Shown piece by piece: positions 1 to 64,000 of a DNA stretch of 64,000 nt; the first letter of the stretch is position 1, and each line of letters opens with the position of its first letter. The translations under genes and the position numbers were made by a program. Source of the DNA: Nostocales cyanobacterium Centralia_MAG_434 (GTDB taxonomy: Bacteria > Cyanobacteriota > Cyanobacteriia > Cyanobacteriales > Nostocaceae); NCBI GenBank assembly GCA_021324415.1, contig JAJPJF010000355.1, positions 1-64,000 of the forward strand. Reading direction: 5' to 3'. The notes beneath the pieces were generated by a model. That model saw only the letters and a list, made by a program, of their open reading frames with translations. It was not told the origin of the DNA and ran no database searches.

Positions 1-135
1 ACGGAGGGAACCTCAACGGACAGTTCGACGCCACATGCTTCAAGTCGGGAAACCCGCCCAACGCAGTGGCTCCTCAAGTCGGGAGACCCTTCCTGTGCGA
101 CTGTCCTGTGCAACGCAGTGGCTCCTCCCCACTCC
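1..135. repeat. Dispersed palindromic repeat cluster
   Basis: Non-coding DNA made of short repeat modules with the words CAACGCAGTGGCTCCTC and CAAGTCGGGAGACCC, each seen two or more times here. The first 31 bases are the exact reverse complement of 25606-25636, and related modules occur at 25.4-25.6, 39.8, 41.4, 44.8, 49.2, 52.1 and 61.8-61.9 kb. This is an interspersed repeat family, not a gene; the ORFs it creates are artefacts. Confidence 0.8.
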
Positions 136-1629
136 CTACGTACTAAAAACTATCTGTCCATTTTGGATTGCCACTAATCTTACTTTCAAAGGTCCAGCAG
201 TGTAAGTGTCCTCTACGGCAACAGCTTTAATATCTACTGGTTGATTGTACTGGCTCAACTGAGAAATAAAGTGAATGAAAGTCCCATCTATTTGCAGGCT
301 TTCTAAAATTCCAGCATTACGGGCACGAAATTGAGAAGCAGAGATCAGTTGCTCTAACCGCTCTCGTAGCTGATAAGCTGTCATAGTTTTGGGATTGGCT
401 GTTGTTGTGGCTATCACTTCACCACCAGTAAAAACCACTTGATTTCGTGCTGCATCCGCGAAAAATTCTATCCATTTTTCTCCTCTAACGTAGTTACCAG
501 CAGAGAAAATGCGCACAACATATTCTCTACCATCACTAATTTGCTTGCTCAACTGTTCAATCTGCTCTGGAGTAAAGTGCAGTATGGTCTCATTGGGCAA
601 AGGATGTAAATTTGGCTCAATTAATGAGCTACTGGCATTTTTGTTCGCCTCCTGTAGAAGCTGAATCACTGCTTGCCGAGCTGCTGTAATATTAGAGACA
701 CGCACTACCCCAGCAGCAAGAACCTGACCACGAACCAAAGCCAGTTTTCCTAAACGTAGGTCACGGAAAGACTGGTAATATTTTTCCAGCTTTGCGACTT
801 CTTGTTCGAGATAGTTTTGTTGTGTTTCCAATTCACGGAGGCGAGATTCCCGCATGGCAAGCACTTGCTCTCGTTGCGAAATTTCAAGATTGCGTCTTTG
901 AATCATCCTATCTAGGGCACTAATTTTTTGATCACGCTCTTGAATAGCTTCTTGGCGATTAGAAAGCTCTTGATCTCGCCGAGCGATCGCAATCTTTGCT
1001 TGATTGATAGTTTCGTTAGCTTGTTTGATCAGTCTTTCACGTTCTAGCTTGCGCTGTTCAATTTCCAACAGCAGCCTTTTTTTCTCATTATCAACACTTT
1101 CTAGTTCCGAGATTGCGTGTTGATACTGGTTGACAACTTGACCTAGCTCGTTTTGAGTACGTTGGAGTTGACTTTGAGTTTGAGCTTTTTGAGCAATAGT
1201 ACTCTTAAGCTGAGCTTGTGTTATTTGCTGTTTAGTATTGACTGCTTGCAAAGATTTATTAATTGCTCGTAGATCTTCCTGAGCTTGTGCTTGTTGTTTT
1301 TTAACTTGAGCTAACTCAGCTTGTGTGGTATCTAACTGCTTAGTTGTATTTTCGAGACTTTCTCGCTTGCGCCTGAGGTCTCGTTGAATATCCTCTAGTT
1401 GAAACACACCTTTTCGTAATCCTTCGTCGGCAACAAATAAAATTCCTAAGGTGGATGCCGAAATTCCTAACCCTGTCAAAATCGTGACTAACACTGCCGT
1501 GTTTTTAGGACGCAGGTTAAAAAGTGAGAGCCGCTTTTTGCCAACCCTTGTGCCAATGCGATCCCCAACGGTGGCAATTAAGCCTCCTACTACTAAAATA
1601 ACTACTATGAGGATGTACCCGGTCGTCAT
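136..1629 (-). CDS. DUF3084 domain-containing coiled-coil membrane protein
   Basis: 497 aa. Two hydrophobic segments at about residues 4-24 and 45-66 anchor the N-terminus. They are followed by a long, Gln/Glu/Arg-rich coiled coil (about 75-285) and a globular C-terminal domain (about 290-497). This architecture and length fit the cyanobacterial DUF3084 family, whose function is unknown; the coiled coil suggests a scaffold or envelope-associated role, which is inference. It lies downstream of ntcA on the same strand but about 180 bp away, so co-transcription is uncertain. Family assignment is fairly sure; no function should be attached. Confidence 0.8.
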   Translation of the reverse strand: MTTGYILIVVILVVGGLIATVGDRIGTRVGKKRLSLFNLRPKNTAVLVTILTGLGISASTLGILFVADEGLRKGVFQLEDIQRDLRRKRESLENTTKQLDTTQAELAQVKKQQAQAQEDLRAINKSLQAVNTKQQITQAQLKSTIAQKAQTQSQLQRTQNELGQVVNQYQHAISELESVDNEKKRLLLEIEQRKLERERLIKQANETINQAKIAIARRDQELSNRQEAIQERDQKISALDRMIQRRNLEISQREQVLAMRESRLRELETQQNYLEQEVAKLEKYYQSFRDLRLGKLALVRGQVLAAGVVRVSNITAARQAVIQLLQEANKNASSSLIEPNLHPLPNETILHFTPEQIEQLSKQISDGREYVVRIFSAGNYVRGEKWIEFFADAARNQVVFTGGEVIATTTANPKTMTAYQLRERLEQLISASQFRARNAGILESLQIDGTFIHFISQLSQYNQPVDIKAVAVEDTYTAGPLKVRLVAIQNGQIVFST

Positions 1630-1808
1630 TTTTTGCTACCGACGAGATCGTTCCTGATACAGCCTACTACTTCTAGCCAATGTCTGTGGAAGATTGGAGA
1701 TTGGCAATCAGCAAAACTACGCAATTGACGATATTGACCTCCGGTTCTACAGTTTGCGCCAGATCTAAGAAACACAACACGCGCCACCTCCACTCTCCCA
1801 CTTGATCT

Positions 1809-2480
1809 TTACGTAAATTGCCGACTTAAGGTAACAGGCTTATGCACAGTAATTTTCTTCTTGTGGATTGAAATCATCTTTTTTTCACGTAAGTCCCCAA
1901 GTAACCTTGTGACAGTTACGCGAGTCGAGCCAATTGCCTCAGCTATCGCTTGATGAGATAGCTTAAGATCTATTGTGATTCCATCTGCACAAGGTATGCC
2001 AAAATCGCGACAAAGAATTAACAAAAAACTCACCAACCTCGAACCCATGTCTCGGTGAGCGAGTGTTTCTATCATCATCTCTGTCTGTAAAATCCGGGAA
2101 GACAAACCCCGCAACATTAACATCGACAATTCTGGATTTTCCTTTAGTGCTTGTTCTACCTGCTCAATTGGTGCTGATAACAATTCTACAGGTGTAAAAG
2201 CAACTGCATGATAAAAACGATCCGACTTATTTCCTGTCAACAGAGACAAAACGCCAAAAACACTATTTTCCCGAAGTAACGCTACCGTTATTTCTTCTCC
2301 TGCTTCGTAGACCCTGGATAGTTTGACTGCACCTTTTAAAAGAAAATAAACTCGTTCGGCAGGATCGCCAGGAAAAAAGATCGTTTTATTACGTTCAAAC
2401 GTTTCCACAACTGGCGGAAACGCCCCGGTCGCCATCTGACGAAATACATTTGCTAGGGCTTTATCTTGTGCCACGATCAT
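1809..2480 (-). CDS. ntcA: Global nitrogen regulator NtcA (CRP/FNR family)
   Basis: 223 aa, the standard NtcA length. An N-terminal cyclic-nucleotide-type beta-roll (about 30-120), which binds 2-oxoglutarate in this family, is followed by the long dimerisation helix and a C-terminal winged helix-turn-helix with recognition helix around [20 protein letters not shown] (about 174-193). The sequence closely matches NtcA of heterocystous strains from memory of the family. NtcA activates nitrogen-assimilation and heterocyst genes when 2-oxoglutarate is high. A purine-rich ribosome binding site (GGGGAAGGGAG) precedes the ATG. A perfect NtcA box lies 88 bp upstream, consistent with autoregulation. 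Confidence 0.97.
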
Positions 2481-2567
2481 CTCCCTTCCCCTACCTAATG
2501 CCGGAAAACTAAAACAGATTATCTAAGAATACACCCGAAAAATAAATAAGACATTGTCAACCTTTTT

Positions 2568-2581
2568 GTACTTTCCTATAC
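2568..2581 (-). promoter_or_regulatory. NtcA-binding site GTA-N8-TAC upstream of ntcA
   Basis: The sequence GTACTTTCCTATAC matches the NtcA consensus GTA-N8-TAC exactly. Read on the minus strand it is followed 23 nt later by TATTTT, a TAN3T-like -10 box; 22-23 nt spacing is the class II NtcA-activated promoter layout. It faces ntcA, so positive autoregulation is the natural reading. The rest of 2481-2863 is AT-rich intergenic DNA between the divergent ntcA and fabI with no gene visible. Confidence 0.75.
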
Positions 2582-2863
2582 TTAACCTCTTTTCCTCATA
2601 ATTATTTGTTCATGATGATACATTTAATTTTCATTTTTCAATTTACTACTTTTTCATAGTTACTAGAAAGGTTGTAACCAAAAAGTTTTATGAAGACAAA
2701 ACTAAGGCACATTGAGAATATCTTAAGAAATAATCAGCCATTTCATGCAGACAAACAGCCTTCTCAAAAATCATTGTTTGAAAATCATACCGAAAACAAA
2801 GTCAAAGTGAGCATCAAATTCTAGTATGCTCCTAGTGATCGATAACATTAAAAATTCATTTCT

Positions 2864-3640
2864 ATGCTGGACCTAACTGGAAAAAATGCCCTTGTTACAG
2901 GCATTGCCAACAACCGCTCTATTGCTTGGGGTATTGCTCAACAACTACACAAAGCAGGAGCTAATCTCGGTATTACTTACCTGCCAGATGAGCGAGGAAA
3001 AATGGAAAAGAAAGTGGCAGAATTGGTGGAACCCCTCAACCCCAATCTATTTCTTCCCTGTAATGTGGAGAGTGATGAGCAAGTTCAATCTACTTTTGAG
3101 CTAGTCCGTGATAAGTGGGGCAGGTTGGACATTCTCATTCACTGTCTTGCATTTGCAAACAAAGAAGATTTAAGTGGAGATTTTAGCAGTACTTCACGTT
3201 CTGGCTTTAATAAAGCTTTAGAAATCAGCACTTACTCACTCGCGCAGTTAAGTGGAGCAGCTAAACCTTTGATGACGCAAGGAGGAAGTATCGTCACTTT
3301 GACTTATCTGGGTGGTGCCAGGGCAGTCCCGAATTATAACGTCATGGGAGTAGCCAAAGCTGGACTTGAAGCAAGTGTGCGTTACCTAGCAGCTGAACTT
3401 GGTCCTTTGAATATTCGCGTCAATGCTATTTCTGCTGGCCCCATTCGCACCCTAGCTTCTAGCGCAGTTGGAGGTATTCTCGATATGATTCATCATGTGG
3501 AGCAAGTTGCTCCCTTACGACGCACTGTCACTCAGTTAGAAGTGGGTAATACAGCAGCTTTCTTATGTAGTGATTTATCAAGTGGAATCACTGGTCAGGT
3601 CCTGTATGTAGATGCAGGATATGAAATCATGGGAATGTAA
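2864..3640 (+). CDS. fabI: Enoyl-[acyl-carrier-protein] reductase (NADH) FabI
   Basis: 258 aa short-chain dehydrogenase fold. It catalyses the last reductive step of each fatty-acid elongation cycle. The N-terminal cofactor loop TGIANNRSIAWGIA is the FabI variant of the Rossmann motif, and the catalytic pair is Y-x6-K in YNVMGVAK. The C-terminus (ITGQVLYVDAGYEIMGM) is typical of cyanobacterial FabI. It is followed 60 bp later by hisB on the same strand, an arrangement common in Nostocales, so the two may be co-transcribed. Length is full. Confidence 0.97.
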   Translation: MLDLTGKNALVTGIANNRSIAWGIAQQLHKAGANLGITYLPDERGKMEKKVAELVEPLNPNLFLPCNVESDEQVQSTFELVRDKWGRLDILIHCLAFANKEDLSGDFSSTSRSGFNKALEISTYSLAQLSGAAKPLMTQGGSIVTLTYLGGARAVPNYNVMGVAKAGLEASVRYLAAELGPLNIRVNAISAGPIRTLASSAVGGILDMIHHVEQVAPLRRTVTQLEVGNTAAFLCSDLSSGITGQVLYVDAGYEIMGM

Positions 3641-3700
3641 AATGGAGCATAGGGCATAGATAGATAATTTCCATGCCCCATGCCCCATGCCCTAATACTT

Positions 3701-4330
3701 ATGCAGCAAGCACCTAATCGCCAAACTCTAGAACGTTTTTCTCCTCGTATAGCCTCTTTACACCGCACTACCAGCGAAACGGATGTACAAGTCACGATTA
3801 ACCTTGATGGGACAGGAACTTGCACAGCAGCAACTGGTATTCCCTTTTTAGATCATATGCTGCATCAAATCTCCTCTCATAGTCTAATTGACTTGGATGT
3901 ACATGCAACAGGAGATTTACATATTGACGACCACCACACTAACGAGGATGTGGGCATTACTTTGGGGCAAGCTTTAAACAAAGCGCTAGGTGAAAGGAAA
4001 GGCATTGTTCGCTTTGGTAATTTTCTGGCTCCTTTGGATGAGGCTTTAATTCAGGTGGCTTTGGATTTTTCTGGACGTCCTCACCTCAGCTATGGTTTAC
4101 AAATTCCTACCCAGCGGGTGGGAACCTATGACACTCAGTTGGTACGTGAGTTCTTTGTAGCTTTAGTGAATCATAGTCAGATGACGTTGCACATTCGTCA
4201 GTTAGATGGGATCAATTCTCATCACATTATTGAGGCAACGTTTAAGGCGTTTGCAAGAGCTATGCGGATGGCAGTGGAGATTGATCCTCGTCGTGCTGGG
4301 ATGATTCCTAGTTCTAAGGGGGTTTTGTAA
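3701..4330 (+). CDS. hisB: Imidazoleglycerol-phosphate dehydratase HisB
   Basis: 209 aa from the chosen start. It dehydrates imidazole glycerol phosphate to imidazole acetol phosphate in histidine synthesis. The two metal-binding signatures are present: DDHHTNED and [18 protein letters not shown]. An in-frame ATG at 3680 would add seven residues, but it lies inside a repeat (3652-3692, GCCCCATGCCCCATGCCC) and has no ribosome binding site, so ATG 3701 is preferred. Monofunctional dehydratase, not the HisNB fusion of enterobacteria. Confidence 0.95.
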
Positions 4331-4401
4331 CGTATCTCTTGAAACAAAAATTGCGAATGTAGACGCAAGGAAGATATATCAAAGTTGGATGGGAGCGATC
4401 A

Positions 4402-4445
4402 CCAGTTACCCATTTCTGTTAGAAAATGCGCAAAACTGGGTAACC
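4402..4445 (+). other. Inverted repeat between hisB and the ABC ATPase gene
   Basis: GTTACCCA and TGGGTAAC form an 8-bp inverted repeat separated by about 24 bases. There is no clear T-run, so it may be a weak terminator, an operator or chance. Confidence 0.3.
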
Positions 4446-4494
4446 TAGAACTAAATAATATTTTTGTATTCTTTCAAACACAGTTTTCAAAAAC

Positions 4495-5472
4495 ATGAAA
4501 TCTGTCGCAGATGCTCCCAATTTTCAACTGAATACCCAGGACTCTCCGCCAGTAGTTATAACTTCCGATTTACGCAAAGTTTATCGTACTGGCTTCTTTC
4601 TAAATCAAAAGGTCGTATCCTTAAAAAGCTGTTCTTTGACAGTACACAAAGGTGAAACTTTTGGTCTATTAGGACCCAATGGTGCAGGTAAAACCACATT
4701 ATTAAAATTGTTATTGGGAATTATTCGCCCAACATCTGGTCGGGGCTCATTGTTGGGAAAACCACTAGGTGATCGTAGCGTCAAGCAAAGTATTGGTTAC
4801 TTACCAGAAAATGCTTATTTGTACGACTATCTAACTGGCTGGGAATGTTTACAGCTAGCTGCTGGACTATTCCAAATCCCCAGAAGTGTACAACGTCAAC
4901 GCATTCCTCAGTTACTGGAACTAGTAGGATTATCTAAATCTGATGCTTGCAAAAAACAAATGCGTCGCTACTCTAAGGGAATGTTACAACGTGTCGGTAT
5001 GGCACAGGCTCTCATTAACAATCCAGAAGTCATTTTTCTGGATGAACCAATGTCTGGTCTCGATCCTGTAGGACGTTACCAAATACGGGAAATCATCCTA
5101 GCTCTGAAAAAGAGTGGTAAAACGATTTTTTTTAATAGCCATATTCTCAGTGAAGTGGAGCAAGTTTGCGATCGCGTTGCTATTCTTACTCAAGGTGAAC
5201 TCATTTGTGCTGGTTCTCTCAATGAACTTCTAGGAGAACGAAACACATATTATGTCAAAGGTCAAGGTGGTGATTGGGAAATTCTGAAAAAATGGCTCTT
5301 TAATCTTGAGTTTGCACCTGATGGTTCTTGGGAAGGGGAGCTGCAAGGAGATTCCTATGATTTTCTTGCTAGCCTGCGCTTAATGGGTGGGCAAATTATT
5401 GCTATGAAATTATTCCGTCCTTCCCTAGAAGAGTTTTTTATCAAAACTGTCAAACAAATAGGCAACAATTAA
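4495..5472 (+). CDS. ABC transporter ATP-binding protein (ABC-2 type)
   Basis: 325 aa nucleotide-binding subunit. Walker A GPNGAGKTT (about residues 60-68), a degenerate signature YSKGMLQRVGMAQAL, Walker B VIFLDEP and the switch His in NSH are all present, followed by a C-terminal extension (about 240-325) typical of ABC-2 exporters of the DrrA/CcmA class. No membrane permease gene is adjacent, so its partner must be elsewhere and the substrate cannot be named. The next gene is a polysaccharide export protein, but the 380-bp gap argues against one operon. The ATG at 4495 has no strong ribosome binding site. Confidence 0.88.
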   Translation: MKSVADAPNFQLNTQDSPPVVITSDLRKVYRTGFFLNQKVVSLKSCSLTVHKGETFGLLGPNGAGKTTLLKLLLGIIRPTSGRGSLLGKPLGDRSVKQSIGYLPENAYLYDYLTGWECLQLAAGLFQIPRSVQRQRIPQLLELVGLSKSDACKKQMRRYSKGMLQRVGMAQALINNPEVIFLDEPMSGLDPVGRYQIREIILALKKSGKTIFFNSHILSEVEQVCDRVAILTQGELICAGSLNELLGERNTYYVKGQGGDWEILKKWLFNLEFAPDGSWEGELQGDSYDFLASLRLMGGQIIAMKLFRPSLEEFFIKTVKQIGNN

Positions 5473-5852
5473 CCCTATTTTTAAATAACACAATGTGAAT
5501 TTTTTATAGCAATGATATGACACTATGGTGTCTTTAATATTACATTTTTTTCATCACTACTTTTATTCGTGATTTGTCCTTTGTCTAAAACCGATGACCA
5601 ATAACCAATGTCAGACTTGACTAGTGACAATTGTGATACGTAACTGCTTAGTACTCAAATTAAATTTTTCTAATGTTAAGTCTGCCTAAACTTTAAGTTA
5701 GCTTTATTGAAAATTAAAATGCAATACGCATTTTTCTACGGAAAAAACCATTGTGTTTAGGAAAATAAAAGTATTGGGGAACTTGAATTATATGTAATAG
5801 TCAAGTTTAAAATGTTTAAACAGTACTTTATTGATAGTAGTCTCAGGTAAAC
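5473..5852. other. AT-rich intergenic region, no gene seen
   Basis: 380 bp of AT-rich DNA between the ABC ATPase and the export protein. I see no ORF with a credible start, no strong hairpin and no repeat beyond short direct words (ACCAATAACCAATG). It probably holds the promoter of the downstream gene. Confidence 0.5.
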
Positions 5853-7457
5853 ATGCTGAATACAATTTCATTGAAATTCCTCAAGCAGCCAGTTGCAGGT
5901 ATGGCCTTGTTGACTGCTGTCATAATGGCTTTTCCACCTGCAAGCCAAGCTCAGAGACCATCAGTATTACCAACAAAACAAATTAAACAAAATACACCAA
6001 TAACACCAGTAAACCCAACACTACCAGTCACACCAGTAAATCCAATAACACCAGTAAACCCAACACTACCAGTCACACCAGTAAATTCAACAACACTAAA
6101 GAAACCAACATCAACAACAATACAAGCTACAGGAGGAGTAGAAAGAGCTTATACACTAGGAGGCGGGGATCGTATTAAAATTAATGTGTTTGAAGTACCA
6201 GAATATACATCTGAATATGCGATTCCTCCAGGAGGAGCAGTTAACCTACCTTTGATTGGTAGCGTAACTGTTGAAGGACTCACAACAGAACAGGCTGCTG
6301 ACTTAATTAGCCAGAAATACTCTCGTTTTCTCAAACGTCCCCTGATCTCAGTGAACCTGTTAGCTCCTCGACCCATTAATGTCTTTGTGGCTGGAGAAGT
6401 GACACGTCCTGGGGCTTACACTCTCAGCTTATCGGGAGGCGCAGGAAACGATCCTGGAGTGCAATACCCAACTGTATTATCAGCACTAACAACAGCCCAG
6501 GGTGTCTTGGCAAGTGCGGACGTAACTAAAGTGGAGCTAAGGCGCAAAATAGGACGAGGACCAGAACAAGTCACTTTGGTCGATTTGGATCAACTGATAA
6601 AAACAGGCAACTTACCACAAGATATTACCTTACGGGATGGAGACACCATCTTTGTGCCACAGGCAACCTCTATCGATTTAGCCAATGCGCGTAACTTAGC
6701 TGCATCAAGCTTTGCCGCTGATGTCACTAAACCCCGCAGAGTTGCAATTATTGGTGAAGTTTATCGTCCAGGATCATATCTAGTTGCTGAAGGAACTGCA
6801 GAGGTAGGAACAGCAAACAACACAACAGGTACTCCAGCCGCAACCAGTCAGCCAACTCTCATGCGAGCACTCCAATTAGCTGGAGGGATCACACCACAAG
6901 CTAATGTTCGTGAAATTAAGCTGCGCCGACCTACCAGAACTGGCGGAGAGCAACTGATCTCCGTTAATCTTTGGCGGCTTATACAAAGTGGTGACATTAA
7001 TCAAGACGTGATTGTGCAAGATGGGGACACCGTCATTATTCCGACGGCTACAACTGTGACCCCAGCAGAAGCTACTCAATTAGCAACAACGACCTTATCT
7101 CCTGCCAGGATTCAAGTTAATGTAGTAGGTGAAGTGAAGAAACCAGGAACAATTGATCTTCAACCCAATAGTTCTTTAAATCAAGCTCTGTTGGTAGCTG
7201 GTGGATTTAATGATGCTAGAGCTAGTCGAAGAGCTGTTGATTTAATTCGCCTCAATCCTGATGGCTCTGTTACTAAGCGTATAGTTAAAATAGATTTAAA
7301 AGCAGGATTAAATGAGCAAACTAATCCTATTCTTCGCAATAATGATGTTGTGATAGTCAGTCGCTCTGGCCTAGCTAAGACTGGTGACGCTTTTGGCGCT
7401 ATATTCAATCCAGTAGGTACTGCCGTGGGCTTTTTCAGAGCTTTGTTTGGATATTAA
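5853..7457 (+). CDS. Polysaccharide export protein with SLBB domains (Wza-like)
   Basis: 534 aa. A signal peptide (about 1-33, ending near SQAQ) is followed by a Pro/Thr/Val/Asn-rich linker (about 45-85), a Poly_export domain (about 98-190, starting YTLGGGDRIKINVFEVPEY) and SLBB-type soluble ligand-binding beta-grasp repeats seen in VAIIGEVYRPGSYLV and VNVVGEVKKPGTIDL. This layout matches outer-membrane polysaccharide secretion proteins, so a role in exopolysaccharide or sheath export is likely. The linker contains a perfect 45-bp tandem duplication. No glycosyltransferases adjoin it. The C-terminus lacks the Wza amphipathic helix I would expect, so the exact class is uncertain. Confidence 0.88.
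   Translation: MLNTISLKFLKQPVAGMALLTAVIMAFPPASQAQRPSVLPTKQIKQNTPITPVNPTLPVTPVNPITPVNPTLPVTPVNSTTLKKPTSTTIQATGGVERAYTLGGGDRIKINVFEVPEYTSEYAIPPGGAVNLPLIGSVTVEGLTTEQAADLISQKYSRFLKRPLISVNLLAPRPINVFVAGEVTRPGAYTLSLSGGAGNDPGVQYPTVLSALTTAQGVLASADVTKVELRRKIGRGPEQVTLVDLDQLIKTGNLPQDITLRDGDTIFVPQATSIDLANARNLAASSFAADVTKPRRVAIIGEVYRPGSYLVAEGTAEVGTANNTTGTPAATSQPTLMRALQLAGGITPQANVREIKLRRPTRTGGEQLISVNLWRLIQSGDINQDVIVQDGDTVIIPTATTVTPAEATQLATTTLSPARIQVNVVGEVKKPGTIDLQPNSSLNQALLVAGGFNDARASRRAVDLIRLNPDGSVTKRIVKIDLKAGLNEQTNPILRNNDVVIVSRSGLAKTGDAFGAIFNPVGTAVGFFRALFGY
5999..6088 (+). repeat. 45-bp tandem duplication inside the export-protein gene
   Basis: Two adjacent copies (5999-6043 and 6044-6088) encode a 15-residue unit ITPVNPTLPVTPVNP; the second ends in NS. 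The copies differ only in the last bases. It is in frame and lengthens the periplasmic linker before the Poly_export domain. Confidence 0.85.
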
Positions 7458-7513
7458 CAGCTAATTGCATTTATGGGTTATAAGTTATTAGTCACCAAAA
7501 ACTTATAACTCAT

Positions 7514-9136
7514 ATGCAGCTTCGGGCATCCTGGTTACAAGGATTACTATGCAGTTTGACCCTCGCCTGCGGTTGGGGTGTAGGAATGCCTTCTACTCTA
7601 GCCGCACAAACAGTGACTATCCGCTTGGGACCATTTCAACAGTCAATAGCGATCGCGGACTTAGAAAAGTTTGCTAAAACAGGATATTTGCCAGAGAGAC
7701 TACAAATTTTATCACCCTTCCTGAAACCCGAAGTGCGAGAGTTGTTGACCAAGCGTCTTTCAATCAACCCTGCTTTTGCAGACAAATTCATCACCGGACT
7801 GACGCGATCGCCACAAGGTAAGCAACTCATCGAATCCTTAGGAGGAGCTTTTCCAGGAAGCACAGCCGAAAGCCTACAAGCAACAGTTAACCTGGCACTA
7901 CGACAAGTCAACGGTTTAAGCGCATTAAGCTTCTTGCGAGCCTATCCACAAGAGAACGTGACTGTAGACGCTAGCAAAGCCGTTGGTTTGGTTATTGCAG
8001 CTAACGGTAACTTTTTGCAAAGTCAAATTCTAGGTCTGGTCCTAGAACAGGAGTCTCCAATTACAGGCAACAATCTCCTCAATTCTACTTTAAATCCAGC
8101 TATTCCTGGTACACAAACAGTACAAGAGCAGACACTTAACCTGCAAGATAGACAACGAAACCGGGTGATTCCTGTTGACATTTACTGGAGTAGGAGTAAC
8201 CCTGAAGATCCACTCGTTGTTATGTCCCACGGTTTTGGAGCAAATCGCACATTTTTACGTTATTTAGCGCTGCATTTAGCTTCTCACGGGATCACAGTCG
8301 TAGCAGTTGAACATCCGGGTAGTGATGTGACGGCTGTGAGCCAAGCTTCTGATCAAGCAAACTTAGCACGGCTACTACCCGCTCGTGAATTCATAGATAG
8401 ACCAAAAGATATCAGCTTTGTGCTGAATGAACTCGCAAAATTAAACGCCCAACCTGGACCAATGCGGTTAAAGTTTAATACAGAGAAAGTGACTATTATT
8501 GGTCACTCTTTGGGTGGTTATACTGCCTTGGCTTTGCTAGGAGGAGAGGTTAATTTAGCGGAACTCAAGCAATTTTGCAAAAATTCTCTAAGTATTGGCG
8601 AGTCTCCAGGAGACTGGTTGCAATGTGCAGCCGCATCTCTACAAGGCAACAAATTGCATTTACAAGATGCGCGAGTGAAAAGTGCGATCGCCCTAAACCC
8701 TCTTGTGGGCAACCTATTTGGCAAGAATGGTCTCACTTATATTAATAAGCCAGTCTTAATTCTCAGTGGTACTGAAGACTCTCTAACACCAGCACTGAGA
8801 AATCAAATAGAACCTTTCAATCAACTGAGAGAACCCAAGTATCTATTAACTGCTATTGGTGGTACGCACTTAAGTATTAGCGATCCTGCATCTACTGTGA
8901 GTGCAGCCACTACCATCGTTAGAGAACGGCGAGGTGAGCAAACTGAGCGACTGCGTCAATTAACCAAAGGCGTTAGTTTAGCATTTATCAAGCAACTGAC
9001 ACCAGAAGCGAAAATTTATCAACCTTTCCTAACATCAGCTTACCCTCAATCCTTCTCTACACCTGAACTGCCGTTGCGTCTTATTTCTGACTTACCGACC
9101 AGTGTAAAAATGTGGATGGGCTTAGTTAGCAGATAG
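7514..9136 (+). CDS. Alpha/beta hydrolase with N-terminal DUF1400 domain
   Basis: 540 aa, secreted: signal peptide about 1-30 ending at TLAAQ. Residues about 32-160 are the cyanobacterial DUF1400 domain. The rest is an alpha/beta hydrolase of the platelet-activating-factor acetylhydrolase-like group with oxyanion region VMSHGFGANRTFLRYLA, nucleophile elbow GHSLGGY (Ser near residue 331) and a late His in GGTHLSISD. It is therefore probably a periplasmic or cell-surface lipase/esterase; substrate unknown. It follows the polysaccharide export gene by 56 bp on the same strand. Two HIP1 octamers lie within the first 300 bp of the gene. Confidence 0.85.
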   Translation: MQLRASWLQGLLCSLTLACGWGVGMPSTLAAQTVTIRLGPFQQSIAIADLEKFAKTGYLPERLQILSPFLKPEVRELLTKRLSINPAFADKFITGLTRSPQGKQLIESLGGAFPGSTAESLQATVNLALRQVNGLSALSFLRAYPQENVTVDASKAVGLVIAANGNFLQSQILGLVLEQESPITGNNLLNSTLNPAIPGTQTVQEQTLNLQDRQRNRVIPVDIYWSRSNPEDPLVVMSHGFGANRTFLRYLALHLASHGITVVAVEHPGSDVTAVSQASDQANLARLLPAREFIDRPKDISFVLNELAKLNAQPGPMRLKFNTEKVTIIGHSLGGYTALALLGGEVNLAELKQFCKNSLSIGESPGDWLQCAAASLQGNKLHLQDARVKSAIALNPLVGNLFGKNGLTYINKPVLILSGTEDSLTPALRNQIEPFNQLREPKYLLTAIGGTHLSISDPASTVSAATTIVRERRGEQTERLRQLTKGVSLAFIKQLTPEAKIYQPFLTSAYPQSFSTPELPLRLISDLPTSVKMWMGLVSR

Positions 9137-9319
9137 ATAGAATGCCATAATATCGCATTTTAAATGATAGTTACCTAAATTTTGCCTTTTTTTGGCTCTT
9201 GCCTTGAATAGATAATTGTGGTATCTACTTTATCACATTCTAGACATTAGACTGAAAATAGGACAAGGTAATATTGTGTCCTTACAGTAAATCCATTAAA
9301 AGCAAAATTAGGAGTTTAA

Positions 9320-10192
9320 ATGGAGCCGATTATTGCAATAGTCTTGGTACTTATAGGCTATGCCTTAGGGTCCGCAAAACTTATTAATCAAGGAAATGAA
9401 GCTTTAGTAGAACGTTTGGGGCAATATCATCGTAAACTCAGCCCTGGACTAAACTTTATCGTTCCCTTGCTTGATCAGATTGTTATGGAGGATACAACAA
9501 GGGAGCAGGTATTAGACATTAAGCCTCAAAATGCGATTACCAGAGACAACATTTACCTCGAAGTAGATGGTGTTGTCTACTGGAAGATCAAAGATATGGA
9601 GAAAAGCTTTTATCAAATCGATGATCTCCAACAAGCATTGACGAACTTGACTGCAACTACGCTGCGAGAAATTGTTGCTCGTAATAGCTTGGAAGAAACC
9701 AATGCTGCAAGAGCGGAGATGAACAGAGCCTTATTAGACGAGTTAAATCAGACAACGATAACGTGGGGAGTAGAAATTATCCGGGTAGATATTCAAAGCA
9801 TTACACCACCTGAAAGTGTGCGGAGATCAATGGAAGAGCAAAGAGCTGCTGAAATCAAAAGCCGTGCGGCAATTTTAGAAGCAGAAGGTGAACGGCAAGC
9901 TGCAATTAAAAAAGCAGAAGGAACAAAAACCTCAATGCAGATCATTTCCGAAGCCTTACGTAGTATTCCCCAAAGTCATGAAGTTTTGCGGTTTCTTGAG
10001 CATCAAGAACAAATTAATGCCAGCTACAAACTCAGTGAAAGCAATAACGCTAAAGTTGTCTTTGTAGACTCCAGCAAACCGCAAACAGCAACTCAGGAGA
10101 TGATTGGCCGTATAGCTGGCGGGGAAGCACGCCACGAAATTAGTCACTCTAGTAGTCCTGAAAAGAAAGATAAAGATGACGATAATCTATAA
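9320..10192 (+). CDS. SPFH/Band 7 (stomatin-like) membrane protein
   Basis: 290 aa. One N-terminal hydrophobic segment (about 2-18) is followed by the SPFH/prohibitin domain (about 20-180, including GLNFIVPLLDQIVMEDTTREQVLDIKPQ) and a charged Ala/Glu-rich helix (EIKSRAAILEAEGERQAAIKKAEGT). This is the slipin/stomatin type found in cyanobacteria, which forms membrane microdomain scaffolds. A good ribosome binding site (AGGAG, 5 nt spacing) supports the ATG. No NfeD partner adjoins it. The tail ends in a Lys/Asp-rich stretch. Confidence 0.9.
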   Translation: MEPIIAIVLVLIGYALGSAKLINQGNEALVERLGQYHRKLSPGLNFIVPLLDQIVMEDTTREQVLDIKPQNAITRDNIYLEVDGVVYWKIKDMEKSFYQIDDLQQALTNLTATTLREIVARNSLEETNAARAEMNRALLDELNQTTITWGVEIIRVDIQSITPPESVRRSMEEQRAAEIKSRAAILEAEGERQAAIKKAEGTKTSMQIISEALRSIPQSHEVLRFLEHQEQINASYKLSESNNAKVVFVDSSKPQTATQEMIGRIAGGEARHEISHSSSPEKKDKDDDNL

Positions 10193-10218
10193 CTACTAGT
10201 CCGCACGACAGGCAGTCA

Positions 10219-11058
10219 TTATCGTAGAAGTGCATCAGCAACCAGCGATACCTCACGCATTTCCCTAACATCGTGAACTCGGAGAATGTCAGCACCATTA
10301 AAAATAGCAGCACAACATGCTGCTGCTGTTCCCCAGAGACGTGCTTTCGGATCTGGTTGGTTTAAAATACGACCTATAAAACTTTTCCGGGAAGGTCCCA
10401 CCAAAATAGGACAATTGAGTTGGCGCAATTGAGACAAGCGGCGAAAAATTTCTAAATTTTGCTCGTAGTTTTTGGCAAACCCAATTCCAGGATCAATAAT
10501 TATTTTTTCTTCGTTAATACCTGCAGCAGTTGCGGCTTTAATTTGATTGGCTAAAAAATTAGAAATCTCCCCCATTACATCCTGATAATCAGTCAACTGT
10601 TGCATGGTTTGCGGATTTCCCCGAATATGCATCAAAATAACTGGTACTCCCAGACTTGCTACAGTCGGTAGCATCTCTGGGTCAAATGTACCGCCGGAAA
10701 TATCATTCACTATATCCGCGCCAGCATCTATTGCCGCCTTTGCAACAACTGCTCTTGTTGTATCTATAGAAATTGGTATTGAAATTTCTTTGCGCAACAC
10801 TTGTAATACTGGCAAGACCCTGTCAAGTTCCTCTGTTAAACTGATTTGCTCTGCCTTGGGTCGGGTTGATTGACCTCCTATATCGATTATGTCCGCACCA
10901 CCTGCTACCATAGCTTGTGCCTGTGCTAAAGCAGCACCAGTCGTGTTAAATTCACCACCATCGCTAAAACTATCAGGCGTGACATTCACAATGCCCATCA
11001 AATAAGTTCGCTGTCCCCATTCAAAACAGCGATCGCGAATTATCAAATGACTCAGCAT
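10219..11058 (-). CDS. folP: Dihydropteroate synthase FolP
   Basis: 279 aa TIM barrel that condenses hydroxymethyl-dihydropterin pyrophosphate with p-aminobenzoate in folate synthesis. All loop signatures are visible: MGIVNVTPDSFSDGG, DIGGQSTRP, NDISGG, DPGIGFAKN and GPSRKSFIG. Full length. It converges on the SPFH gene with 26 bp between stops. tpiA lies upstream on the same strand but a strong terminator separates them. folC, the next folate step after dihydropteroate, is also in this window at 43.4 kb. Confidence 0.96.
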   Translation of the reverse strand: MLSHLIIRDRCFEWGQRTYLMGIVNVTPDSFSDGGEFNTTGAALAQAQAMVAGGADIIDIGGQSTRPKAEQISLTEELDRVLPVLQVLRKEISIPISIDTTRAVVAKAAIDAGADIVNDISGGTFDPEMLPTVASLGVPVILMHIRGNPQTMQQLTDYQDVMGEISNFLANQIKAATAAGINEEKIIIDPGIGFAKNYEQNLEIFRRLSQLRQLNCPILVGPSRKSFIGRILNQPDPKARLWGTAAACCAAIFNGADILRVHDVREMREVSLVADALLR

Positions 11059-11184
11059 AAGTAGATTGGTGGAAATAAACGATTATTCTTTAAGGTTGGG
11101 CATGGGGCATAGGCAGAAAACAGGAAGTTAGCTTTATTTCCACCGCATTACTTCAACTCATCCGTTTTTCATTACTAAGGGCAA

Positions 11185-11236
11185 AGCAAAAAACAACTTA
11201 GAGTAAGCGCTTAAGCGCTTACCATTTGCTAAGTCC
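11185..11236 (-). terminator. Rho-independent terminator of tpiA
   Basis: A 20-bp perfect palindrome (11203-11222, GTAAGCGCTTAAGCGCTTAC) is nested within an outer ACTTAG/CTAAGT pairing. On the minus strand it is followed by TGTTTTTTG. The position just after the tpiA stop and the T-run fit an intrinsic terminator. Confidence 0.7.
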
Positions 11237-11250
11237 AAAGTACGAAAATC

Positions 11251-12006
11251 TCAGGATTTGAGCGTATTTTCTGGCGAAAGCACTTTGTAATTCACAATCC
11301 GGCTGAAACTTTCAGGTTCCAGGCTTGCTCCTCCTACTAAAGCACCATCGATTTCTGGTTGAGCCATGATTTCATCAATATTATTTGGCTTTACAGAGCC
11401 ACCATATTGAATTGGAACATTAGGATTGCTTAATTGGCTGCGAATTAAACCAATAACTCGATTGGCTTCTTTAGCCTCACAAGTATCACCAGTGCCGATC
11501 GCCCAAATTGGTTCGTAAGCAATCACCAACTTGTTCTGATCCACATCCACTAGAGCTTTTTCTAGTTGGTTAATAATTAGTCTTTCGGTTTCTCCCGCAT
11601 CCCGTTGTTGTTTAGTTTCACCTACACATAAAATGGGGATAAGCTCATAACGTTGAGCTGCTTTTATGCGTAGGTTGACGGTTTCATCCGTTTCCCCAAA
11701 GTATTGCCGCCGTTCACTATGACCGACAATAACATATCGCACACCTACTTCTGTCAACATTGGTCCTGAGATTTCACCCGTGTAAGCACCAAATTCCTCC
11801 CAGTGGACATTTTGCGCCCCCAGATGAACGCGGCTACCATGCAAATTCTTAGACACAACATTTAAGTCGGTGAAAGGGACGCACAGTATCACGTCTCGGT
11901 CTTGAGGGGTTTGCTCCAGGGAGGGCAAAAATCCTTGTAAAAACTCTTGGGACTCTGCCTGAGTTTTGTACATTTTCCAGTTACCAGCAATAACGATTTT
12001 TCGCAC
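11251..12006 (-). CDS. tpiA: Triosephosphate isomerase
   Basis: 251 aa. It interconverts dihydroxyacetone phosphate and glyceraldehyde 3-phosphate in glycolysis and the Calvin cycle. Catalytic signatures: GNWKM near the N-terminus (Lys), GHSERR (His), [11 protein letters not shown] (Glu with loop 6) and the phosphate-binding GGSVKP. Full length with a short C-terminal tail. Transcribed alone: terminator downstream, divergent from the GTPase gene upstream. Confidence 0.97.
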
Positions 12007-12237
12007 AGGTAATTTAGTCGAAATATTTAAGCTACTACATGCATAATTCAGTTTAAGACTTTTTTAACATCAGTTGATAGTTGTGAATTGAATAACCCAT
12101 CCCACACTCCCACTATGTACTCAAAATAACTAGGATGGAAATATAAATTTAAAATCTAAAGCTCTAACTACAGATGAACACAGATAAGTAGCCAAATATT
12201 ATCCGCCTTTATCTGTAGATCAAAATCCAAAATTGTT
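12007..12237. promoter_or_regulatory. Divergent promoter region tpiA / GTPase
   Basis: 231 bp. It contains an imperfect hairpin (CTACAGAT with ATCTGTAG, about 12168-12225) built from the dispersed word CAGATGAACACAGAT, related to the hairpin downstream of cupA. No gene seen. Confidence 0.4.
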
Positions 12238-13716
12238 ATGACTTCGACATTACCATTGCCTGACCCTCAAAATAGCGACTCGTCCAGCCAGAAAGTCAAT
12301 TCTTCTGATTGGGAGAAGGAGCTAGATAACGTTATTTTTAGCTTTGACGACATTCAGGCGGAACTTAACTATAAGCAAGCACAAACAGCACTCTTAAATT
12401 TGGTAGATAAGATCAACCTCACTTCCAAAGAAAAAGAAGGACTTGAGAGAGAAATTGTTGATTTGGAAATGATGGTAGGAAAATTAGAGCGCATGGTGGT
12501 GCAGATTGCTGCATTCGGCATGGTTGGTAGAGGTAAATCTTCCCTACTCAATGCTTTGGTAGGGCAAACGGTATTTGAAACAGGTCCCTTACACGGTGTC
12601 ACTCGCACGGCACAACGGGTCAGTTGGAGTATTACTGAAGAAGCAATTGGGACAACTGAAGAACGAGCCTTACGAGTCACCTTTCCTGCAATGGGTCACT
12701 CGCAAGTAGAATTGATTGACACTCCTGGTTTGGACGAAGTAGATGGTGCAACTCGTGCGACTTTAGCCGAACAGGTTGCAAAACAAGCAGATTTGCTCTT
12801 ATTTGTGATTGCTGGCGACATGACTAAAGTTGAACATGACGCCCTTTCGGAGTTGCGCAAAGCAGGTAAACCAATCCTGTTGGTGTTCAACAAGATTGAC
12901 CAGTATCCCGAAGCAGACCGAATGGCAATTTATCAGAAGATCCGCGATGAACGAGTTCGAGAATTACTCTCCCCTGATGAAATTGTTATGGCTGCAGCAT
13001 CACCGTTGATCAAGACGGCGATTCGTCGTCCCGATGGAACAAGGGAGTTGCAGTTGCGTACTGGTGCGGCTCAAGTGGAAGAACTGAAACTAAAAATTTT
13101 AGAGATTCTACATAACGAGGGTAAAGCCTTGGTGGCTCTCAACACTATGCTTTATGCGGATAACGTGAATGAACAGTTGGTGCAGAGAAAATTAAAAATT
13201 CGGGACGAGAGTGCAAATCAGTTGATTTGGAAAGCCGCAATCACCAAAGCAGCAGCGATCGCTCTCAATCCAGTCACAGTCGTTGATCTTCTCAGTGCCA
13301 CGGTCATTGATATTGTCATGATTCTTGGGTTATCAAAGCTCTATGGCATCGATATGACACAAACAGGAGCCATAAAATTGTTACAAAGAATCGCCCTAAG
13401 TATGGGTGGTATTGGTGCGAGTGAATTACTTGCAAATTTAGGCTTAAGCTCTCTGAAAACTCTACTTGGCATCTCTGTTCCAGCAACTGGAGGTCTTTCC
13501 TTAGGTCCCTATTTATCAGTGGCCTTAACTCAAGGAGGAGTCGCAGGTGTTTCTGCTTATGGTATCGGGCAAGTCACCAAAGCGTATCTAGCCAATGGCG
13601 CAACCTGGGGACCCGAGGGCCCGAAAGCCGTCGTTACTAAGATTTTGGCAACCCTTGATGAGCACTCCATTCTCAGCCGCATTAAAGATGAATTGCTGAC
13701 GAAGGTTAGGGGTTAG
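12238..13716 (+). CDS. Dynamin/Era-like GTPase with C-terminal DUF697
   Basis: 492 aa. The G domain spans about residues 95-260 with G1 GMVGRGKSS, G3 DTPGLDE and G4 NKID. The C-terminal part (about 325-480) is a hydrophobic DUF697-type domain with several candidate membrane segments (TVVDLLSATVIDIVMILGL). A membrane-associated GTPase of unknown process. Its last codons and TAG stop (AAGGTTAGGGGTTAG) fall at the edge of the STRR/minisatellite that follows, so the original C-terminus may have been altered by repeat insertion. Confidence 0.85.
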   Translation: MTSTLPLPDPQNSDSSSQKVNSSDWEKELDNVIFSFDDIQAELNYKQAQTALLNLVDKINLTSKEKEGLEREIVDLEMMVGKLERMVVQIAAFGMVGRGKSSLLNALVGQTVFETGPLHGVTRTAQRVSWSITEEAIGTTEERALRVTFPAMGHSQVELIDTPGLDEVDGATRATLAEQVAKQADLLLFVIAGDMTKVEHDALSELRKAGKPILLVFNKIDQYPEADRMAIYQKIRDERVRELLSPDEIVMAAASPLIKTAIRRPDGTRELQLRTGAAQVEELKLKILEILHNEGKALVALNTMLYADNVNEQLVQRKLKIRDESANQLIWKAAITKAAAIALNPVTVVDLLSATVIDIVMILGLSKLYGIDMTQTGAIKLLQRIALSMGGIGASELLANLGLSSLKTLLGISVPATGGLSLGPYLSVALTQGGVAGVSAYGIGQVTKAYLANGATWGPEGPKAVVTKILATLDEHSILSRIKDELLTKVRG

Positions 13717-13803
13717 GAGTGGGGACAAGGAGGACAAGGGGGACAAGGAGGACAAGGGGGACAAGGGGACAAGGAGGACAAGGGGGACAAGGGGGACAAG
13801 GGA
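13704..13803. repeat. STRR plus GGACAAGGN minisatellite
   Basis: TTAGG-type heptamers pass directly into about nine tandem copies of a 9-nt unit, GGACAAGGG or GGACAAGGA, with one shortened copy. The same minisatellite recurs at 25.7, 41.5, 44.7, 49.2, 52.1 and 61.8 kb in either orientation. Unit sizes and lack of spacers rule out a CRISPR. Confidence 0.9.
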
Positions 13804-13973
13804 AGGGAGAAAGTTCTTCTCCTGCTCCTATGCCCTATGCCCTATTCTTAGTAAACACTATTGATTTTACTAAGATAGATTAAGCTATTTTAATTTTTCT
13901 CTTGTTTATATTGATATATATTCCAAGACTAATTATTGTTAGAAGAACATAATAAATTTCAAAGGTTGTGAAA

Positions 13974-14078
13974 ATGAACGATTCTAAATCCCCAAATGCA
14001 TTGAATCAATCTATAACAATGGGATTTTTGCTCACAGTAACAAGTTTCAGTATCATCACAATCATGAGTCTCTTCTAA
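13974..14078 (+). CDS. Putative 34-aa single-span membrane peptide
   Basis: ATG to TAA, 34 codons. A polar N-terminus (MNDSKSPNALNQS) is followed by a hydrophobic stretch GFLLTVTSFSIITIMSLF long enough to cross a membrane. It sits in an otherwise gene-free 520-bp region, is preceded by AAAGG about 10 nt upstream, and is followed 40 bp later by a good intrinsic terminator, which together suggest a real small transcript. I do not recognise it as a known PSI, PSII, cytochrome b6f or NDH small subunit. Chance cannot be excluded. Confidence 0.45.
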   Translation: MNDSKSPNALNQSITMGFLLTVTSFSIITIMSLF

Positions 14079-14117
14079 AATAATTTTTGCAAATTTTATT
14101 AAAATAACTTTACTTTA

Positions 14118-14144
14118 CCCTGCTTAACAATCAGCGGGGTTTTT
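14118..14144 (+). terminator. Intrinsic terminator after the small membrane ORF
   Basis: Stem CCCTGCT / AGCGGGG (one G-U pair) with an 8-nt loop, followed by TTTTTC. It closes the small transcript and insulates the downstream glutaredoxin-like gene. Confidence 0.7.
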
Positions 14145-14239
14145 CATTTATGAAACATTTTGCGACTTTGCTCTCAGGGGTATTGCCGTTAGGTTTTTAA
14201 TAAAAAATGAATTATGTGCTAGTTACAGTAGTCTAAAAA

Positions 14240-14506
14240 ATGCGATTAATCCTATACAGCAAACCTGGATGCCATTTATGTGAAGGGTTGCAGGAAAAGT
14301 TAGAACAAATACACAACCTCGATTTTGAGTTAGAAGTTCGGGATATTACAACTCGTGAAGATTGGTTTGGGGCTTATCAGTATGAAGTGCCGGTGCTTTT
14401 TTTGGTAACTCACGAAGACACGAAAGATACAGAGAGGCTCATACCGCGTCCTTCTCCCCGTGCTAGTGTGTTGCAGTTAGAACAAATGCTCCGGAAGTAT
14501 CTCTAA
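14240..14506 (+). CDS. Glutaredoxin-like thiol-disulfide protein
   Basis: 88 aa thioredoxin fold. The redox motif CHLC is at residues 11-14 and the cis-Pro region is VPVLF. It belongs to the DUF836/glutaredoxin-family group of small proteins rather than classical Grx (CPYC). It is 67 bp upstream of murE on the same strand, so the two may form an operon. Redox partner unknown. Confidence 0.85.
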   Translation: MRLILYSKPGCHLCEGLQEKLEQIHNLDFELEVRDITTREDWFGAYQYEVPVLFLVTHEDTKDTERLIPRPSPRASVLQLEQMLRKYL

Positions 14507-14573
14507 GTGTTTGAAGAAACAAAAATAATGGTGCAGAATAAGCGCAATAAAAGCGTGTGACGAGGTTCACAAC

Positions 14574-16073
14574 ATGAAATTGCGGGAATTACTAGCAGCT
14601 TTAGATGATGTTGGGCAATTGCCTGAACACCCAGCAATGGATGCTGAGGTTAAGGGCTTGAAAACAAATTCTCATGCTTGTGGTGTGGGTGATTTGTTTA
14701 TTGGGATGCCAGGAACACGGGTTGATGGTGGAGAATTTTGGCAAAGTGCGATCGCATCCGGTGCCATAGCAGCCATTATCAGTCCCAGTGCAGCCCAGAA
14801 ACATCCTCCTACATCAGAGGTTTGTGTGCTCACAGCTGGTGATATGACTCGAACCTGTGCGCAATTAGCTGTTGCCTTTTACAATTACCCGGCGCAAAAG
14901 CTTAAGCTTGTAGGCATCACAGGCACAAATGGCAAAACAACAACCTCCCACCTCGTTGAATATCTGTTGGGTCAAGCCAATCTCCACACAGCCTTAATGG
15001 GAACTCTTTACACTCGTTGGCATGGGTTTATCCAAACATCGGCTCATACTACACCGTTCGCCGTAGAACTACAACACCAACTTGCTGCCGCTGTAGATGC
15101 TGGTAATGAGTTTGGAGTGATGGAAGTGAGTTCTCATGCTTTGGCACAAGGTCGAGTGTTGGGTTGCCAGTTTGAAGTTGCGGTGTTTACCAATCTTACG
15201 CAAGACCATTTGGATTTCCATCGTGATATGGAAGATTACTTTGCTGCTAAAGCCTTACTTTTTAGCCCTAATTATCTTCAAGGACGGGCAATTATTAACG
15301 CTGATGACCCATACGGCAAACGATTAATTGCATCTTTAGATTCACAAAAGGTTTGGAGTTACAGCGTCAATGATTCTAATGCCGATTTGTGGATGAGTGA
15401 TTTGATTTATGAGCCTGATGGTGTTAGGGGTACAATGCATACCCCCGAGGGTCATGTGGCTTTTCGTTCACCCCTGGTCGGTCAGTATAACTTAGAAAAT
15501 CTTCTTGCTGCAGTAGGCACTGTATTACATTTAGGATTAGATTTGCAATCAGTTGTATCTGCTATACCCGACTTTATTGGAGTCCCTGGACGTATGGAAA
15601 GGGTACAACTGAGTGCTAGGCAAGATATTAGTGTGATTGTGGATTATGCTCACACACCTGATAGTTTAGAGAATTTGCTAAAAGCAGCACGTCCATTTAT
15701 TTCAGGTAGAATGATTTGCGTGTTTGGATGTGGCGGTGATCGCGATCGCACCAAACGGCCAAAGATGGGCAAAATTGCTGCCGAATTAGCTGATCTAGCA
15801 GTGGTGACATCTGATAACCCACGAACTGAAGACCCAGAAAAAATTTTACAAGATATTTTGGCGGGAATTCCAGAAACAATCGTTCCAATGGTAATTTGCG
15901 ATCGCGCTACCGCAATTCGCAACGCCATTTTGCAAGCCCAACCAGGAGATGGTGTTTTGATTGCAGGTAAAGGTCACGAAGACTATCAAATTCTTGGGAC
16001 TGAAAAGATTCACTTCGATGACCGAGAACACGCACGAGATGCTTTAGAAGCTAGGATGAAGATAGAAAAATAG
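14574..16073 (+). CDS. murE: UDP-MurNAc-tripeptide synthetase MurE
   Basis: 499 aa cytoplasmic Mur ligase that adds the third residue of the peptidoglycan stem peptide. N-terminal UDP-MurNAc domain, ATP loop GITGTNGKTTTSH (about 118-130), central ligase domain and C-terminal domain with DNPRTEDP. The DNPR motif is diagnostic of meso-diaminopimelate specificity, in keeping with the dapB gene at 57 kb. GKGHEDYQ near the end is also typical. Full length. Confidence 0.96.
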   Translation: MKLRELLAALDDVGQLPEHPAMDAEVKGLKTNSHACGVGDLFIGMPGTRVDGGEFWQSAIASGAIAAIISPSAAQKHPPTSEVCVLTAGDMTRTCAQLAVAFYNYPAQKLKLVGITGTNGKTTTSHLVEYLLGQANLHTALMGTLYTRWHGFIQTSAHTTPFAVELQHQLAAAVDAGNEFGVMEVSSHALAQGRVLGCQFEVAVFTNLTQDHLDFHRDMEDYFAAKALLFSPNYLQGRAIINADDPYGKRLIASLDSQKVWSYSVNDSNADLWMSDLIYEPDGVRGTMHTPEGHVAFRSPLVGQYNLENLLAAVGTVLHLGLDLQSVVSAIPDFIGVPGRMERVQLSARQDISVIVDYAHTPDSLENLLKAARPFISGRMICVFGCGGDRDRTKRPKMGKIAAELADLAVVTSDNPRTEDPEKILQDILAGIPETIVPMVICDRATAIRNAILQAQPGDGVLIAGKGHEDYQILGTEKIHFDDREHARDALEARMKIEK

Positions 16074-16086
16074 ACACAATGACTTA

Positions 16087-16115
16087 GTATAGACGCGGCT
16101 CATCGCGTCTGTACA
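16087..16115. repeat. Dispersed AGACGCG palindrome
   Basis: AGACGCG (16091-16097) and CGCGTCT (16104-16110) form a short hairpin followed by GTACA. It resembles the AGACGT...ACGTCT palindromes at 49.4, 55.2 and 60.3 kb. Confidence 0.5.
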
Positions 16116-16281
16116 TAAAGTAGTAAATGCTTCTTCAGGATGACTCATAACTGCGAGGATAAACAGATCTTTCACCTCCAATAACAATTTTATTGATAAA
16201 AAAGGAACACTTAGGGGTGACAATCTAAGCAGTATTATTTTTTTCTTTCTGCTTTTTTATTTTTCTTGTTGTGCTTTACTC

Positions 16282-17721
16282 ATGGATATTTTTCTGGATC
16301 AGGATTTGTCCGTTTACCAGCAGGCTTTGGGTGCACACGTGCGTCTCCAACCATTCTCCGTTAGCTCTGCTAATTTGTTGTCATTGGTGAGAGCACAAAT
16401 TGATTTACTGATTGAGCAAAACATTGCAGCTACTTTATGGGTAAAGTTGCCACCAGGAAAAATTTGGCATACAGAAATTCAACGTTACTCTCAACAACTG
16501 AACGGTTCTTGCATCATTTTTGATTTTCATGTTGCAGAAGAAGGGAATAGACAACAGAGAGTAGAGGCAGAAAATGCTCCCTCATCTCCTTTCACCTCCT
16601 CTTTCCATCATGTGTATCTCTTCCCAGACAGCCTGTTACGACGGGAATACTTTTTTCTAGTGTTGTCATCTCAGTTATGTAGCTTAATCTCGGTTTCTAG
16701 ACCCCAAAAAAAACGCCAACCCATATCAGGGAAACCCTCCCATAAGACCTCCTCGTTATTAGCTATAAACACTTTTGACGGCAGACTCATTCAACAAGTT
16801 TTAGATAGTTTTAAAAAGACGATTCCATTAGAATCACCGTTACGCTTAGCAGTAGACTTGGTGTGTCCTGTAGCACCAGAGCCAACTCTGATCAGTCAAC
16901 TACTAGCCAATCAACTGCAACAACAAGAGCAAATTAATCGTCAGATTGTCAGTAAGCAGATATCCAAAACACAGCAACAACATCAAAAACTGCAAAACAA
17001 ACTGCAACTTAAGGACGAATTTTTGAGAAATGTGTGTCAGGAACTGCGCACACCCATCACACACATGAAAACAGCTCTGAGTTTGTTGAATTCTCCTAAT
17101 TTAAAAGTTCCGCAACGGCAACGTTATTTACAACTGCTAAATACGCAGTGCGAGTATCAAAATTCCTTGATCACCGGAGTATTGACTCTGGTGGAGTTTG
17201 AACACAATTTAGAGCAGACGCCTTTGGAATCCGTACGCCTTAGTGACGTTGTGCCTGGAGTTGTCAGTACCTACCAGCCTCTCGCACAAGAAAAAGGTAT
17301 CATGCTAGCTTACACTGTACCCACTCAGCTTCCACCTGTTTGGTGTGTCAGTGGCGGTATCAAACAAATTGTCATTCATTTACTTTCTAACAGCATCAAA
17401 TTCACCCCTAACGGTGGACAAGTTTGGGTACGATGTCGTGTTCAAGGAGATTATGTTCAACTGGAATTCCGAGATACTGGCATTGGGATAGCAGAAAGTG
17501 AAATTCCCAAAATATTTGATCCTTTTTATCGTGTACGTCCAGCAGCAGAAGAATCTGGTGGTGTTGGGTTGGGATTAACAATCGTGCAACAGTTACTGTG
17601 GCGTAGTGGAGGTTCTATTTCTTTGAAAAGTAGGACATCTGAAGGTTCTACCTTTACAATAAATTTAGCCAGCGTCCGCGATCATTCTTCAGAAAAATCG
17701 ACTTCTAAAATTGATAAATAG
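16282..17721 (+). CDS. Histidine-kinase-like protein lacking the phospho-acceptor His
   Basis: 479 aa, no membrane segment. An unassigned N-terminal sensory region (about 1-220) leads through a Gln-rich coiled coil to a HisKA-type dimerisation region and a complete HATPase domain: N box HLLSNSIKFTPNGG, G1 DTGIGI, F box FDPFYR and G2 GVGLGLTIV. The H box reads FLRNVCQELRTPITHM, so the usual His (as in SHELRTP) is Gln at residue 253, codon CAG at 17038-17040. By family knowledge it should bind ATP but not autophosphorylate at the canonical site. It may be an allosteric or heterodimer partner. No response regulator adjoins it. Confidence 0.85.
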   Translation: MDIFLDQDLSVYQQALGAHVRLQPFSVSSANLLSLVRAQIDLLIEQNIAATLWVKLPPGKIWHTEIQRYSQQLNGSCIIFDFHVAEEGNRQQRVEAENAPSSPFTSSFHHVYLFPDSLLRREYFFLVLSSQLCSLISVSRPQKKRQPISGKPSHKTSSLLAINTFDGRLIQQVLDSFKKTIPLESPLRLAVDLVCPVAPEPTLISQLLANQLQQQEQINRQIVSKQISKTQQQHQKLQNKLQLKDEFLRNVCQELRTPITHMKTALSLLNSPNLKVPQRQRYLQLLNTQCEYQNSLITGVLTLVEFEHNLEQTPLESVRLSDVVPGVVSTYQPLAQEKGIMLAYTVPTQLPPVWCVSGGIKQIVIHLLSNSIKFTPNGGQVWVRCRVQGDYVQLEFRDTGIGIAESEIPKIFDPFYRVRPAAEESGGVGLGLTIVQQLLWRSGGSISLKSRTSEGSTFTINLASVRDHSSEKSTSKIDK

Positions 17722-17764
17722 ATTAGGTAAGGGAAGTGAGATTAAACGATGATTCGTTAAGGTC

Positions 17765-17873
17765 GGGCATGGGGCATAGGGCAGAAGAGCAGAAAAAAAA
17801 CTTTCTCCTTTATCCTCCTTGTCCCCCTTCCACTCCCCACACCCCACATCCCACACCCCACACCCCACACCCC
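17765..17873. repeat. STRR block abutting a start codon
   Basis: GGGGCATAGGGCA words, then CTCCTTGTCCCCC, then six heptamer copies of the CCCCACA type (17831-17873). The next base starts the ATG of the following gene, leaving it without a normal leader or Shine-Dalgarno sequence. Confidence 0.85.
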
Positions 17874-17874
17874 T

Positions 17875-18657
17875 ATGTTTATCACCTTAATCGCAGACTA
17901 TGGTAACGGAGATCCGGCTTTTGCCGAGGTCACACAGCGTTTGTTAGTGGAACTGCCTGGTCAAATTAACTTAGTGTCAGTCCCTGCTTTCAGCACTCTA
18001 GCAACAGGCTTTTGGATTGCCCAACTTGGTCTCAACCCTGGTCCTCAAGAGCGTTTAATTTATCACAACTGTGCACCTCGCCAAGATGATAAACAACCTA
18101 GGCAGGATAATGAAGGTGAGGGGCTGACTTATGCCTTGTTGCCTAATGGTGTTAAAGTCGTGGGTGTTAATGCTGGTTACACTCTCTCCTTTATCAAAGA
18201 CTATGCCCAAATGTTGCATGTAGTGAAAGTGTCTAGAGGTGGATCGCAGTTTCGTTCTCGTGATGTGTTTCCCAGTGCAGCAGCGGCTATTGCTAAGGGT
18301 GATTTAAGCCTTTTGGGTGCAGCTTTAGACCCAAGCTTGATTCCAGATGTCCCAGGCGATCGCGTTGCCTGGATTGATGGCTACGGTAACATTAAGACCA
18401 CTATTGCCGCACACAATGTTAATTTATCTCCTGAAGCCAAAGTGGTTATCCGCGTCGGAGATGTCGTCAGTGATGCCATATACTCGGATGGTAGTTTTAA
18501 AGTTCCTGAAGGAACTCTAGCTTTTGCACCAGGTAGTTCTGGGTGGTCAGTTCCCAATCATTCTGGTTCAGTCCGTTGGATGGAGTTATTTCTGCGTGGT
18601 GGTAGCGCTTGGGAACGCTTTGGTAGACCACGGGTGAATCAGTTGGTGAGGTTTTGA
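17875..18657 (+). CDS. SAM hydroxide adenosyltransferase family protein (DUF62)
   Basis: 260 aa. The start MFITLIADYGNGDPAFAEV and the C-terminal barrel region match the SAM-dependent chlorinase/fluorinase-like family. Most members hydrolyse S-adenosylmethionine to adenosine and methionine. Two domains are expected: N-terminal about 1-165 and C-terminal about 170-260 (DRVAWIDGYGNIKTTI). The diagnostic Asp of the N-terminal loop (ADYG) is present. The ATG directly follows a CCCCACA heptamer array, so there is no Shine-Dalgarno sequence; translation may be leaderless or weak. Confidence 0.85.
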   Translation: MFITLIADYGNGDPAFAEVTQRLLVELPGQINLVSVPAFSTLATGFWIAQLGLNPGPQERLIYHNCAPRQDDKQPRQDNEGEGLTYALLPNGVKVVGVNAGYTLSFIKDYAQMLHVVKVSRGGSQFRSRDVFPSAAAAIAKGDLSLLGAALDPSLIPDVPGDRVAWIDGYGNIKTTIAAHNVNLSPEAKVVIRVGDVVSDAIYSDGSFKVPEGTLAFAPGSSGWSVPNHSGSVRWMELFLRGGSAWERFGRPRVNQLVRF

Positions 18658-19008
18658 AAAAAAACACTGTGATTATAATTTTTATTTATTGACCCGAAAA
18701 AAAAGAATATTTGATCTCATTAACAATCAACCCTAAATTGAAATTATACCTTGAGTAGAGCATAAACATTTGCTGAGATAGCAGATGTGCTATACCGTTT
18801 TGCTATAAATTTGATACCTTTGGCAACCTGCAAGATCAGGGAGATAAAGAAAAGAATTTATATCAAGAAGTTTGTGAAATGGTATGAGTTGAAATGACAG
18901 AACTTAACTCTAAAGTTCCTGCAATACAAAAGTTGCTCTGCTCAACCGGGTGTACGCATATGGTGTTTTGCTTTTGGTCAGACTACGAATTTTGATAAGG
19001 AAGAAATC
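18658..19008. other. Intergenic region, no gene supported
   Basis: 351 bp of AT-rich DNA. A 33-codon ATG frame begins at 18895 but has no ribosome binding site or recognisable features. A Shine-Dalgarno-like AAGGAAG just before 19009 serves the pentapeptide gene. Confidence 0.5.
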
Positions 19009-19632
19009 ATGAATAAAGCAGATTTAAGAAAATTAATCTACTCACTTGTTAGTTCAGTATTATTTGTAATTTTAGCTGGTTTTTTTGTGTTTTACCAACC
19101 CAGCGCTAGTGCCCAATCACTAACACCATCTGTCCCAACCGAATCGACATCTGCTCCCGTGACATCTCCTGTAGTAGCACCAGTTGTATTACCCACAGAG
19201 TCTGTAGCAACGAATGTTAGACGTTTATTAGAAACAAATGAATGTATTGGATGTAACCTCCGTGGGGCACATCTAAAACGGGCAAATCTACAAGCAGCAA
19301 ACTTAGAGGGTGCAAACTTACAAAATGCAGATCTAGAGAAGGCGAATCTACAACAAACCAACTTGCAAGCAGCAAACCTGCAAGGCGCAGATCTGGGTAA
19401 GGCAAATATAGCAGGAGCTAACCTAGAGAGAGCAAACCTCTTTGATGCAGACCTAGAGGCGGCGAACTTGAGCACAGCAAATCTGAGCGCAGCCAACCTA
19501 CAAAAGGCAGACTTGCAGAAGACAAATCTAACATCTGCAAACATAGAAGGGGCCAACCTGCAAGGAGCTGATTTGGAAGATGTCATTAGACCGGAAGGAC
19601 TTAATCCGATTTTGATCGGCCCACAAGGATAA
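19009..19632 (+). CDS. Secreted pentapeptide-repeat protein
   Basis: 207 aa. Residues about 12-36 form a signal peptide or anchor ending in SASAQS. A Pro/Thr/Val-rich spacer follows. Residues about 76-195 contain about 22 tandem A(N/D)LxxA repeats, expected to fold as a right-handed quadrilateral beta-helix. The repeat is introduced by NECIGCNLRGA, a pair of Cys often seen at the start of such cyanobacterial proteins. Periplasmic or thylakoid-lumen location is inferred from the signal. Function of the family is unknown. AAGGAAG upstream supports the ATG. Confidence 0.9.
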   Translation: MNKADLRKLIYSLVSSVLFVILAGFFVFYQPSASAQSLTPSVPTESTSAPVTSPVVAPVVLPTESVATNVRRLLETNECIGCNLRGAHLKRANLQAANLEGANLQNADLEKANLQQTNLQAANLQGADLGKANIAGANLERANLFDADLEAANLSTANLSAANLQKADLQKTNLTSANIEGANLQGADLEDVIRPEGLNPILIGPQG

Positions 19633-19655
19633 TAAAAAAATAGGTTTAAACGAAT

Positions 19656-19677
19656 AAAGCCTGCTTTTGCAGGCTTT
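19656..19677 (+). terminator. Terminator of the pentapeptide gene
   Basis: Perfect 9-bp stem AAAGCCTGC / GCAGGCTTT with a TTTT loop, 23 bp after the stop. The downstream T-run is poor (GTCTGTATTTT). Confidence 0.7.
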
Positions 19678-19813
19678 GTCTGTATTTTCTGTCATAGATT
19701 TTCTTTGTACTCAAAACCTTATCACTGGAAAAACCGATAAAGCGAGTCAGGTTTGATTCTGGGAACTTTGGCTTTTGGCAGCGATCGCCAGAATGTTTCC
19801 CCCTTTTTCTGGT

Positions 19814-21385
19814 TTATTCTTTTAGTGGTAGGAAAATGGTTAATATTTCTCCTTGTTGTGGGCGTTCACGGACAATAAGTTTGCCGCCAATTGCCTGAAA
19901 CAAGTGCTTAGTTGCGGCTAGATTTAGACTAATAGTGCCTGTTTCTGGCTGGAAGGTTAGCAATTGACCAATGGCTTTGCGAATAGGTGGTCGGCACGGA
20001 AATGATGTAGCAACACTATTGTCTTGAGACTGAGGATTAGGTAATAATTGTAACTTAAGTTGATCACCTGCAGTAAGTACCTGCACTTGAATATGGCTAC
20101 CAGCAGGTAAACTACGGGTAAAGTTTTCCATTAAGCCTGTCAAAACACTATCTAGCATCGTCGGGTGACTCACTACATTTGGCAGATGCTGGGGTAAAAC
20201 AACATCTAGAGTCAAGTTCCGCCTACTTGCCGCTTGTTGCCAACGAGGAATACTCTGCTGCAACAGTTGATCTAAAGACATTGCTGTGAGCTGAGGGTTG
20301 GTAGATTTCTCCGCAGCAGCTGTTTCCAGTTCTGCTGCTTTAAATAGGAGCTCCATCCGATCAATTTGCTCAGTACATTCGTGGTCAATAATTTCTAGGC
20401 GTTTGATCACATTTGCAGGCAAGTGGCGCTGCTTCAATAGCAGACGAATCATTGTACGAATAGTTGTCAGAGGAGTGCGAACTTCGTGAGCGAAAGCTAG
20501 AAGCAATTCGACATCATGACGGAGAGATGAGGATGAAGGATGGGAAGCTTCAAAGTCCTCATGAAGTGAATTTGGAGAGAAACTGCTAGCGGGAAGTTTT
20601 GCAGCCCCATTATAGACTGAGGTAGTCCGACTTCCTTGAGTATAATGAGATTGAGAAGAAAATGGAGGAGTAGATATCTCTTTATCAGCTTCCGTCTCTG
20701 GCATTTGCGCCAGTAATAACTGGCTAAACTGCATCACAGTGCGGTAATCTGGTACTACCAACAGGTACTTTTGTACTAAGTCTTCCAGCTTAGCAAACAA
20801 GTCGGGATGACTGAGGATAATCCGTGCTCCTAGTGCTTGCCATACTTGCTCGATGATCTCCGGCTCAAAGGAAAACGAAAACGCTTTTCTACCATTTTGA
20901 TCTTCCACCAAAGCCAGTACTAATCCAAATTTATTTGTGAGAACAAGGCAAAATTGCTCCTTCACAAGTGGATCTTCGCTGAGCAAAGGCACTACTGATT
21001 CATGAGGATCAATTTCATCTGCAAGAGATACAGCCATCGGCATTTGAAATGGCTTCAGTGCCAAGGGGTTGAATGGCTTTGCCGTAAAAGTGATGGTCTG
21101 TAAACTTTGCCCAAGTCTAGGATTGCTGAAGACAGGTACTGGTGCAGTTAAAACTAACCCTTGTATGGTATCTGGTGAAGCGGTTACGGAAGAGTTTAAT
21201 AAAAGATTTTCTGTCGCTGCAACACTCACATGCCATTGTCGTTCTGCTTTAGCATGTGGACATTCCGTCACAGCAGATTGATGATTGGCTAAAATTTCGC
21301 TCAGACTCGGCAAGATCCATTTATACACAGGTATTTCACCCCTTGATCGAAGAGCAACTAACAGCGTTCTGGGCAAGCCCTTCAC
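19814..21385 (-). CDS. Sensor histidine kinase with degenerate ATPase domain
   Basis: 523 aa, soluble. The N-terminal about 235 residues are an unassigned sensory region. The H box AFAHEVRTPLTTIRTMIRLLL carries the phospho-acceptor His. The C-terminal catalytic region is weak: an N-box-like GLMENFTRSLPAGSHIQ is visible but clear G1 (DxGxG) and G2 (GxGLG) loops are not, so ATP binding is doubtful. This is the mirror image of the defect in the 16.3-kb kinase, which has an intact ATPase but no His. The start codon is GTG. No response regulator nearby. Confidence 0.8.
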   Translation of the reverse strand: MKGLPRTLLVALRSRGEIPVYKWILPSLSEILANHQSAVTECPHAKAERQWHVSVAATENLLLNSSVTASPDTIQGLVLTAPVPVFSNPRLGQSLQTITFTAKPFNPLALKPFQMPMAVSLADEIDPHESVVPLLSEDPLVKEQFCLVLTNKFGLVLALVEDQNGRKAFSFSFEPEIIEQVWQALGARIILSHPDLFAKLEDLVQKYLLVVPDYRTVMQFSQLLLAQMPETEADKEISTPPFSSQSHYTQGSRTTSVYNGAAKLPASSFSPNSLHEDFEASHPSSSSLRHDVELLLAFAHEVRTPLTTIRTMIRLLLKQRHLPANVIKRLEIIDHECTEQIDRMELLFKAAELETAAAEKSTNPQLTAMSLDQLLQQSIPRWQQAASRRNLTLDVVLPQHLPNVVSHPTMLDSVLTGLMENFTRSLPAGSHIQVQVLTAGDQLKLQLLPNPQSQDNSVATSFPCRPPIRKAIGQLLTFQPETGTISLNLAATKHLFQAIGGKLIVRERPQQGEILTIFLPLKE

Positions 21386-21643
21386 TATTTATATATCGAA
21401 GTTATAAGCATTTGTGTATGCATGGGAGCCGTAGAACCGAACACTCTTGGGCGCAATTTCCCCTTTCAGTAGAGAAAAATTTAATATGCAGCAGTTTTGA
21501 GGTTCCAATTTAGAATATTGACGCTAATGTCTGGCAAGGTGGTTCTAAGGTTAAAATTGGTTTGAGAAACACAAGTAATTGTGCTTCACTCCAATAACGC
21601 TCTATTGACTGTCATTCTCAAACTTTAAGTGCAGGAGGGTAAA

Positions 21644-21844
21644 GTGGAAGAGGGTCAGTTAAACAATCCTACTACTGAAACAACCAATAAAGATCATGTA
21701 GCGGATGAAAAATCTTATGTAGAGGCAGCTTCACAATTTATTCAAGAGACCTCTTTAGACAAGATGCATGAAATAGCAGAAGCTGCACGGCTCAAAAAGC
21801 TTATGGAACCACCCAAATGGGTTATTCCTGAAGATCTTCCCTAG
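21644..21844 (+). CDS. Small conserved hypothetical protein
   Basis: 66 aa from GTG 21644, chosen because AGGAGG (21633-21638) lies 5 nt upstream; an earlier in-frame GTG at 21629 would place this site inside the gene. The product is acidic and soluble, with a helical middle (EAASQFIQETSLDKMHEIAEAARLKKLM cut here into its key parts: AASQFIQET, DKMHEIAEAA) and a proline-rich end PPKWVIPEDLP. No family recognised. It is divergent from the kinase gene upstream and converges on the muiA-like gene. Confidence 0.6.
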   Translation: MEEGQLNNPTTETTNKDHVADEKSYVEAASQFIQETSLDKMHEIAEAARLKKLMEPPKWVIPEDLP

Positions 21845-21895
21845 CCGCCTACAAAACATGTAATAAGGTTCTGAATTCTGCATTCTTCTTCAAGA

Positions 21896-23545
21896 TCAAA
21901 TATCTAGACCAACAACTTTAAGTTCTGGTGGATACTCAACACTGAACTGATAGGATAGCTCTTGTTTAGCTTCAGGGACAAGATCCAAAGCCCACTCCAG
22001 GATACCCATTTCACCTAATTGAATTTGTGGTTGACTGCGAGTGAAGCGTACCTTAATTTGTTCATTGCGGCTAACAGGCAATTGTTCAGTCAGTTTTACA
22101 TGAGCTTCTTGGTTGAGTAAGTTAGTTATAACTAGTCGATACCCATAAGTTATTCTCAAGTTATTACCAATCAATTTTTTCTCTACCTGACGCTCAACTA
22201 AGTCCCGCTCAATTTTTAAACCCTCATCAATGCCCAAATTTAGCTTGAACTCTTGTCCTGGAGAAATGTTCTCTAATTGGGTTGTCCCCACAAAGATATT
22301 CTCTCGAAAAATATTTGCTTTGCCAGGCAATAAAGTTACACTGCTAGTACTATTTTGTACATGTGCTTGTAAATAAGCAAAACTTATTAAGCGTGGTATA
22401 GCCACATATTCGAAGCTACAAGGAAAATCCTTGGAGAAAATCGTTGTCAGGTGAGGTGTGCCATCACTAGGAATGTCGCAGCTGCTATCCAGTTTAAAAG
22501 TAACGACATTTCCTTCTTTGGAGACTTCTACTAGATCTGTTTGGGCTATGACAAGATTTTCTTCTGGAAGTGCAGTATTTGTAATAACTTGGTCATTCAC
22601 CGACCCACCAGGAACAGGAGGAAGTGCAGGTGTAGATCTAGCTGCTCGGGGTGTCAGCGGGTATTCTGGTGGGCGTTGCGAGTCAATATACCAAGGTTGA
22701 AGTTTAGGTGGCAAAGTTCCTAATCCTGGTTTGGCCGTAGAGAGGGTAAGAGCAACACCAATCCAATCTTCGCCACTACTTTGGCTCACTTCTGCCAAAT
22801 AACCAAGATTCAGGGAATTTTGCAAAGTAGTTAGCCGTAAGTCATATAATGGGCTCCAACTGGCATGGATGACCATATAGGATACCTCTAGCTCAAACTC
22901 TCCAGCCTCTTCTACTTCAATTGTGACAGTCAAACTAAAACTTTCTTTGGAATGGGGTGTTTGTGTTTGTTGTAGCTGCTGGCGAAGTATTTGTAGCTGC
23001 TTTTCTAATTCCTGCTGTTGGCTGTTGCATTCTCCTGTGGCAATCGCATATTCAGTGTATTGGCTTCCTAGAAAATTGAGAAAATCCAAAGTTTCGCTCA
23101 AACTCAAATTCTTGCGTGACAAACTCTGAGCAAAAGGTTCTTGGGTTTGTTCTCGTAAGCCCTCGATAAACCTCGATTGCAATGCTAAACCATCTATTTG
23201 AGCCTGCAAACAGCGCCAATCTGCTTCTAACTGCTGGATCTGCCTTGTTAACTGCGCGAGTCTTTCTCCAACTGGTTCAGTGGAGAAGAGATGTTGGGTG
23301 CTAACTCCCAGTAAGCGCACAGCTACCTGACCTGCACCACTTACCCGCACAGACTCGATGTCTAGAGTGTTTGGCAGTGGGGTGATGACTAATTCCCGCT
23401 CTTGTCCTGTCAAAGACACAACACCCCGCCGTGTTACTAGGGCTTGGTCAGAATAGACAGTAACAGCAACAATCTGGCTTTCTACTGTTTTGCGCACAGA
23501 TAATGTCTCTAGAGTAATAACTACTAGATTCCCCCCATTTTTCAA
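21896..23545 (-). CDS. MuiA family (mucoidy inhibitor A-like) protein, DUF4139
   Basis: 549 aa. N-terminal DUF4140-type region (about 20-115, VAVTVYSDQALVTRRGVV), a coiled coil (about 90-200), then the large DUF4139 beta-rich domain (about 220-545, beginning YMVIHASWSPLYDLRL). Proteins of this family are of unknown biochemical function, named for an effect on mucoidy. The upstream-most start is TTG at 23545; an in-frame GTG at 23500 begins just before the conserved domain and is an alternative. Same strand as the ccm genes but 147 bp downstream of ccmO. Confidence 0.85.
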   Translation of the reverse strand: MKNGGNLVVITLETLSVRKTVESQIVAVTVYSDQALVTRRGVVSLTGQERELVITPLPNTLDIESVRVSGAGQVAVRLLGVSTQHLFSTEPVGERLAQLTRQIQQLEADWRCLQAQIDGLALQSRFIEGLREQTQEPFAQSLSRKNLSLSETLDFLNFLGSQYTEYAIATGECNSQQQELEKQLQILRQQLQQTQTPHSKESFSLTVTIEVEEAGEFELEVSYMVIHASWSPLYDLRLTTLQNSLNLGYLAEVSQSSGEDWIGVALTLSTAKPGLGTLPPKLQPWYIDSQRPPEYPLTPRAARSTPALPPVPGGSVNDQVITNTALPEENLVIAQTDLVEVSKEGNVVTFKLDSSCDIPSDGTPHLTTIFSKDFPCSFEYVAIPRLISFAYLQAHVQNSTSSVTLLPGKANIFRENIFVGTTQLENISPGQEFKLNLGIDEGLKIERDLVERQVEKKLIGNNLRITYGYRLVITNLLNQEAHVKLTEQLPVSRNEQIKVRFTRSQPQIQLGEMGILEWALDLVPEAKQELSYQFSVEYPPELKVVGLDI

Positions 23546-23692
23546 TTAGACCAGTAATTGCAGCTACATGCAAGAGGGGGGAAGCTTTTGCAAGATATTC
23601 AGCTTTTTTTAAATCTAAAATTTTTTACATCTAAAAAATTCTTTTACCGGTAGCTAATAACTAATAACTAATAATTAATAACTAATGACTAC

Positions 23693-24475
23693 TTATGGTT
23701 CTTCGATAACTTTTGATGGTAATTTGGCCAAATCTGGTAACTCTACAAGCTCTACTCCAACAACTTGCTCTTTTTCTTTAACATTTATTGGTAACCGTAA
23801 TGGTTGACGTTCTTCTAGCCAGCAGCTTGCAACTGGTAGGGTGTCTTCTAATTCATCTAGGGGACGAGGAATGACCATTACTGAGTTCAATTCACCAATA
23901 CGTTCTGCCTCGTGCATACCTGCTTCTACTGCAACAGCAACATTCGCCACAGAACCGCGAATAATAGCTGTACACAGTCCAGCCCCAATTGTTTCATATG
24001 CTCCTAACTGGACATCAGCCGCTTTGAGCATGGCATCTGCAGCTCCAACCATTGCCGGAAATCCACGTGTTTCAACCAAACCAACTGCCAGTCTCGAAAG
24101 ACGGCTATATGCACTGCCTTCAGCTAGTTTACTCAGCCGTTTAGTAATAGGGAGTATAACCTCCAAGTTAGGAAAAGGTCGGGGAATAACTAAACTAGAA
24201 ACCAACTGTCCGAATTGTTCAGCTGTTTGAGCACCGGACTCTACTGCCAGACGCACATCAGCGATCGCTCCTCGAACAATAGCAGTACAGTAACCACTGC
24301 CAATTTTTTCATAGCCAACCAGATAAACTCCAGCCGACTTTAGCATCATATCTGCTGTGCCAACTATCGCTGGAAAGCTACGGGTAGAGACTAATCCCAA
24401 AGCAGTGTCCTTCCAGTTATCTTGACGACGTGATGTCTGGATGACGTCCATTGACCTTTGATTGTAAGCCTGCAT
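23693..24475 (-). CDS. ccmO: Carboxysome shell protein CcmO (tandem BMC domains)
   Basis: 260 aa. Two bacterial-microcompartment domains in tandem, at about 25-110 (ALGLVSTRSFPAIVGTADMM) and 127-212 (AVGLVETRGFPAMVGAADAM), give a pseudohexameric trimer in the beta-carboxysome shell. The linker and C-terminal tail (about 215-260) are longer than in CcmK proteins. It is the last gene of the six-gene ccm cluster, 132 bp downstream of ccmN. Confidence 0.95.
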   Translation of the reverse strand: MQAYNQRSMDVIQTSRRQDNWKDTALGLVSTRSFPAIVGTADMMLKSAGVYLVGYEKIGSGYCTAIVRGAIADVRLAVESGAQTAEQFGQLVSSLVIPRPFPNLEVILPITKRLSKLAEGSAYSRLSRLAVGLVETRGFPAMVGAADAMLKAADVQLGAYETIGAGLCTAIIRGSVANVAVAVEAGMHEAERIGELNSVMVIPRPLDELEDTLPVASCWLEERQPLRLPINVKEKEQVVGVELVELPDLAKLPSKVIEEP

Positions 24476-24607
24476 GCCATACTCCTGGATAATTAACCAT
24501 AAGTTGTCCTGAAAACAGACAACTACCTAATTAACTTAATTATCACTTACCGAAAATCTTTACGACGAAAGACCCTAGCTTCCACTCATATTCGGTTAGA
24601 TAGAGAC

Positions 24608-25336
24608 TCAATCAGACTGCTCGTCATCAGATGTAGGTGTATTTAAGGATTGTCTATGTGGAAACAATGTGATTAATAACCGTTGTATGTTTCCTTGCCC
24701 ATAAATTTGAGTAGTGGAATTATTTTGAGACTGAGTAAAAGGCGTAAGTGCTGAGGAATCAGCATTAGGTTGCACTTGAGAATCAGAAGAACTTTCTGTA
24801 CTAGACGAGGAAGGTAAAGGTGGTTCCTCATCCTCAACTTGAGGTGATGTACCGTTGTTAGGATTGCCCTGCGACTGATACGTTTGATGGGTGGGTTGTG
24901 TAGTACCAAGTTCACTGGCAGATTGTTCCATCTGTTTTGTTTCTAAATCTGTTTCTTCAATTGGTGTCACCGATTCAGAAACGCGACGACTGGTGTCTCC
25001 CAGTATTGAGCCTGGTGGAATAACTTGTCCTGCCTCAACAGAACAGTTGAAAACTGTAGTTGCTGATCCTATACAAGCATTGGCTCCTATTTTCCCTTCG
25101 CCTACCATTAGGAACCCAGCTCCTAAGCTTGCTCCTGATTCTACTTCTAGGGTTCCTTCATGTACATGAAGAATTGACCCCATACCGATACAAACCCCTT
25201 GACCAATAATTATTTTGCTGTTTGGAGCTGCTTGGAGAATTACTCCTGGTGCAATTACAGCACTAGGATGAATAATTACCTCGCCACTAATGTAAGAATC
25301 AAAGGCATGATTAAAGTGCAGTGGCGGCACAGACAT
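24608..25336 (-). CDS. ccmN: Carboxysome assembly protein CcmN
   Basis: 242 aa. The N-terminal half (about 10-120) is a left-handed beta-helix of hexapeptide repeats that binds CcmM. A Ser/Gln/Pro-rich linker (about 125-205) follows. The C-terminal encapsulation peptide reads IYGQGNIQRLLITLFPHRQS (about 209-228), the amphipathic helix that recruits the CcmK shell. The gap to ccmM (483 bp) is unusually large because it is filled with repeats, so separate transcription or read-through is an open question. Confidence 0.95.
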   Translation of the reverse strand: MSVPPLHFNHAFDSYISGEVIIHPSAVIAPGVILQAAPNSKIIIGQGVCIGMGSILHVHEGTLEVESGASLGAGFLMVGEGKIGANACIGSATTVFNCSVEAGQVIPPGSILGDTSRRVSESVTPIEETDLETKQMEQSASELGTTQPTHQTYQSQGNPNNGTSPQVEDEEPPLPSSSSTESSSDSQVQPNADSSALTPFTQSQNNSTTQIYGQGNIQRLLITLFPHRQSLNTPTSDDEQSD

Positions 25337-25819
25337 ACAAGTTTAACCTCACAATGAGTAGGAGAGCCAGTGCTGTGCAGGAGTTCTCCCGTTAAGGCAA
25401 CTGGCGCAGTAGGGAGAAGGGAAGAGCTTACTGGAGTTAGGAGGAGCCAGTGCGCTCTTGCGGGTTTCCCGACTTGTAGCAACTGGCGTTTAGGAGTTAG
25501 CAATAGAGAGGAGCCACTGCGTTGCGGAGGCCAGTCGCACAGGAAGGGTTTGCCGACTTGAGGAACCACTGCGCTCTTGCGGGTTTCCCGACAGTCCCGC
25601 ATGTCGCGTCGAACTGTCCGTTGAGGTTCCCTCCGTTGTAGCAAGTGGCGTTGGGGATTAGGGAATGGAGAATGGGGTATAGAACATAGAGTGTCCTCCT
25701 TGTCCTCCTTGTCCTCCTTGTCCCCCTTGTCCCCTTTGTCTCCCTCTATCCCTCTGCTCCTGGTGCCTGGTACTCCCTTGTCCTCCTTGTCCTCCTTCGT
25801 CTCCCTTATCTCCCCCTTC
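25337..25819. repeat. Large repeat cluster between ccmM and ccmN
   Basis: 483 bp of repeat DNA. 25370-25636 holds several palindromic modules (GCCAGTGCGCTCTTGCGGG, GGGTTTCCCGACTTG) and ends with the 31-bp reverse complement of 1-31. STRR words follow (25640-25690). 25690-25745 and 25778-25806 hold TTGTCCTCC/TTGTCCCCC minisatellite. No gene is supported, although the repeats create open frames on both strands. Confidence 0.85.
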
Positions 25820-27487
25820 CTATGGGCGTTGGATAATCATTTCCAGTATTCGGCGCTTAGCTTTGGGCTCAATGCCGATTAATCGGACATATTCTCCTTC
25901 ATATTCATTCAGATAGCTTTCTAAAGTCGAGATCGCTTCTCTTTCTGAAGTTGTTGGAATTTGCCCACAGCTTGCCCAAGAACCAATACGGAAACGTCTT
26001 TGATCTACGTGCTCTGCACTAATTTTATAACCGCCAGCTAGAAGTTGCCGGAGTTGTTCCAACACTTCAGAACTCAAGCGGGTGCTTGTTCCCGATGATG
26101 TTGCTGTTGATGTAGAAGTTGGAGAGTAAGAAGTACTCTTAGCTGATGCGTGACCGTTAGATGAAGCAACTGGACCTTCTGGCCGTTGTATGATGCTTTC
26201 TAAAACGCGTCGTTTTGCTTTGGGGTCAATGCCAATGAGGCGCACGTACTCGCCTTGATGGCTATCCATACATGCTTCTAGCGCCGCAATCACTTCTTTT
26301 GTGGAAGTTGCTGCTATTGGCTGACAGCTTTGCCATGAACCTGTACGGAACCGTCTTTGATCGACGTGTTCTGAGCCAATTTTGTAACCATTTGAGAGCA
26401 GTTGGTTGACTTGGTCTACAGTTTCGTGACTCAGCTTGGCACTGCCAGCACCGTTACCGTTACCGTTGCCATTGTAGCTTCCATTAACCTGATTTGTGGG
26501 AGCTTTAAACGATGTAGAGGATTTGACGACACCATCTGGACGTTGAATGATGGTTTCTAATACACGTCGCTTACCATTGGGGTCGATACCAAACAGACGC
26601 ACATACTCGCCAGTGTGTTCTGAAAGACAACCTTCCAACGCGCTGATTGCTTCTCTGATAGATCTTGTGTCAATTGGTTGGCAACTTTGCCATGAGCCTG
26701 TACGGAACCGTCTTTGATCGACGTGTTCTGTGCCAATTTTATACCCTTGGTCTAACAGATAGCGTACCTGCTCTATTGTTTCTGCACCTAAATTATTATT
26801 TGACACTTCTACCCATCCTTCTACTTCAAATCCATTTACACTTTTGCTTGTATAAGATTTAGCTAATTCATCTCTTATGGGTGCTATACATTTAGTATTT
26901 TCAGCACATAAGTATCCAGCTCGTAGTGCCTGATTGATTCCAATCACATGATGAGCAAAGTCTTGATCTTGTGGATGCACGTTTGGCAATCGATCAGCTT
27001 GCTGTTGATTGGTAATAATTGCTCCCGAAGGAATGTACTTCCCTGGAGGAATTTCCACATCCTGAATTAGAGCATGCATCATCACGACACAACCTGCTCC
27101 TACCCTGGCATTGAACACTGTAGAGCGAAAGCCAATGAAGCAATCATCTCCCACATAAGCTGGTCCATGAATGAGAGCCATATGAGTAATGGATGCATTG
27201 CTACCAACCCACACGGAGTACTCTTTGTTATCGTCGCCAATAACTCGACCTTGCTCTAACCCATGAATAACTACACCGTCTTGGATATTTGTATTTTCCC
27301 CAATATGAAAAGGTGTACCTTCATCTGCTCTGATAGAGGTTCCTGGGGCAACAATAACGTTTGGACCTATCCTGACATCTCCAATGATGTTAGAAAAGGA
27401 ATGTATAAATGCGCTTTTGTGAATGCTTGGCTCAGCTAAATTCCTTGACCAGGGGGTTGGGGGAGCAGCTGTGCTACGGACTACCAT
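25820..27487 (-). CDS. ccmM: Carboxysome scaffold CcmM (gamma-CA plus three SSUL domains)
   Basis: 555 aa. Residues about 15-200 are a gamma-carbonic anhydrase domain with the zinc-type His residues H75, H102 and H107 and the Cys pair C194/C200, whose disulfide is needed for activity in characterised CcmM. Three RubisCO-small-subunit-like (SSUL) domains follow (about 230-315, 350-435, 465-555), each with HVDQRRFR. The redox Cys pair (SC...C) is present in SSUL1 and SSUL2, but in SSUL3 the second Cys is replaced (LESYLNE). The SSULs link RubisCO into the pre-carboxysome condensate. An internal start for the short form is annotated separately. Confidence 0.97.
26804..26822 (-). promoter_or_regulatory. 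Internal translation start for short CcmM (M35-like)
   Basis: An AGAAGGA Shine-Dalgarno (26816-26822) lies 9 nt upstream of an in-frame GTG codon (26804-26806, Val228), located exactly between the gamma-CA domain and SSUL1. Initiation here would give a 328-aa three-SSUL protein, close to the known short CcmM form of other beta-cyanobacteria. Confidence 0.6.
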
Positions 27488-27683
27488 CGCTGGATTCCTC
27501 GAGTTGAAATTCTGTTAATCGTTGAATTGATTTTTAGATGTTGGGTGTTAGTAGAGGCGAACGACCTTCCGCCGGTACAGTTGTCAATTGTTAGTTGTTA
27601 AGCACATACTAACTACTACCCATTAACAACTATCAGCTATCCACTAACAACGATCAACTATCCAAGAACTACATAACTACACG

Positions 27684-27980
27684 TTATTGGTTTGTTTTGC
27701 TGTAAATTAGGCGATTTTCAACGTAAATTGTATCAATAATCGCCACCACTACTGCATCTAGTGGACGCTGTTCATTACCAAGAACTTGACGGGCAGCACT
27801 TCCACGACTGACAAGTACCCACTCGTCTACTCCTGCGCCAATGTTATCCGCTGCCACCTCATATTCTGGTAATGTGTGTCCCTCTTCATCCACTAACTGT
27901 AATAACAGTAGTTTGGCACCTCTAAGACTTGGTTCTTTTTGGGTACTAACCACTGTGCCGCGAACTTTGGCAATTTTCAT
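27684..27980 (-). CDS. ccmL: Carboxysome vertex protein CcmL
   Basis: 98 aa, EutN/CcmL family, which forms pentamers that cap the vertices of the icosahedral shell. Recognisable by MKIAKVRGTVVSTQKEPSL at the N-terminus and the VDEWVLVSRGSAAR core. It begins 9 bp after the stop of ccmK1, so the two are co-transcribed. The 196-bp gap to ccmM contains short ACTAACTA-type repeats only. Confidence 0.95.
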   Translation of the reverse strand: MKIAKVRGTVVSTQKEPSLRGAKLLLLQLVDEEGHTLPEYEVAADNIGAGVDEWVLVSRGSAARQVLGNEQRPLDAVVVAIIDTIYVENRLIYSKTNQ

Positions 27981-27989
27981 GATGATGTG

Positions 27990-28334
27990 TTATGGTCTTC
28001 TGCCAAAAGGCGGAATCGCATTAACATTTTCACGGAACTGCTGTACGTCTTCGGTGTATCGAATTGGCAGGACATATTCTAAGTTTTCATGTGGACGAGC
28101 AATGATATGAGTAGATAATACTTGTCCACCATTGACACGCTTGACTGAGTCAACTCCAGCTGCAACTGAAGCTTGCACTTCGGATACGTCTCCTCGAACA
28201 ATCACAGTTACACGACCACTACCGATTTTTTCATAGCCTACCAGTGTCACACGAGCAGCTTTCACCATTGCATCAGCTGCTTCTACAACTGCTGGGAAGC
28301 CCAGAGTTTCTACCATTCCTACTGCAATTGACAT
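27990..28334 (-). CDS. ccmK1: Carboxysome shell protein CcmK1
   Basis: 114 aa single BMC domain ([23 protein letters not shown]) forming hexameric shell facets with the central pore loop around KIGSGR. The C-terminal extension after PIRYTE is longer than in the upstream paralogue (114 against 102 aa), as in CcmK1 versus CcmK2 of other beta-cyanobacteria; the name rests on that and on gene order. It is separated from ccmK2 by 146 bp and nearly abuts ccmL. Confidence 0.92.
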
Positions 28335-28480
28335 TAGTTTTAATCCTTAACTAGCTTTCTACAAATGAAACCAAAATAGAGCTACCAGAGAGTTTTAGAT
28401 TGAGTTTTTTAGAACTGAAACCGATCATCCCGTATCGGCTGTCAAATTCGCAAGCGTTTGCAGGGTCAATCCAAAATTCG

Positions 28481-28789
28481 TCAAGTACGGAACTGGTCGA
28501 CAGCTTCGGTGTAACGAATTGGCAAGACAAATTCCAGGTTCTCGTGCGGACGAGCAATGATGTGAGTGGATAAAACTTCCCCACCATTGACTCTTCTAGC
28601 TGCTTCCACTCCAGCTGCAACTGAAGCTTGCACTTCCGAAACGTCTCCCCGGACAATTACGGAGACTCTAGCGCTGCCAATTTTTTCATAGCCGACTAAG
28701 GTAACGCGAGCAGCTTTCACCATTGCATCAGCTGCTTCCACTACCGCCGGAAATCCCTTAGTTTCAATCATTCCAACCGCGATTGGCAT
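28481..28789 (-). CDS. ccmK2: Carboxysome shell protein CcmK2
   Basis: 102 aa single BMC domain ([23 protein letters not shown]; pore loop KIGSAR), the major hexameric shell protein. First gene of the ccmK2-K1-L-M-N-O cluster. A strong Shine-Dalgarno AGGAG sits 7 nt before the ATG. The 5' flank is the shared regulatory region with ndhF3. It is nearly identical to CcmK1 through the first 85 residues, indicating a tandem duplication kept similar. Confidence 0.93.
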
Positions 28790-29418
28790 CGTTTGACTCC
28801 TACAAAATCAATGCAATTAGTAATCTCACCGAAAATTTGGACGGGAATGCTTATCCTAAAGCATAAAAGCATTACCAAATTAAGCATAAAAAAGCTTTGC
28901 ACATCTGGCAATATAAATTACTATAATAGTTTGTGATAAATCTCTTTAAAAAAACTTAACACAAGTTAACTATTCGTTTTCCACTGAGTTGAAGCTAACG
29001 AATTCCTAGATTTGTGTCTGATACTTTATATTTTTTTAATTTATTTGCTTAAATATACTTATAAGCGTTAAAAATCTGTCTTTACGGAAGTGGCGAAAAC
29101 TCTGGGAATCAAGATAATTATCTTTTCTGGGATTTCTCCAGTAGATGTAAAAAATACTTTGATAAGACCATAAGTTATACTTATGGTCTGTATAAAGTGG
29201 GATTTCTGTGTTTGGAAATGTCAACCATATTACTTGAAGTTGAGAAAAAAAATAAATGTTGATCTTTATAAAACACAATTTTTTTTAAAGAGTTTAGAGG
29301 CATGAAAAATGAAATACTACTGACTAAAACTAATAAAATTGAAGTTATTCAAACCAAGTTGTAGTAAGTTCACAGGGGCAACAAATCATTTAAAGCTGAG
29401 TCACCAAGGGCAGTTGCA
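28790..29418. promoter_or_regulatory. Divergent control region of ccm and ndhF3-ndhD3-cupA
   Basis: 629 bp, AT-rich, no gene. Dyads seen: AATGCTT/AAGCATT (28846-28852 and 28867-28873) close to ccmK2; a perfect 14-bp palindrome AAGATAATTATCTT (29111-29124); and an 11-bp-arm inverted repeat (29165-29189). In cyanobacteria both operons respond to low CO2 through LysR-type regulators (NdhR/CcmR, CmpR). Confidence 0.65.
29165..29189. promoter_or_regulatory. LysR-type operator candidate (T-N11-A dyad)
   Basis: Perfect inverted repeat AGACCATAAGT / ACTTATGGTCT around TAT. Its core ATAAG-N5-CTTAT contains the LysR-family T-N11-A pattern (T29171, A29183). The half-site TATACTTAT recurs at 29054-29062. 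Located about 230 bp upstream of ndhF3. The assignment to NdhR/CcmR is inference. Confidence 0.55.
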
Positions 29419-31275
29419 ATGAATCAGTTTCTATTCTCTACAAGCTGGTGGATACCTCTCTACGGCTTAATAGGTGCACTTTTAACTTTGCCATGGGCAA
29501 TGGGACTAAATCGGCAGACAGGACCAAGAACGGGTGCTTATATAAACTTGTTTATGACTGTGTTTGCTTTTGGTCACAGTTTGTTTGTCTTCCAAGATAT
29601 TTGGGCTCAAGAACCAGAACATATTGTGATTAACTGGTTCAAAGCTGCGGATTTAGATTTATCCTTTGCCTTAGATCTATCACCAGTTAGTGTTGGAGCA
29701 GCAGTTTTAATTACAGGGTTAAGTTTACTGACGCAAGTTTATGCCCTGGGTTACATGGAAAAAGACTGGGCAATGGCTCGTTTCTTTGCGCTGATGGGCT
29801 TTTTTGAAGCAGCGCTGAGTGGCTTAGCCATTAGTGACTCTCTGTTTCTCAGTTATGCCTTATTAGAAGTTTTGACTCTTTCCACTTATTTGTTGGTGGG
29901 ATTTTGGTATGCACAGCCACTAGTAGTCACAGCCGCGCGAGATGCATTTTTAACAAAGCGGGTGGGAGACTTGCTTCTACTAATGGCAGTGGTGGCACTT
30001 TCTAGCCTGGCAGGAAGTTTAGACTTTTCTAATTTATATGAGTGGGCACAAACAGCTGAGTTAAGTCCGTTGACATCAGGTTTACTTGGTTTAGCATTAA
30101 TTGCAGGACCAGCGGGTAAATGCGCTCAGTTTCCACTACATCTGTGGTTAGATGAAGCAATGGAAGGTCCTAACCCAGCATCTATTATGCGGAATTCTAT
30201 GGTGGTTGCTGGTGGTGGCTATGTGTTGTTTAAACTACAGCCAATTTTAGCTTTGTCACCAATCGCTTTAAATGCTTTGATTGTGATGGGCAGCGTGACG
30301 GCTGTAGGTGCTTCATTAGTTGCACTCGCCCAAATTGATATTAAGCGAGCACTGTCTCATTCCACAAGTGCGTATATGGGATTGGTATTTTTAGCAGTGG
30401 GCTTGCAACAAGGAGGCGTTGCTCTCATGTTGCTGTTGACTCATGCGATCGCTAAGGCACTTTTGTTTATGAGCGCAGGCTCAGTGATTTACACCGCTCA
30501 AACTCAAGATTTAACAGAAATGGGCGGTCTGTGGTCACGCATGCCAGCAACAACCTCTGCTTTTGTTGTTGGTTCCGCTGGAATGGTGACACTACTCCCA
30601 TTGGGCAGCTTTTGGGCAATGCTATCATGGGCTGATGGTTTGGCACTGATCAGCCCCTGGGTTATTGGAATCTTGGTAATTGTCAATGGCTTAACAGTAT
30701 TGAACTTGACACGGGTATTCCGCCTGGTATTTTGGGGTGAACCACAACAAAAAACCCGTCGTGCACCAGAAGTTGCTTGGTTCATGGCATTGCCTATGGT
30801 CACTTTGACAGTGACGACTTTATTAGTACCTTTGATGCTGCAGCAATGGTATTTACTCCCCGGATGGGACAGTATCAATTGGTATGTCGTTGCGTTGTTG
30901 GTATTGTCTACGGGTTTGGGGTTAGCCATAGGATCGGCAATCTACTTGCACAAAGCTTGGTCACGCTCCAGAATACTAGCCTGGAGATTTCTACAAGACC
31001 TATTGGGCTATGACTTTTACATTGACCGATTGTATCGGCTGACTGTAGTGGCGATCGTTGCCTCCTTCTCTAAGCTCTCCGCATGGAGCGATCGCTACTT
31101 AGTCGATGGCTTTGTTAACTTGGTTGGATTTATCACCATTTTAGGCGGGCAAAGCTTGAGATACAGCATTTCTGGTCAATCCCAAGCATACGTGCTAACA
31201 ATCATTGTAGGCATCGGTGTGCTAGGTTTCCTCATGAGCTGGTCATTGGGTTTATTGAATGGCTGGCATTTATAA
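29419..31275 (+). CDS. ndhF3: NDH-1MS subunit NdhF3
   Basis: 618 aa polytopic membrane protein of the NuoL/NdhF antiporter-like family, with about 16 hydrophobic segments. Typical proton-pumping residues are visible in GPAGKCAQFPLHLWLDEAMEGPNPASIM and HSTSAYMG. Followed by ndhD3 and cupA, which identifies it as the F3 isoform of the CO2-uptake NDH-1 complex in the thylakoid membrane rather than respiratory NdhF1. Start ATG 29419 follows CAAGGGCAG, a modest ribosome binding site. Confidence 0.94.
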   Translation: MNQFLFSTSWWIPLYGLIGALLTLPWAMGLNRQTGPRTGAYINLFMTVFAFGHSLFVFQDIWAQEPEHIVINWFKAADLDLSFALDLSPVSVGAAVLITGLSLLTQVYALGYMEKDWAMARFFALMGFFEAALSGLAISDSLFLSYALLEVLTLSTYLLVGFWYAQPLVVTAARDAFLTKRVGDLLLLMAVVALSSLAGSLDFSNLYEWAQTAELSPLTSGLLGLALIAGPAGKCAQFPLHLWLDEAMEGPNPASIMRNSMVVAGGGYVLFKLQPILALSPIALNALIVMGSVTAVGASLVALAQIDIKRALSHSTSAYMGLVFLAVGLQQGGVALMLLLTHAIAKALLFMSAGSVIYTAQTQDLTEMGGLWSRMPATTSAFVVGSAGMVTLLPLGSFWAMLSWADGLALISPWVIGILVIVNGLTVLNLTRVFRLVFWGEPQQKTRRAPEVAWFMALPMVTLTVTTLLVPLMLQQWYLLPGWDSINWYVVALLVLSTGLGLAIGSAIYLHKAWSRSRILAWRFLQDLLGYDFYIDRLYRLTVVAIVASFSKLSAWSDRYLVDGFVNLVGFITILGGQSLRYSISGQSQAYVLTIIVGIGVLGFLMSWSLGLLNGWHL

Positions 31276-31350
31276 AGAGTGAGGAGTGAGGAGTGAGGAA
31301 TTGAATAGCCTAATCCCCACTCCCCCCATTCCTAACTGCTAACTCCTAAC
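31276..31350. repeat. STRR between ndhF3 and ndhD3
   Basis: GTGAGGA heptamers (31279-31300) and complementary CCCCACTCC and TAACTCC words (31314-31350) can pair into a hairpin within the operon mRNA. Confidence 0.7.
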
Positions 31351-31362
31351 TTCTTTACCACC

Positions 31363-32865
31363 ATGCTGAGTGCTTTGATTTTTGTGCCCTTGTTAGGTGC
31401 AGTTTTAATTGGATTTTTGCCATTTGGCATTGATGCAAAGCTTACTCGAAGAATAGCCTTATTCTTTGCGGGTATCACTTTTTTCTGGACAGTGATCCTG
31501 CTCGTTCAGTTTGATCCGAGACAGATAAATCAACAGTTTACTGAGTTTCTACCTTGGATAGATGTCATAGGTTGGAACTATCACCTTGGGGTAGATGGCT
31601 TATCATTACCTTTGCTGGTATTGAATGCACTGTTGAATTGCATTGCCATTTCTAGCACTGATGCAGATATTAGGCGTCCTCGGTTTTATTACTCCTTGCT
31701 CCTCATCTTAAATGCGGGTGTTGCAGGAGCTTTTGTAGCACAGGATTTACTCTTGTTTTTCCTGTTCTACGAGATAGAATTGGTCCCCCTCTATTTGCTG
31801 ATTGCTATTTGGGGTGGTCAACGGCGAGGTTACGCAGCAACAAAGTTTCTGATTTATACTGCCATTTCGGGAATTATCATTCTTGCAAGCTTCCTGGGTT
31901 TAGTGTGGTTGAGTGGATCAAAGACCTTTGCACTATCAACCTTACACACCAACTATCTATCTCTAGAGACTCAGATTTTATTGCTGTTGGGGATTCTCAT
32001 TGGTTTTGGCATCAAAATGCCGTTGGTTCCCTTTCACACATGGTTACCTGACGCACACGTTGAGGCTTCCACACCAGTTTCGGTATTGTTAGCCGGAGTG
32101 TTACTGAAGTTAGGAACTTATGGCATACTGCGGTTTGGGATGAACTTGTTACCACAAGCCTGGAGTTATGTTGCTCCTACATTAGCAACTTGGGCAGTGG
32201 TGAGTGTGCTTTATGGTGCCTCTTGTGCGATCGCCCAAAAAGATATGAAGCAGATGGTAGCATACAGTTCCATTGGCCATATGGGTTACATACTTTTAGG
32301 TGCTGCCGCTTCCACACCTTTAAGTATCTTAGGAACTGTCTTACAAATGATCAGTCACGGGCTGATTTCTGCTCTCATGTTTTTGCTTGTAGGGATTGTG
32401 TACAAAAAAACAGGAAGCCGCAATTTAGATATTATTAGGGGATTACTTAACCCAGAAAGAGGTATGCCTATCACTGGGAGCTTAATGGTTTTGGCAGTGA
32501 TGGCAAGTGCTGGTATACCAGGAATGGTTGGTTTTATCGCCGAGTTTATCGTTTTTCGTGGTAGTTTTTCTGTTTATCCAGTACAAACCCTGCTTTGCAT
32601 GGTTGGCACAGGCTTAACAGCTGTTTACTTCTTACTGCTCACAAACAACGCCTTTTTTGGGCGTTTGTCTCCACAAGTCTCTAATTTACCTCGTGTCTCT
32701 TGGTCAGAACGCTTTCCAGCTATAGTTTTGGCTATATTCATCGTCATTTTCGGTATCCAACCCAATTGGTTAGCAAAATGGACCGAACCGACAACAACAG
32801 CAATGGTTGATACATACAGCACTGTTGCAACAGTGACCTTGGTGAAGGCAAAAGGCAAAAGTTAG
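31363..32865 (+). CDS. ndhD3: NDH-1MS subunit NdhD3
   Basis: 500 aa, NuoM/NdhD family with about 14 membrane segments. Conserved motifs include FYEIELVPLYLLIAIWGG, PFHTWLPDAHVEASTPVSV and YSSIGHMGYILLG. The neighbours ndhF3 and cupA define it as D3, the low-CO2-inducible form. 87 bp separate it from ndhF3; the leader there is built from STRR heptamers. Confidence 0.95.
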   Translation: MLSALIFVPLLGAVLIGFLPFGIDAKLTRRIALFFAGITFFWTVILLVQFDPRQINQQFTEFLPWIDVIGWNYHLGVDGLSLPLLVLNALLNCIAISSTDADIRRPRFYYSLLLILNAGVAGAFVAQDLLLFFLFYEIELVPLYLLIAIWGGQRRGYAATKFLIYTAISGIIILASFLGLVWLSGSKTFALSTLHTNYLSLETQILLLLGILIGFGIKMPLVPFHTWLPDAHVEASTPVSVLLAGVLLKLGTYGILRFGMNLLPQAWSYVAPTLATWAVVSVLYGASCAIAQKDMKQMVAYSSIGHMGYILLGAAASTPLSILGTVLQMISHGLISALMFLLVGIVYKKTGSRNLDIIRGLLNPERGMPITGSLMVLAVMASAGIPGMVGFIAEFIVFRGSFSVYPVQTLLCMVGTGLTAVYFLLLTNNAFFGRLSPQVSNLPRVSWSERFPAIVLAIFIVIFGIQPNWLAKWTEPTTTAMVDTYSTVATVTLVKAKGKS

Positions 32866-32883
32866 ACCCTGGAGAACTAGACA

Positions 32884-33999
32884 ATGGTGAGCATAACAAG
32901 TAAGACAGATCCATATATTGAGCGTTTGGAAGCAGGGGGAGCATTACTCCCAGATAGCCCAGAAAATGTGCTAGAAGTCGTTGGTATTCTCAAAAGTTAT
33001 GGCGTTGTTTTGGATGCTTACTGGAGGAATCTACTTTACATTGCAGAAAACCAATTTTTAGTCTTTTTCCCCTTCTTTAAGTACTTTAATGGCGATACTT
33101 CTTGGAAGAGATTGCTTCGTCACTGGTGGCACGACAGGATTAACTTTGAGTATGCTGAGTATTGCATGAGAACAATGCTATGGCATGGCGGTGGCGGACT
33201 GGATGCATATTTGGATTCAGTAGAGTTTCAAGAATCAGCAGATGCTGTTATTCAGGCAAAGTTTAAAAACAATCCCTTGATTCTAGGATTGAACCAACTG
33301 TTTCCTAATTTCTTGCTAGAACAGTTGCGCGTCTCTGCTTACTACAGTGGGTTAGGTCAATTCTGGCGAGTGATGGCTGAGATTTTCCTCACGTTATCAG
33401 ACCTGTATGACCAAGGCAAAATCAAATCGATTCCTGATGTTGTGGACCACATAAAAGCGGGTTTAGTCGCAAATGCAAATAACCCGATTACCTACACCGT
33501 TAAAATTCAGGATAAAGCTTATGAACTTATTCCATCATCAGCTGGTTTGACTTTCCTAGCAGATACGGCAGTTCCTTATGTGGAAGCAGTTTTCTTCCGG
33601 GGAACACCCTTTCATGGCACAGTTTCATACAACGCTCAAGCTTATCAAATTCCCCCCGATCAAGCTCGATTTCAATATGGCGCATTATATGCAGACCCCT
33701 TACCTATTGGTGGTGCAGGTATTCCTCCCACCTTACTAATGCAAGATATGCGTCACTATCTCCCAGAGTATTTGCATGAACAATATCGTCGCAGTCCTCG
33801 AGGAGAAGACGATCTACGGGTACAAATTTGCATCAGCTTCCAAAAATCAATGTTCTGTGTTACTACAGCAGCAATTTTAGGGCTCATGCCTTATCCTTTG
33901 AACACTAGCAATCCAGATGAGCGCAAAGCCAATCGAGCTTATTTAGAAAAGTGGATGTCTCGATTCACAGTCTCGCGCTTAAGTGCTGTTAATAACTAG
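32884..33999 (+). CDS. cupA: CO2 hydration protein CupA (ChpY)
   Basis: 371 aa, soluble peripheral subunit of the NDH-1MS complex that couples electron flow to conversion of CO2 to bicarbonate. The whole sequence matches the CO2 hydration family, including conserved His/Trp-rich segments (LLRHWWHDRINFEYAEYCMR and PTLLMQDMRHYLPEYLHEQY). It starts 18 bp after ndhD3. The CupA rather than CupB name follows from the ndhF3-ndhD3 context. In some cyanobacteria cupS follows; here a hairpin, a decayed gene and an insertion sequence follow instead. Confidence 0.95.
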   Translation: MVSITSKTDPYIERLEAGGALLPDSPENVLEVVGILKSYGVVLDAYWRNLLYIAENQFLVFFPFFKYFNGDTSWKRLLRHWWHDRINFEYAEYCMRTMLWHGGGGLDAYLDSVEFQESADAVIQAKFKNNPLILGLNQLFPNFLLEQLRVSAYYSGLGQFWRVMAEIFLTLSDLYDQGKIKSIPDVVDHIKAGLVANANNPITYTVKIQDKAYELIPSSAGLTFLADTAVPYVEAVFFRGTPFHGTVSYNAQAYQIPPDQARFQYGALYADPLPIGGAGIPPTLLMQDMRHYLPEYLHEQYRRSPRGEDDLRVQICISFQKSMFCVTTAAILGLMPYPLNTSNPDERKANRAYLEKWMSRFTVSRLSAVNN

Positions 34000-34015
34000 A
34001 GAACTAGATGATGGA

Positions 34016-34054
34016 AACCGCAGATGAACGCAAATGGGATCTTCATCTGCGGTT
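34016..34054 (+). terminator. Hairpin downstream of cupA, probable terminator
   Basis: Perfect 13-bp arms AACCGCAGATGAA / TTCATCTGCGGTT with a 13-nt loop, 16 bp after the cupA stop. It is followed by ATGTATTTTGTTGTT, T-rich but not a clean run. The arm resembles the CAGATGAACACAG word seen near 12.17 kb, so it may also be a dispersed repeat. Confidence 0.55.
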
Positions 34055-34182
34055 ATGTATTTTGTTGTTCCTGAAGACCTTAAGGTTGAAGGACTTTCAA
34101 AATCCAGGCTAGCAAATCTATGCATGATGCTGAATTGGCACGCTTCTTGTCAACATATAATTAGGAATTTGAGGAAAAAACT

Positions 34183-34275
34183 GTGCCAATAATTAAAATA
34201 CCAAGACATTATCTCGTGTCTCAGGATGAAGATTCAATCACGGTAGATATACCAGAGTCAATGCTGTTACCGTGA
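34183..34275 (+). pseudogene. 5' fragment of a small gene split by the insertion sequence
   Basis: GTG start with GAGG 8 nt upstream. It encodes about 30 residues starting MPIIKIPRHYLVSQDEDSI and ending ESMLLP, with the stop supplied by the inserted element. The putative remainder is at 36107-36292. No family recognised; its size suggests a small antitoxin-like or DNA-binding protein, which is a guess. Confidence 0.5.
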
Positions 34276-34277
34276 CG

Positions 34278-34321
34278 TTCTCCCCCGTTAAGCCTGCGGC
34301 TATAACGGGGGCTTCTCAGGG
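34278..34321 (-). ncRNA. Predicted right-end omega RNA (reRNA) 3' region
   Basis: In IS605 elements the guide RNA of TnpB overlaps the 3' end of tnpB and the right-end hairpin, and its guide is the flank. Here the minus-strand hairpin 34281-34311 follows the tnpB stop directly. The 5' extent cannot be read by eye. The guide would start at about 34266 and run to lower coordinates (CAGCATTGACTCTGGTAT). Confidence 0.45.
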
Positions 34322-35581
34322 TTAAAATAGAGATAGTTGTGCTCCATGATAACCCCAAGCTTCCGATCTCACAGGCTGGGTATCCCCTAAGCCTCCATCG
34401 GCAGACACGATAAGCCCCACCGCGTTTAATGCACGCTGTAAAATATTACGAGCGGCATTCTCGTCTCTATCCAGCACTGCACCACATTTATGACATTCAT
34501 GAGTGCGAATAGATAGTGTTTTCGGTACTTTTGCACCACAATTTGAGCATTCCACCGATGTACCATAAGGGTTTACTTTAACAACATGGATGCCGCGTTT
34601 GACCGCCACTGCTTCCAACTTGTCAATGAAACTTCCCCAAGCAACATCTAGGATTGATTTACCCAAACGTGTACGTGCTAGACCGCGAATATTTAAAGAT
34701 TCAACTGCAATTAACTCATGCTGTTTAACCAGTTTATGTGCTGTGTTGTAATGAAAATTCTCTCGAATTCTACCAACACGTTGATGAATTCGAGCAATCT
34801 TGTTTTGTTGCTTGTTGTAGCCAGCAGAACCCTTTTGTTTGCGTGCTAAAAATCGTTGCTGACGAGCTAGATGTTTTTGTGCATTCCTGTATGGTTTTTG
34901 CACTGGTAGTGTTTGACCATCTGATGTGGTGAGAAATTCCTTTAAACCAACATCAACCCCGACCACTGATTTAACGTGTGATAGCGGTAGTAGTTCGGGA
35001 ACTGAACTATCCTCCATTTGCACACAGCAATACCAGCCATCTGCTTTACGAACTACGGTGCATGTTTTTAACGTAAAACCATCAGGTATGGGTCGATGCA
35101 TAACTACTGGCATCTCTCCGATTTTCGATAGTTTCAATACACCGTTATTTAAGAATGCTCCAGCCTTTGCACAGTTCATCCGAGGGTAAACGAATGAGCG
35201 TAACTCCCCTGATTTTTTGAACTTGGGTCGTCCACCACGTAACCCGGATTTATCTGGAAACAACCACCTCTGCCAAGCTTTATTAAGTCGCTGCAAGTTG
35301 ACTTGCTGTGACTCAGCGTAAATGTTTTTGTATTCGGGGAATAGTTCTTTTGTTTCCTTTAAAGCAGCTTGCTGTGTGTAGTAGTTAACTTTTTCTGGAA
35401 TATCCCCAATCGGTTCACTGACGATGGAACATCTATCAATTGAGCATCTCGTCCTATGCAACCAATCTAAACGTTGCCCCAAAGCATAATTCCAGTGACG
35501 GCGCAGCAATTCTAGAATGTGCAACATCACTGATTCTTGTTCGGGAGTTGGTTTAATTCGGTAGCAATAGGTTAGTATCAT
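34322..35581 (-). CDS. tnpB: RNA-guided endonuclease TnpB
   Basis: 419 aa, full length. An N-terminal helix-turn-helix/wedge region (YCYRIKPTPEQESVMLHILELLRRHWNYAL) is followed by a RuvC-like nuclease with catalytic residues D210 (GVDVGLKEF), E294 (AVESLNIRGL) and D373 (LDRDENAARNI). A CxxC...CxxC zinc finger (CSNCGAK ... CHKCGA) lies between the last two. All catalytic positions are intact, so it should be active given its guide RNA. It is transcribed away from tnpA, toward the element's right end. Confidence 0.93.
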   Translation of the reverse strand: MILTYCYRIKPTPEQESVMLHILELLRRHWNYALGQRLDWLHRTRCSIDRCSIVSEPIGDIPEKVNYYTQQAALKETKELFPEYKNIYAESQQVNLQRLNKAWQRWLFPDKSGLRGGRPKFKKSGELRSFVYPRMNCAKAGAFLNNGVLKLSKIGEMPVVMHRPIPDGFTLKTCTVVRKADGWYCCVQMEDSSVPELLPLSHVKSVVGVDVGLKEFLTTSDGQTLPVQKPYRNAQKHLARQQRFLARKQKGSAGYNKQQNKIARIHQRVGRIRENFHYNTAHKLVKQHELIAVESLNIRGLARTRLGKSILDVAWGSFIDKLEAVAVKRGIHVVKVNPYGTSVECSNCGAKVPKTLSIRTHECHKCGAVLDRDENAARNILQRALNAVGLIVSADGGLGDTQPVRSEAWGYHGAQLSLF

Positions 35582-35611
35582 AAATAGAAATATAGCATTT
35601 ATTGTCTACAA

Positions 35612-36025
35612 ATGCGCGATAATTACGAAAGAGGTTTCCGCTCTGTTTACACTCTTACCGTCCACACAGTTTTTGTGACGAAATACCGACGTAAAATAAT
35701 TAACGCTGAAATACTGAGTCGATTAAAAGAAATATTTCAGCAAACATGCGAAAAATGGGGGTGTCACCTTAAAGAGTTCAACGCTGAAGCAGATCATGTT
35801 CACATGTTGATTGACTTCCCTCCACAGGTTCAAATTAGTAAATTAATTGCTAACCTAAAAACTGTTTCCAGTCGTCTTATCAGAAAAGATTTTGCAAATC
35901 ACCTTGAGCGTTACTATCGTAAACCCGTGTTCTGGACTGGCTCGTATTTTGTAGCGAGTTGTGGTGGTGTTACGATTGAACAGTTAAAAAAGTATGTCGA
36001 ACAGCAATCATCCCCTAATCTATAA
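35612..36025 (+). CDS. tnpA: IS200/IS605 family Y1 transposase TnpA
   Basis: 137 aa, normal length. HUH motif ADHVHMLID with H62 and H64, and catalytic Tyr128 in EQLKKYVEQQ. It excises and inserts the single-stranded element using the subterminal hairpins. Start ATG 35612, only 30 bp from the divergent tnpB start, so the promoters overlap. No disruption seen. Confidence 0.94.
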   Translation: MRDNYERGFRSVYTLTVHTVFVTKYRRKIINAEILSRLKEIFQQTCEKWGCHLKEFNAEADHVHMLIDFPPQVQISKLIANLKTVSSRLIRKDFANHLERYYRKPVFWTGSYFVASCGGVTIEQLKKYVEQQSSPNL

Positions 36026-36106
36026 TGATTCGCTGCGCTCAATTATTTATTTTGCGGTAATTCCCCACCCGTTATACCCCGCAGGGTTAACGGGCGACCC
36101 CTTACC

Positions 36107-36292
36107 GCATTAAGTTGGAAAAAAGATTATGAAAAAATTACTAAAGCTAAAGGAATCTTAAAGGATAAGAAAGAAGCAATCCTTGCTCATTTAGAGACTC
36201 TTCGTCAGGAATGGGATGAATGATTTAAGACTGCCATCAAACCAGGTTGGTTGTTCAGTGAATTTTCTGAAGAACTTCAAAAACTGCGTTAA
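36107..36292 (+). pseudogene. 3' fragment of the gene split by the insertion sequence
   Basis: An open frame resumes right after the element (ALSWKKDYEKITKAKGILKD..., 38 codons), is cut by TGA at 36221-36223, and continues in the same frame for 22 codons (FKTAIKPGWLFSEFSEELQK...) to TAA at 36290. Joining it to the 5' fragment across the shared TTACCG gives a one-base frame shift, so the gene was already decaying or decayed later. Confidence 0.5.
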
Positions 36293-36295
36293 CAA

Positions 36296-37123
36296 TTACA
36301 CCTTAGAACGATCAGTCAAAATCTCATATCCGGTTTCTGTGACCAAAACTGTATGCTCAAACTGAGCAGACAGTGAATTGTCTACTGTGACGGCTGTCCA
36401 ACGATCAGATAATGTCCGTGTGAACTTAGAACCTTGATTTAAAATCGGCTCAATTGCCAAGGTCATTCCTGCACGTAACTTCACATTTGGCATATCACGA
36501 GTGCGGAAGTTGAACACTGAAGGTTCTTCATGTAAGTTACGACCAACACCGTGTCCAGTAAAATCTTCTACCACACTCAAACCATTTGCTTTGACATGGT
36601 CTTCAATTGCCCCAGCAATGTCTAGTAGGCAGTTTCCTGCTTTGACTTGTTCAATACCTTTGTAGAGAGTTTCTTCTGCCACACGAATGAGTTTAGCTGC
36701 TTGTGGGGTGACTTCACCAACTGCAATTGTTATGCAAGAGTCGCCATGAAACCCTTGATAATAAGCGCCTGTATCTACTTTTAAAACATCTCCTGCGCGG
36801 ATGACTTTCTTATGACTAGGGATACCGTGAACCACTTCATTGTTGATGCTGGAACAAATAGAACCAGGAAAACCATGATATCCTTTAAAGCTAGGCACTG
36901 CACCCATTTCTCGAATGCGTTTTTCCGCATGAGCATCTAAATCAGCCGTTGTCATTCCTGGCTGTACCAGCTCGGAAATTTCTTTTAAAACTGTTGCCAC
37001 GATTCTTGCAGATTGCCGCATAATCTCAACTTCACGTGGCGATTTAATTTCGATTCCCCTGCGTGATCTTTTTTGAGGCTTATCTTGAGCTGGTTGAGAA
37101 AGTAAATGACTTAAAATATTCAT
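36296..37123 (-). CDS. map: Methionine aminopeptidase type I
   Basis: 275 aa. It removes the N-terminal Met from nascent proteins. The five metal ligands are recognisable in [14 protein letters not shown] (two Asp), [12 protein letters not shown] (His), EPILN (Glu) and FEHTVLVT (Glu). A 22-residue basic N-terminal extension ([18 protein letters not shown]) precedes the core. Cyanobacteria often have several map paralogues. Monocistronic by position. Confidence 0.95.
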
Positions 37124-37228
37124 GGGAAATTAGTAATGATTTGCGCCTTACCGCTTATGTATCAATAGTTTTTCTATTGTTAGTTGAGAAATTCTATCTA
37201 TATTTTAGGTTAGCTCATTTCTAGGCGC

Positions 37229-37768
37229 TTACTGGCCACTGGCGATCACAATTTCTCCAGTCATACCTGCTTGTGCATGTCCCGGTACAGAACAATGTAA
37301 CCTATAAGTTCCCGGCTTGAGTGGCACAAATACCCACTCTGCTTTGGCTCCAGGTTTCAGCTCCAACTCACTAATTGCTCCTTTTATCTCAACTTTGCCA
37401 GCTTCTACCTTTTGTGTCCAAATGGCATCAGCAAAGTCCTTTGCTGTAAAGTAATGTTTTTGCTGGCTAGGATTGGTAAGTGTGAGTTTGTATCGTTGAA
37501 GAGCCGCAAATTCTAGGTGGTTTGGTTCAAACTTCAGTTCGTTTGCAGAATTACCTAGGCTCACTGTTGTTTCTATGACTGGTTGTGCAAGGATTCCCTT
37601 AGAAGAAGTCACGGCCATTGCAGGAGATGTAATGATGCAACTCATACATATCAGTAAGACTAGTGTAACTGAGAGACGTTTTAGCAACGTTGAAAAGCCT
37701 CTGAAAAAAAGAGTTGTCGTTGCTACTTGAGAGATTTTTTCAAGTGACTTCTTAAATAATCGCATCAT
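37229..37768 (-). CDS. Secreted cupredoxin-domain protein
   Basis: 179 aa. A hydrophobic segment (about 28-50, ending SPAMA) gives a signal peptide or anchor. The cupredoxin domain (about 65-179) has type-1 copper ligands: His in QKHYFTAK and Cys, His and Met in HCSVPGHAQAGM. It is larger than plastocyanin and resembles the plastocyanin/azurin family copper-binding proteins. Electron transfer in the lumen or periplasm is inferred. It starts 15 bp downstream of the M16 peptidase stop, so the two form an operon. Confidence 0.85.
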   Translation of the reverse strand: MMRLFKKSLEKISQVATTTLFFRGFSTLLKRLSVTLVLLICMSCIITSPAMAVTSSKGILAQPVIETTVSLGNSANELKFEPNHLEFAALQRYKLTLTNPSQQKHYFTAKDFADAIWTQKVEAGKVEIKGAISELELKPGAKAEWVFVPLKPGTYRLHCSVPGHAQAGMTGEIVIASGQ

Positions 37769-37783
37769 CAGGAATCCTCACTT

Positions 37784-40651
37784 CTATTTGAAGTCCTTGT
37801 CGATGGACACCGCAGGACCAGCTGTCACAACAACAATTCTATCCGGATGCAGCAGCTCACGCGCTACCTGATTCACTTGAGCAAGGGTGACTGATTGGAT
37901 TTTTGTGGTAAAAGCACGTAATTCCTCGTCTGAAAGTGCGTATACCTCGTTCATCAGAATTTTAGACGCTAACTCTTCTGGGTTGGCGAGGGAAACAGTA
38001 TAGTTGCTCAGTAGAGTGCGTTTGGCTGTCTCTACTTCCATGACAGTCACACCTTGGTGATGGATTTGCTTGAGAAGTTCACGAGTGCTGGCGATCGCTG
38101 CTCTTGTGTCTTGTGGGCTAGTTTGCATCTCAATCAAAAAGGTTCCAGAATTGTTGCCTGCCAAGAAGTTACTATATATTCCATAGGTAAGACCTTGGTG
38201 ATCGCGTACTTCTGCGCCTAACCGACTCGACAAGGTATCGCCTCCCAAAATCTGATTCAACACCAAAGCTGCATAAAATCGGGGGTCTCTGCGGTTAATA
38301 GCGTTGTTACCCATGTAAGTAATAGCTTGTGTTTTCCCCGGAATAATTGGGTTCACATGCACTACTGTTTTTGGCATTGATACTGTCGGATATTTCAGCT
38401 TTGGGGGTTGACTGCTTGCTTTCCAATTCCCAAATTCAGCACTCAGAAGTGATTGCACCTGACTAGGCACAAAATCACCCACGAGTGCCAGCACCGTAGT
38501 ATCTGGACGATAAAGTTTTGTTTTGAAATCAATGACATCTTGACGACTAATCTGTTGGAAACTCTCCAGTGTAGGGAACTTGTGTAAGGGGTGTTTTTTC
38601 GGATAAATAGCTTGAGCAAAAGTTCTCTTAGCAACCTCTGATGGGTCATCTAATTCTTGCTTGAGTGCAGTCACAGCACGCTGACGGCTTTTTTCTAACT
38701 CTTTTGCTGGAAAGGTCGAATTTTTGACAACATCAGCCAAAGTTTGAACCAAAATAGGTAAATCTCCCGCTAAGCTATTGCCTTGAATATGCACACCTTC
38801 TCGATAAGTTTTAAAAGTCAGACTTGCGCCTCGATCTTCCAATGTTTTGGCAATAGTGAAAATATCTTTGGTTTTTGTCCCATTCATTAAGTTATCTGCC
38901 ACCAGAGAGGCAAGACCTGCTTTGTTCTCTGGATCAAATTCTGTACCAGCCTTAATAAAGCCATTCAGCGTCACCGTAGGTGTACTTTTATCAGGCAAAA
39001 GCAACACCCGCAGACCGTTATGTAATTTGAATTCTTGTGGTAGTGTGTGGGTAGTAATCGATGCTTCTGCCGCATCTACAGGTGGTAGATACTTCTGTAT
39101 CTCTTGCACAGAGACTGGTGTGCCTGTAGTGAAATGTTCAGGAGTTTGTGTAGAATTTGCTTTGCTAGGGGGATCTTTTCCCCAAACTTGAGTAGGTTCA
39201 AAAAAGCCTATAGTTCTTGCTTTCGGATCTAGATAAGTCTTAGCAACACGTTGGACATCTGCCGCACTCACTTCGTGAACAGCCGCCAAGTATTTTTCTG
39301 TGTAGCGATAATCACCAGAAGTTGTTTCGTCACTACCTAGCTGAGTTGCCTGGCTTGTAATATCAAGGTTGTTTAGAATGAGCGCTGCTTCTAACTGTGC
39401 TTTTGCTCGATTCACTTCCTCGGCTGTGACTTGTTTTTGTACAAAATGAGCGATCGCACTGCGTAACACTGAGTCAATTTTCTTCAAGTCTTGGTGTGGA
39501 AGTGCACTTACAGAGATATCGTACCAACCAAACTCGATTTGGTTCACCGCAGAAGCTGTCAAATCACTGGCTAAACCTGATGCTACTAATGCTTGATAAA
39601 GGCGAGAATTCCGTCCTCCTGTCAAAATGTAATCCATTACATTCAGTGCTGGGACATCTGGATGATTAACATTTGGTAGTGGATATATTGCTTCTAATAA
39701 TGCTGCTCCCCCTGGTTCTTGGAGTGTGATGGGGAGTGGGGAGTGGGGATTAGGAGCATGGGGAGTGGGGGGGAGCCACTTGCTACAATGAAGCGAATCT
39801 CCGCAACGCAGTACCTCCTTCCTACTCCCTTTACCCTTAGATATCTTCCCAAATTTTTCCTGAACAACCTTAAGTGTTGATGTGGTTTGGAAATCTCCAA
39901 CAATGACTAAAACTGCATTATCAGGACTGTAGAAGTTACGGTAGTACTTACGCACCTGCTCAACCTGAAACTTCTCAACATCAGCTTTAGTACCACCTAC
40001 AGGTAAACCATAGGGATGGTTGGGGAAGGCTGCTCGCATGACAGCACGGTTGAGGCGGTAATTAGGACTATTTTCATAACCTTGTAACTCAGAAATAACT
40101 ACCCGCTTCTCATGCGCTAGCTTATCAGCATCAATCACTGCATTTTGCATTCTGTCTGCTTCCAGCACTAAAAGTGCTTTTAGCTTGTCAGGTTCTACAG
40201 TGTTATAGTATGCCGTTTGGTCATAGCTAGTAAAAGCATTCGAGTCACTACCTAAAACACTAAACAATTGTCCAAATTGAATTGGACGCTTTTTAGTACC
40301 TCTAAACATCATGTGTTCTAGCTGGTGAGCTATGCCATTGACTCCAGGTTCTTCATTCCGTGAACCCACTTTATACCAAACCTGTACAGTCACTACTGGA
40401 CTAGTGTGTACTTCTTTTGTCAGAACGGTAAGACCGTTTTCCAGTACTGTCTTATGAACATCTTCTCTTAAAAGAAGATGTGTTTTGTTTGACACTCCTG
40501 TGTTATGAAAATTTACCCAATTCGATAAAGCTACTAGATGACTATAAGTAGATTCACTGCCAACTAACAACACAAGAATGAGTGAAAAAATTAACAGTAA
40601 AAACGGAAAACGATGAAACCTATATCTTCTTAATTTGTACAACACAGACAT
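37784..40651 (-). CDS. Double-domain M16 family metallopeptidase with repeat insertion
   Basis: 955 aa, pitrilysin/processing-peptidase type. An N-terminal membrane anchor (about 17-32) is followed by an active M16 half with the inverted zinc motif H109-Q-L-E112-H113 and downstream Glu in the ENS/ELQGYE region. The second M16 half (from about 520) lacks the HxxEH motif, as usual. Residues about 272-307 (RKEVLRCGDSLHC, then PPTPHAPNPHSPLP) are encoded by dispersed repeat DNA and interrupt the first half in frame. Followed by the cupredoxin gene. Substrates unknown; likely periplasmic. Confidence 0.88.
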   Translation of the reverse strand: MSVLYKLRRYRFHRFPFLLLIFSLILVLLVGSESTYSHLVALSNWVNFHNTGVSNKTHLLLREDVHKTVLENGLTVLTKEVHTSPVVTVQVWYKVGSRNEEPGVNGIAHQLEHMMFRGTKKRPIQFGQLFSVLGSDSNAFTSYDQTAYYNTVEPDKLKALLVLEADRMQNAVIDADKLAHEKRVVISELQGYENSPNYRLNRAVMRAAFPNHPYGLPVGGTKADVEKFQVEQVRKYYRNFYSPDNAVLVIVGDFQTTSTLKVVQEKFGKISKGKGSRKEVLRCGDSLHCSKWLPPTPHAPNPHSPLPITLQEPGGAALLEAIYPLPNVNHPDVPALNVMDYILTGGRNSRLYQALVASGLASDLTASAVNQIEFGWYDISVSALPHQDLKKIDSVLRSAIAHFVQKQVTAEEVNRAKAQLEAALILNNLDITSQATQLGSDETTSGDYRYTEKYLAAVHEVSAADVQRVAKTYLDPKARTIGFFEPTQVWGKDPPSKANSTQTPEHFTTGTPVSVQEIQKYLPPVDAAEASITTHTLPQEFKLHNGLRVLLLPDKSTPTVTLNGFIKAGTEFDPENKAGLASLVADNLMNGTKTKDIFTIAKTLEDRGASLTFKTYREGVHIQGNSLAGDLPILVQTLADVVKNSTFPAKELEKSRQRAVTALKQELDDPSEVAKRTFAQAIYPKKHPLHKFPTLESFQQISRQDVIDFKTKLYRPDTTVLALVGDFVPSQVQSLLSAEFGNWKASSQPPKLKYPTVSMPKTVVHVNPIIPGKTQAITYMGNNAINRRDPRFYAALVLNQILGGDTLSSRLGAEVRDHQGLTYGIYSNFLAGNNSGTFLIEMQTSPQDTRAAIASTRELLKQIHHQGVTVMEVETAKRTLLSNYTVSLANPEELASKILMNEVYALSDEELRAFTTKIQSVTLAQVNQVARELLHPDRIVVVTAGPAVSIDKDFK
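39726..39838. repeat. Dispersed repeat inserted in frame in the M16 gene
   Basis: GGGGAGTGGGGAGTGGGGA heptamer STRR (39731-39770) followed by a palindromic module with AGCCACTTGCTAC and CAACGCAGTACCTCCTTCC. Both are words of the intergenic repeats at 1-135 and 25.4 kb. It adds about 35 codons without a stop. Confidence 0.75.
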
Positions 40652-40951
40652 GTTAATTAGAGGTTTGTCTGTAAAGAAAATTACAGAATTTTTGTATCAA
40701 TCTAGTTTAATCTCTCCCTAAATTCTGTCGCCTCGGCAACACCACAGAGAAAGATTGAAAGATTATTTTACAGCTAAAGTAATATAAAGGAAAGATAAAT
40801 TAATAGAGCCTTACTTAAGTAAATAGCTTTCGGCTTTGTATAAGTAGTCAAGAGAAACGCTAATAATGTTTCACTATAAATCTGATACATATTTGTCTAG
40901 GGAAGGGGGCGTGGGGGCCCCGAGTTCCCTGCTTTCAAGAGAGGAGATAGC
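40652..40951. other. Intergenic region, no gene seen
   Basis: 300 bp, AT-rich at the M16 side, with a GC-rich patch GTGGGGGCCCCGAG at 40910-40923. Presumed to hold the M16 promoter. Confidence 0.4.
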
Positions 40952-41386
40952 TTAAGTTAATTTTCGAATAAATTCCAAAGGTAACCCATCAGCATCTGCA
41001 ATAAATGTCACTTCGTAGATATGTTCACCTATCTGCTGCTGAGTAGCTTCTAATAACACTTTTAGCGGTTGTAACTGTTCTGGGTTGTTTTGAGAAGCTG
41101 TAGCAAAACGTTCTTTTAAACTATCTAACCAACTAGGTAAATCTGGCGTAATTTCTGTTATGTCAAACGACAAATGATAATATCCAACGTAATGCTCATC
41201 AGCAAATGCATCTGGAGCTGATTTTGGTTGTGGAATTTGAATCAGTTCAATCCTACTGCTTAGCCCTTCCATCCAGCATGCCAGGGTATAGCCCGTGGTG
41301 AAGCGTTCACAAACTGTAAACCCTAGCTGTTCATAAAAGGCGATCGCCCGATGAATATTGGCTGTGCGAATAGAAGCGTGGTGCAT
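40952..41386 (-). CDS. VOC family (glyoxalase-like) protein
   Basis: 144 aa, vicinal-oxygen-chelate fold with two beta-alpha-beta-beta-beta modules. Candidate metal ligands are His in MHHASIRTANIHRA, Glu/Gln in RIELIQIPQP, His in YYHLSFDI and the C-terminal Glu in LPLEFIRKL. Similar to lactoylglutathione lyase-type proteins but substrate unknown. The ATG is immediately preceded by STRR DNA, with TTAGGAG heptamers reading away from it. Confidence 0.8.
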   Translation of the reverse strand: MHHASIRTANIHRAIAFYEQLGFTVCERFTTGYTLACWMEGLSSRIELIQIPQPKSAPDAFADEHYVGYYHLSFDITEITPDLPSWLDSLKERFATASQNNPEQLQPLKVLLEATQQQIGEHIYEVTFIADADGLPLEFIRKLT

Positions 41387-41391
41387 GTCAA

Positions 41392-41632
41392 AAGTTAGGA
41401 GTTAGGAGTTAAATGGGGCATGGGGCATAGGGGAGCCAGTTGCTACCCTTCGGGTAGCAACTGGCGTGGTTTCCTCAAGTGGAGCAACTGCCGTCATAGG
41501 GCATAGGGAATGGATAATCAGAGTGCCTTTCCTCCTCTCCTCTGCTCCCTTGTCTTCCTTGTCTTCCTTGTCCCCCTTGTCCCCATTCTCTATTCCTCAT
41601 TCCTAACTCCTAACTCCTAATTCCCCATGCCC
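41392..41632. repeat. Composite repeat cluster
   Basis: TTAGGAG heptamers (41396-41410), a hairpin module with perfect arms AGCCAGTTGCTACCC / GGGTAGCAACTGGC (about 41432-41466), TTGTCTTCC/TTGTCCCCC minisatellite (41550-41585) and TAACTCC heptamers (41600-41622). No gene. Confidence 0.85.
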
Positions 41633-41635
41633 TCT

Positions 41636-42145
41636 TTATTCAAACAATCGGAAATAAGGGTAGCGCACGGGTACACCTGGTTCTTTGTCGAGATCAAAAT
41701 TAATCACTTCCCAGCAGGGATCGTCTGTTGGATCGGGACTAAACTCCACCGGCAAACCGTAAAGTCGGGCTGATGTCGTATCTGATTGTCCAGCACGCCA
41801 AGGTGTACTGCGCTCTAAATAGCCGCTCATCAACTCCTGATAGCGTCGAGCTATGATAACTCGTGTTGCTCGATATCCTTGAGTATAAAGTTTATCTAAG
41901 GCTTCATGAATTTCAAAGCGAATGCCATCGGGATGGGTGTGTTGTCGATACCATTCATTGTTCCATCTTCGCCAATGCCGTCCTGACTGTAGATGAATCA
42001 ATTCTTCAGTTTTAGGATTAGCTTCAAATGCGCCATGACGCGGACATAAATAAGTATCTGTCAGTGTCAATGCCGGTATGGTTTGACGGCAATGGGGACA
42101 CTGAATTTCCGGACCAAATATAGGGTACTGCAAGCCTGGATTCAT
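41636..42145 (-). CDS. TIGR02652 family zinc-ribbon protein
   Basis: 169 aa. Near the N-terminus is CPHC, 14 residues, then CPRH: the CxxC-x14-CxxH signature of this cyanobacteria-only family. The remainder is rich in Trp, Tyr and Arg (GRHWRRWNNEWYRQHTH). A nucleic-acid or protein-binding zinc ribbon is plausible; function is unknown. Confidence 0.85.
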   Translation of the reverse strand: MNPGLQYPIFGPEIQCPHCRQTIPALTLTDTYLCPRHGAFEANPKTEELIHLQSGRHWRRWNNEWYRQHTHPDGIRFEIHEALDKLYTQGYRATRVIIARRYQELMSGYLERSTPWRAGQSDTTSARLYGLPVEFSPDPTDDPCWEVINFDLDKEPGVPVRYPYFRLFE

Positions 42146-42390
42146 TTTTATGAAGTGCGTACAAACATCTTTTTGTATTCACCAGAAACTTTGGTTTTTT
42201 TTAAACTTTTACTCCACCTCATTGGGGTACTCACTTACTGCTGCGCTGATACTTAGTGACGGCAGGAGATATTCTCCCTAATGTCCTCCCTTGTGCATAG
42301 AGGCTTTTTGCCGTGATATCCTGGTTTTGCAACCAGCCTCCAAGGTTGGAGTTTTTCCAGTCTTCTTGGGTACCATAATCATATTCTATC

Positions 42391-42924
42391 GTGTCTACTG
42401 CTTCCCACTGGTCTTCTCCTGATATTTCTCAAGCTACCTTTATCGCAAAGAATGCTGTTGTTATGGGGTCTGTAAAAATAGCAACAGGAGCTAGTATTTG
42501 GTATGGTGCTGTTGTTAGGGGAGATGTAGAATCCATTGAAATTGGTGAATGTACGAATGTTCAAGATGGAGCAATCTTACATGGTGACCCCGGTAAACTT
42601 ACAGTTCTAGAAGATCATGTTACTGTAGGTCATCGTGCTGTAATACATGCTGCTCACATTGAACGTGGCAGTTTGATTGGGATCGGCGCGATCATTCTAG
42701 ATGGAGTGCGTGTAGGTGCTGGTAGCATTATTGCCGCTGGTTCCGTAGTTACCAAAGATGTACCTCCCCTCTCTATGGTCATGGGTGTTCCTGGTAAAGT
42801 TGTACGCCAAATTTCCCCTTCTGAAGCAGAAAATTTAATAGAACACGCTAAAAATTATCAAAAACTAGCACTTGCCCACGCGGAAGAAGAAAGACAAGGG
42901 AGACAGGGGGGACAAGGCATCTAA
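42391..42924 (+). CDS. Gamma-carbonic anhydrase family protein
   Basis: 177 aa left-handed beta-helix of hexapeptide repeats. Putative zinc His residues lie in ILHGDPGK and [13 protein letters not shown]. It belongs to the YrdA/CaiE-like gamma-CA group, separate from the gamma-CA domain of CcmM; catalytic activity is unproven. GTG start. The last residues [10 protein letters not shown] are encoded by the GGACAAGGN minisatellite, so the natural C-terminus near EERQ has been extended by repeat DNA. Confidence 0.85.
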
Positions 42925-43083
42925 CTCCTAACTCTTAACTCCCCACTCTCCATGCCCCATTCCTAACTTTCCTTGTAAACATTCTTTACAGAAAGATTGA
43001 GAAAAATTGCTCGATTCAGCTAAAAATAAAAATGAGAACAATTGACAAAACTTAAATTTCAACTTAACAGAGGGGCTGTAGAT

Positions 43084-43209
43084 ATGGATATCGATCTGCG
43101 TGTGGCGATCGTTTTAGCGCCAGTCTTGGTTGCTGCTGGTTGGGCAGCGTTCAACATTGGTGCTGCTGCTTTAAGACAATTGCAAAGCTTTTTAGATAAA
43201 GAAGCATAA
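43084..43209 (+). CDS. psbY: Photosystem II protein PsbY
   Basis: 41 aa, ATG to [23 protein letters not shown] and the following [14 protein letters not shown] match PsbY, a single-span subunit at the PSII periphery near cytochrome b559. GAGGGG 8-12 nt upstream is the ribosome binding site. A strong terminator follows. Encoded on its own. Confidence 0.95.
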
Positions 43210-43280
43210 ATTACACTTTCTCAAGTGCACTCTCTCAAGAGGGGAGTGCAGGTAGTTCACACTTACAAATTAACAGTTTG

Positions 43281-43319
43281 AAACCGACTGTTTCTCTTCA
43301 TAGGGGCAGTCGGTTTTTT
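43281..43319 (+). terminator. Terminator of psbY
   Basis: Perfect 10-bp stem AAACCGACTG / CAGTCGGTTT with a 16-nt loop, followed by TTTTTT overlapping the stem end. Confidence 0.85.
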
Positions 43320-43376
43320 CAGTTGTGGTGAGTGGAGTCATAATAGAGTGGCTTGTCACTACCCTATTGTTAATTT

Positions 43377-44714
43377 GTGGACATAGACTCTATCCTCCAA
43401 TCCTTTCAACACTTTGGTGTTCATCTCGGTCTGGAACGAATACAACAGCTGTTGGCAAATCTGGGCAATCCTCATGAGCAAGTCCCAGTCATTCATATAG
43501 CTGGCACTAATGGGAAAGGTTCTGTCTGTGCCTATCTTTCTTCTGTTCTCACACAAGCAGGCTATCGTACAGGACGCTATACTTCTCCTCACTTAGTCGA
43601 TTGGACAGAACGAATCTGCTTGAACGAACAGCCAATTTCCTCCGAACAATTGGGCCAATTATTACTGCAAGTCCAAGCTGCTATTAGTCCTGAAGAAGAA
43701 TCGCCAACTCAGTTTGAAGTTTTTACGGCTGCTGCTTGGTTGTACTTTGCTCAACAGCAAGTCGATGTGGCTGTCGTAGAGGTTGGATTGGGTGGACGCT
43801 TAGATGCTACCAACGTCTGCACCAAACCCTTGGTTTCAATTATCACTTCCATTAGTCTAGATCACGTCGAAAGACTCGGTCCGACAATTGCCAACATCGC
43901 AGCGGAAAAAGCAGGTATTCTCAAACCTGGATGTCCATGTGTGATTGGACCATTGCCATCAGAGGCACAAAAAGTTGTGCGATCGCGCATTGTGGAATTA
44001 CAATGCCCATATGTTATGCCCCAACCTGCCCGTCAAATCGCCAATGGATGGGCAGAGTATCAACCAGTAGGGGAGGAAGGGATTGGAGAATGGCTAGTAG
44101 AACAATCAAGAAACAATAATCTTGACGATGAAAATCTCAAAGCCATTAGATACCCCTTGTCATTACAAGGACAATTTCAATTGACAAATTCTGCTGTGGC
44201 TATTGCTGCTTTAGAAATTCTGCGAAAACAAGGTTGGCAAATCTCTGAGGAAGCAATTGTGAACGGTATGGCAAAAACCAAGTGGCCTGGACGGGTACAA
44301 TGGACCACTTGGAATAATCACAAATTATTGCTTGATGGTGCCCACAACCCAGCATCAGCTCAAGTCTTGCGTGATTATTTAGATAACCTAGAAACCCAAG
44401 TAGAAAACCCATCTAAAATTTGTATAACTTGGGTGATCGGAATGCTCTCTACGAAAGGACATGCCGATATTTTTAAAACCTTACTCCGACCAAATGACCG
44501 ATTATATTTAGTACCAGTACCCGATCACAGTTCTGCCAACACAAATGAATTGGCACACCTAGCGCAGAATATTTGCCCAGAATTAAGTTTTTGCAGCACT
44601 TATCCAGATTTATCATCAGCACTAAACGCCGCCTTTACCTCTGAACATCATCTAGTCGTGTTGTGCGGTTCCCTCTATTTACTAGGCCATTTTTTCCATA
44701 TCACCCGTGTTTGA
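43377..44714 (+). CDS. folC: Dihydrofolate/folylpolyglutamate synthase FolC
   Basis: 445 aa Mur-ligase-like enzyme that adds glutamate to dihydropteroate and extends folate polyglutamates. ATP loop HIAGTNGKGSVCAYLS (about 40-55), ELGLGGRLDATN region (VEVGLGGRLDATNV) and DGAHNPAS near residue 322. GTG start at 43377 with no strong ribosome binding site. Its stop (44712-44714) is followed at once by minisatellite DNA. Confidence 0.94.
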   Translation: MDIDSILQSFQHFGVHLGLERIQQLLANLGNPHEQVPVIHIAGTNGKGSVCAYLSSVLTQAGYRTGRYTSPHLVDWTERICLNEQPISSEQLGQLLLQVQAAISPEEESPTQFEVFTAAAWLYFAQQQVDVAVVEVGLGGRLDATNVCTKPLVSIITSISLDHVERLGPTIANIAAEKAGILKPGCPCVIGPLPSEAQKVVRSRIVELQCPYVMPQPARQIANGWAEYQPVGEEGIGEWLVEQSRNNNLDDENLKAIRYPLSLQGQFQLTNSAVAIAALEILRKQGWQISEEAIVNGMAKTKWPGRVQWTTWNNHKLLLDGAHNPASAQVLRDYLDNLETQVENPSKICITWVIGMLSTKGHADIFKTLLRPNDRLYLVPVPDHSSANTNELAHLAQNICPELSFCSTYPDLSSALNAAFTSEHHLVVLCGSLYLLGHFFHITRV

Positions 44715-44940
44715 TAGGGACAAGGGAAGGGGGACAGGGAGGACTAGGGGGACAGGGAGGACTAGGGGGACAGGGGGGACTAGGGAGACAAGGAGGACAA
44801 GGAGGACAAGGGGAGCCAGTGACGTGTACGCAGGGGTCTCCCCAAGTGGAGCAACTGGCGTGGACTAGGGGGACTAGGGAAGGGGGAAAGACACTCTCTG
44901 TATCCAATGCCCCATGCCCTATGCCCATTCCTAACTCCTA
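44715..44940. repeat. Composite repeat cluster after folC
   Basis: GGGACAGGGAGGACTAG and GGACAAGGA units (44720-44810), then the palindromic module 44811-44865 (one mismatch to the reverse complement of 52064-52118), then GGGGCATAGGG-type and TAACTCC words. Open frames here on both strands translate to Gly-Gln-Gly or Pro-Cys-Pro repeats and are not genes. Confidence 0.9.
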
Positions 44941-46235
44941 GTACTGTTCCATTCTTGTGCTGCATCTTCTACAGCCTTATCTACTGTTTTTTCTCCTAGC
45001 ATTGCTGCTTGCAGGTTCTCGTAAATTGCCTTTTGCAGTAAGTTGAAGTTTTTCATTGCTGGGATTAAAACTTCTGCTTGTTGCAGGTCAGCAGCACTGA
45101 TGATACGGGCTTTATCTAAAGGTGTGACGTTACCAGGTAAGTCTTTGAAGTAGCTATTAGAGAGTGCTTTTACTGTTGATGGTAAGACATTCCCTAATTT
45201 AGCAAAAGTGAGCTGGTTCTGGTCATTAGTCACAAATAAGGCGAATTTAATGGCTGGGTCGGGATGCTTGGTGTCGCGGGGGATAACTATGTTCATCACA
45301 GCAACATTCTTCTTACCGTTTTCACCAACAATTTGTGGTGCTGTAGCGGAGACTTGAGCAATTGTTGGTGCATTTTTTGCGATCGTATCCAGAAACTCGC
45401 CACCAACGGTTGTCAGCAATGCTGTTTCTCCAGACTGGTACAAATCAATCCCATGACGATGTCCCTGGGTCAATACTTCTTTAGGAAGAAGACCTTTTTT
45501 ATATAGGTCTACCCAGTACTGAAATGCGGCTTTGCCTTGGGGAGAGTTGAAGGCTGCTTTACCCTCATTATCTACGAGATTGACTCCCATTTGTACAAAG
45601 GACTCTAATACATCTCCAGAATCTTGCGGAACAAAGGTCACAAAAAAGGCATATTTACCAGTTTTGTCTTTAATTTGTTGAGCAGCTTGTGCCAATTCAG
45701 TGTAATTAGCAGGTAGCTTGTTGATACCTGCCTGTTTTAATAAATCAGTGTTATAAATGGTTAGCCGTGTGGTGAGATACCAGGGAAGCCCAAAACTCTT
45801 ACCATTGAGCGTGCTTGCTTTCCAAATATTAGGTAAATAGGAGGAACGGACTTCATTAGGGACTTTTGAATCTAAATCTAACCAGGCATTTCGTCCTGCT
45901 AGCTGAGACGCAAAACCCGGATTGAGGTTGACAACATCAGGTGGCGATTTTGCGGAGACAGCTGTTAAGATTTTGTTTTCCATTGCGGACCAGGGTACAT
46001 CAACCCAGTTAACCTTTATACCTGGATTTTGAGACTCGAAAGTCTTGATCAGCTTTTGGAAATAGTCTTGAAATTGAGGTTGGAGTTGCATTGTCCAAAA
46101 CTCAATATTGACGATTCCTGAAGATGCTTGGTTACCTGTGCCGACATGACCCGTCCCACAACTGACAACCCAGCTTGTCAGTAAGCCGAGTAACATCCAA
46201 ACAACTAATTTTTTAAATCTTTGAATCTGAATCAT
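44931..46235 (-). CDS. ABC sugar transporter solute-binding lipoprotein
   Basis: 434 aa. Lipoprotein signal with lipobox VVSC (Cys26). The mature part is a family-1 extracellular solute-binding protein (MalE/UgpB type): NIEFWTMQLQPQFQDYFQKL and GKSFGLPWYLTTRLTIYNTDLL are typical. It would deliver a carbohydrate or glycerol phosphate to an ABC permease, but no permease genes adjoin it. Divergent from pilM. Confidence 0.9.
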   Translation of the reverse strand: MIQIQRFKKLVVWMLLGLLTSWVVSCGTGHVGTGNQASSGIVNIEFWTMQLQPQFQDYFQKLIKTFESQNPGIKVNWVDVPWSAMENKILTAVSAKSPPDVVNLNPGFASQLAGRNAWLDLDSKVPNEVRSSYLPNIWKASTLNGKSFGLPWYLTTRLTIYNTDLLKQAGINKLPANYTELAQAAQQIKDKTGKYAFFVTFVPQDSGDVLESFVQMGVNLVDNEGKAAFNSPQGKAAFQYWVDLYKKGLLPKEVLTQGHRHGIDLYQSGETALLTTVGGEFLDTIAKNAPTIAQVSATAPQIVGENGKKNVAVMNIVIPRDTKHPDPAIKFALFVTNDQNQLTFAKLGNVLPSTVKALSNSYFKDLPGNVTPLDKARIISAADLQQAEVLIPAMKNFNLLQKAIYENLQAAMLGEKTVDKAVEDAAQEWNSTRS

Positions 46236-46354
46236 TGTGCTTGTAGTTTTTTAGCTTGAAAGTTGTCAATTGTTCTTGGCTTTTTGTAACCAATGACTAA
46301 TGACTCATTAACTAATAATTAAATTCTCACTTTAGCAGTCCTGCGGACAAAACT

Positions 46355-47461
46355 GTGGTTAAAAGCTTCAATAGTGTGTTTGGCAAGTCTAATAAAGGGG
46401 TTGGCATCGAACTTGCGCCACAACGTGTAAATGTAGTGCAGCTACGTAAGCAGCGGCAAGGTCTGAAACTAGACGCTTTATCATCGGTGTCAGTTCCAGA
46501 AGGCGTTTTTATCAACGGTCAAATTGCCGACCCTCCAACCATGGCGCAATTGATTCAAAAAGCGCTAGATGAAAGTAAAATCAAAGCTTTTCGGGTCGCT
46601 ACTGCTGTACCTGGGCGAGATTCCATTATACGCCTCATACCAGTTCCAGCAGAGTTAGATGATAAGGAACTACGGGAGATGGTGCTAAACCATGAAGCAG
46701 GTTTGTACTTACCCTATCCTCGTGAAGAAGCTGATGTAGATTATCAGAAACTTGGGTACTTTGTCGATGAAGACGGCATTGAAAAGGTACAGGTTCTTTT
46801 GGTAGCCACCCGTAAAGAAGTGACTGATACATATATAAGTACGTTTGAGCAAGCAGGATTGCAAATTGATGTCTTAGAGATTAACAGTTTCGCTCTCATT
46901 AGAACAATTCGCGATCAACTGCGGCAATTTGGACCTCAAGAAGCAGCAGTGTTGGTGAATATAGAATTCGACAGCACAGAAATTGCCATTGTTGTTAACG
47001 GAGTGCCCCAATTTTCACGCACAGTTCCTATTGGGACATATCAAATGCAAACTGCTTTATCACGGGCAATGAGTCTACCTGCATCACGCGACATGGAACT
47101 TTTACAAGGAATGTCCATTCCTGCAACTCCAATAGAAGGCGGAAAAACGGATGTCACTGAAAGCAATCCTGGCATGGCAGCAGTGATTAGGGTTTTGGGA
47201 GAACTCACAGATGAACTGCGCCGTTCTATCGATTTTTACTTAAATCAGGCTCAGGATTTGGAAGTTGCACAAATTTTACTGGCGGGACCAGGAGGCGGAC
47301 TAGGACAGCTTGATGAATTTTTCACACAACGCTTGAGCTTACCAACCACTCAAGTAGATCCTGTAGCAGCACTGTCATTACAAGTAGACGAAGAAAAATA
47401 TCCTTTGGTAGAACGTTCTGGGTTGGGAATAGTTATAGGTTTGGGAATGAGGGAGGTGTGA
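46355..47461 (+). CDS. pilM: Type IV pilus assembly protein PilM
   Basis: 368 aa actin-like ATPase fold (GVGIELAPQRVNVVQL; VLVNIEFDSTEIAIV phosphate loop; LLAGPGGGL). A cytoplasmic ring component that binds the N-terminus of PilN. GTG start. First of pilM-pilN-pilO-pilQ. In cyanobacteria this machinery serves twitching motility, DNA uptake and, in filamentous forms, hormogonium gliding. Confidence 0.95.
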   Translation: MVKSFNSVFGKSNKGVGIELAPQRVNVVQLRKQRQGLKLDALSSVSVPEGVFINGQIADPPTMAQLIQKALDESKIKAFRVATAVPGRDSIIRLIPVPAELDDKELREMVLNHEAGLYLPYPREEADVDYQKLGYFVDEDGIEKVQVLLVATRKEVTDTYISTFEQAGLQIDVLEINSFALIRTIRDQLRQFGPQEAAVLVNIEFDSTEIAIVVNGVPQFSRTVPIGTYQMQTALSRAMSLPASRDMELLQGMSIPATPIEGGKTDVTESNPGMAAVIRVLGELTDELRRSIDFYLNQAQDLEVAQILLAGPGGGLGQLDEFFTQRLSLPTTQVDPVAALSLQVDEEKYPLVERSGLGIVIGLGMREV

Positions 47462-47512
47462 GGAGTTAGGAATAGGGTGTGGGGTGTGGGGTGTGGGGTG
47501 TGGGGTATTGCG
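47462..47512. repeat. GGGGTGT heptamer STRR between pilM and pilN
   Basis: Four to five copies of GGGGTGT (47475-47505), preceded by GAGTTAGGAATAG. Same heptamer as the CCCCACA array at 17.83 kb in opposite orientation. Confidence 0.85.
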
Positions 47513-47571
47513 TCTCTACAGAACAGTTAGGTAGATAACTAACAGTAAATAACTAACAGTAAATAAATAAA

Positions 47572-48345
47572 ATGTACAGTTTAGATATTAATTTTCTGAA
47601 GGACCGTCCAGGGTATCAGCAAAGTTCTAAGAAGAAGAATAAAATTACCTTTCCATCGGGTGGTAATCTTACGCCAGTCTATTTGGGAGTTGGTCTTGGT
47701 GTGTTTTTTCCTGTATTTACAGGATTGAGTTTGTGGTTGTTGCAAGCGAAAAATGCTGAATTGGAGCAGAACATAACACAACTGGAGCAGCAAAAACAGC
47801 AGTTAGATCAACAAATAGGCAACATTAACAAAATCAAGGAAGAAATTAACACAATTAAGGGGGAAACACGGGTTTTAGTCACAGTGTTTGACCAGATTCG
47901 TCCTTGGTCAGCTATGTTGCAAGATTTGCGCGATCGCATCCCAGTGACCGTGCAAATTGACCAAATTAAACAAATAGCACCAACTGTGCCACAGAAGGGT
48001 CAACCATCACCAAACCCGGCTGGAGGTCTTGAGCTTACTGGGTTTGCTCACTCTTTTAACGACGTCAATGATTTTGTACTAACTCTACAAAAGTCTTCTT
48101 TCTTAAAGCCTACAGAGACGAAAATCATAACAGCAGAGTTAGTGGATGCACCAATCCCTAAAGGTGCAGCCTCACAAACAGCAGGTGTACCAATTAAACC
48201 ACCTCAAATAGTTAAATACACCATCCAATCTAGTATGAGTGATGTTCCTGCTTCAGAATTGATTCGGGAATTGGAGCAAAAAGGCACAGTAGGACTCGTG
48301 GCTCGAATTCGTAGTCTGCAACAAATAGGAGTCATTCAAAAATGA
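47572..48345 (+). CDS. pilN: Type IV pilus assembly protein PilN
   Basis: 257 aa. A short cytoplasmic N-terminus (MYSLDINFLKDRP) holds the PilM-binding INFL motif. One membrane span (about 38-60) and a periplasmic coiled coil plus ferredoxin-like domain follow. Its stop overlaps the pilO start by 4 nt (ATGA). Confidence 0.93.
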   Translation: MYSLDINFLKDRPGYQQSSKKKNKITFPSGGNLTPVYLGVGLGVFFPVFTGLSLWLLQAKNAELEQNITQLEQQKQQLDQQIGNINKIKEEINTIKGETRVLVTVFDQIRPWSAMLQDLRDRIPVTVQIDQIKQIAPTVPQKGQPSPNPAGGLELTGFAHSFNDVNDFVLTLQKSSFLKPTETKIITAELVDAPIPKGAASQTAGVPIKPPQIVKYTIQSSMSDVPASELIRELEQKGTVGLVARIRSLQQIGVIQK

Positions 48346-49106
48346 CGCTGAGTGAAGATTTAAATATTGTTGAGCAAGATGGGGATCTTGAAGCTGTTTC
48401 CCCAGCTTATCCGGTGGTCTTCGGCATTACCCTCACACCAACAGTCATAGGCATTTTAGTTGGCGTGCTGGGACTCATCGGAGCCAGTTATATGCTGCTT
48501 AACCTAATCGTGCCCGCTTGGGAGACTTATCAGCAGCAACAGGGAAAACAAAACGATCTACAAGGGCAAATTGAGCAAAAAAAAGCAAGCATCAGACAAA
48601 TCGACAAAGTCAAAGAGGATCTGGCACTTTCCAAACGGCAAAAGCTTGAAGTATTAGCTTTGTTTGCAAATGAAAATACCTTGGATACATTGCTACTAGA
48701 TATAAATCGTTTAGTTGAGTCTAGCAATGCTCAACTCCCCGCTAATGCAGTGAGAGCCGAACTTAAAAAGTTTGTGCCAGCTGTAGACAAAGCTGAAGTT
48801 ATTAACGACGGAAGCTTAGGAACACAAATTAATGGCAAGTTAAAACGCCGTACCATCAGCGTTGAACTGCAAGGAACCTATGAACAAACCCAGTCAATTC
48901 TCCGTAATATCGAGCGTCTACAACCTTTATTAATAGTTAAAGATTATCAATCCACTTTAGTATCAGAACCCCCCGCTCAACCAGGCAAAACCCTTCCCCG
49001 CGTTGGACCAGCACCAATCACCACATCCTTCCAGTTACAAGCATTAATCCCCCTCAGCCCAGAAGAATTAGCAGCCGCAGCCAAAGCAGAAAAACCGAAG
49101 AAGTAA
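48342..49106 (+). CDS. pilO: Type IV pilus assembly protein PilO
   Basis: 254 aa. Membrane span about 28-55, then a coiled coil (about 60-105) and a periplasmic domain; forms the alignment complex with PilN. The start overlaps pilN by 4 nt, indicating translational coupling. No pilP gene is present, as usual in cyanobacteria. The C-terminus is Ala/Lys-rich. Confidence 0.92.
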   Translation: MTLSEDLNIVEQDGDLEAVSPAYPVVFGITLTPTVIGILVGVLGLIGASYMLLNLIVPAWETYQQQQGKQNDLQGQIEQKKASIRQIDKVKEDLALSKRQKLEVLALFANENTLDTLLLDINRLVESSNAQLPANAVRAELKKFVPAVDKAEVINDGSLGTQINGKLKRRTISVELQGTYEQTQSILRNIERLQPLLIVKDYQSTLVSEPPAQPGKTLPRVGPAPITTSFQLQALIPLSPEELAAAAKAEKPKK

Positions 49107-49636
49107 GTAGGTTCGGTCAGAAAAACGATTGTTTGTTAAGGTTGGGCATGGGGCATGGGGAGTTAAGAGTCTCCCTTGTCCACGCCAGTCGCCTCAAGTC
49201 GGGAGACCCGCCCACGGCGCTGGCTCCCCTTGTCCCCCTTGTCCTCCTTGTCCTCCTTGTCCCCCCTGTCCCCCTTGTCCCCCCTGCTCCCTTTTCTTGT
49301 CCAAATTTAAGAACTTTACAATTCAAACTTGTTACCTAAGCAAAATTTCTGGGAACTATACAAACGTATCTTTAAAGATTTATAGGTTGACCAAGGCAAA
49401 ATCTAAAAACCAAACCCATTTTTAATACCCTCTCGCCAGAGATTAGAGAGACGTTATATGCAACGTCTCTCTAGGGGCTATACAAACTTGGAATTTCACT
49501 TGCTTGTAGAAATTTATACAATTAGCCTCACTATCATACACAGAATACCACACTCAAGGACGCCAGGGGTATTCAATCAAATCAAAACACCATAACTAAC
49601 AACCAATAATCAACCAATAAATGTGAGGAATGAACT
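49107..49636. repeat. Repeat-rich gap between pilO and pilQ
   Basis: 530 bp. 49143-49160 GGGGCATGGGG words; 49178-49230 palindromic module; 49225-49290 TTGTCCTCC/TTGTCCCCC minisatellite; then a unique AT-rich part; a hairpin AGAGAGACGTT/AACGTCTCTCT at 49445-49472. No gene supported. It may separate pilQ expression from pilMNO. Confidence 0.8.
49445..49472. repeat. AGACGTT...AACGTCT palindrome
   Basis: Perfect 11-bp arms with a 6-nt loop ATATGC. Related hairpins occur at 16.09, 55.15 and 60.29 kb. Confidence 0.75.
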
Positions 49637-51940
49637 GTGAAACAGTTTCACGGTAATAGTTTAATATTGGGTGCCACTACAATGATTGTGTTAGCTGCTC
49701 AACCTGTGTGGGCGCAAAAGACTCAAATCACTAATGTGCAGTTAAATCCTGTTGATGGTGGAATCAATATTGTTTTGAAAACTGCTAGCGGCGATCGCCC
49801 CCAAGTTTTTACGACAAAAAGAGGTAACGCCTCAGTCGTAGATATTATGAATACTCAACTACGTTTATCGAAAGGCAAGAGTTTCCTGCAAAACAATCCT
49901 GCGCCGGGAATTGCCTCAGTAGAAGTCACCCAGCTCGATACTAATAGCATCCGGGTAGTAGTCACTGGCACTAACAACGCCCCTAACACTCAACCTGTGG
50001 TACGGAAGCAAGACGGACTTACCCTCAGCTTTACCTCAACTGCAGTAGGTCAAATACCTGCGCCACAGTCATCACAGCCGATGACAAGCAATATGCCCAC
50101 TCCACAGGCTTCCACTCCATCTCAACCAATCCAAAAACCAGATGTTCTCGTTCCTAATCCGCAAGTTACTATTGATGGAAAATCAGCATCAGCCGCTGGA
50201 CCTGGTCAACCTATCACCCCAGCACCGCCTTTCTTACCTAGAGCTGTTGCTCCTCCAGTAGGCGATATTGCAATCTCAAATCTTGATGCCTCACCAACAA
50301 CAATTGATCTAGGAACTCAAGAACGTGTTCCTCGCCTTGTATTAAGAGATGCGCCAGTACGCGAGGTTCTATCACTACTTGCCCGCGCCGCCGGTCTGAA
50401 CTTGGCTTATGCAGGAGGAGGAAAAGCAGCTGGAGGACAATCTTCTCAAGGGCAAGGGCAAAGTCAAGGTCAAGGGGCTACAGGTGATGGACCAACAATC
50501 TCTTTAGATATAGAAAATGAACCAGTGCAAGATGTCTTTAACTATGTTTTGCGCCTAAGTGGTTTAGAAGCTAATCGCAGTGGACGAACGATTTTCGTTG
50601 GAGCTAATTTGCCCAACGCCACTCGCGATACAGTAATGCGTAACCTGCGACTGAATCAAGTAACAGTAGGAGTAGCTCTAAACTTTTTAGTTAGTATGGG
50701 GGCAGAAAGTGCTGTTAGCCGTGAACGACAAGTTACCAGTGTTAATGCTGTCCCTGTAGGTAATGCTGCTAGCGCCGTCACTCAAACTCAGACGACGACA
50801 GAAACCAGAGTTGAAACTCAACGTGTTGATTTTACAGATTCAACTCCCTTACTGAGAGGTTTACAAGCATTAGGAGATGAGCGAACTAATTCTATCACCT
50901 TGATTGGTAGTCCTAGACTAGTTGAGCTAGCAATGGCTCAACTCACTCAACTGGACATTCGTCGTCGGCAAGTTGCAGTAAATGTAAAGATTGTTGATGT
51001 TAACCTTTCGGCAACTCAAGACTTCAGCAGCAGCTTTTCCTTCGGTATTGGCAACAATTACTTTGTCAATGATGGCGGTGCTGCAACTCTCAATTTTGGA
51101 GGCTCCAGACCAGCGACTGGTACTGAAGCTCAAAACAGTGTGACCAGTACACCAGTTATCAAGAATCCAGATCAATCAAGTCCAGTATTTCTGAACCAAA
51201 ATGGACAATCAGCTAAAGCGTCTGTCAGTTCAAATGCATTAGCAACGGGTATAACAGCAGTAAGTGGAACTTCAACCACCTTTTCGGCAGCATCCTTATA
51301 TCAGTTTCCCAAACGGTTACTGACTAGTTTGCAAGCCCAAGTACAAAATGGCAATGCCAAGATTTTGACTGACCCGACATTAATTGTACAAGAAGGTCAG
51401 CAAGCTCTTGTTAATCTAACTCAGGAAGTGGTGGGAAATATAAAACTTTTAGTAACTGACACTTCTGGAGGCTCCAGAACAGATAGACAAATTGATAAAC
51501 AACAAGTTGGCTTAACCTTAAATGTAAAAATTGAGCGGATTGATGACAATGGTTTTGTTTCCTTATCGGTTGCCCCTACTGTTAGTTCACCTGGAGGAAC
51601 ACAAGATACAGGAAATGGACAAATCACTCTAGTTTCTCAGCGATCTCTGACTTCTGGTGTGATTCGTCTACGAGATGGTCAAACTCTAATTATCAGTGGT
51701 ATCATTCAAGACACTGATAAATCAACTATCTCTAAAATACCTATCCTTGGTGACATTCCGCTCCTGGGTTCACTGTTTAGAAAAACAAACAGGCAAAATC
51801 AGCGTCAAGAAGTGATTGTGTTGCTGACACCCCAGATTCTAGATGATTCAGAGCACTCCTCCTTTGGCTATAATTACAACCCCAGCCCCGAAGTACGGCG
51901 ATTGTTAGAGCGTCGTGGCTTGCAGATTCCAGCGAAATAG
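49637..51940 (+). CDS. pilQ: Type IV pilus secretin PilQ
   Basis: 767 aa outer-membrane secretin. Signal peptide about 1-26 (ending VWAQ), AMIN domain (about 30-130), a Pro/Gln-rich linker, STN/N-domains (about 235-420, with a Gly/Gln-rich insert GGQSSQGQGQSQGQG) and the secretin core (about 560-745, VPILGDIPLLGSLFR). GTG start at 49637. Forms the pilus exit pore with PilMNO. Confidence 0.95.
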   Translation: MKQFHGNSLILGATTMIVLAAQPVWAQKTQITNVQLNPVDGGINIVLKTASGDRPQVFTTKRGNASVVDIMNTQLRLSKGKSFLQNNPAPGIASVEVTQLDTNSIRVVVTGTNNAPNTQPVVRKQDGLTLSFTSTAVGQIPAPQSSQPMTSNMPTPQASTPSQPIQKPDVLVPNPQVTIDGKSASAAGPGQPITPAPPFLPRAVAPPVGDIAISNLDASPTTIDLGTQERVPRLVLRDAPVREVLSLLARAAGLNLAYAGGGKAAGGQSSQGQGQSQGQGATGDGPTISLDIENEPVQDVFNYVLRLSGLEANRSGRTIFVGANLPNATRDTVMRNLRLNQVTVGVALNFLVSMGAESAVSRERQVTSVNAVPVGNAASAVTQTQTTTETRVETQRVDFTDSTPLLRGLQALGDERTNSITLIGSPRLVELAMAQLTQLDIRRRQVAVNVKIVDVNLSATQDFSSSFSFGIGNNYFVNDGGAATLNFGGSRPATGTEAQNSVTSTPVIKNPDQSSPVFLNQNGQSAKASVSSNALATGITAVSGTSTTFSAASLYQFPKRLLTSLQAQVQNGNAKILTDPTLIVQEGQQALVNLTQEVVGNIKLLVTDTSGGSRTDRQIDKQQVGLTLNVKIERIDDNGFVSLSVAPTVSSPGGTQDTGNGQITLVSQRSLTSGVIRLRDGQTLIISGIIQDTDKSTISKIPILGDIPLLGSLFRKTNRQNQRQEVIVLLTPQILDDSEHSSFGYNYNPSPEVRRLLERRGLQIPAK

Positions 51941-52249
51941 GGAATGGGGAGTAGGGAGTAGGGGTGCAAGGCATTGCGCCAATACAGAACAGGATTTAGA
52001 AGTCAGAAGTGAGGAAAAGTAACATTCCAAAAAATTCTGGATACAATCTTCCTTGTCCCCCTTGTCCACGCCAGTTGCTCCACTTGGGGAGACCCCTGCG
52101 TACCCGTCACTGGCTCCCCTTGTCCCCCTTGTCCTCCTTGTCCCCCTTGTCCTCCTTGTCCCCCTTGTCCTCCTTGTCCCCCTTGTCCTCCTTGTCCCCC
52201 TTGTCCTCCTTGTCCTCCTTGTCCCCACTCCCCACTCCCCACTCCCCAT
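51941..52249. repeat. Composite repeat cluster after pilQ
   Basis: 309 bp. GCAAGGCATTGCGCC palindrome (51966-51980); palindromic module 52064-52118, identical over 55 bp to 61891-61945; then about 13 TTGTCCNCC units (52119-52225) and CCCCACT heptamers running up to the ATG of the next gene. Confidence 0.9.
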
Positions 52250-52564
52250 ATGCTCACATTCGTCGTCCTCACCAACACACTCATATCCCTCACACTTCTC
52301 TACATTGCTTGGCGACTACGAAAAATAAAGCAGAGAGTGGCAAGAATAGCTGATTTCTTCACTGCTGCTGAAAAGAGAACTCATCTGCTGTTACTTCAGG
52401 CACCTCAAACACTTTCTGAAGGTCAGCAGAATATTTATCAATTACGTCAGAGACACCAACTGCTCAAACTACAAATTCAACAAGTACGCCAGGTTTTTAG
52501 TTTGCTGGTTATGGGACAGAGGGTCTGGCTGCGCTATTTTTATCGATTAGGTGTAAAGCGGTGA
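52250..52564 (+). CDS. Small membrane-anchored conserved protein
   Basis: 104 aa. One N-terminal span (LTFVVLTNTLISLTLLYIAW) then a basic helical region that could form a coiled coil (LRQRHQLLKLQIQQVRQVFSLL). No named domain. Gene order with the YtxH and DUF948 proteins suggests a common envelope role, which is inference. The ATG directly abuts CCCCACT heptamers, leaving no Shine-Dalgarno sequence. Confidence 0.6.
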   Translation: MLTFVVLTNTLISLTLLYIAWRLRKIKQRVARIADFFTAAEKRTHLLLLQAPQTLSEGQQNIYQLRQRHQLLKLQIQQVRQVFSLLVMGQRVWLRYFYRLGVKR

Positions 52565-52755
52565 ACGTAGAGACGGCATTTCTTAAAAGAAGCCGTAATA
52601 ATGTCACTAAATCATGTTAAATCTATAACAGCAAAAAAATAGAGGTAGCTTGCATCGCCGACATATTGTCACAATAAATAAAAAAGTAAATATTGCTTGA
52701 AACTTGCAAGGTATGAAAACCTGCATAAAATGGGTGTAAGGAGAGAAACACAAAC

Positions 52756-53136
52756 ATGTCTAACAACCGTTCTGGGGTATTTTTTGGCGGTTTGATGCTA
52801 GGGGCTACTCTCGGTACCTTGACCGGATTGCTTATAGCTCCGCGTTCTGGACGCGAAACACGCCGTCTGTTGAAAAAATCAGCCGATGCTTTACCGGAAT
52901 TGGCAGAGGATTTATCAACGAGTGTCCAGATTCAAGCAGACCGTCTCTCTGCAGGTGCATTGAAAAGCTGGGATGAGACTTTAGATAGATTGCGTGAGGC
53001 GATCGCAGCTGGTGTTGAAGCCAGCCTGCGGGAAAGGCAAGCATTGAAGCGCCAAAACTCTGTAAATACAAGCGATACAGATTCTCAGGGAACAGAACGC
53101 TCAGATGCTTCTGTTCTTCAGCATCTAGACAACTGA
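52756..53136 (+). CDS. YtxH domain-containing protein
   Basis: 126 aa. The Gly-rich span GGLMLGATLGTLTGLLIAPRSGRETRRLL is the YtxH signature (shown as motif GATLGTLTGLLIAPRSG). A helical, amphipathic C-terminal part follows. Sometimes labelled gas-vesicle-like, but no gas vesicle genes are here. It lies 16 bp upstream of the DUF948 gene: an operon. A GGAGAG ribosome binding site precedes the ATG. Confidence 0.85.
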   Translation: MSNNRSGVFFGGLMLGATLGTLTGLLIAPRSGRETRRLLKKSADALPELAEDLSTSVQIQADRLSAGALKSWDETLDRLREAIAAGVEASLRERQALKRQNSVNTSDTDSQGTERSDASVLQHLDN

Positions 53137-53152
53137 AGTAGATGATATAACC

Positions 53153-53740
53153 GTGAGCAACCCCCTGTTTTGGCTAGGAATATCAATTCTCCTAGTTTCC
53201 GCCAGTTTGACTGCTGTCTTAGTGGTGGCTATACCGGCTTTGCAGGAGTTATCACGAGCTTCTCGGAGTGCGGAAAAGTTATTTGACACACTTTCACGAG
53301 AGTTACCACCTACTCTCGATGCTATTCGTATGACGAGTTTAGAAATCACTGACTTAACTGACGATGTTAGCGAAGGTGTCAGAAGTGCGAGTCAAGTTGT
53401 TAAACAAGTTGATCAAAGCCTAGAGAGTGCCAAAAAACAAGCACAAAGCTTTCAAATAGGAACACGTAGCTTGGTTGTTGGTGTGAAAGCTGCGTGGAAG
53501 AGCTTTACATATCAAAAATCTTCAAAGCGAAAAGTAGATCGTTTGCCATCACCGCAAAAAGGGACACTTACATTGCGAGACCGAGAAGCCCAAAGGCAAG
53601 AGAATCGTCGCACAACAGGTGAATATTACAACAACGACAACCATAATGACGGTGCTGGAAAGTGGGGAAGTCGTTTTGAAGAGCAAGATTTGTATCACCA
53701 ACCCACAGTAACTGAAGATTGGTCTGATCAAGATGATTGA
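53153..53740 (+). CDS. DUF948 domain-containing protein
   Basis: 195 aa. One N-terminal span (FWLGISILLVSASLTAVLVV) and a long helical region (about 30-125) fit DUF948, a family of membrane-anchored coiled-coil proteins of unknown function. The C-terminal tail is polar and Asn/Asp/Arg-rich (TTGEYYNNDNHNDG). GTG start. Its 3' end overlaps the Uma2 pseudogene on the other strand by 13 bp. Confidence 0.85.
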   Translation: MSNPLFWLGISILLVSASLTAVLVVAIPALQELSRASRSAEKLFDTLSRELPPTLDAIRMTSLEITDLTDDVSEGVRSASQVVKQVDQSLESAKKQAQSFQIGTRSLVVGVKAAWKSFTYQKSSKRKVDRLPSPQKGTLTLRDREAQRQENRRTTGEYYNNDNHNDGAGKWGSRFEEQDLYHQPTVTEDWSDQDD

Positions 53741-54088
53741 CTCAGTTGCTTTCTAACCCAATTTCTAAAAGCTCTCATGGCTGGACTAGCACCAGTGATT
53801 TTGCTCTGCTCAACATATTGAGACATGACCTCGATGATCGGTAGGTTAGGAAACGGGGGGCTAACTTGAGACTCTAAATACCTACCTTCATGCAAGACAT
53901 AAATTTGCAGTTCACTGTTTTTGAAGAGCCAGATCTCTGAAACTCCTAATTTTTCATAATGCTACTCTGGTTGCACGGTGCTCCCCTAACTCTGCCAAAA
54001 TCGCTTCAAACTTTTGCCAGCTAATATCATTCAGCAGTAACCTCTGCTCTGGCGGAATGCTTAATTATTGCAACTGCAACACAACCAT
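53728..54088 (-). pseudogene. Uma2 family (DUF820) endonuclease remnant
   Basis: Translated on the minus strand, the 5' part (MVVLQLQ, stop, LSIPPEQRLLLNDISW... EAILAELGEHRATRVAL) matches the N-terminus of Uma2 proteins. The 3' part (YEKLGVSEIWLFKNSELQIY... FPNLPIIEVM... FRNWVRKQL) matches their C-terminus. The central region with the PD-(D/E)XK core is deleted and an early stop and a frame break are present. Clearly non-functional. Confidence 0.8.
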
Positions 54089-54320
54089 TTGAACTATGCC
54101 AATTTGAAACGAATAAATGGATTATGAGAAACTTTAGTTGTCATGATTTGACTTAATAGGAATATAGCTTAGCATAAATAAAACAGATATTCGTCTCACA
54201 AAGGACACTTTGACCAGATGTATTAGATTAGATTAAAGTTAAAAAGTGTTAAGAAGTGTCATTTTTCTAGTACTCTCTTAAAACAACTTGTTGACTTTTA
54301 CTGTTAAGATTCGTATAAAA
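54089..54320. other. Intergenic region upstream of the TPM gene
   Basis: AT-rich, no gene. A TTG-initiated extension of the downstream gene to 54288 is possible but unlikely. Confidence 0.4.
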
Positions 54321-55133
54321 ATGTCCATGCAGCATTGTTTTTGGCGACGCATTCTGGCATTTATCGCAGTATTTTTCTTAGCTGGGTCGATTTGGATGAT
54401 ATGTCCTTCCAGCAGCTATGCTTACGACAATCCTGAATTACTACCCAAAACCCCAACCCCTGTGGTAGATTTAGCCAAATCGCTTACGACTGTTCAAGAA
54501 GCAAACCTTGTTAAAGAGTTAAATCAGTTTGAAGCTGACACTGGGTGGAAGTTAAGGGTATTAACTCAGTACGATCGCACTCCAGGTAGAGCCGTCATCA
54601 ATTTTTGGGGTTTGGATGATAAAAGTGTTCTGCTTGTTGCTGATTCACGAGGTGGTAACATTCTAAGCTTCAGCGTAGGTGATGCAGTTTACGAGTTGCT
54701 ACCACGCACATTCTGGATAGAACTGCAAACTCGCTTTGGGAATTTGTACTTTGTACGAGAACAGGGTGAAGATCAAGCCATCCTCAACGCCATGGAAACG
54801 GTCAAAAACTGTTTAAGTCAAGGTGGTTGCCAAGTTGTTCCTGGACTTCCACGAGAGCAGTGGATTCTCACCCTGATTACTTCCGTACTTGGTGGTATAA
54901 TTTGTGGCTTTGCAGCTCAACCACGCCGTCAAGGACAAATCATCGCTTGGCAATGGGCTTTGATTTTTTCTCCATTGTGGGGAATTTTATTTATTGCCTT
55001 CGGTATTGGTCCAGTCGTCACACGCACCCAGGATTTCCTTCCTTTATTTCGCAATATCGTAGGTTTCCTGATTGGTGTTTTAGTTGCCTATTTGTCTCCT
55101 GTTTTTAGTCAATCTTCTACTTCGGAAACTTAA
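54321..55133 (+). CDS. TPM domain-containing membrane protein
   Basis: 270 aa from ATG 54321, which puts the signal peptide (RRILAFIAVFFLAGSIWM) near the N-terminus. A TPM domain follows (about 40-165, PVVDLAKSLTTVQEANLVKEL), related to the thylakoid-lumen TLP18.3 phosphatase involved in PSII repair. Two or three C-terminal spans (about 185-260) resemble YgcG/Psb32-type proteins. Lumenal or periplasmic TPM domain is inferred. Confidence 0.82.
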   Translation: MSMQHCFWRRILAFIAVFFLAGSIWMICPSSSYAYDNPELLPKTPTPVVDLAKSLTTVQEANLVKELNQFEADTGWKLRVLTQYDRTPGRAVINFWGLDDKSVLLVADSRGGNILSFSVGDAVYELLPRTFWIELQTRFGNLYFVREQGEDQAILNAMETVKNCLSQGGCQVVPGLPREQWILTLITSVLGGIICGFAAQPRRQGQIIAWQWALIFSPLWGILFIAFGIGPVVTRTQDFLPLFRNIVGFLIGVLVAYLSPVFSQSSTSET

Positions 55134-55152
55134 GATTATAGTTCACGATTGC

Positions 55153-55181
55153 GTAGAGACGTAGCAATGCTACGTCTCTAC
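55153..55181. repeat. GTAGAGACGTAGCA palindrome
   Basis: Perfect 14-bp arms around a single A, 19 bp after the TPM gene stop. A T-run (TTTTTTT) begins at about 55190, so it might also terminate transcription. Same family as the palindromes at 16.09, 49.45 and 60.29 kb. Confidence 0.75.
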
Positions 55182-55281
55182 ATGCGCGGATTTTTTTACT
55201 AATGATCTTGAACTGAAGGATGAATCTAGACTCCCAATCTTCTGATAAGCTGAAGGCTAATAGCTAAAAGCTGGAACAGCA

Positions 55282-55911
55282 ATGGAATGGCACGTAACTG
55301 ACGCTCAAAGTTTGGCAATTATTGATCGTGAAGTTGGCGAGCATGTCTTTTCGCCTGCAGAGTATGAGATTGTTCGGCGGGTGATTTATGCCACATCTGA
55401 CTTTGAATATAAATCCTTGATTCGGTTTTCAGAACATGCTTTACAAGCTGCGGCAGCTGCTTTAGCATCACGTACTACCATTGTTGTAGATGTACCGATG
55501 GTACAAGTAGGTATTGCTCAAGTTGTTCAAAACACCTTTGCCAATGCAGTGTACTGTGGCATGGAGACACCAACGCGACCACAAAAAGAAAAAACTCACG
55601 TAGCGTGGGGAATTGAAACTTTAGCTAAACGATATCCAGAGGGTATATTTGTGATTGGTCAGGCGCAAACTGCGCTGACGACACTTGTTGATTTAATTGA
55701 GGCAGAAGAAATAAAACCAGCCTTGGTCATCGCTACACCAGCTGGTTTCTTGCATATCGATGCAGACAAAGAACGCCTACGAGACTCTCTTGTCCCCAAC
55801 ATCACAATTGACAGTCCTAAAGGTAATGCGGTAGTAGCAGCGGCAATTGTTGATGGACTAGTAGATTTGGCTTGGTTGGCGTTTGGGGAAGAACGAGGAG
55901 TTAGGAGTTAG
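55282..55911 (+). CDS. cobH: Precorrin-8X methylmutase CobH/CbiC
   Basis: 209 aa. It moves the methyl group from C11 to C12 of the corrin ring, giving hydrogenobyrinate or cobyrinate, in B12 synthesis. Conserved: RRVIYATSDFEY, FANAVYCGMETP and ATPAGFLHIDADKERL (catalytic His region SEHAL). The last five codons and the stop (GAGGAGTTAGGAGTTAG) are STRR DNA, so the tail RGVRS is repeat-derived. No other cobalamin genes nearby apart from the COG0523 GTPase. Confidence 0.93.
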   Translation: MEWHVTDAQSLAIIDREVGEHVFSPAEYEIVRRVIYATSDFEYKSLIRFSEHALQAAAAALASRTTIVVDVPMVQVGIAQVVQNTFANAVYCGMETPTRPQKEKTHVAWGIETLAKRYPEGIFVIGQAQTALTTLVDLIEAEEIKPALVIATPAGFLHIDADKERLRDSLVPNITIDSPKGNAVVAAAIVDGLVDLAWLAFGEERGVRS

Positions 55912-55948
55912 GAGTGGGGGCGCAAGGTATTGCGCCCGTACAGAACTT

Positions 55949-56644
55949 TTATTCGTAGCTTTGGACACTGCGGCGTCGGCGACGTGGTCGTTGTTCTTCT
56001 TGGTCTTCACGCAATCGCCGACTGACTTCGGTGAAGAAATCCCGTTGCAAAAAAGGATAATCACTTACCCACAGTTCGCGACTAGGAATATAGACATCGG
56101 TAATTTCTTCAATGCTGCTCAAATCAGGACGATTAGACATCACTACCATTTCTGCTCTTTGACCACGAGCGATCGCCTTATAATAAACCCGTACTGGCGC
56201 TTTCAAAAGAGCAGTAAATCCTGTATCATCTCCGAGTTCTAAATTAATCCATTTTTCTCTGTTCTCGACAATCACCAAATCACCTTTGTTATTAACGGTT
56301 TCTTGTTTACCGATCAACTCTTCGGTGATCCAAAAATCTAACACTCGACCACGAAAAAAACCGCTGTACTTGTAGCGACGACATTTTGCATTCTTGAGGC
56401 TTGCCCAAAACACTGGTCCCCATAACCAATAAAGAGCAGTAAGGAGCCCTAGCAAAAATATGATTGGACCAAAATCAAGCCCTAACAGAACTTTCACAAA
56501 TAAAACACTTGCAGCAGCTACTACAGAAATTAATAAACGCTGTAAAAAATCTGAAAACTTTCCCCAAAAATACTTGTACTGTGGACCAGTAGCAACTAGA
56601 GGAATGAGTTGTTCAAATTTTTCGCGAGTCAGAGGGATCAGCAT
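55949..56644 (-). CDS. Conserved cyanobacterial membrane protein
   Basis: 231 aa. Two membrane spans (about 36-52 and 57-78) and a C-terminal soluble domain (about 95-205) ending in a basic tail RPRRRRRSVQSYE. Homologues are sometimes labelled phosphate ABC transporter permease, but nothing in the sequence supports that. Function unknown. 35 bp downstream of dapB on the same strand, possibly co-transcribed. Confidence 0.65.
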   Translation of the reverse strand: MLIPLTREKFEQLIPLVATGPQYKYFWGKFSDFLQRLLISVVAAASVLFVKVLLGLDFGPIIFLLGLLTALYWLWGPVFWASLKNAKCRRYKYSGFFRGRVLDFWITEELIGKQETVNNKGDLVIVENREKWINLELGDDTGFTALLKAPVRVYYKAIARGQRAEMVVMSNRPDLSSIEEITDVYIPSRELWVSDYPFLQRDFFTEVSRRLREDQEEQRPRRRRRSVQSYE

Positions 56645-56679
56645 AACGGATTTAGAATTAGAGATTTGGGATGATAAAT

Positions 56680-57510
56680 TTACATTATTTTTTCTAATCC
56701 ATATACTAACGACTTTAGCGAGAGGACTTTACGAATTGCTAGTAGGACTCCTGGCATATAGCAAGCGCGATCGCTTGTATCATGTCGGAGAGTATAAATT
56801 TGACCTGGTGCGCCAAAAATCACTTCTTGATGGGCAATCAATCCTGGTAAACGCACACTGTGAATCCGAATCCCTTCTCCTGCGAGAGAACCTCTAGCTC
56901 CTGCTAACTTTTCTGTCTCTTCCACAATAGCATGGTTAAAAGTTTTACCCATATCTGCCAGCATCTGTGCAGTTTGAATTGCTGTACCACTGGGAGCATC
57001 AGCTTTTTGATTATGATGGAGTTCAATAATTTCCACATGGTCAAAATATTGAGATGCTGTTAGTGCAGCTTGTTGCAATAGCACCATACCAATTGAGAAG
57101 TTAGGAATCAGGAGGCATCCTGTACTTGCTTTATCGGCAAATTCTGCTAGGTCTTGAATCTGTTCTGGACTTAAACCTGTGGTACCTACAACAGGACGGA
57201 TACCATAGGCGATCGCACTACGAATGTTGTCATATACCGTATCAGGATGGGTAAAATCAACCATTACAGCTAACTGTTTGTTACCCGCTGCAAATGCCAA
57301 CATCGGCTCTAGTTGATCAGTAATCGGAATTTCTAATGGTTCACTTAAACCGGCAAGTTCCCCAGCATCTTTACCTTGGTGTTCAGGGTTTTTGTCAATT
57401 GCACCCACCAGATCCATATCTGGTGCTTGCGCGACTGCTTTAACAACCTCACGGCCCATTTTTCCGGCGGCACCGTTGATCACAACTGGGATAGGAGTTT
57501 GATTCGCCAT
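56680..57510 (-). CDS. dapB: 4-hydroxy-tetrahydrodipicolinate reductase DapB
   Basis: 276 aa from [10 protein letters not shown], chosen because it places the nucleotide loop [11 protein letters not shown] near the N-terminus; a longer frame to 57540 adds ten residues. Substrate motif [15 protein letters not shown]. It makes tetrahydrodipicolinate for lysine and diaminopimelate, consistent with the DAP-type MurE at 14.6 kb. Confidence 0.95.
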
Positions 57511-57769
57511 AATTTTGAGAAATGTTTTTTCAATCATCAAGGGAATTGTAGAGCTAGTGGGGAAGCCACGGAACTAGACTCGTGCTAAGTTAGTCGTTGA
57601 CTTCAACTTGCTATTGCATTGCAAGTCTTTCACTAGTTTGGTTGTACAAGGACTGCAAGTACTTCCTGAAATCTATTAGTTGATTTAGTATAGAATTTGT
57701 CGGTCATCAACCAAATAATGTGAAAACATAAATAGCTTCAAAACCGTATTCACATATTTTCCGAAATTG

Positions 57770-58135
57770 ATGAATAAAAGATTTCTTCTGACCTTACTTT
57801 CTAGTCAAATAGTGTTTGGGTCTGTCATGTCTATGGTGATGATGACCAAACCAGCTCACGCAACTCCATCAATCAATCAGGTAGGGACACATAAAGCGTG
57901 TGTAGAACACCCCCACTCTGCAACACATCAGCTGGTGTGTATCAGAGTGAGTAATACTCCCGCTCGTACACCCAATCAACAGGTGAGTGTAACCTCATCT
58001 CAACCAAATCAAATTGCTGAGTTACAATTCACTGATCAAGAGAGTGATGAGGCTATCAAGCTATTTGGTTGTGATTGCCCACGCTGTATAAATGCTGTAC
58101 GCCAGCTACATAACATGGCTCCTATGCCAGTTTAG
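57770..58135 (+). CDS. Small secreted Cys-containing protein
   Basis: 121 aa. Signal peptide about 1-31 (ending PAHA). The mature protein has HKACVEHPHSATHQLVCI and, near the C-terminus, FGCDCPRCINAVRQL with three clustered Cys that could bind metal or form disulfides. No family recognised. ATG 57770 chosen over TTG 57767. A hairpin follows the gene. Confidence 0.6.
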   Translation: MNKRFLLTLLSSQIVFGSVMSMVMMTKPAHATPSINQVGTHKACVEHPHSATHQLVCIRVSNTPARTPNQQVSVTSSQPNQIAELQFTDQESDEAIKLFGCDCPRCINAVRQLHNMAPMPV

Positions 58136-58160
58136 CAAACCGTAGCAGTTTACAGTTAGC

Positions 58161-58190
58161 CAAAAAAGCCAGAGAATGTATTCTCTGGCT
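58161..58190 (-). terminator. Terminator of psaK
   Basis: Stem AGCCAGAGAA / TTCTCTGGCT with a TGTA loop. On the minus strand it is followed by TTTTTTG, so it terminates psaK; it may also stop the converging small gene. Confidence 0.75.
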
Positions 58191-58238
58191 AACTATTATG
58201 CAAAAAACTTTCAGTACAGGTCAAAGAGCAAACAGCAA

Positions 58239-58499
58239 CTAAAGTCTACCCAGGTTATGCAATCCTAAGATGGTTCCGACGCCTAAGATATGACCAAACG
58301 AGGTTGTTGCCAATAGTGCAGGTAAACCAAAACCACCGAAGAATTGAGACGATGGCAGTTCTGGACCAGAATTAGGGTATTTGATCGTAGCTTTGCCAAA
58401 GGCAATAGCAATGATATTGGCGATAACCATGATGATCGCAACTGTTGGGCTCCAATTCAAGGGTGTGGTTGCAGCAGCGAGTAGAGTAGATGTTATCAA
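58239..58499 (-). CDS. psaK: Photosystem I subunit PsaK
   Basis: 86 aa with two membrane helices (WSPTVAIIMVIANIIAIAFG and PALLATTSFGHILGVGTILG) and the loop FGKATIKYPNSGPELPS typical of PsaK, the peripheral PSI subunit involved in antenna association. AAGGAG 10 nt before the ATG. Monocistronic with its own terminator. Confidence 0.95.
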   Translation of the reverse strand: MITSTLLAAATTPLNWSPTVAIIMVIANIIAIAFGKATIKYPNSGPELPSSQFFGGFGLPALLATTSFGHILGVGTILGLHNLGRL

Positions 58500-58782
58500 C
58501 TGATTTTCTCCTTAAAAAACTTGTGAATCAACAAAAAATCTCATGTCAATTACTTATCAAAAAAATCCTTACAGAAGTAGCATTTCGTATTTATAGTTAA
58601 TATTTTTTGTAAATACTTAATGTAAACATATAGCGCTCCTAAATAATTCGTAGGGGTAGAGAAACCCAGTTTCTCAAAGAACGGGTTTATGGAGCTTGGA
58701 ATTTTCATAAATCAAATAGGACTGCTATAGCCATCCCCTCTGACTTAATAAATGATAGCTGATAACCTGAAATTCCAGAGAA

Positions 58783-60036
58783 TCACCGAGTTTTGTGATT
58801 ATCGGGTAATTTGATAAATGTGAGATTTATGCCTAGTAGTCTACCACTTGGATCTAAGATTGGTAGGACATGAATGTCTAGATAAATTGTGCTTTGTTCA
58901 CTGACCCACTCTATATTTTTCCTGTTAAGCGGGTAGCAATTAAGAGATAGCTGTCTAATAAAAGTCCACGAATCTACAACTTGTCCCATTTTTAAATTTT
59001 GCAATCGCGCACCTATATCGTTGTCGGTCAAACCAAACAGCATATAGGCTTGTTTGTTAGCAACAAGCAGATGATTGCTAGAATCTATTGCTAGCTGAGC
59101 AAAAGGACTAGTCCCGAAAGCTGCTTGCCAAGTAGGGATTTGAAGCGTTATGGGAGTAACTGCTTTTTTACCGCGAGTTTGGCGTCGGAGTAACACGTAA
59201 TCTTCTAAAGAAAGATTCTTCCCTTTAGTAAAAACACGATGCTTTAGACTTATTGGAGTGAAGATTTGCCTGCTACTAGTTACGCTTTCTGCGTTGCCTA
59301 AAAAGAGGAAGCCGTCATCATTCAACGCCATATGAAAGCGCATGAGAATAGTTGCTTGGCTTTCGGGTTGAAAATATATCAGCACATTGCGGCATACCAG
59401 TAGGTCAATTTTGGAGATAGGCGCATTCACAACTAAGTCATGGTGACTAAATACTATTGACTGACGCAGTTTGGAGTGAAAAACATAGCGCTGCTTAGTT
59501 TGCTCAAAATATTTGGACACTAAGTAAGTTGGAATACCTGCTCCCGTTATCTCATTTTTGCTATAGCTGCCTTGCCGCGCTTGAGTAAGCGCATCTTCAT
59601 CTATATCTGTTGCAAAAATTTGCACTCTCTGCAAATATTGCTCGATGCCAAGAGCTTCAGCTAACAACATAACTAGTGTGTACGCTTCCTGTCCGCAAGC
59701 ACAACCAGCACTCCACACCCGGATTCTCTGATCGGAATTCTTATTTGCAATGATTTGGGGGATGATTGTGCTAGCCAGATACTCCCAGTAATCGTAATCA
59801 CGAAAAAAGCAAGAATTATTAATTAAAACGGTGTTAATTAGCTCAACGCACTCTTGAGAGTTCTGCTGCAAATATTCCAAGTAGTTTCCATAGTTCTCGA
59901 TTCCTAACTGTTGCATTCGGTATTGGAATCGCCGCATCAAAGTACCACGTTTGTAAGCCGTTAAATTATAGCCACATATTTGCTTGACGCCATTTAATAA
60001 AGCTTCAAACTCTACATCATACTGTAGTGTATTCAT
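58783..60036 (-). CDS. CheR-type methyltransferase with C-terminal PAS domain
   Basis: 417 aa. N-terminal CheR all-alpha domain (about 8-60, GYNLTAYKRGTLMRRFQYRM), SAM-binding domain (about 75-275; IRVWSAGCACGQEAYT and LVCRNVLIYF) and a PAS-like domain (about 300-415). In chemotaxis-like systems it methylates glutamates of receptors, but no CheB or receptor gene is adjacent; such stand-alone CheR-PAS proteins occur in cyanobacteria. Target unknown. Confidence 0.9.
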   Translation of the reverse strand: MNTLQYDVEFEALLNGVKQICGYNLTAYKRGTLMRRFQYRMQQLGIENYGNYLEYLQQNSQECVELINTVLINNSCFFRDYDYWEYLASTIIPQIIANKNSDQRIRVWSAGCACGQEAYTLVMLLAEALGIEQYLQRVQIFATDIDEDALTQARQGSYSKNEITGAGIPTYLVSKYFEQTKQRYVFHSKLRQSIVFSHHDLVVNAPISKIDLLVCRNVLIYFQPESQATILMRFHMALNDDGFLFLGNAESVTSSRQIFTPISLKHRVFTKGKNLSLEDYVLLRRQTRGKKAVTPITLQIPTWQAAFGTSPFAQLAIDSSNHLLVANKQAYMLFGLTDNDIGARLQNLKMGQVVDSWTFIRQLSLNCYPLNRKNIEWVSEQSTIYLDIHVLPILDPSGRLLGINLTFIKLPDNHKTR

Positions 60037-60428
60037 GCTAAATTTTATTGGAGTGACTTAAATAGACACCCAAGCATTGGCTGTCTAAGTGGAAGATTCT
60101 TTTCTTAACAGTAAACACATTATTCTTATTAAATTTATTAAGTTTTTCTTAAGAATCAGCACCAACCAGTTGTATCAATTTTGATGAGATATTTTTGTTC
60201 TGCATATATTCAGTGCTGAAATTCGTCATTGTTAAACCTGGTTATGAATTGTGTTTGTAAACATTTTGTAGTTAGAACACGAATCCCTGTACAGACGTGG
60301 CATTGCTACGTCTCTACACACCACAATGCTCCCCCACTCCCCTCTCAATTACGCCCATAGTTCTGGCTAATAGCAGTGAGAGTATGTCACACTCAAAGTG
60401 AGTCAATTGTTTTCCGCGTGCGTGTATT
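60037..60428. promoter_or_regulatory. Divergent intergenic region cheR-like / sufE
   Basis: 392 bp. It contains TAGACA/TGTCTA (60063-60088) and an imperfect dispersed palindrome GTACAGACGTGGCA/TGCTACGTCTCTAC (60290-60317). No gene seen. Confidence 0.5.
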
Positions 60429-60863
60429 ATGTCCTCTACCATAGATTCCTTGCCTCCAAACCTTGCCAAGATTGTTCAACGCTTCCAACGTGCTTCTGAG
60501 CCGAAGCGGCGTTATGAACAGTTGATTTGGTATGGTCAGCGGCTTAAGGCATTTCCAGAATCTGATAAAGTACCGGAGAACAAAGTTGCTGGCTGTGTTT
60601 CCCAGGTTTATATCACTGCCGCTTTGGAAGATGGTAAGGTGATATTCCAAGGTGATTCTGATTCTCAATTAACTAAGGGGTTAGTAGGACTTTTGGTTGA
60701 AGGGTTAAATGGACTCACTCCCTCTGAAATTGTGCAACTCACTCCTGATTTTATTCAAGAAACTGGGCTGAATGTTAGCCTGACTCCTTCCCGCGCCAAT
60801 GGCTTCTACAACATTTTTAAAACCATGCAAAAACAGGCGTTGGAATCTTCCGTTAATGTCTAA
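60429..60863 (+). CDS. sufE: SufE family sulfur-acceptor protein
   Basis: 144 aa. It accepts persulfide sulfur from SufS for Fe-S cluster assembly. The catalytic Cys is in KVAGCVSQVYI (about residue 54). Full domain from PNLAKIVQRFQRASEPKRRYEQLIWYG. Followed 19 bp later by an alpha/beta hydrolase gene, probably one operon. Confidence 0.92.
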   Translation: MSSTIDSLPPNLAKIVQRFQRASEPKRRYEQLIWYGQRLKAFPESDKVPENKVAGCVSQVYITAALEDGKVIFQGDSDSQLTKGLVGLLVEGLNGLTPSEIVQLTPDFIQETGLNVSLTPSRANGFYNIFKTMQKQALESSVNV

Positions 60864-60882
60864 TGGCAAATGGTGATTCGAA

Positions 60883-61791
60883 ATGTCAACTGATTTATTA
60901 TCTACATCCACCACGACTGAACTTGGTGGAACTGTGCAAGAATACATCTGGAACTGGGAAAACCAGCAGATCCGCGTTGTATATGAAACTCTAGGTACAG
61001 GTTCACCGCTGTTGCTGTTACCAGCTTTTAGCACCGTTTCTATGCGTTCAGAAATGGGCGAAATCGGTAAGCTGCTATCTCCCTACTTTCAAGTTATAGC
61101 AGTGGACTGGCCTGGATTTGGTCAATCATCACGTCCTGCAGTACAGTATGAACCAGCAATATATCACCAATTTTTAGAGAACTTTATCACCTCTGTATTC
61201 AAAACAAATGTGGCAGTTATTGCTGCAGGTCACAGCGCTGCTTATGTTTTACAGCTAGCCAAAAAAGAGCCTACCGTATTTTCCCGTATTGTCCTGGTAG
61301 CTCCGACTTGGCGTGGTCCTCTACCCACTATGGGGGTGAATCAGCAGATAGCGGGAATGTTCAGAGAGTTAGTGCGATCGCCGATTCTTGGACAAACTCT
61401 TTATAAACTCAACACTGTACCCTCTTTCTTAAGTTTCATGTACCGTAGCCATGTCTACGTTGATTCTGCTAGACTGACACCTAGCTTTATTCAGTACAAA
61501 TGGCGCAACACTCAACAACCAGGAGCACGATTTGCTCCCGCTGCCTTTGTGACTGGTACTCTCGACGCTGTCAAAAACCAAGCTGATTTTCTAGCACTTG
61601 GTCGGGATTTATCCGTCCCCCTAATGGTAGTGATTGGAGAATCCTCTCCCCCAAAATCCCGCGCTGATATGGAAGCTTTAGCAGCCTTACCAGGAGTGCA
61701 ATCAGTAACTCTTCCCGGCGCACTGGGTTTACATGAGGAATACCCCACCGCTGTTGTCGAAGCTGTTAAAAAGTTTTTGTTGTCCCCCTAG
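60883..61791 (+). CDS. Alpha/beta hydrolase
   Basis: 302 aa. Nucleophile elbow AAGHSAAYV with Ser near residue 120, acid region VVIGES and late His in LHEEYP. Cytoplasmic, no signal. It could be an esterase or thioesterase; substrate unknown. Its TAG stop lies in CCCCCTAGTCC, the first unit of the following repeat. Confidence 0.85.
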   Translation: MSTDLLSTSTTTELGGTVQEYIWNWENQQIRVVYETLGTGSPLLLLPAFSTVSMRSEMGEIGKLLSPYFQVIAVDWPGFGQSSRPAVQYEPAIYHQFLENFITSVFKTNVAVIAAGHSAAYVLQLAKKEPTVFSRIVLVAPTWRGPLPTMGVNQQIAGMFRELVRSPILGQTLYKLNTVPSFLSFMYRSHVYVDSARLTPSFIQYKWRNTQQPGARFAPAAFVTGTLDAVKNQADFLALGRDLSVPLMVVIGESSPPKSRADMEALAALPGVQSVTLPGALGLHEEYPTAVVEAVKKFLLSP

Positions 61792-61970
61792 TCCCCCTAG
61801 TCCACGCCAGTTGCTCCACTTGGGGAGACCCCAAGACCGCACTGGCTCCCCCAGTCCCCCTTGTCCCCCCTGTCCTCCTTGTCCTCCCTAGTCCACGCCA
61901 GTTGCTCCACTTGGGGAGACCCCTGCGTACCCGTCACTGGCTCCCCCAGTCCCCCCAGTTCCCCTTCCCT
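61788..61970. repeat. Composite repeat cluster before the COG0523 gene
   Basis: Two palindromic modules, 61801-61850 (variant) and 61891-61945 (identical to 52064-52118), separated and flanked by TTGTCCCCC, CTAGTCCCC and CAGTCCCCC units. Confidence 0.9.
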
Positions 61971-62061
61971 GATTCATTGGGACAAAAAGCCAACACAAAA
62001 AAATAAAAGCATTTATTATGGGTGATGGTTATCTAAATGTAAAAGAAGAGGCATTTAGGCT

Positions 62062-63045
62062 ATGGTAGCTGATGCAACCTTGGATTCAGTTCCTGTGACT
62101 GTTCTCACTGGCTATTTAGGAGCAGGCAAAACAACACTTCTGAATCGTATCCTCACCTACGAACATGGCAAAAAAGTTGCTGTTATTGTCAACGAATTCG
62201 GGGAAGTTGGTATTGATAATCAATTGGTTATCGATACAGATGAGGAAATTTTTGAAATGAACAATGGCTGCATCTGCTGTACGGTACGCGGCGATCTGAT
62301 TCGGATCATTGGAAACTTGCTAAAGCGCCGGAATAAATTCGATCATTTGGTTATAGAAACAACCGGACTCGCTGATCCTGCACCAGTGATTCAAACATTC
62401 TTTGTAGATGAAGATATGCAGGCAAAGCTAGAACTCGATGCAGTGGTGACAGTGGTAGATGCTAAGCATATCTGGCAACATTGGGATGCAGATGAAGCGC
62501 AGGAGCAAATTGCTTTTGCTGATGTGATTTTATTGAATAAAACGGATTTGGTAACGCCAGAACAACTTGATGAATTAGAAAAGCGGATTCGAGGGATGAA
62601 TGCTTTGGCTAAAATCCAGAGAACACGTAATGCAGAAGTGTCAATGGATACACTGCTGGGTGTAAAAGCTTTTGACCTGAATCGTGCTTTGGAAATTGAC
62701 CCCGATTTCTTGGGTGAAGATGCTCACCAACACGATGAAAGCGTGTATTCTGTGGCTTTAGTTGAACAAGGCACACTTGATGGGGAAAAATTACAAAACT
62801 GGATGGCAGAGTTACTTAGGACTCAAGGACCAGATATCTTCCGGATGAAAGGCATTTTGAATATTGCTGGGGAAGATAACCGTTTTGTGTTTCAAGGAGT
62901 GCATATGTTGTTTGACGGTAAGCCTGATCGTCCTTGGAAATCTGGCGAAACCCGTAAAAATGAACTCGTCTTCATCGGTCGTAATCTTGATGAAGCCAAA
63001 CTGAGACAAGATTTTCTAGCGTGTATGGCAGAAGTAGCGAGTTAG
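62062..63045 (+). CDS. COG0523/CobW-family GTPase
   Basis: 327 aa G3E GTPase, thought to be a metal (zinc, cobalt or nickel) chaperone. Walker A GYLGAGKTTLLNRIL, metal-binding GCICCTVRGDL, Walker B region ETTGLADP and NKTDLV. C-terminal CobW_C domain from about 225. A small His cluster (DAHQHD) precedes it. I see no clear Zur box upstream. It is followed closely by a WD40 protein, as in some zinc-responsive cyanobacterial loci, so zinc homeostasis is plausible but unproven. Confidence 0.88.
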   Translation: MVADATLDSVPVTVLTGYLGAGKTTLLNRILTYEHGKKVAVIVNEFGEVGIDNQLVIDTDEEIFEMNNGCICCTVRGDLIRIIGNLLKRRNKFDHLVIETTGLADPAPVIQTFFVDEDMQAKLELDAVVTVVDAKHIWQHWDADEAQEQIAFADVILLNKTDLVTPEQLDELEKRIRGMNALAKIQRTRNAEVSMDTLLGVKAFDLNRALEIDPDFLGEDAHQHDESVYSVALVEQGTLDGEKLQNWMAELLRTQGPDIFRMKGILNIAGEDNRFVFQGVHMLFDGKPDRPWKSGETRKNELVFIGRNLDEAKLRQDFLACMAEVAS

Positions 63046-63054
63046 GAGTTAGGA

Positions 63055-64000
63055 GTGAAGAGTGAGGAATTTGAGAAAGCCTATTCGGGGACGCTTTCAG
63101 ATTATGTGACTGCGATCGCTTGGTCCCCAACAGGTACAGATCTAGCAGTGACTTCTGCAGCTGGAGAGGTTGTGCTGTGGCAAGATGGCAATTTAACCAC
63201 TCTGCAGACTGGGAAGAGTGAATCAGTTGACTGCGTTGCTTTTTCTCACAATGGTCAGTTATTAGCTGTTGGTGGACAAGACGGACAGGTGAAAATATGG
63301 CGAGATAACGAATTAATCGCTACCTTGGAAAATTCCCCAGCATGGGTTGATAAGCTTGCTTGGAGTCCTCATAGAAATTGGCTGGCTGTTGGCTTAGGTC
63401 GCAAGGTTCTAGTTTGGGACGCCGATACTCGTGAAACTATCGTTCAATTGAATTTCGAGGCGTCTTCCGTATTCGGTATTGATTGGCGTTGCGATGGTCA
63501 ATATCTTGCCATTGGTGGTTATCGGGGAGTCAAGGTATGGAATTGCCAAGCTTGGAATGATAAGCCATATATTCTAGATATCCCTACAGCGACTTTGGCG
63601 ATCGCTTGGTCGCCAGAAGGCAAATTTTTGGCGGCTGGTAATCTAGATCAAACTCTCGTAGTGGTTGAATGGAATAACCCTGAACCTTGGGTGATGCGAG
63701 GCTTTCCTGGCAAAATTCGCCAACTTGCATGGTCACAACCAGCTTCCTCACAAGGTGCGCCACTGCTAGCTTCCTGCAGTGTTGATGGGGTAATCGTGTG
63801 GGAAAAACAGACGGATGACTCTTTGGGTTGGGAAGCCAGAGTGTTAACCAATCATGTGGATGTGATTCATGCGATCGGCTTTGCACCTAAAAGCTTCCTC
63901 CTTGCTTCCGCTGGTGCTGATGGCTGGATTTGTCTTTGGCAAGATGCTTCCCAAGTCTCACAAATTCTTACAGGTGTGTCATCCGGATTTTCTTGCTTGG
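63055..64000 (+). CDS. WD40 repeat protein, incomplete at window end
   Basis: An open frame of 315 codons from GTG 63055 to the window edge. Recurrent blades of the form VTAIAWSPTGTDLAVTSA...VVLWQDG, VDCVAFSHNGQLLAVGGQDGQVKIW and IDWRCDGQYLAIGGYRGVKVW (about seven visible) predict a beta-propeller. The start lies in STRR DNA: GTTAGGAGTTAGGAGTGAAG supplies the stop of the preceding gene, the Shine-Dalgarno AGGAG and this GTG. Only 9 bp from the COG0523 gene, so co-transcribed. Confidence 0.85.
   Translation, partial: MKSEEFEKAYSGTLSDYVTAIAWSPTGTDLAVTSAAGEVVLWQDGNLTTLQTGKSESVDCVAFSHNGQLLAVGGQDGQVKIWRDNELIATLENSPAWVDKLAWSPHRNWLAVGLGRKVLVWDADTRETIVQLNFEASSVFGIDWRCDGQYLAIGGYRGVKVWNCQAWNDKPYILDIPTATLAIAWSPEGKFLAAGNLDQTLVVVEWNNPEPWVMRGFPGKIRQLAWSQPASSQGAPLLASCSVDGVIVWEKQTDDSLGWEARVLTNHVDVIHAIGFAPKSFLLASAGADGWICLWQDASQVSQILTGVSSGFSCL

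What the first reader, a model, noticed from the sequence alone, without database searches (positions are those of the whole stretch)
34240..36107. TnpB element with readable TAM, guide and empty site
Both ends of the IS200/IS605 element contain TTACCG, so the uninterrupted site can be rebuilt. On the minus strand the left-end flank is CGGTAA and the right end is followed by CAGCATTGACTCTGGTAT. By the established logic of IS605 TnpB (TAM equals the left-end target, guide equals the right flank), this TnpB should use a GGTAA-like TAM. All three RuvC residues (D210, E294, D373) and the TnpA HUH/Tyr are intact, so this may be an active RNA-guided system with an undescribed TAM.
Basis: partly seen in the sequence, partly recalled or inferred. 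Interest (0 to 1): 0.6.

Follow-up and report, generated by a model that had tools for sequence, protein, structure and literature searches.

The report
CCAA-targeting TnpB transposon in a cyanobacterium
This is an intact cyanobacterial jumping gene with an RNA-guided DNA cutter whose recognition motif is most likely CCAA, not the GGTAA first proposed, and its relatives suggest that one amino acid of the cutter reads the last letter of that motif in step with the transposase's own DNA guide.

Summary
The IS200/IS605 element is real and looks intact: tnpA (HUH, Tyr), tnpB (RuvC D210/E294/D373, zinc cysteines) and a covarying omegaRNA. The element is 34272-36114. On the minus strand it reads TTTTTTCCAA | CTTAATG...GAACGTCAC | GGTAACAGCATTGACTCTGG, so the predicted TAM is CCAA and the guide starts GGTAAC. 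The two TTACCG words are unrelated: one is a chance junction of element end and flank, the other an arm of the left-end stem. Four tests agree: uninterrupted relatives, restored reading frames, dozens of independent insertions, and TnpA's four-base DNA guides (GGGT for CCAA; GAAG for TCAC). Beyond the finding, TAM base -1 tracks TnpB residue 71 (ISDra2 S56): Q with A, K with G, A/S with T, E with C, in 128 of 131 distinct TnpBs. All 9 independent phylogenetic contrasts in which the residue differs agree, and the TnpA guide base usually switches too. In the sister clade residue 71 is the only one of 381 columns that separates the three target classes. No cleavage was tested; whether CCAA is already recorded in ISfinder could not be checked.

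The parts
34272..36114 (-). whole IS200/IS605 element (1843 bp), written LE to RE on the minus strand
   Evidence: Both ends conserved in relatives with unrelated flanks; empty-site relatives; restored ORF
36115..36118 (-). left-end target CCAA = predicted TAM (preceded by T in this copy; weak T/C preference in relatives)
   Evidence: CCAA before the element in dozens of independent sites; matches the TnpA guide rule
36097..36100 (-). left TnpA DNA guide GGGT, directly 5' of the LE hairpin
   Evidence: IS608 pairing rule; guide and target covary across relatives
36053..36109 (-). LE structure: inner hairpin plus an outer stem (GCGGTAA/TTACCGC) that encloses the guide; the right-hand TTACCG of the finding is one arm of it
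   Evidence: Fold; outer stem covaries: 240 paired cells against 167 +/- 9 shuffled in 40 distinct left ends
35612..36025 (+). tnpA, Y1 HUH transposase, HVH 62-64, Y128
   Evidence: Pfam Y1_Tnp; nearest solved relative IS608 TnpA; motif
34322..35581 (-). tnpB, 419 aa, RuvC D210/E294/D373, zinc cysteines 345/348/363/366
   Evidence: predicted fold nearest ISDra2 TnpB
35369..35371 (-). tnpB codon 71 (Gln), proposed reader of TAM base -1; aligns with ISDra2 S56
   Evidence: structural contact of S56 from PMC10097598
34272..34425 (-). omegaRNA scaffold, overlapping the 3' end of tnpB
   Evidence: 23 covarying pairs in 21 relatives, 0 of 500 shuffles as high
34282..34311 (-). RE hairpin, preceded by right TnpA guide GAAG (34312-34315)
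   Evidence: Conserved in relatives
34272..34275 (-). RE cleavage site TCAC (last four bases of the element)
   Evidence: Conserved in almost all copies with a recognised right end, flank diverges right after; predicted by guide GAAG under the IS608 rule
34252..34271 (-). predicted TnpB guide GGTAACAGCATTGACTCTGG (right flank)
   Evidence: Follows directly from the RE boundary; 3' guide from the flank as in ISDra2 (PMC8612924)

Best explanation
An intact, probably mobile IS200/IS605 element. TnpA excises and inserts it as single-stranded DNA 3' of CCAA, which it chooses by pairing with the element's own GGGT guide next to the left hairpin (right end: GAAG with TCAC). The tnpB transcript yields an omegaRNA (34425-34272) whose 3' end, GGTAACAGCATTGACTCTGG, is copied from the right flank. 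TnpB loaded with it should cut the empty donor site CCAA|GGTAACAGC... left by excision, so that repair restores the element. Shown by comparison: boundaries, guide-target covariation, omegaRNA covariation, catalytic residues. Inferred: RNA-guided cleavage with a CCAA TAM, and the homing role. In addition, TnpB residue 71 (ISDra2 S56) most likely reads TAM base -1 (Q-A, K-G, A/S-T, E-C), so that the TnpB residue and the TnpA DNA guide base switch together when an element changes target.
For: Element ends and CCAA in independent copies; empty-site relatives and frame restoration; TnpA guide rule met at both ends and covarying with the target, 81 CCAA plus 31 CCAT loci consistent; omegaRNA covariation; intact catalytic residues. 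Residue 71 against TAM base -1: 71 of 73 and 57 of 58 distinct TnpBs in two clades, 4 and 5 concordant and no discordant independent contrasts, homologous to the ISDra2 residue that contacts base -1.
Against: No RNA, excision or cleavage data. The TAM is read from the TnpA target, and a TnpB TAM could be longer or slightly shifted. Only two copies in this genome, 92% identical, so no sign of recent jumping. Three exceptions to the residue rule (L136, L017, L281); in the CCAN clade columns 94 and 97 separate the classes as well; the tree of that clade is a quick one.
Confidence: 0.85

Rival explanations
1. One reading: TTACCG at both ends is the target, TAM is GGTAA and the guide is CAGCATTGACTCTGGTAT.
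For: TTACCG is present at both places.
Against: Relatives end at ...GTCAC, not at CGGTAA, and share CCAA rather than GGTAA before the left end; the joint is 8 bp too long and breaks the host ORF; the TnpA guides predict CCNA and TCNC.
Confidence: 0.02
2. The element is a fossil, or TnpB has been recruited for another job (for instance a TldR-like RNA-guided repressor) and no longer cuts.
For: Only two copies, 92% identical, in this genome.
Against: Both tnpB copies have open frames, RuvC triad intact, tnpA present, both ends and guides obey the pairing rule. TldRs have lost the RuvC triad (general knowledge, not tested here).
Confidence: 0.12
3. The residue 71-TAM correlation is hitch-hiking: residue 71 follows TnpB ancestry or another partner, and another residue reads base -1.
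For: In the CCAA/CCAT clade columns 94 and 97 separate the classes equally well; few independent contrasts.
Against: In the TTAN clade column 71 alone of 381 separates three classes; the E-C class appeared only after the rule had been formed; the homologous ISDra2 residue touches base -1.
Confidence: 0.15

Closest known systems
ISDra2 (Deinococcus radiodurans) and its TnpB, PDB 8h1j/8exa/8bf8
   Same: TnpB fold (Z 22.5), RuvC triad, omegaRNA overlapping the 3' end of tnpB, guide from the right flank, TAM equal to the left-end target (PMC8612924, PMC10097598)
   Different: About 30% identical; TAM TTGAT there, CCAA predicted here; S56 there, Q at the same column here
IS608 (Helicobacter pylori) and its TnpA
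   Same: TnpA is its nearest solved relative; tetranucleotide targets chosen by a DNA guide 5' of each hairpin (PMC5934647); the same pairing rule predicts both ends here
   Different: Targets TTAC/TCAA there, CCAA/TCAC here; here an outer stem encloses the left guide
Other IS605-type TnpBs used as tools (ISAam1, ISYmu1, ISDge10, SfaTnpB)
   Same: 4-5 nt TAMs (TTTAA, TTTAT, TTAT, TTAC; PMC12908284, PMC12781874)
   Different: None of those seen has a CCAN TAM; the residue code predicts Q, A/S, A/S and E at the S56 position, which could not be checked here

Membership tests
IS200/IS605 transposon | Y1 HUH transposase with HUH motif and C-terminal Tyr | tested here: met
   Pfam Y1_Tnp 1.5e-43, HVH 62-64 and Y128
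IS200/IS605 transposon | Subterminal hairpins, no target duplication, insertion 3' of a target kept at the left end | tested here: met
IS200/IS605 transposon | Guide tetranucleotide next to each hairpin pairs with the cleavage site | tested here: met
   GGGT-CCAA and GAAG-TCAC fit the IS608 rule and covary in relatives
TnpB RNA-guided nuclease | RuvC D/E/D triad and zinc-ribbon cysteines | tested here: met
   NCBIfam guided_TnpB 5e-82
TnpB RNA-guided nuclease | Structured omegaRNA at the right end with guide from the flank | tested here: met
   Covariation; flank read-out by boundary. Expression not tested
TnpB RNA-guided nuclease | TAM-dependent RNA-guided double-strand cleavage | not testable with these tools
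   Needs an assay
TldR (TnpB-derived repressor) | Loss of the RuvC triad | tested here: not met
   Triad intact

The most novel reading that the evidence does not exclude
TnpB carries a one-residue, four-letter code for TAM base -1 (Q-A, K-G, A/S-T, E-C at the ISDra2 S56 position). It switches in step with a single base of the transposase's DNA guide, so elements change target by paired changes in a DNA guide and a protein residue; TAMs of uncharacterised TnpBs become partly predictable and perhaps reprogrammable.
Probability: 0.72. Interest if true: 0.75.

Novelty: new member of a known kind. Interest (0 to 1): 0.6.

Why it matters
The element itself is a new member of a well-known kind, with a more GC-rich predicted TAM (CCAA) than the IS605 TnpBs seen in the papers read. 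The coupling found on the way bears on an open question: TnpA reads its target with a DNA guide and TnpB reads the same sequence with protein, so how do the two stay matched when the target changes? The data suggest a one-base, few-residue joint switch, which can be tested with one TAM library and a handful of point mutants.

Tried and rejected
GGTAA TAM: rejected by relatives. A CTTAA TAM (my first reading of the left junction): rejected because the right end stops at TCAC and the guide rule gives CCAA. An unrestricted scan for any guide-hairpin-target triple was far too unspecific (g4 paired c4 in 54 of 146, reversed control 50 of 184), and a looser two-family scan gave many false left ends; both were dropped for homology-based left-end models built from element sequence only, so that the target bases stay unbiased. 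The guide read-out was spoiled by a careless pattern (AAGG inside AAGGGGT) and is not used. Rfam: no convincing match. Copy 2 empty site: left flank not conserved. A third GAGAACGTCAC in the genome has no hairpin or element around it, so it is chance. The AlphaFold model is fair overall but residues 45-87 are poorly predicted, so it cannot place Q71. Guide target elsewhere in the genome: best other matches have 3 mismatches.

Full report
Observation. TTACCG does occur at 34267-34272 and 36102-36107, but the word occurs 24 times on the two strands of the window. A second copy of the element lies in the same genome at C155, 92% identical.

Boundaries. Relatives with unrelated flanks align up to ...GAGAACGTCAC at the tnpB-distal end and then diverge at once; at the other end nearly all share CCAA just before the element starts. 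Eight near-identical copies in Cyanothece sp. BG0011 with a readable left end sit in different sites and all follow CCAA. The element is therefore 34272-36114, preceded on the minus strand by TTTTTTCCAA and followed by GGTAACAGCATTGACTCTGG.

Empty sites. The element interrupts a small ORF which in another Nostocales genome directly precedes a PIN-domain protein, so it is probably a VapB-like antitoxin gene. In BG0011 the joints at CCAA are also in frame in three host genes, one of which reads as a Fur-like protein by eye.

TnpA guide test. In IS608 the guide AAAG pairs with TTAC and GAAT with TCAA (PMC5934647): guide base 1 pairs with target base 2 and guide base 2 with target base 1, as the paper states; guide base 4 with target base 4 I read off the published tetranucleotides. 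Here GGGT, directly 5' of the left hairpin, predicts CCNA, and GAAG, 5' of the right hairpin, predicts TCNC; CCAA and TCAC are observed. Relatives with GGGA or GGTA have CCAT instead: 81 loci GGGT/GGTT with CCAA, 31 loci GGGA/GGTA with CCAT, against three others, two of which are one false hit fetched twice (loci of one element fetched by two routes are counted twice here). This supports the boundaries independently of the empty sites.

omegaRNA. The last 154 nt of the element on the minus strand (34425-34272) form a conserved structured RNA that overlaps the end of tnpB: 23 pairs in 21 relatives, 99.8% of cells paired, 73 cells with changes on both sides against 20 after shuffling (0 of 500 as high), and collapse when partners are slid by one column. 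Some relatives carry indels that appear to shift the tnpB frame while the RNA is kept. No Rfam family matches.

Left-end structure. The left hairpin is enclosed by an outer stem that covaries across 40 distinct left ends (240 paired cells against 167 +/- 9 after shuffling).

Proteins. The RuvC triad and zinc cysteines are invariant in relatives. The AlphaFold model is nearest to ISDra2 TnpB (8h1j, Z 22.5) and ISFba1 TnpB. TnpA is nearest to IS608 TnpA.

TAM code. While comparing CCAA and CCAT elements, one TnpB column stood out: residue 71 is Q in CCAA and A or S in CCAT elements. It aligns with ISDra2 S56, which with Y52 contacts TAM base -1 in the cryo-EM structure (PMC10097598). MAFFT and hhalign against a D. 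aquaticus TnpB, 84% identical to ISDra2 over the compared part, place Y67, Q71 and Q93 on D. aquaticus positions 58, 62 and 86. Those correspond to ISDra2 Y52, S56 and Q80 with the offset of 6 between the two proteins; the offset is exact at Q80, and for 52 and 56 it rests on an ungapped stretch that I know only from memory. On a tree of 126 TnpBs, 75 of them with a CCAA or CCAT target, TAM base -1 changed four times and residue 71 changed with it in 4 of 4 independent contrasts. Only columns 71, 94 and 97 of 419 have disjoint residue sets. Targets were then read with left-end models built from element sequence only. Among CCAN elements 71 of 73 distinct TnpBs fit. In the TTAN sister clade (about 43% identical) K71 goes with TTAG, Q71 with TTAA and E71 with TTAC, in 57 of 58 distinct TnpBs, and guide bases C, T and G go with -1 G, A and C in 45 of 47. 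The E-C class had not been seen when the rule was formed. There the contrasts were 5 concordant, 0 discordant and 1 in which the residue does not differ (L281), and residue 71 was the only one of 381 columns that separates the three classes, L281 left out. Together 9 to 0 among informative contrasts; my own sign-test arithmetic gives p = 0.004. A Nostoc element with S at this position appears to use TTGAT (read by eye).

Caveats. All of this is comparative. The clade-1 tree is a quick one, four of its TAMs were read by eye, and shared ancestry inflates raw counts. Three exceptions remain: L136 (Q, CCAG), L017 (tnpB frameshifted near residue 71, flank TCAT) and L281 (K and guide C, but flank TTAA). 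Whether TnpB cuts, and with exactly which TAM, needs the assay. Whether CCAA is new could not be settled, because ISfinder and several key papers were not in reach; in the papers read no CCAN TAM was seen, and no paper found stated the residue code.

Verdict. The corrected TAM is CCAA and the guide starts at GGTAAC. The more interesting result is the apparent joint switching of the transposase's DNA guide and TnpB residue 71.

Noticed in passing
34180-34271 and 36115-36224: The element sits in a small antitoxin-like ORF; in a relative (L037) the intact ORF is followed by a PIN-domain gene, which was not seen downstream here.
   Followed up: partly
left ends of L074, L017, L193, L230, L235, L271, L279: The left arm of the LE hairpin appears replaced by a near-perfect inverted copy of the right arm, which erases the TnpA guide. 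It looks like template-switch correction of a quasi-palindrome and should immobilise the element.
   Followed up: no
34089-34153: A stretch of about 65 bp recurs at 77-88% identity, often in several copies per genome, in many relatives; a dispersed repeat or a shared gene end.
   Followed up: no
whole genome G000, for example C442:28320-29462 (L246): 36 matches to the TnpB zinc domain in one genome; the C442 copy belongs to the K71/TTAG clade.
   Followed up: no
3' end of tnpB in L106 and L109: A one-base insertion near the 3' end appears to shift the TnpB tail out of frame while the omegaRNA pairs are kept.
   Followed up: no
L136: Okeania hirsuta copy flanked by CCAG despite guide GGGT and Q71: a mutated flank or an off-target insertion.
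   Followed up: no
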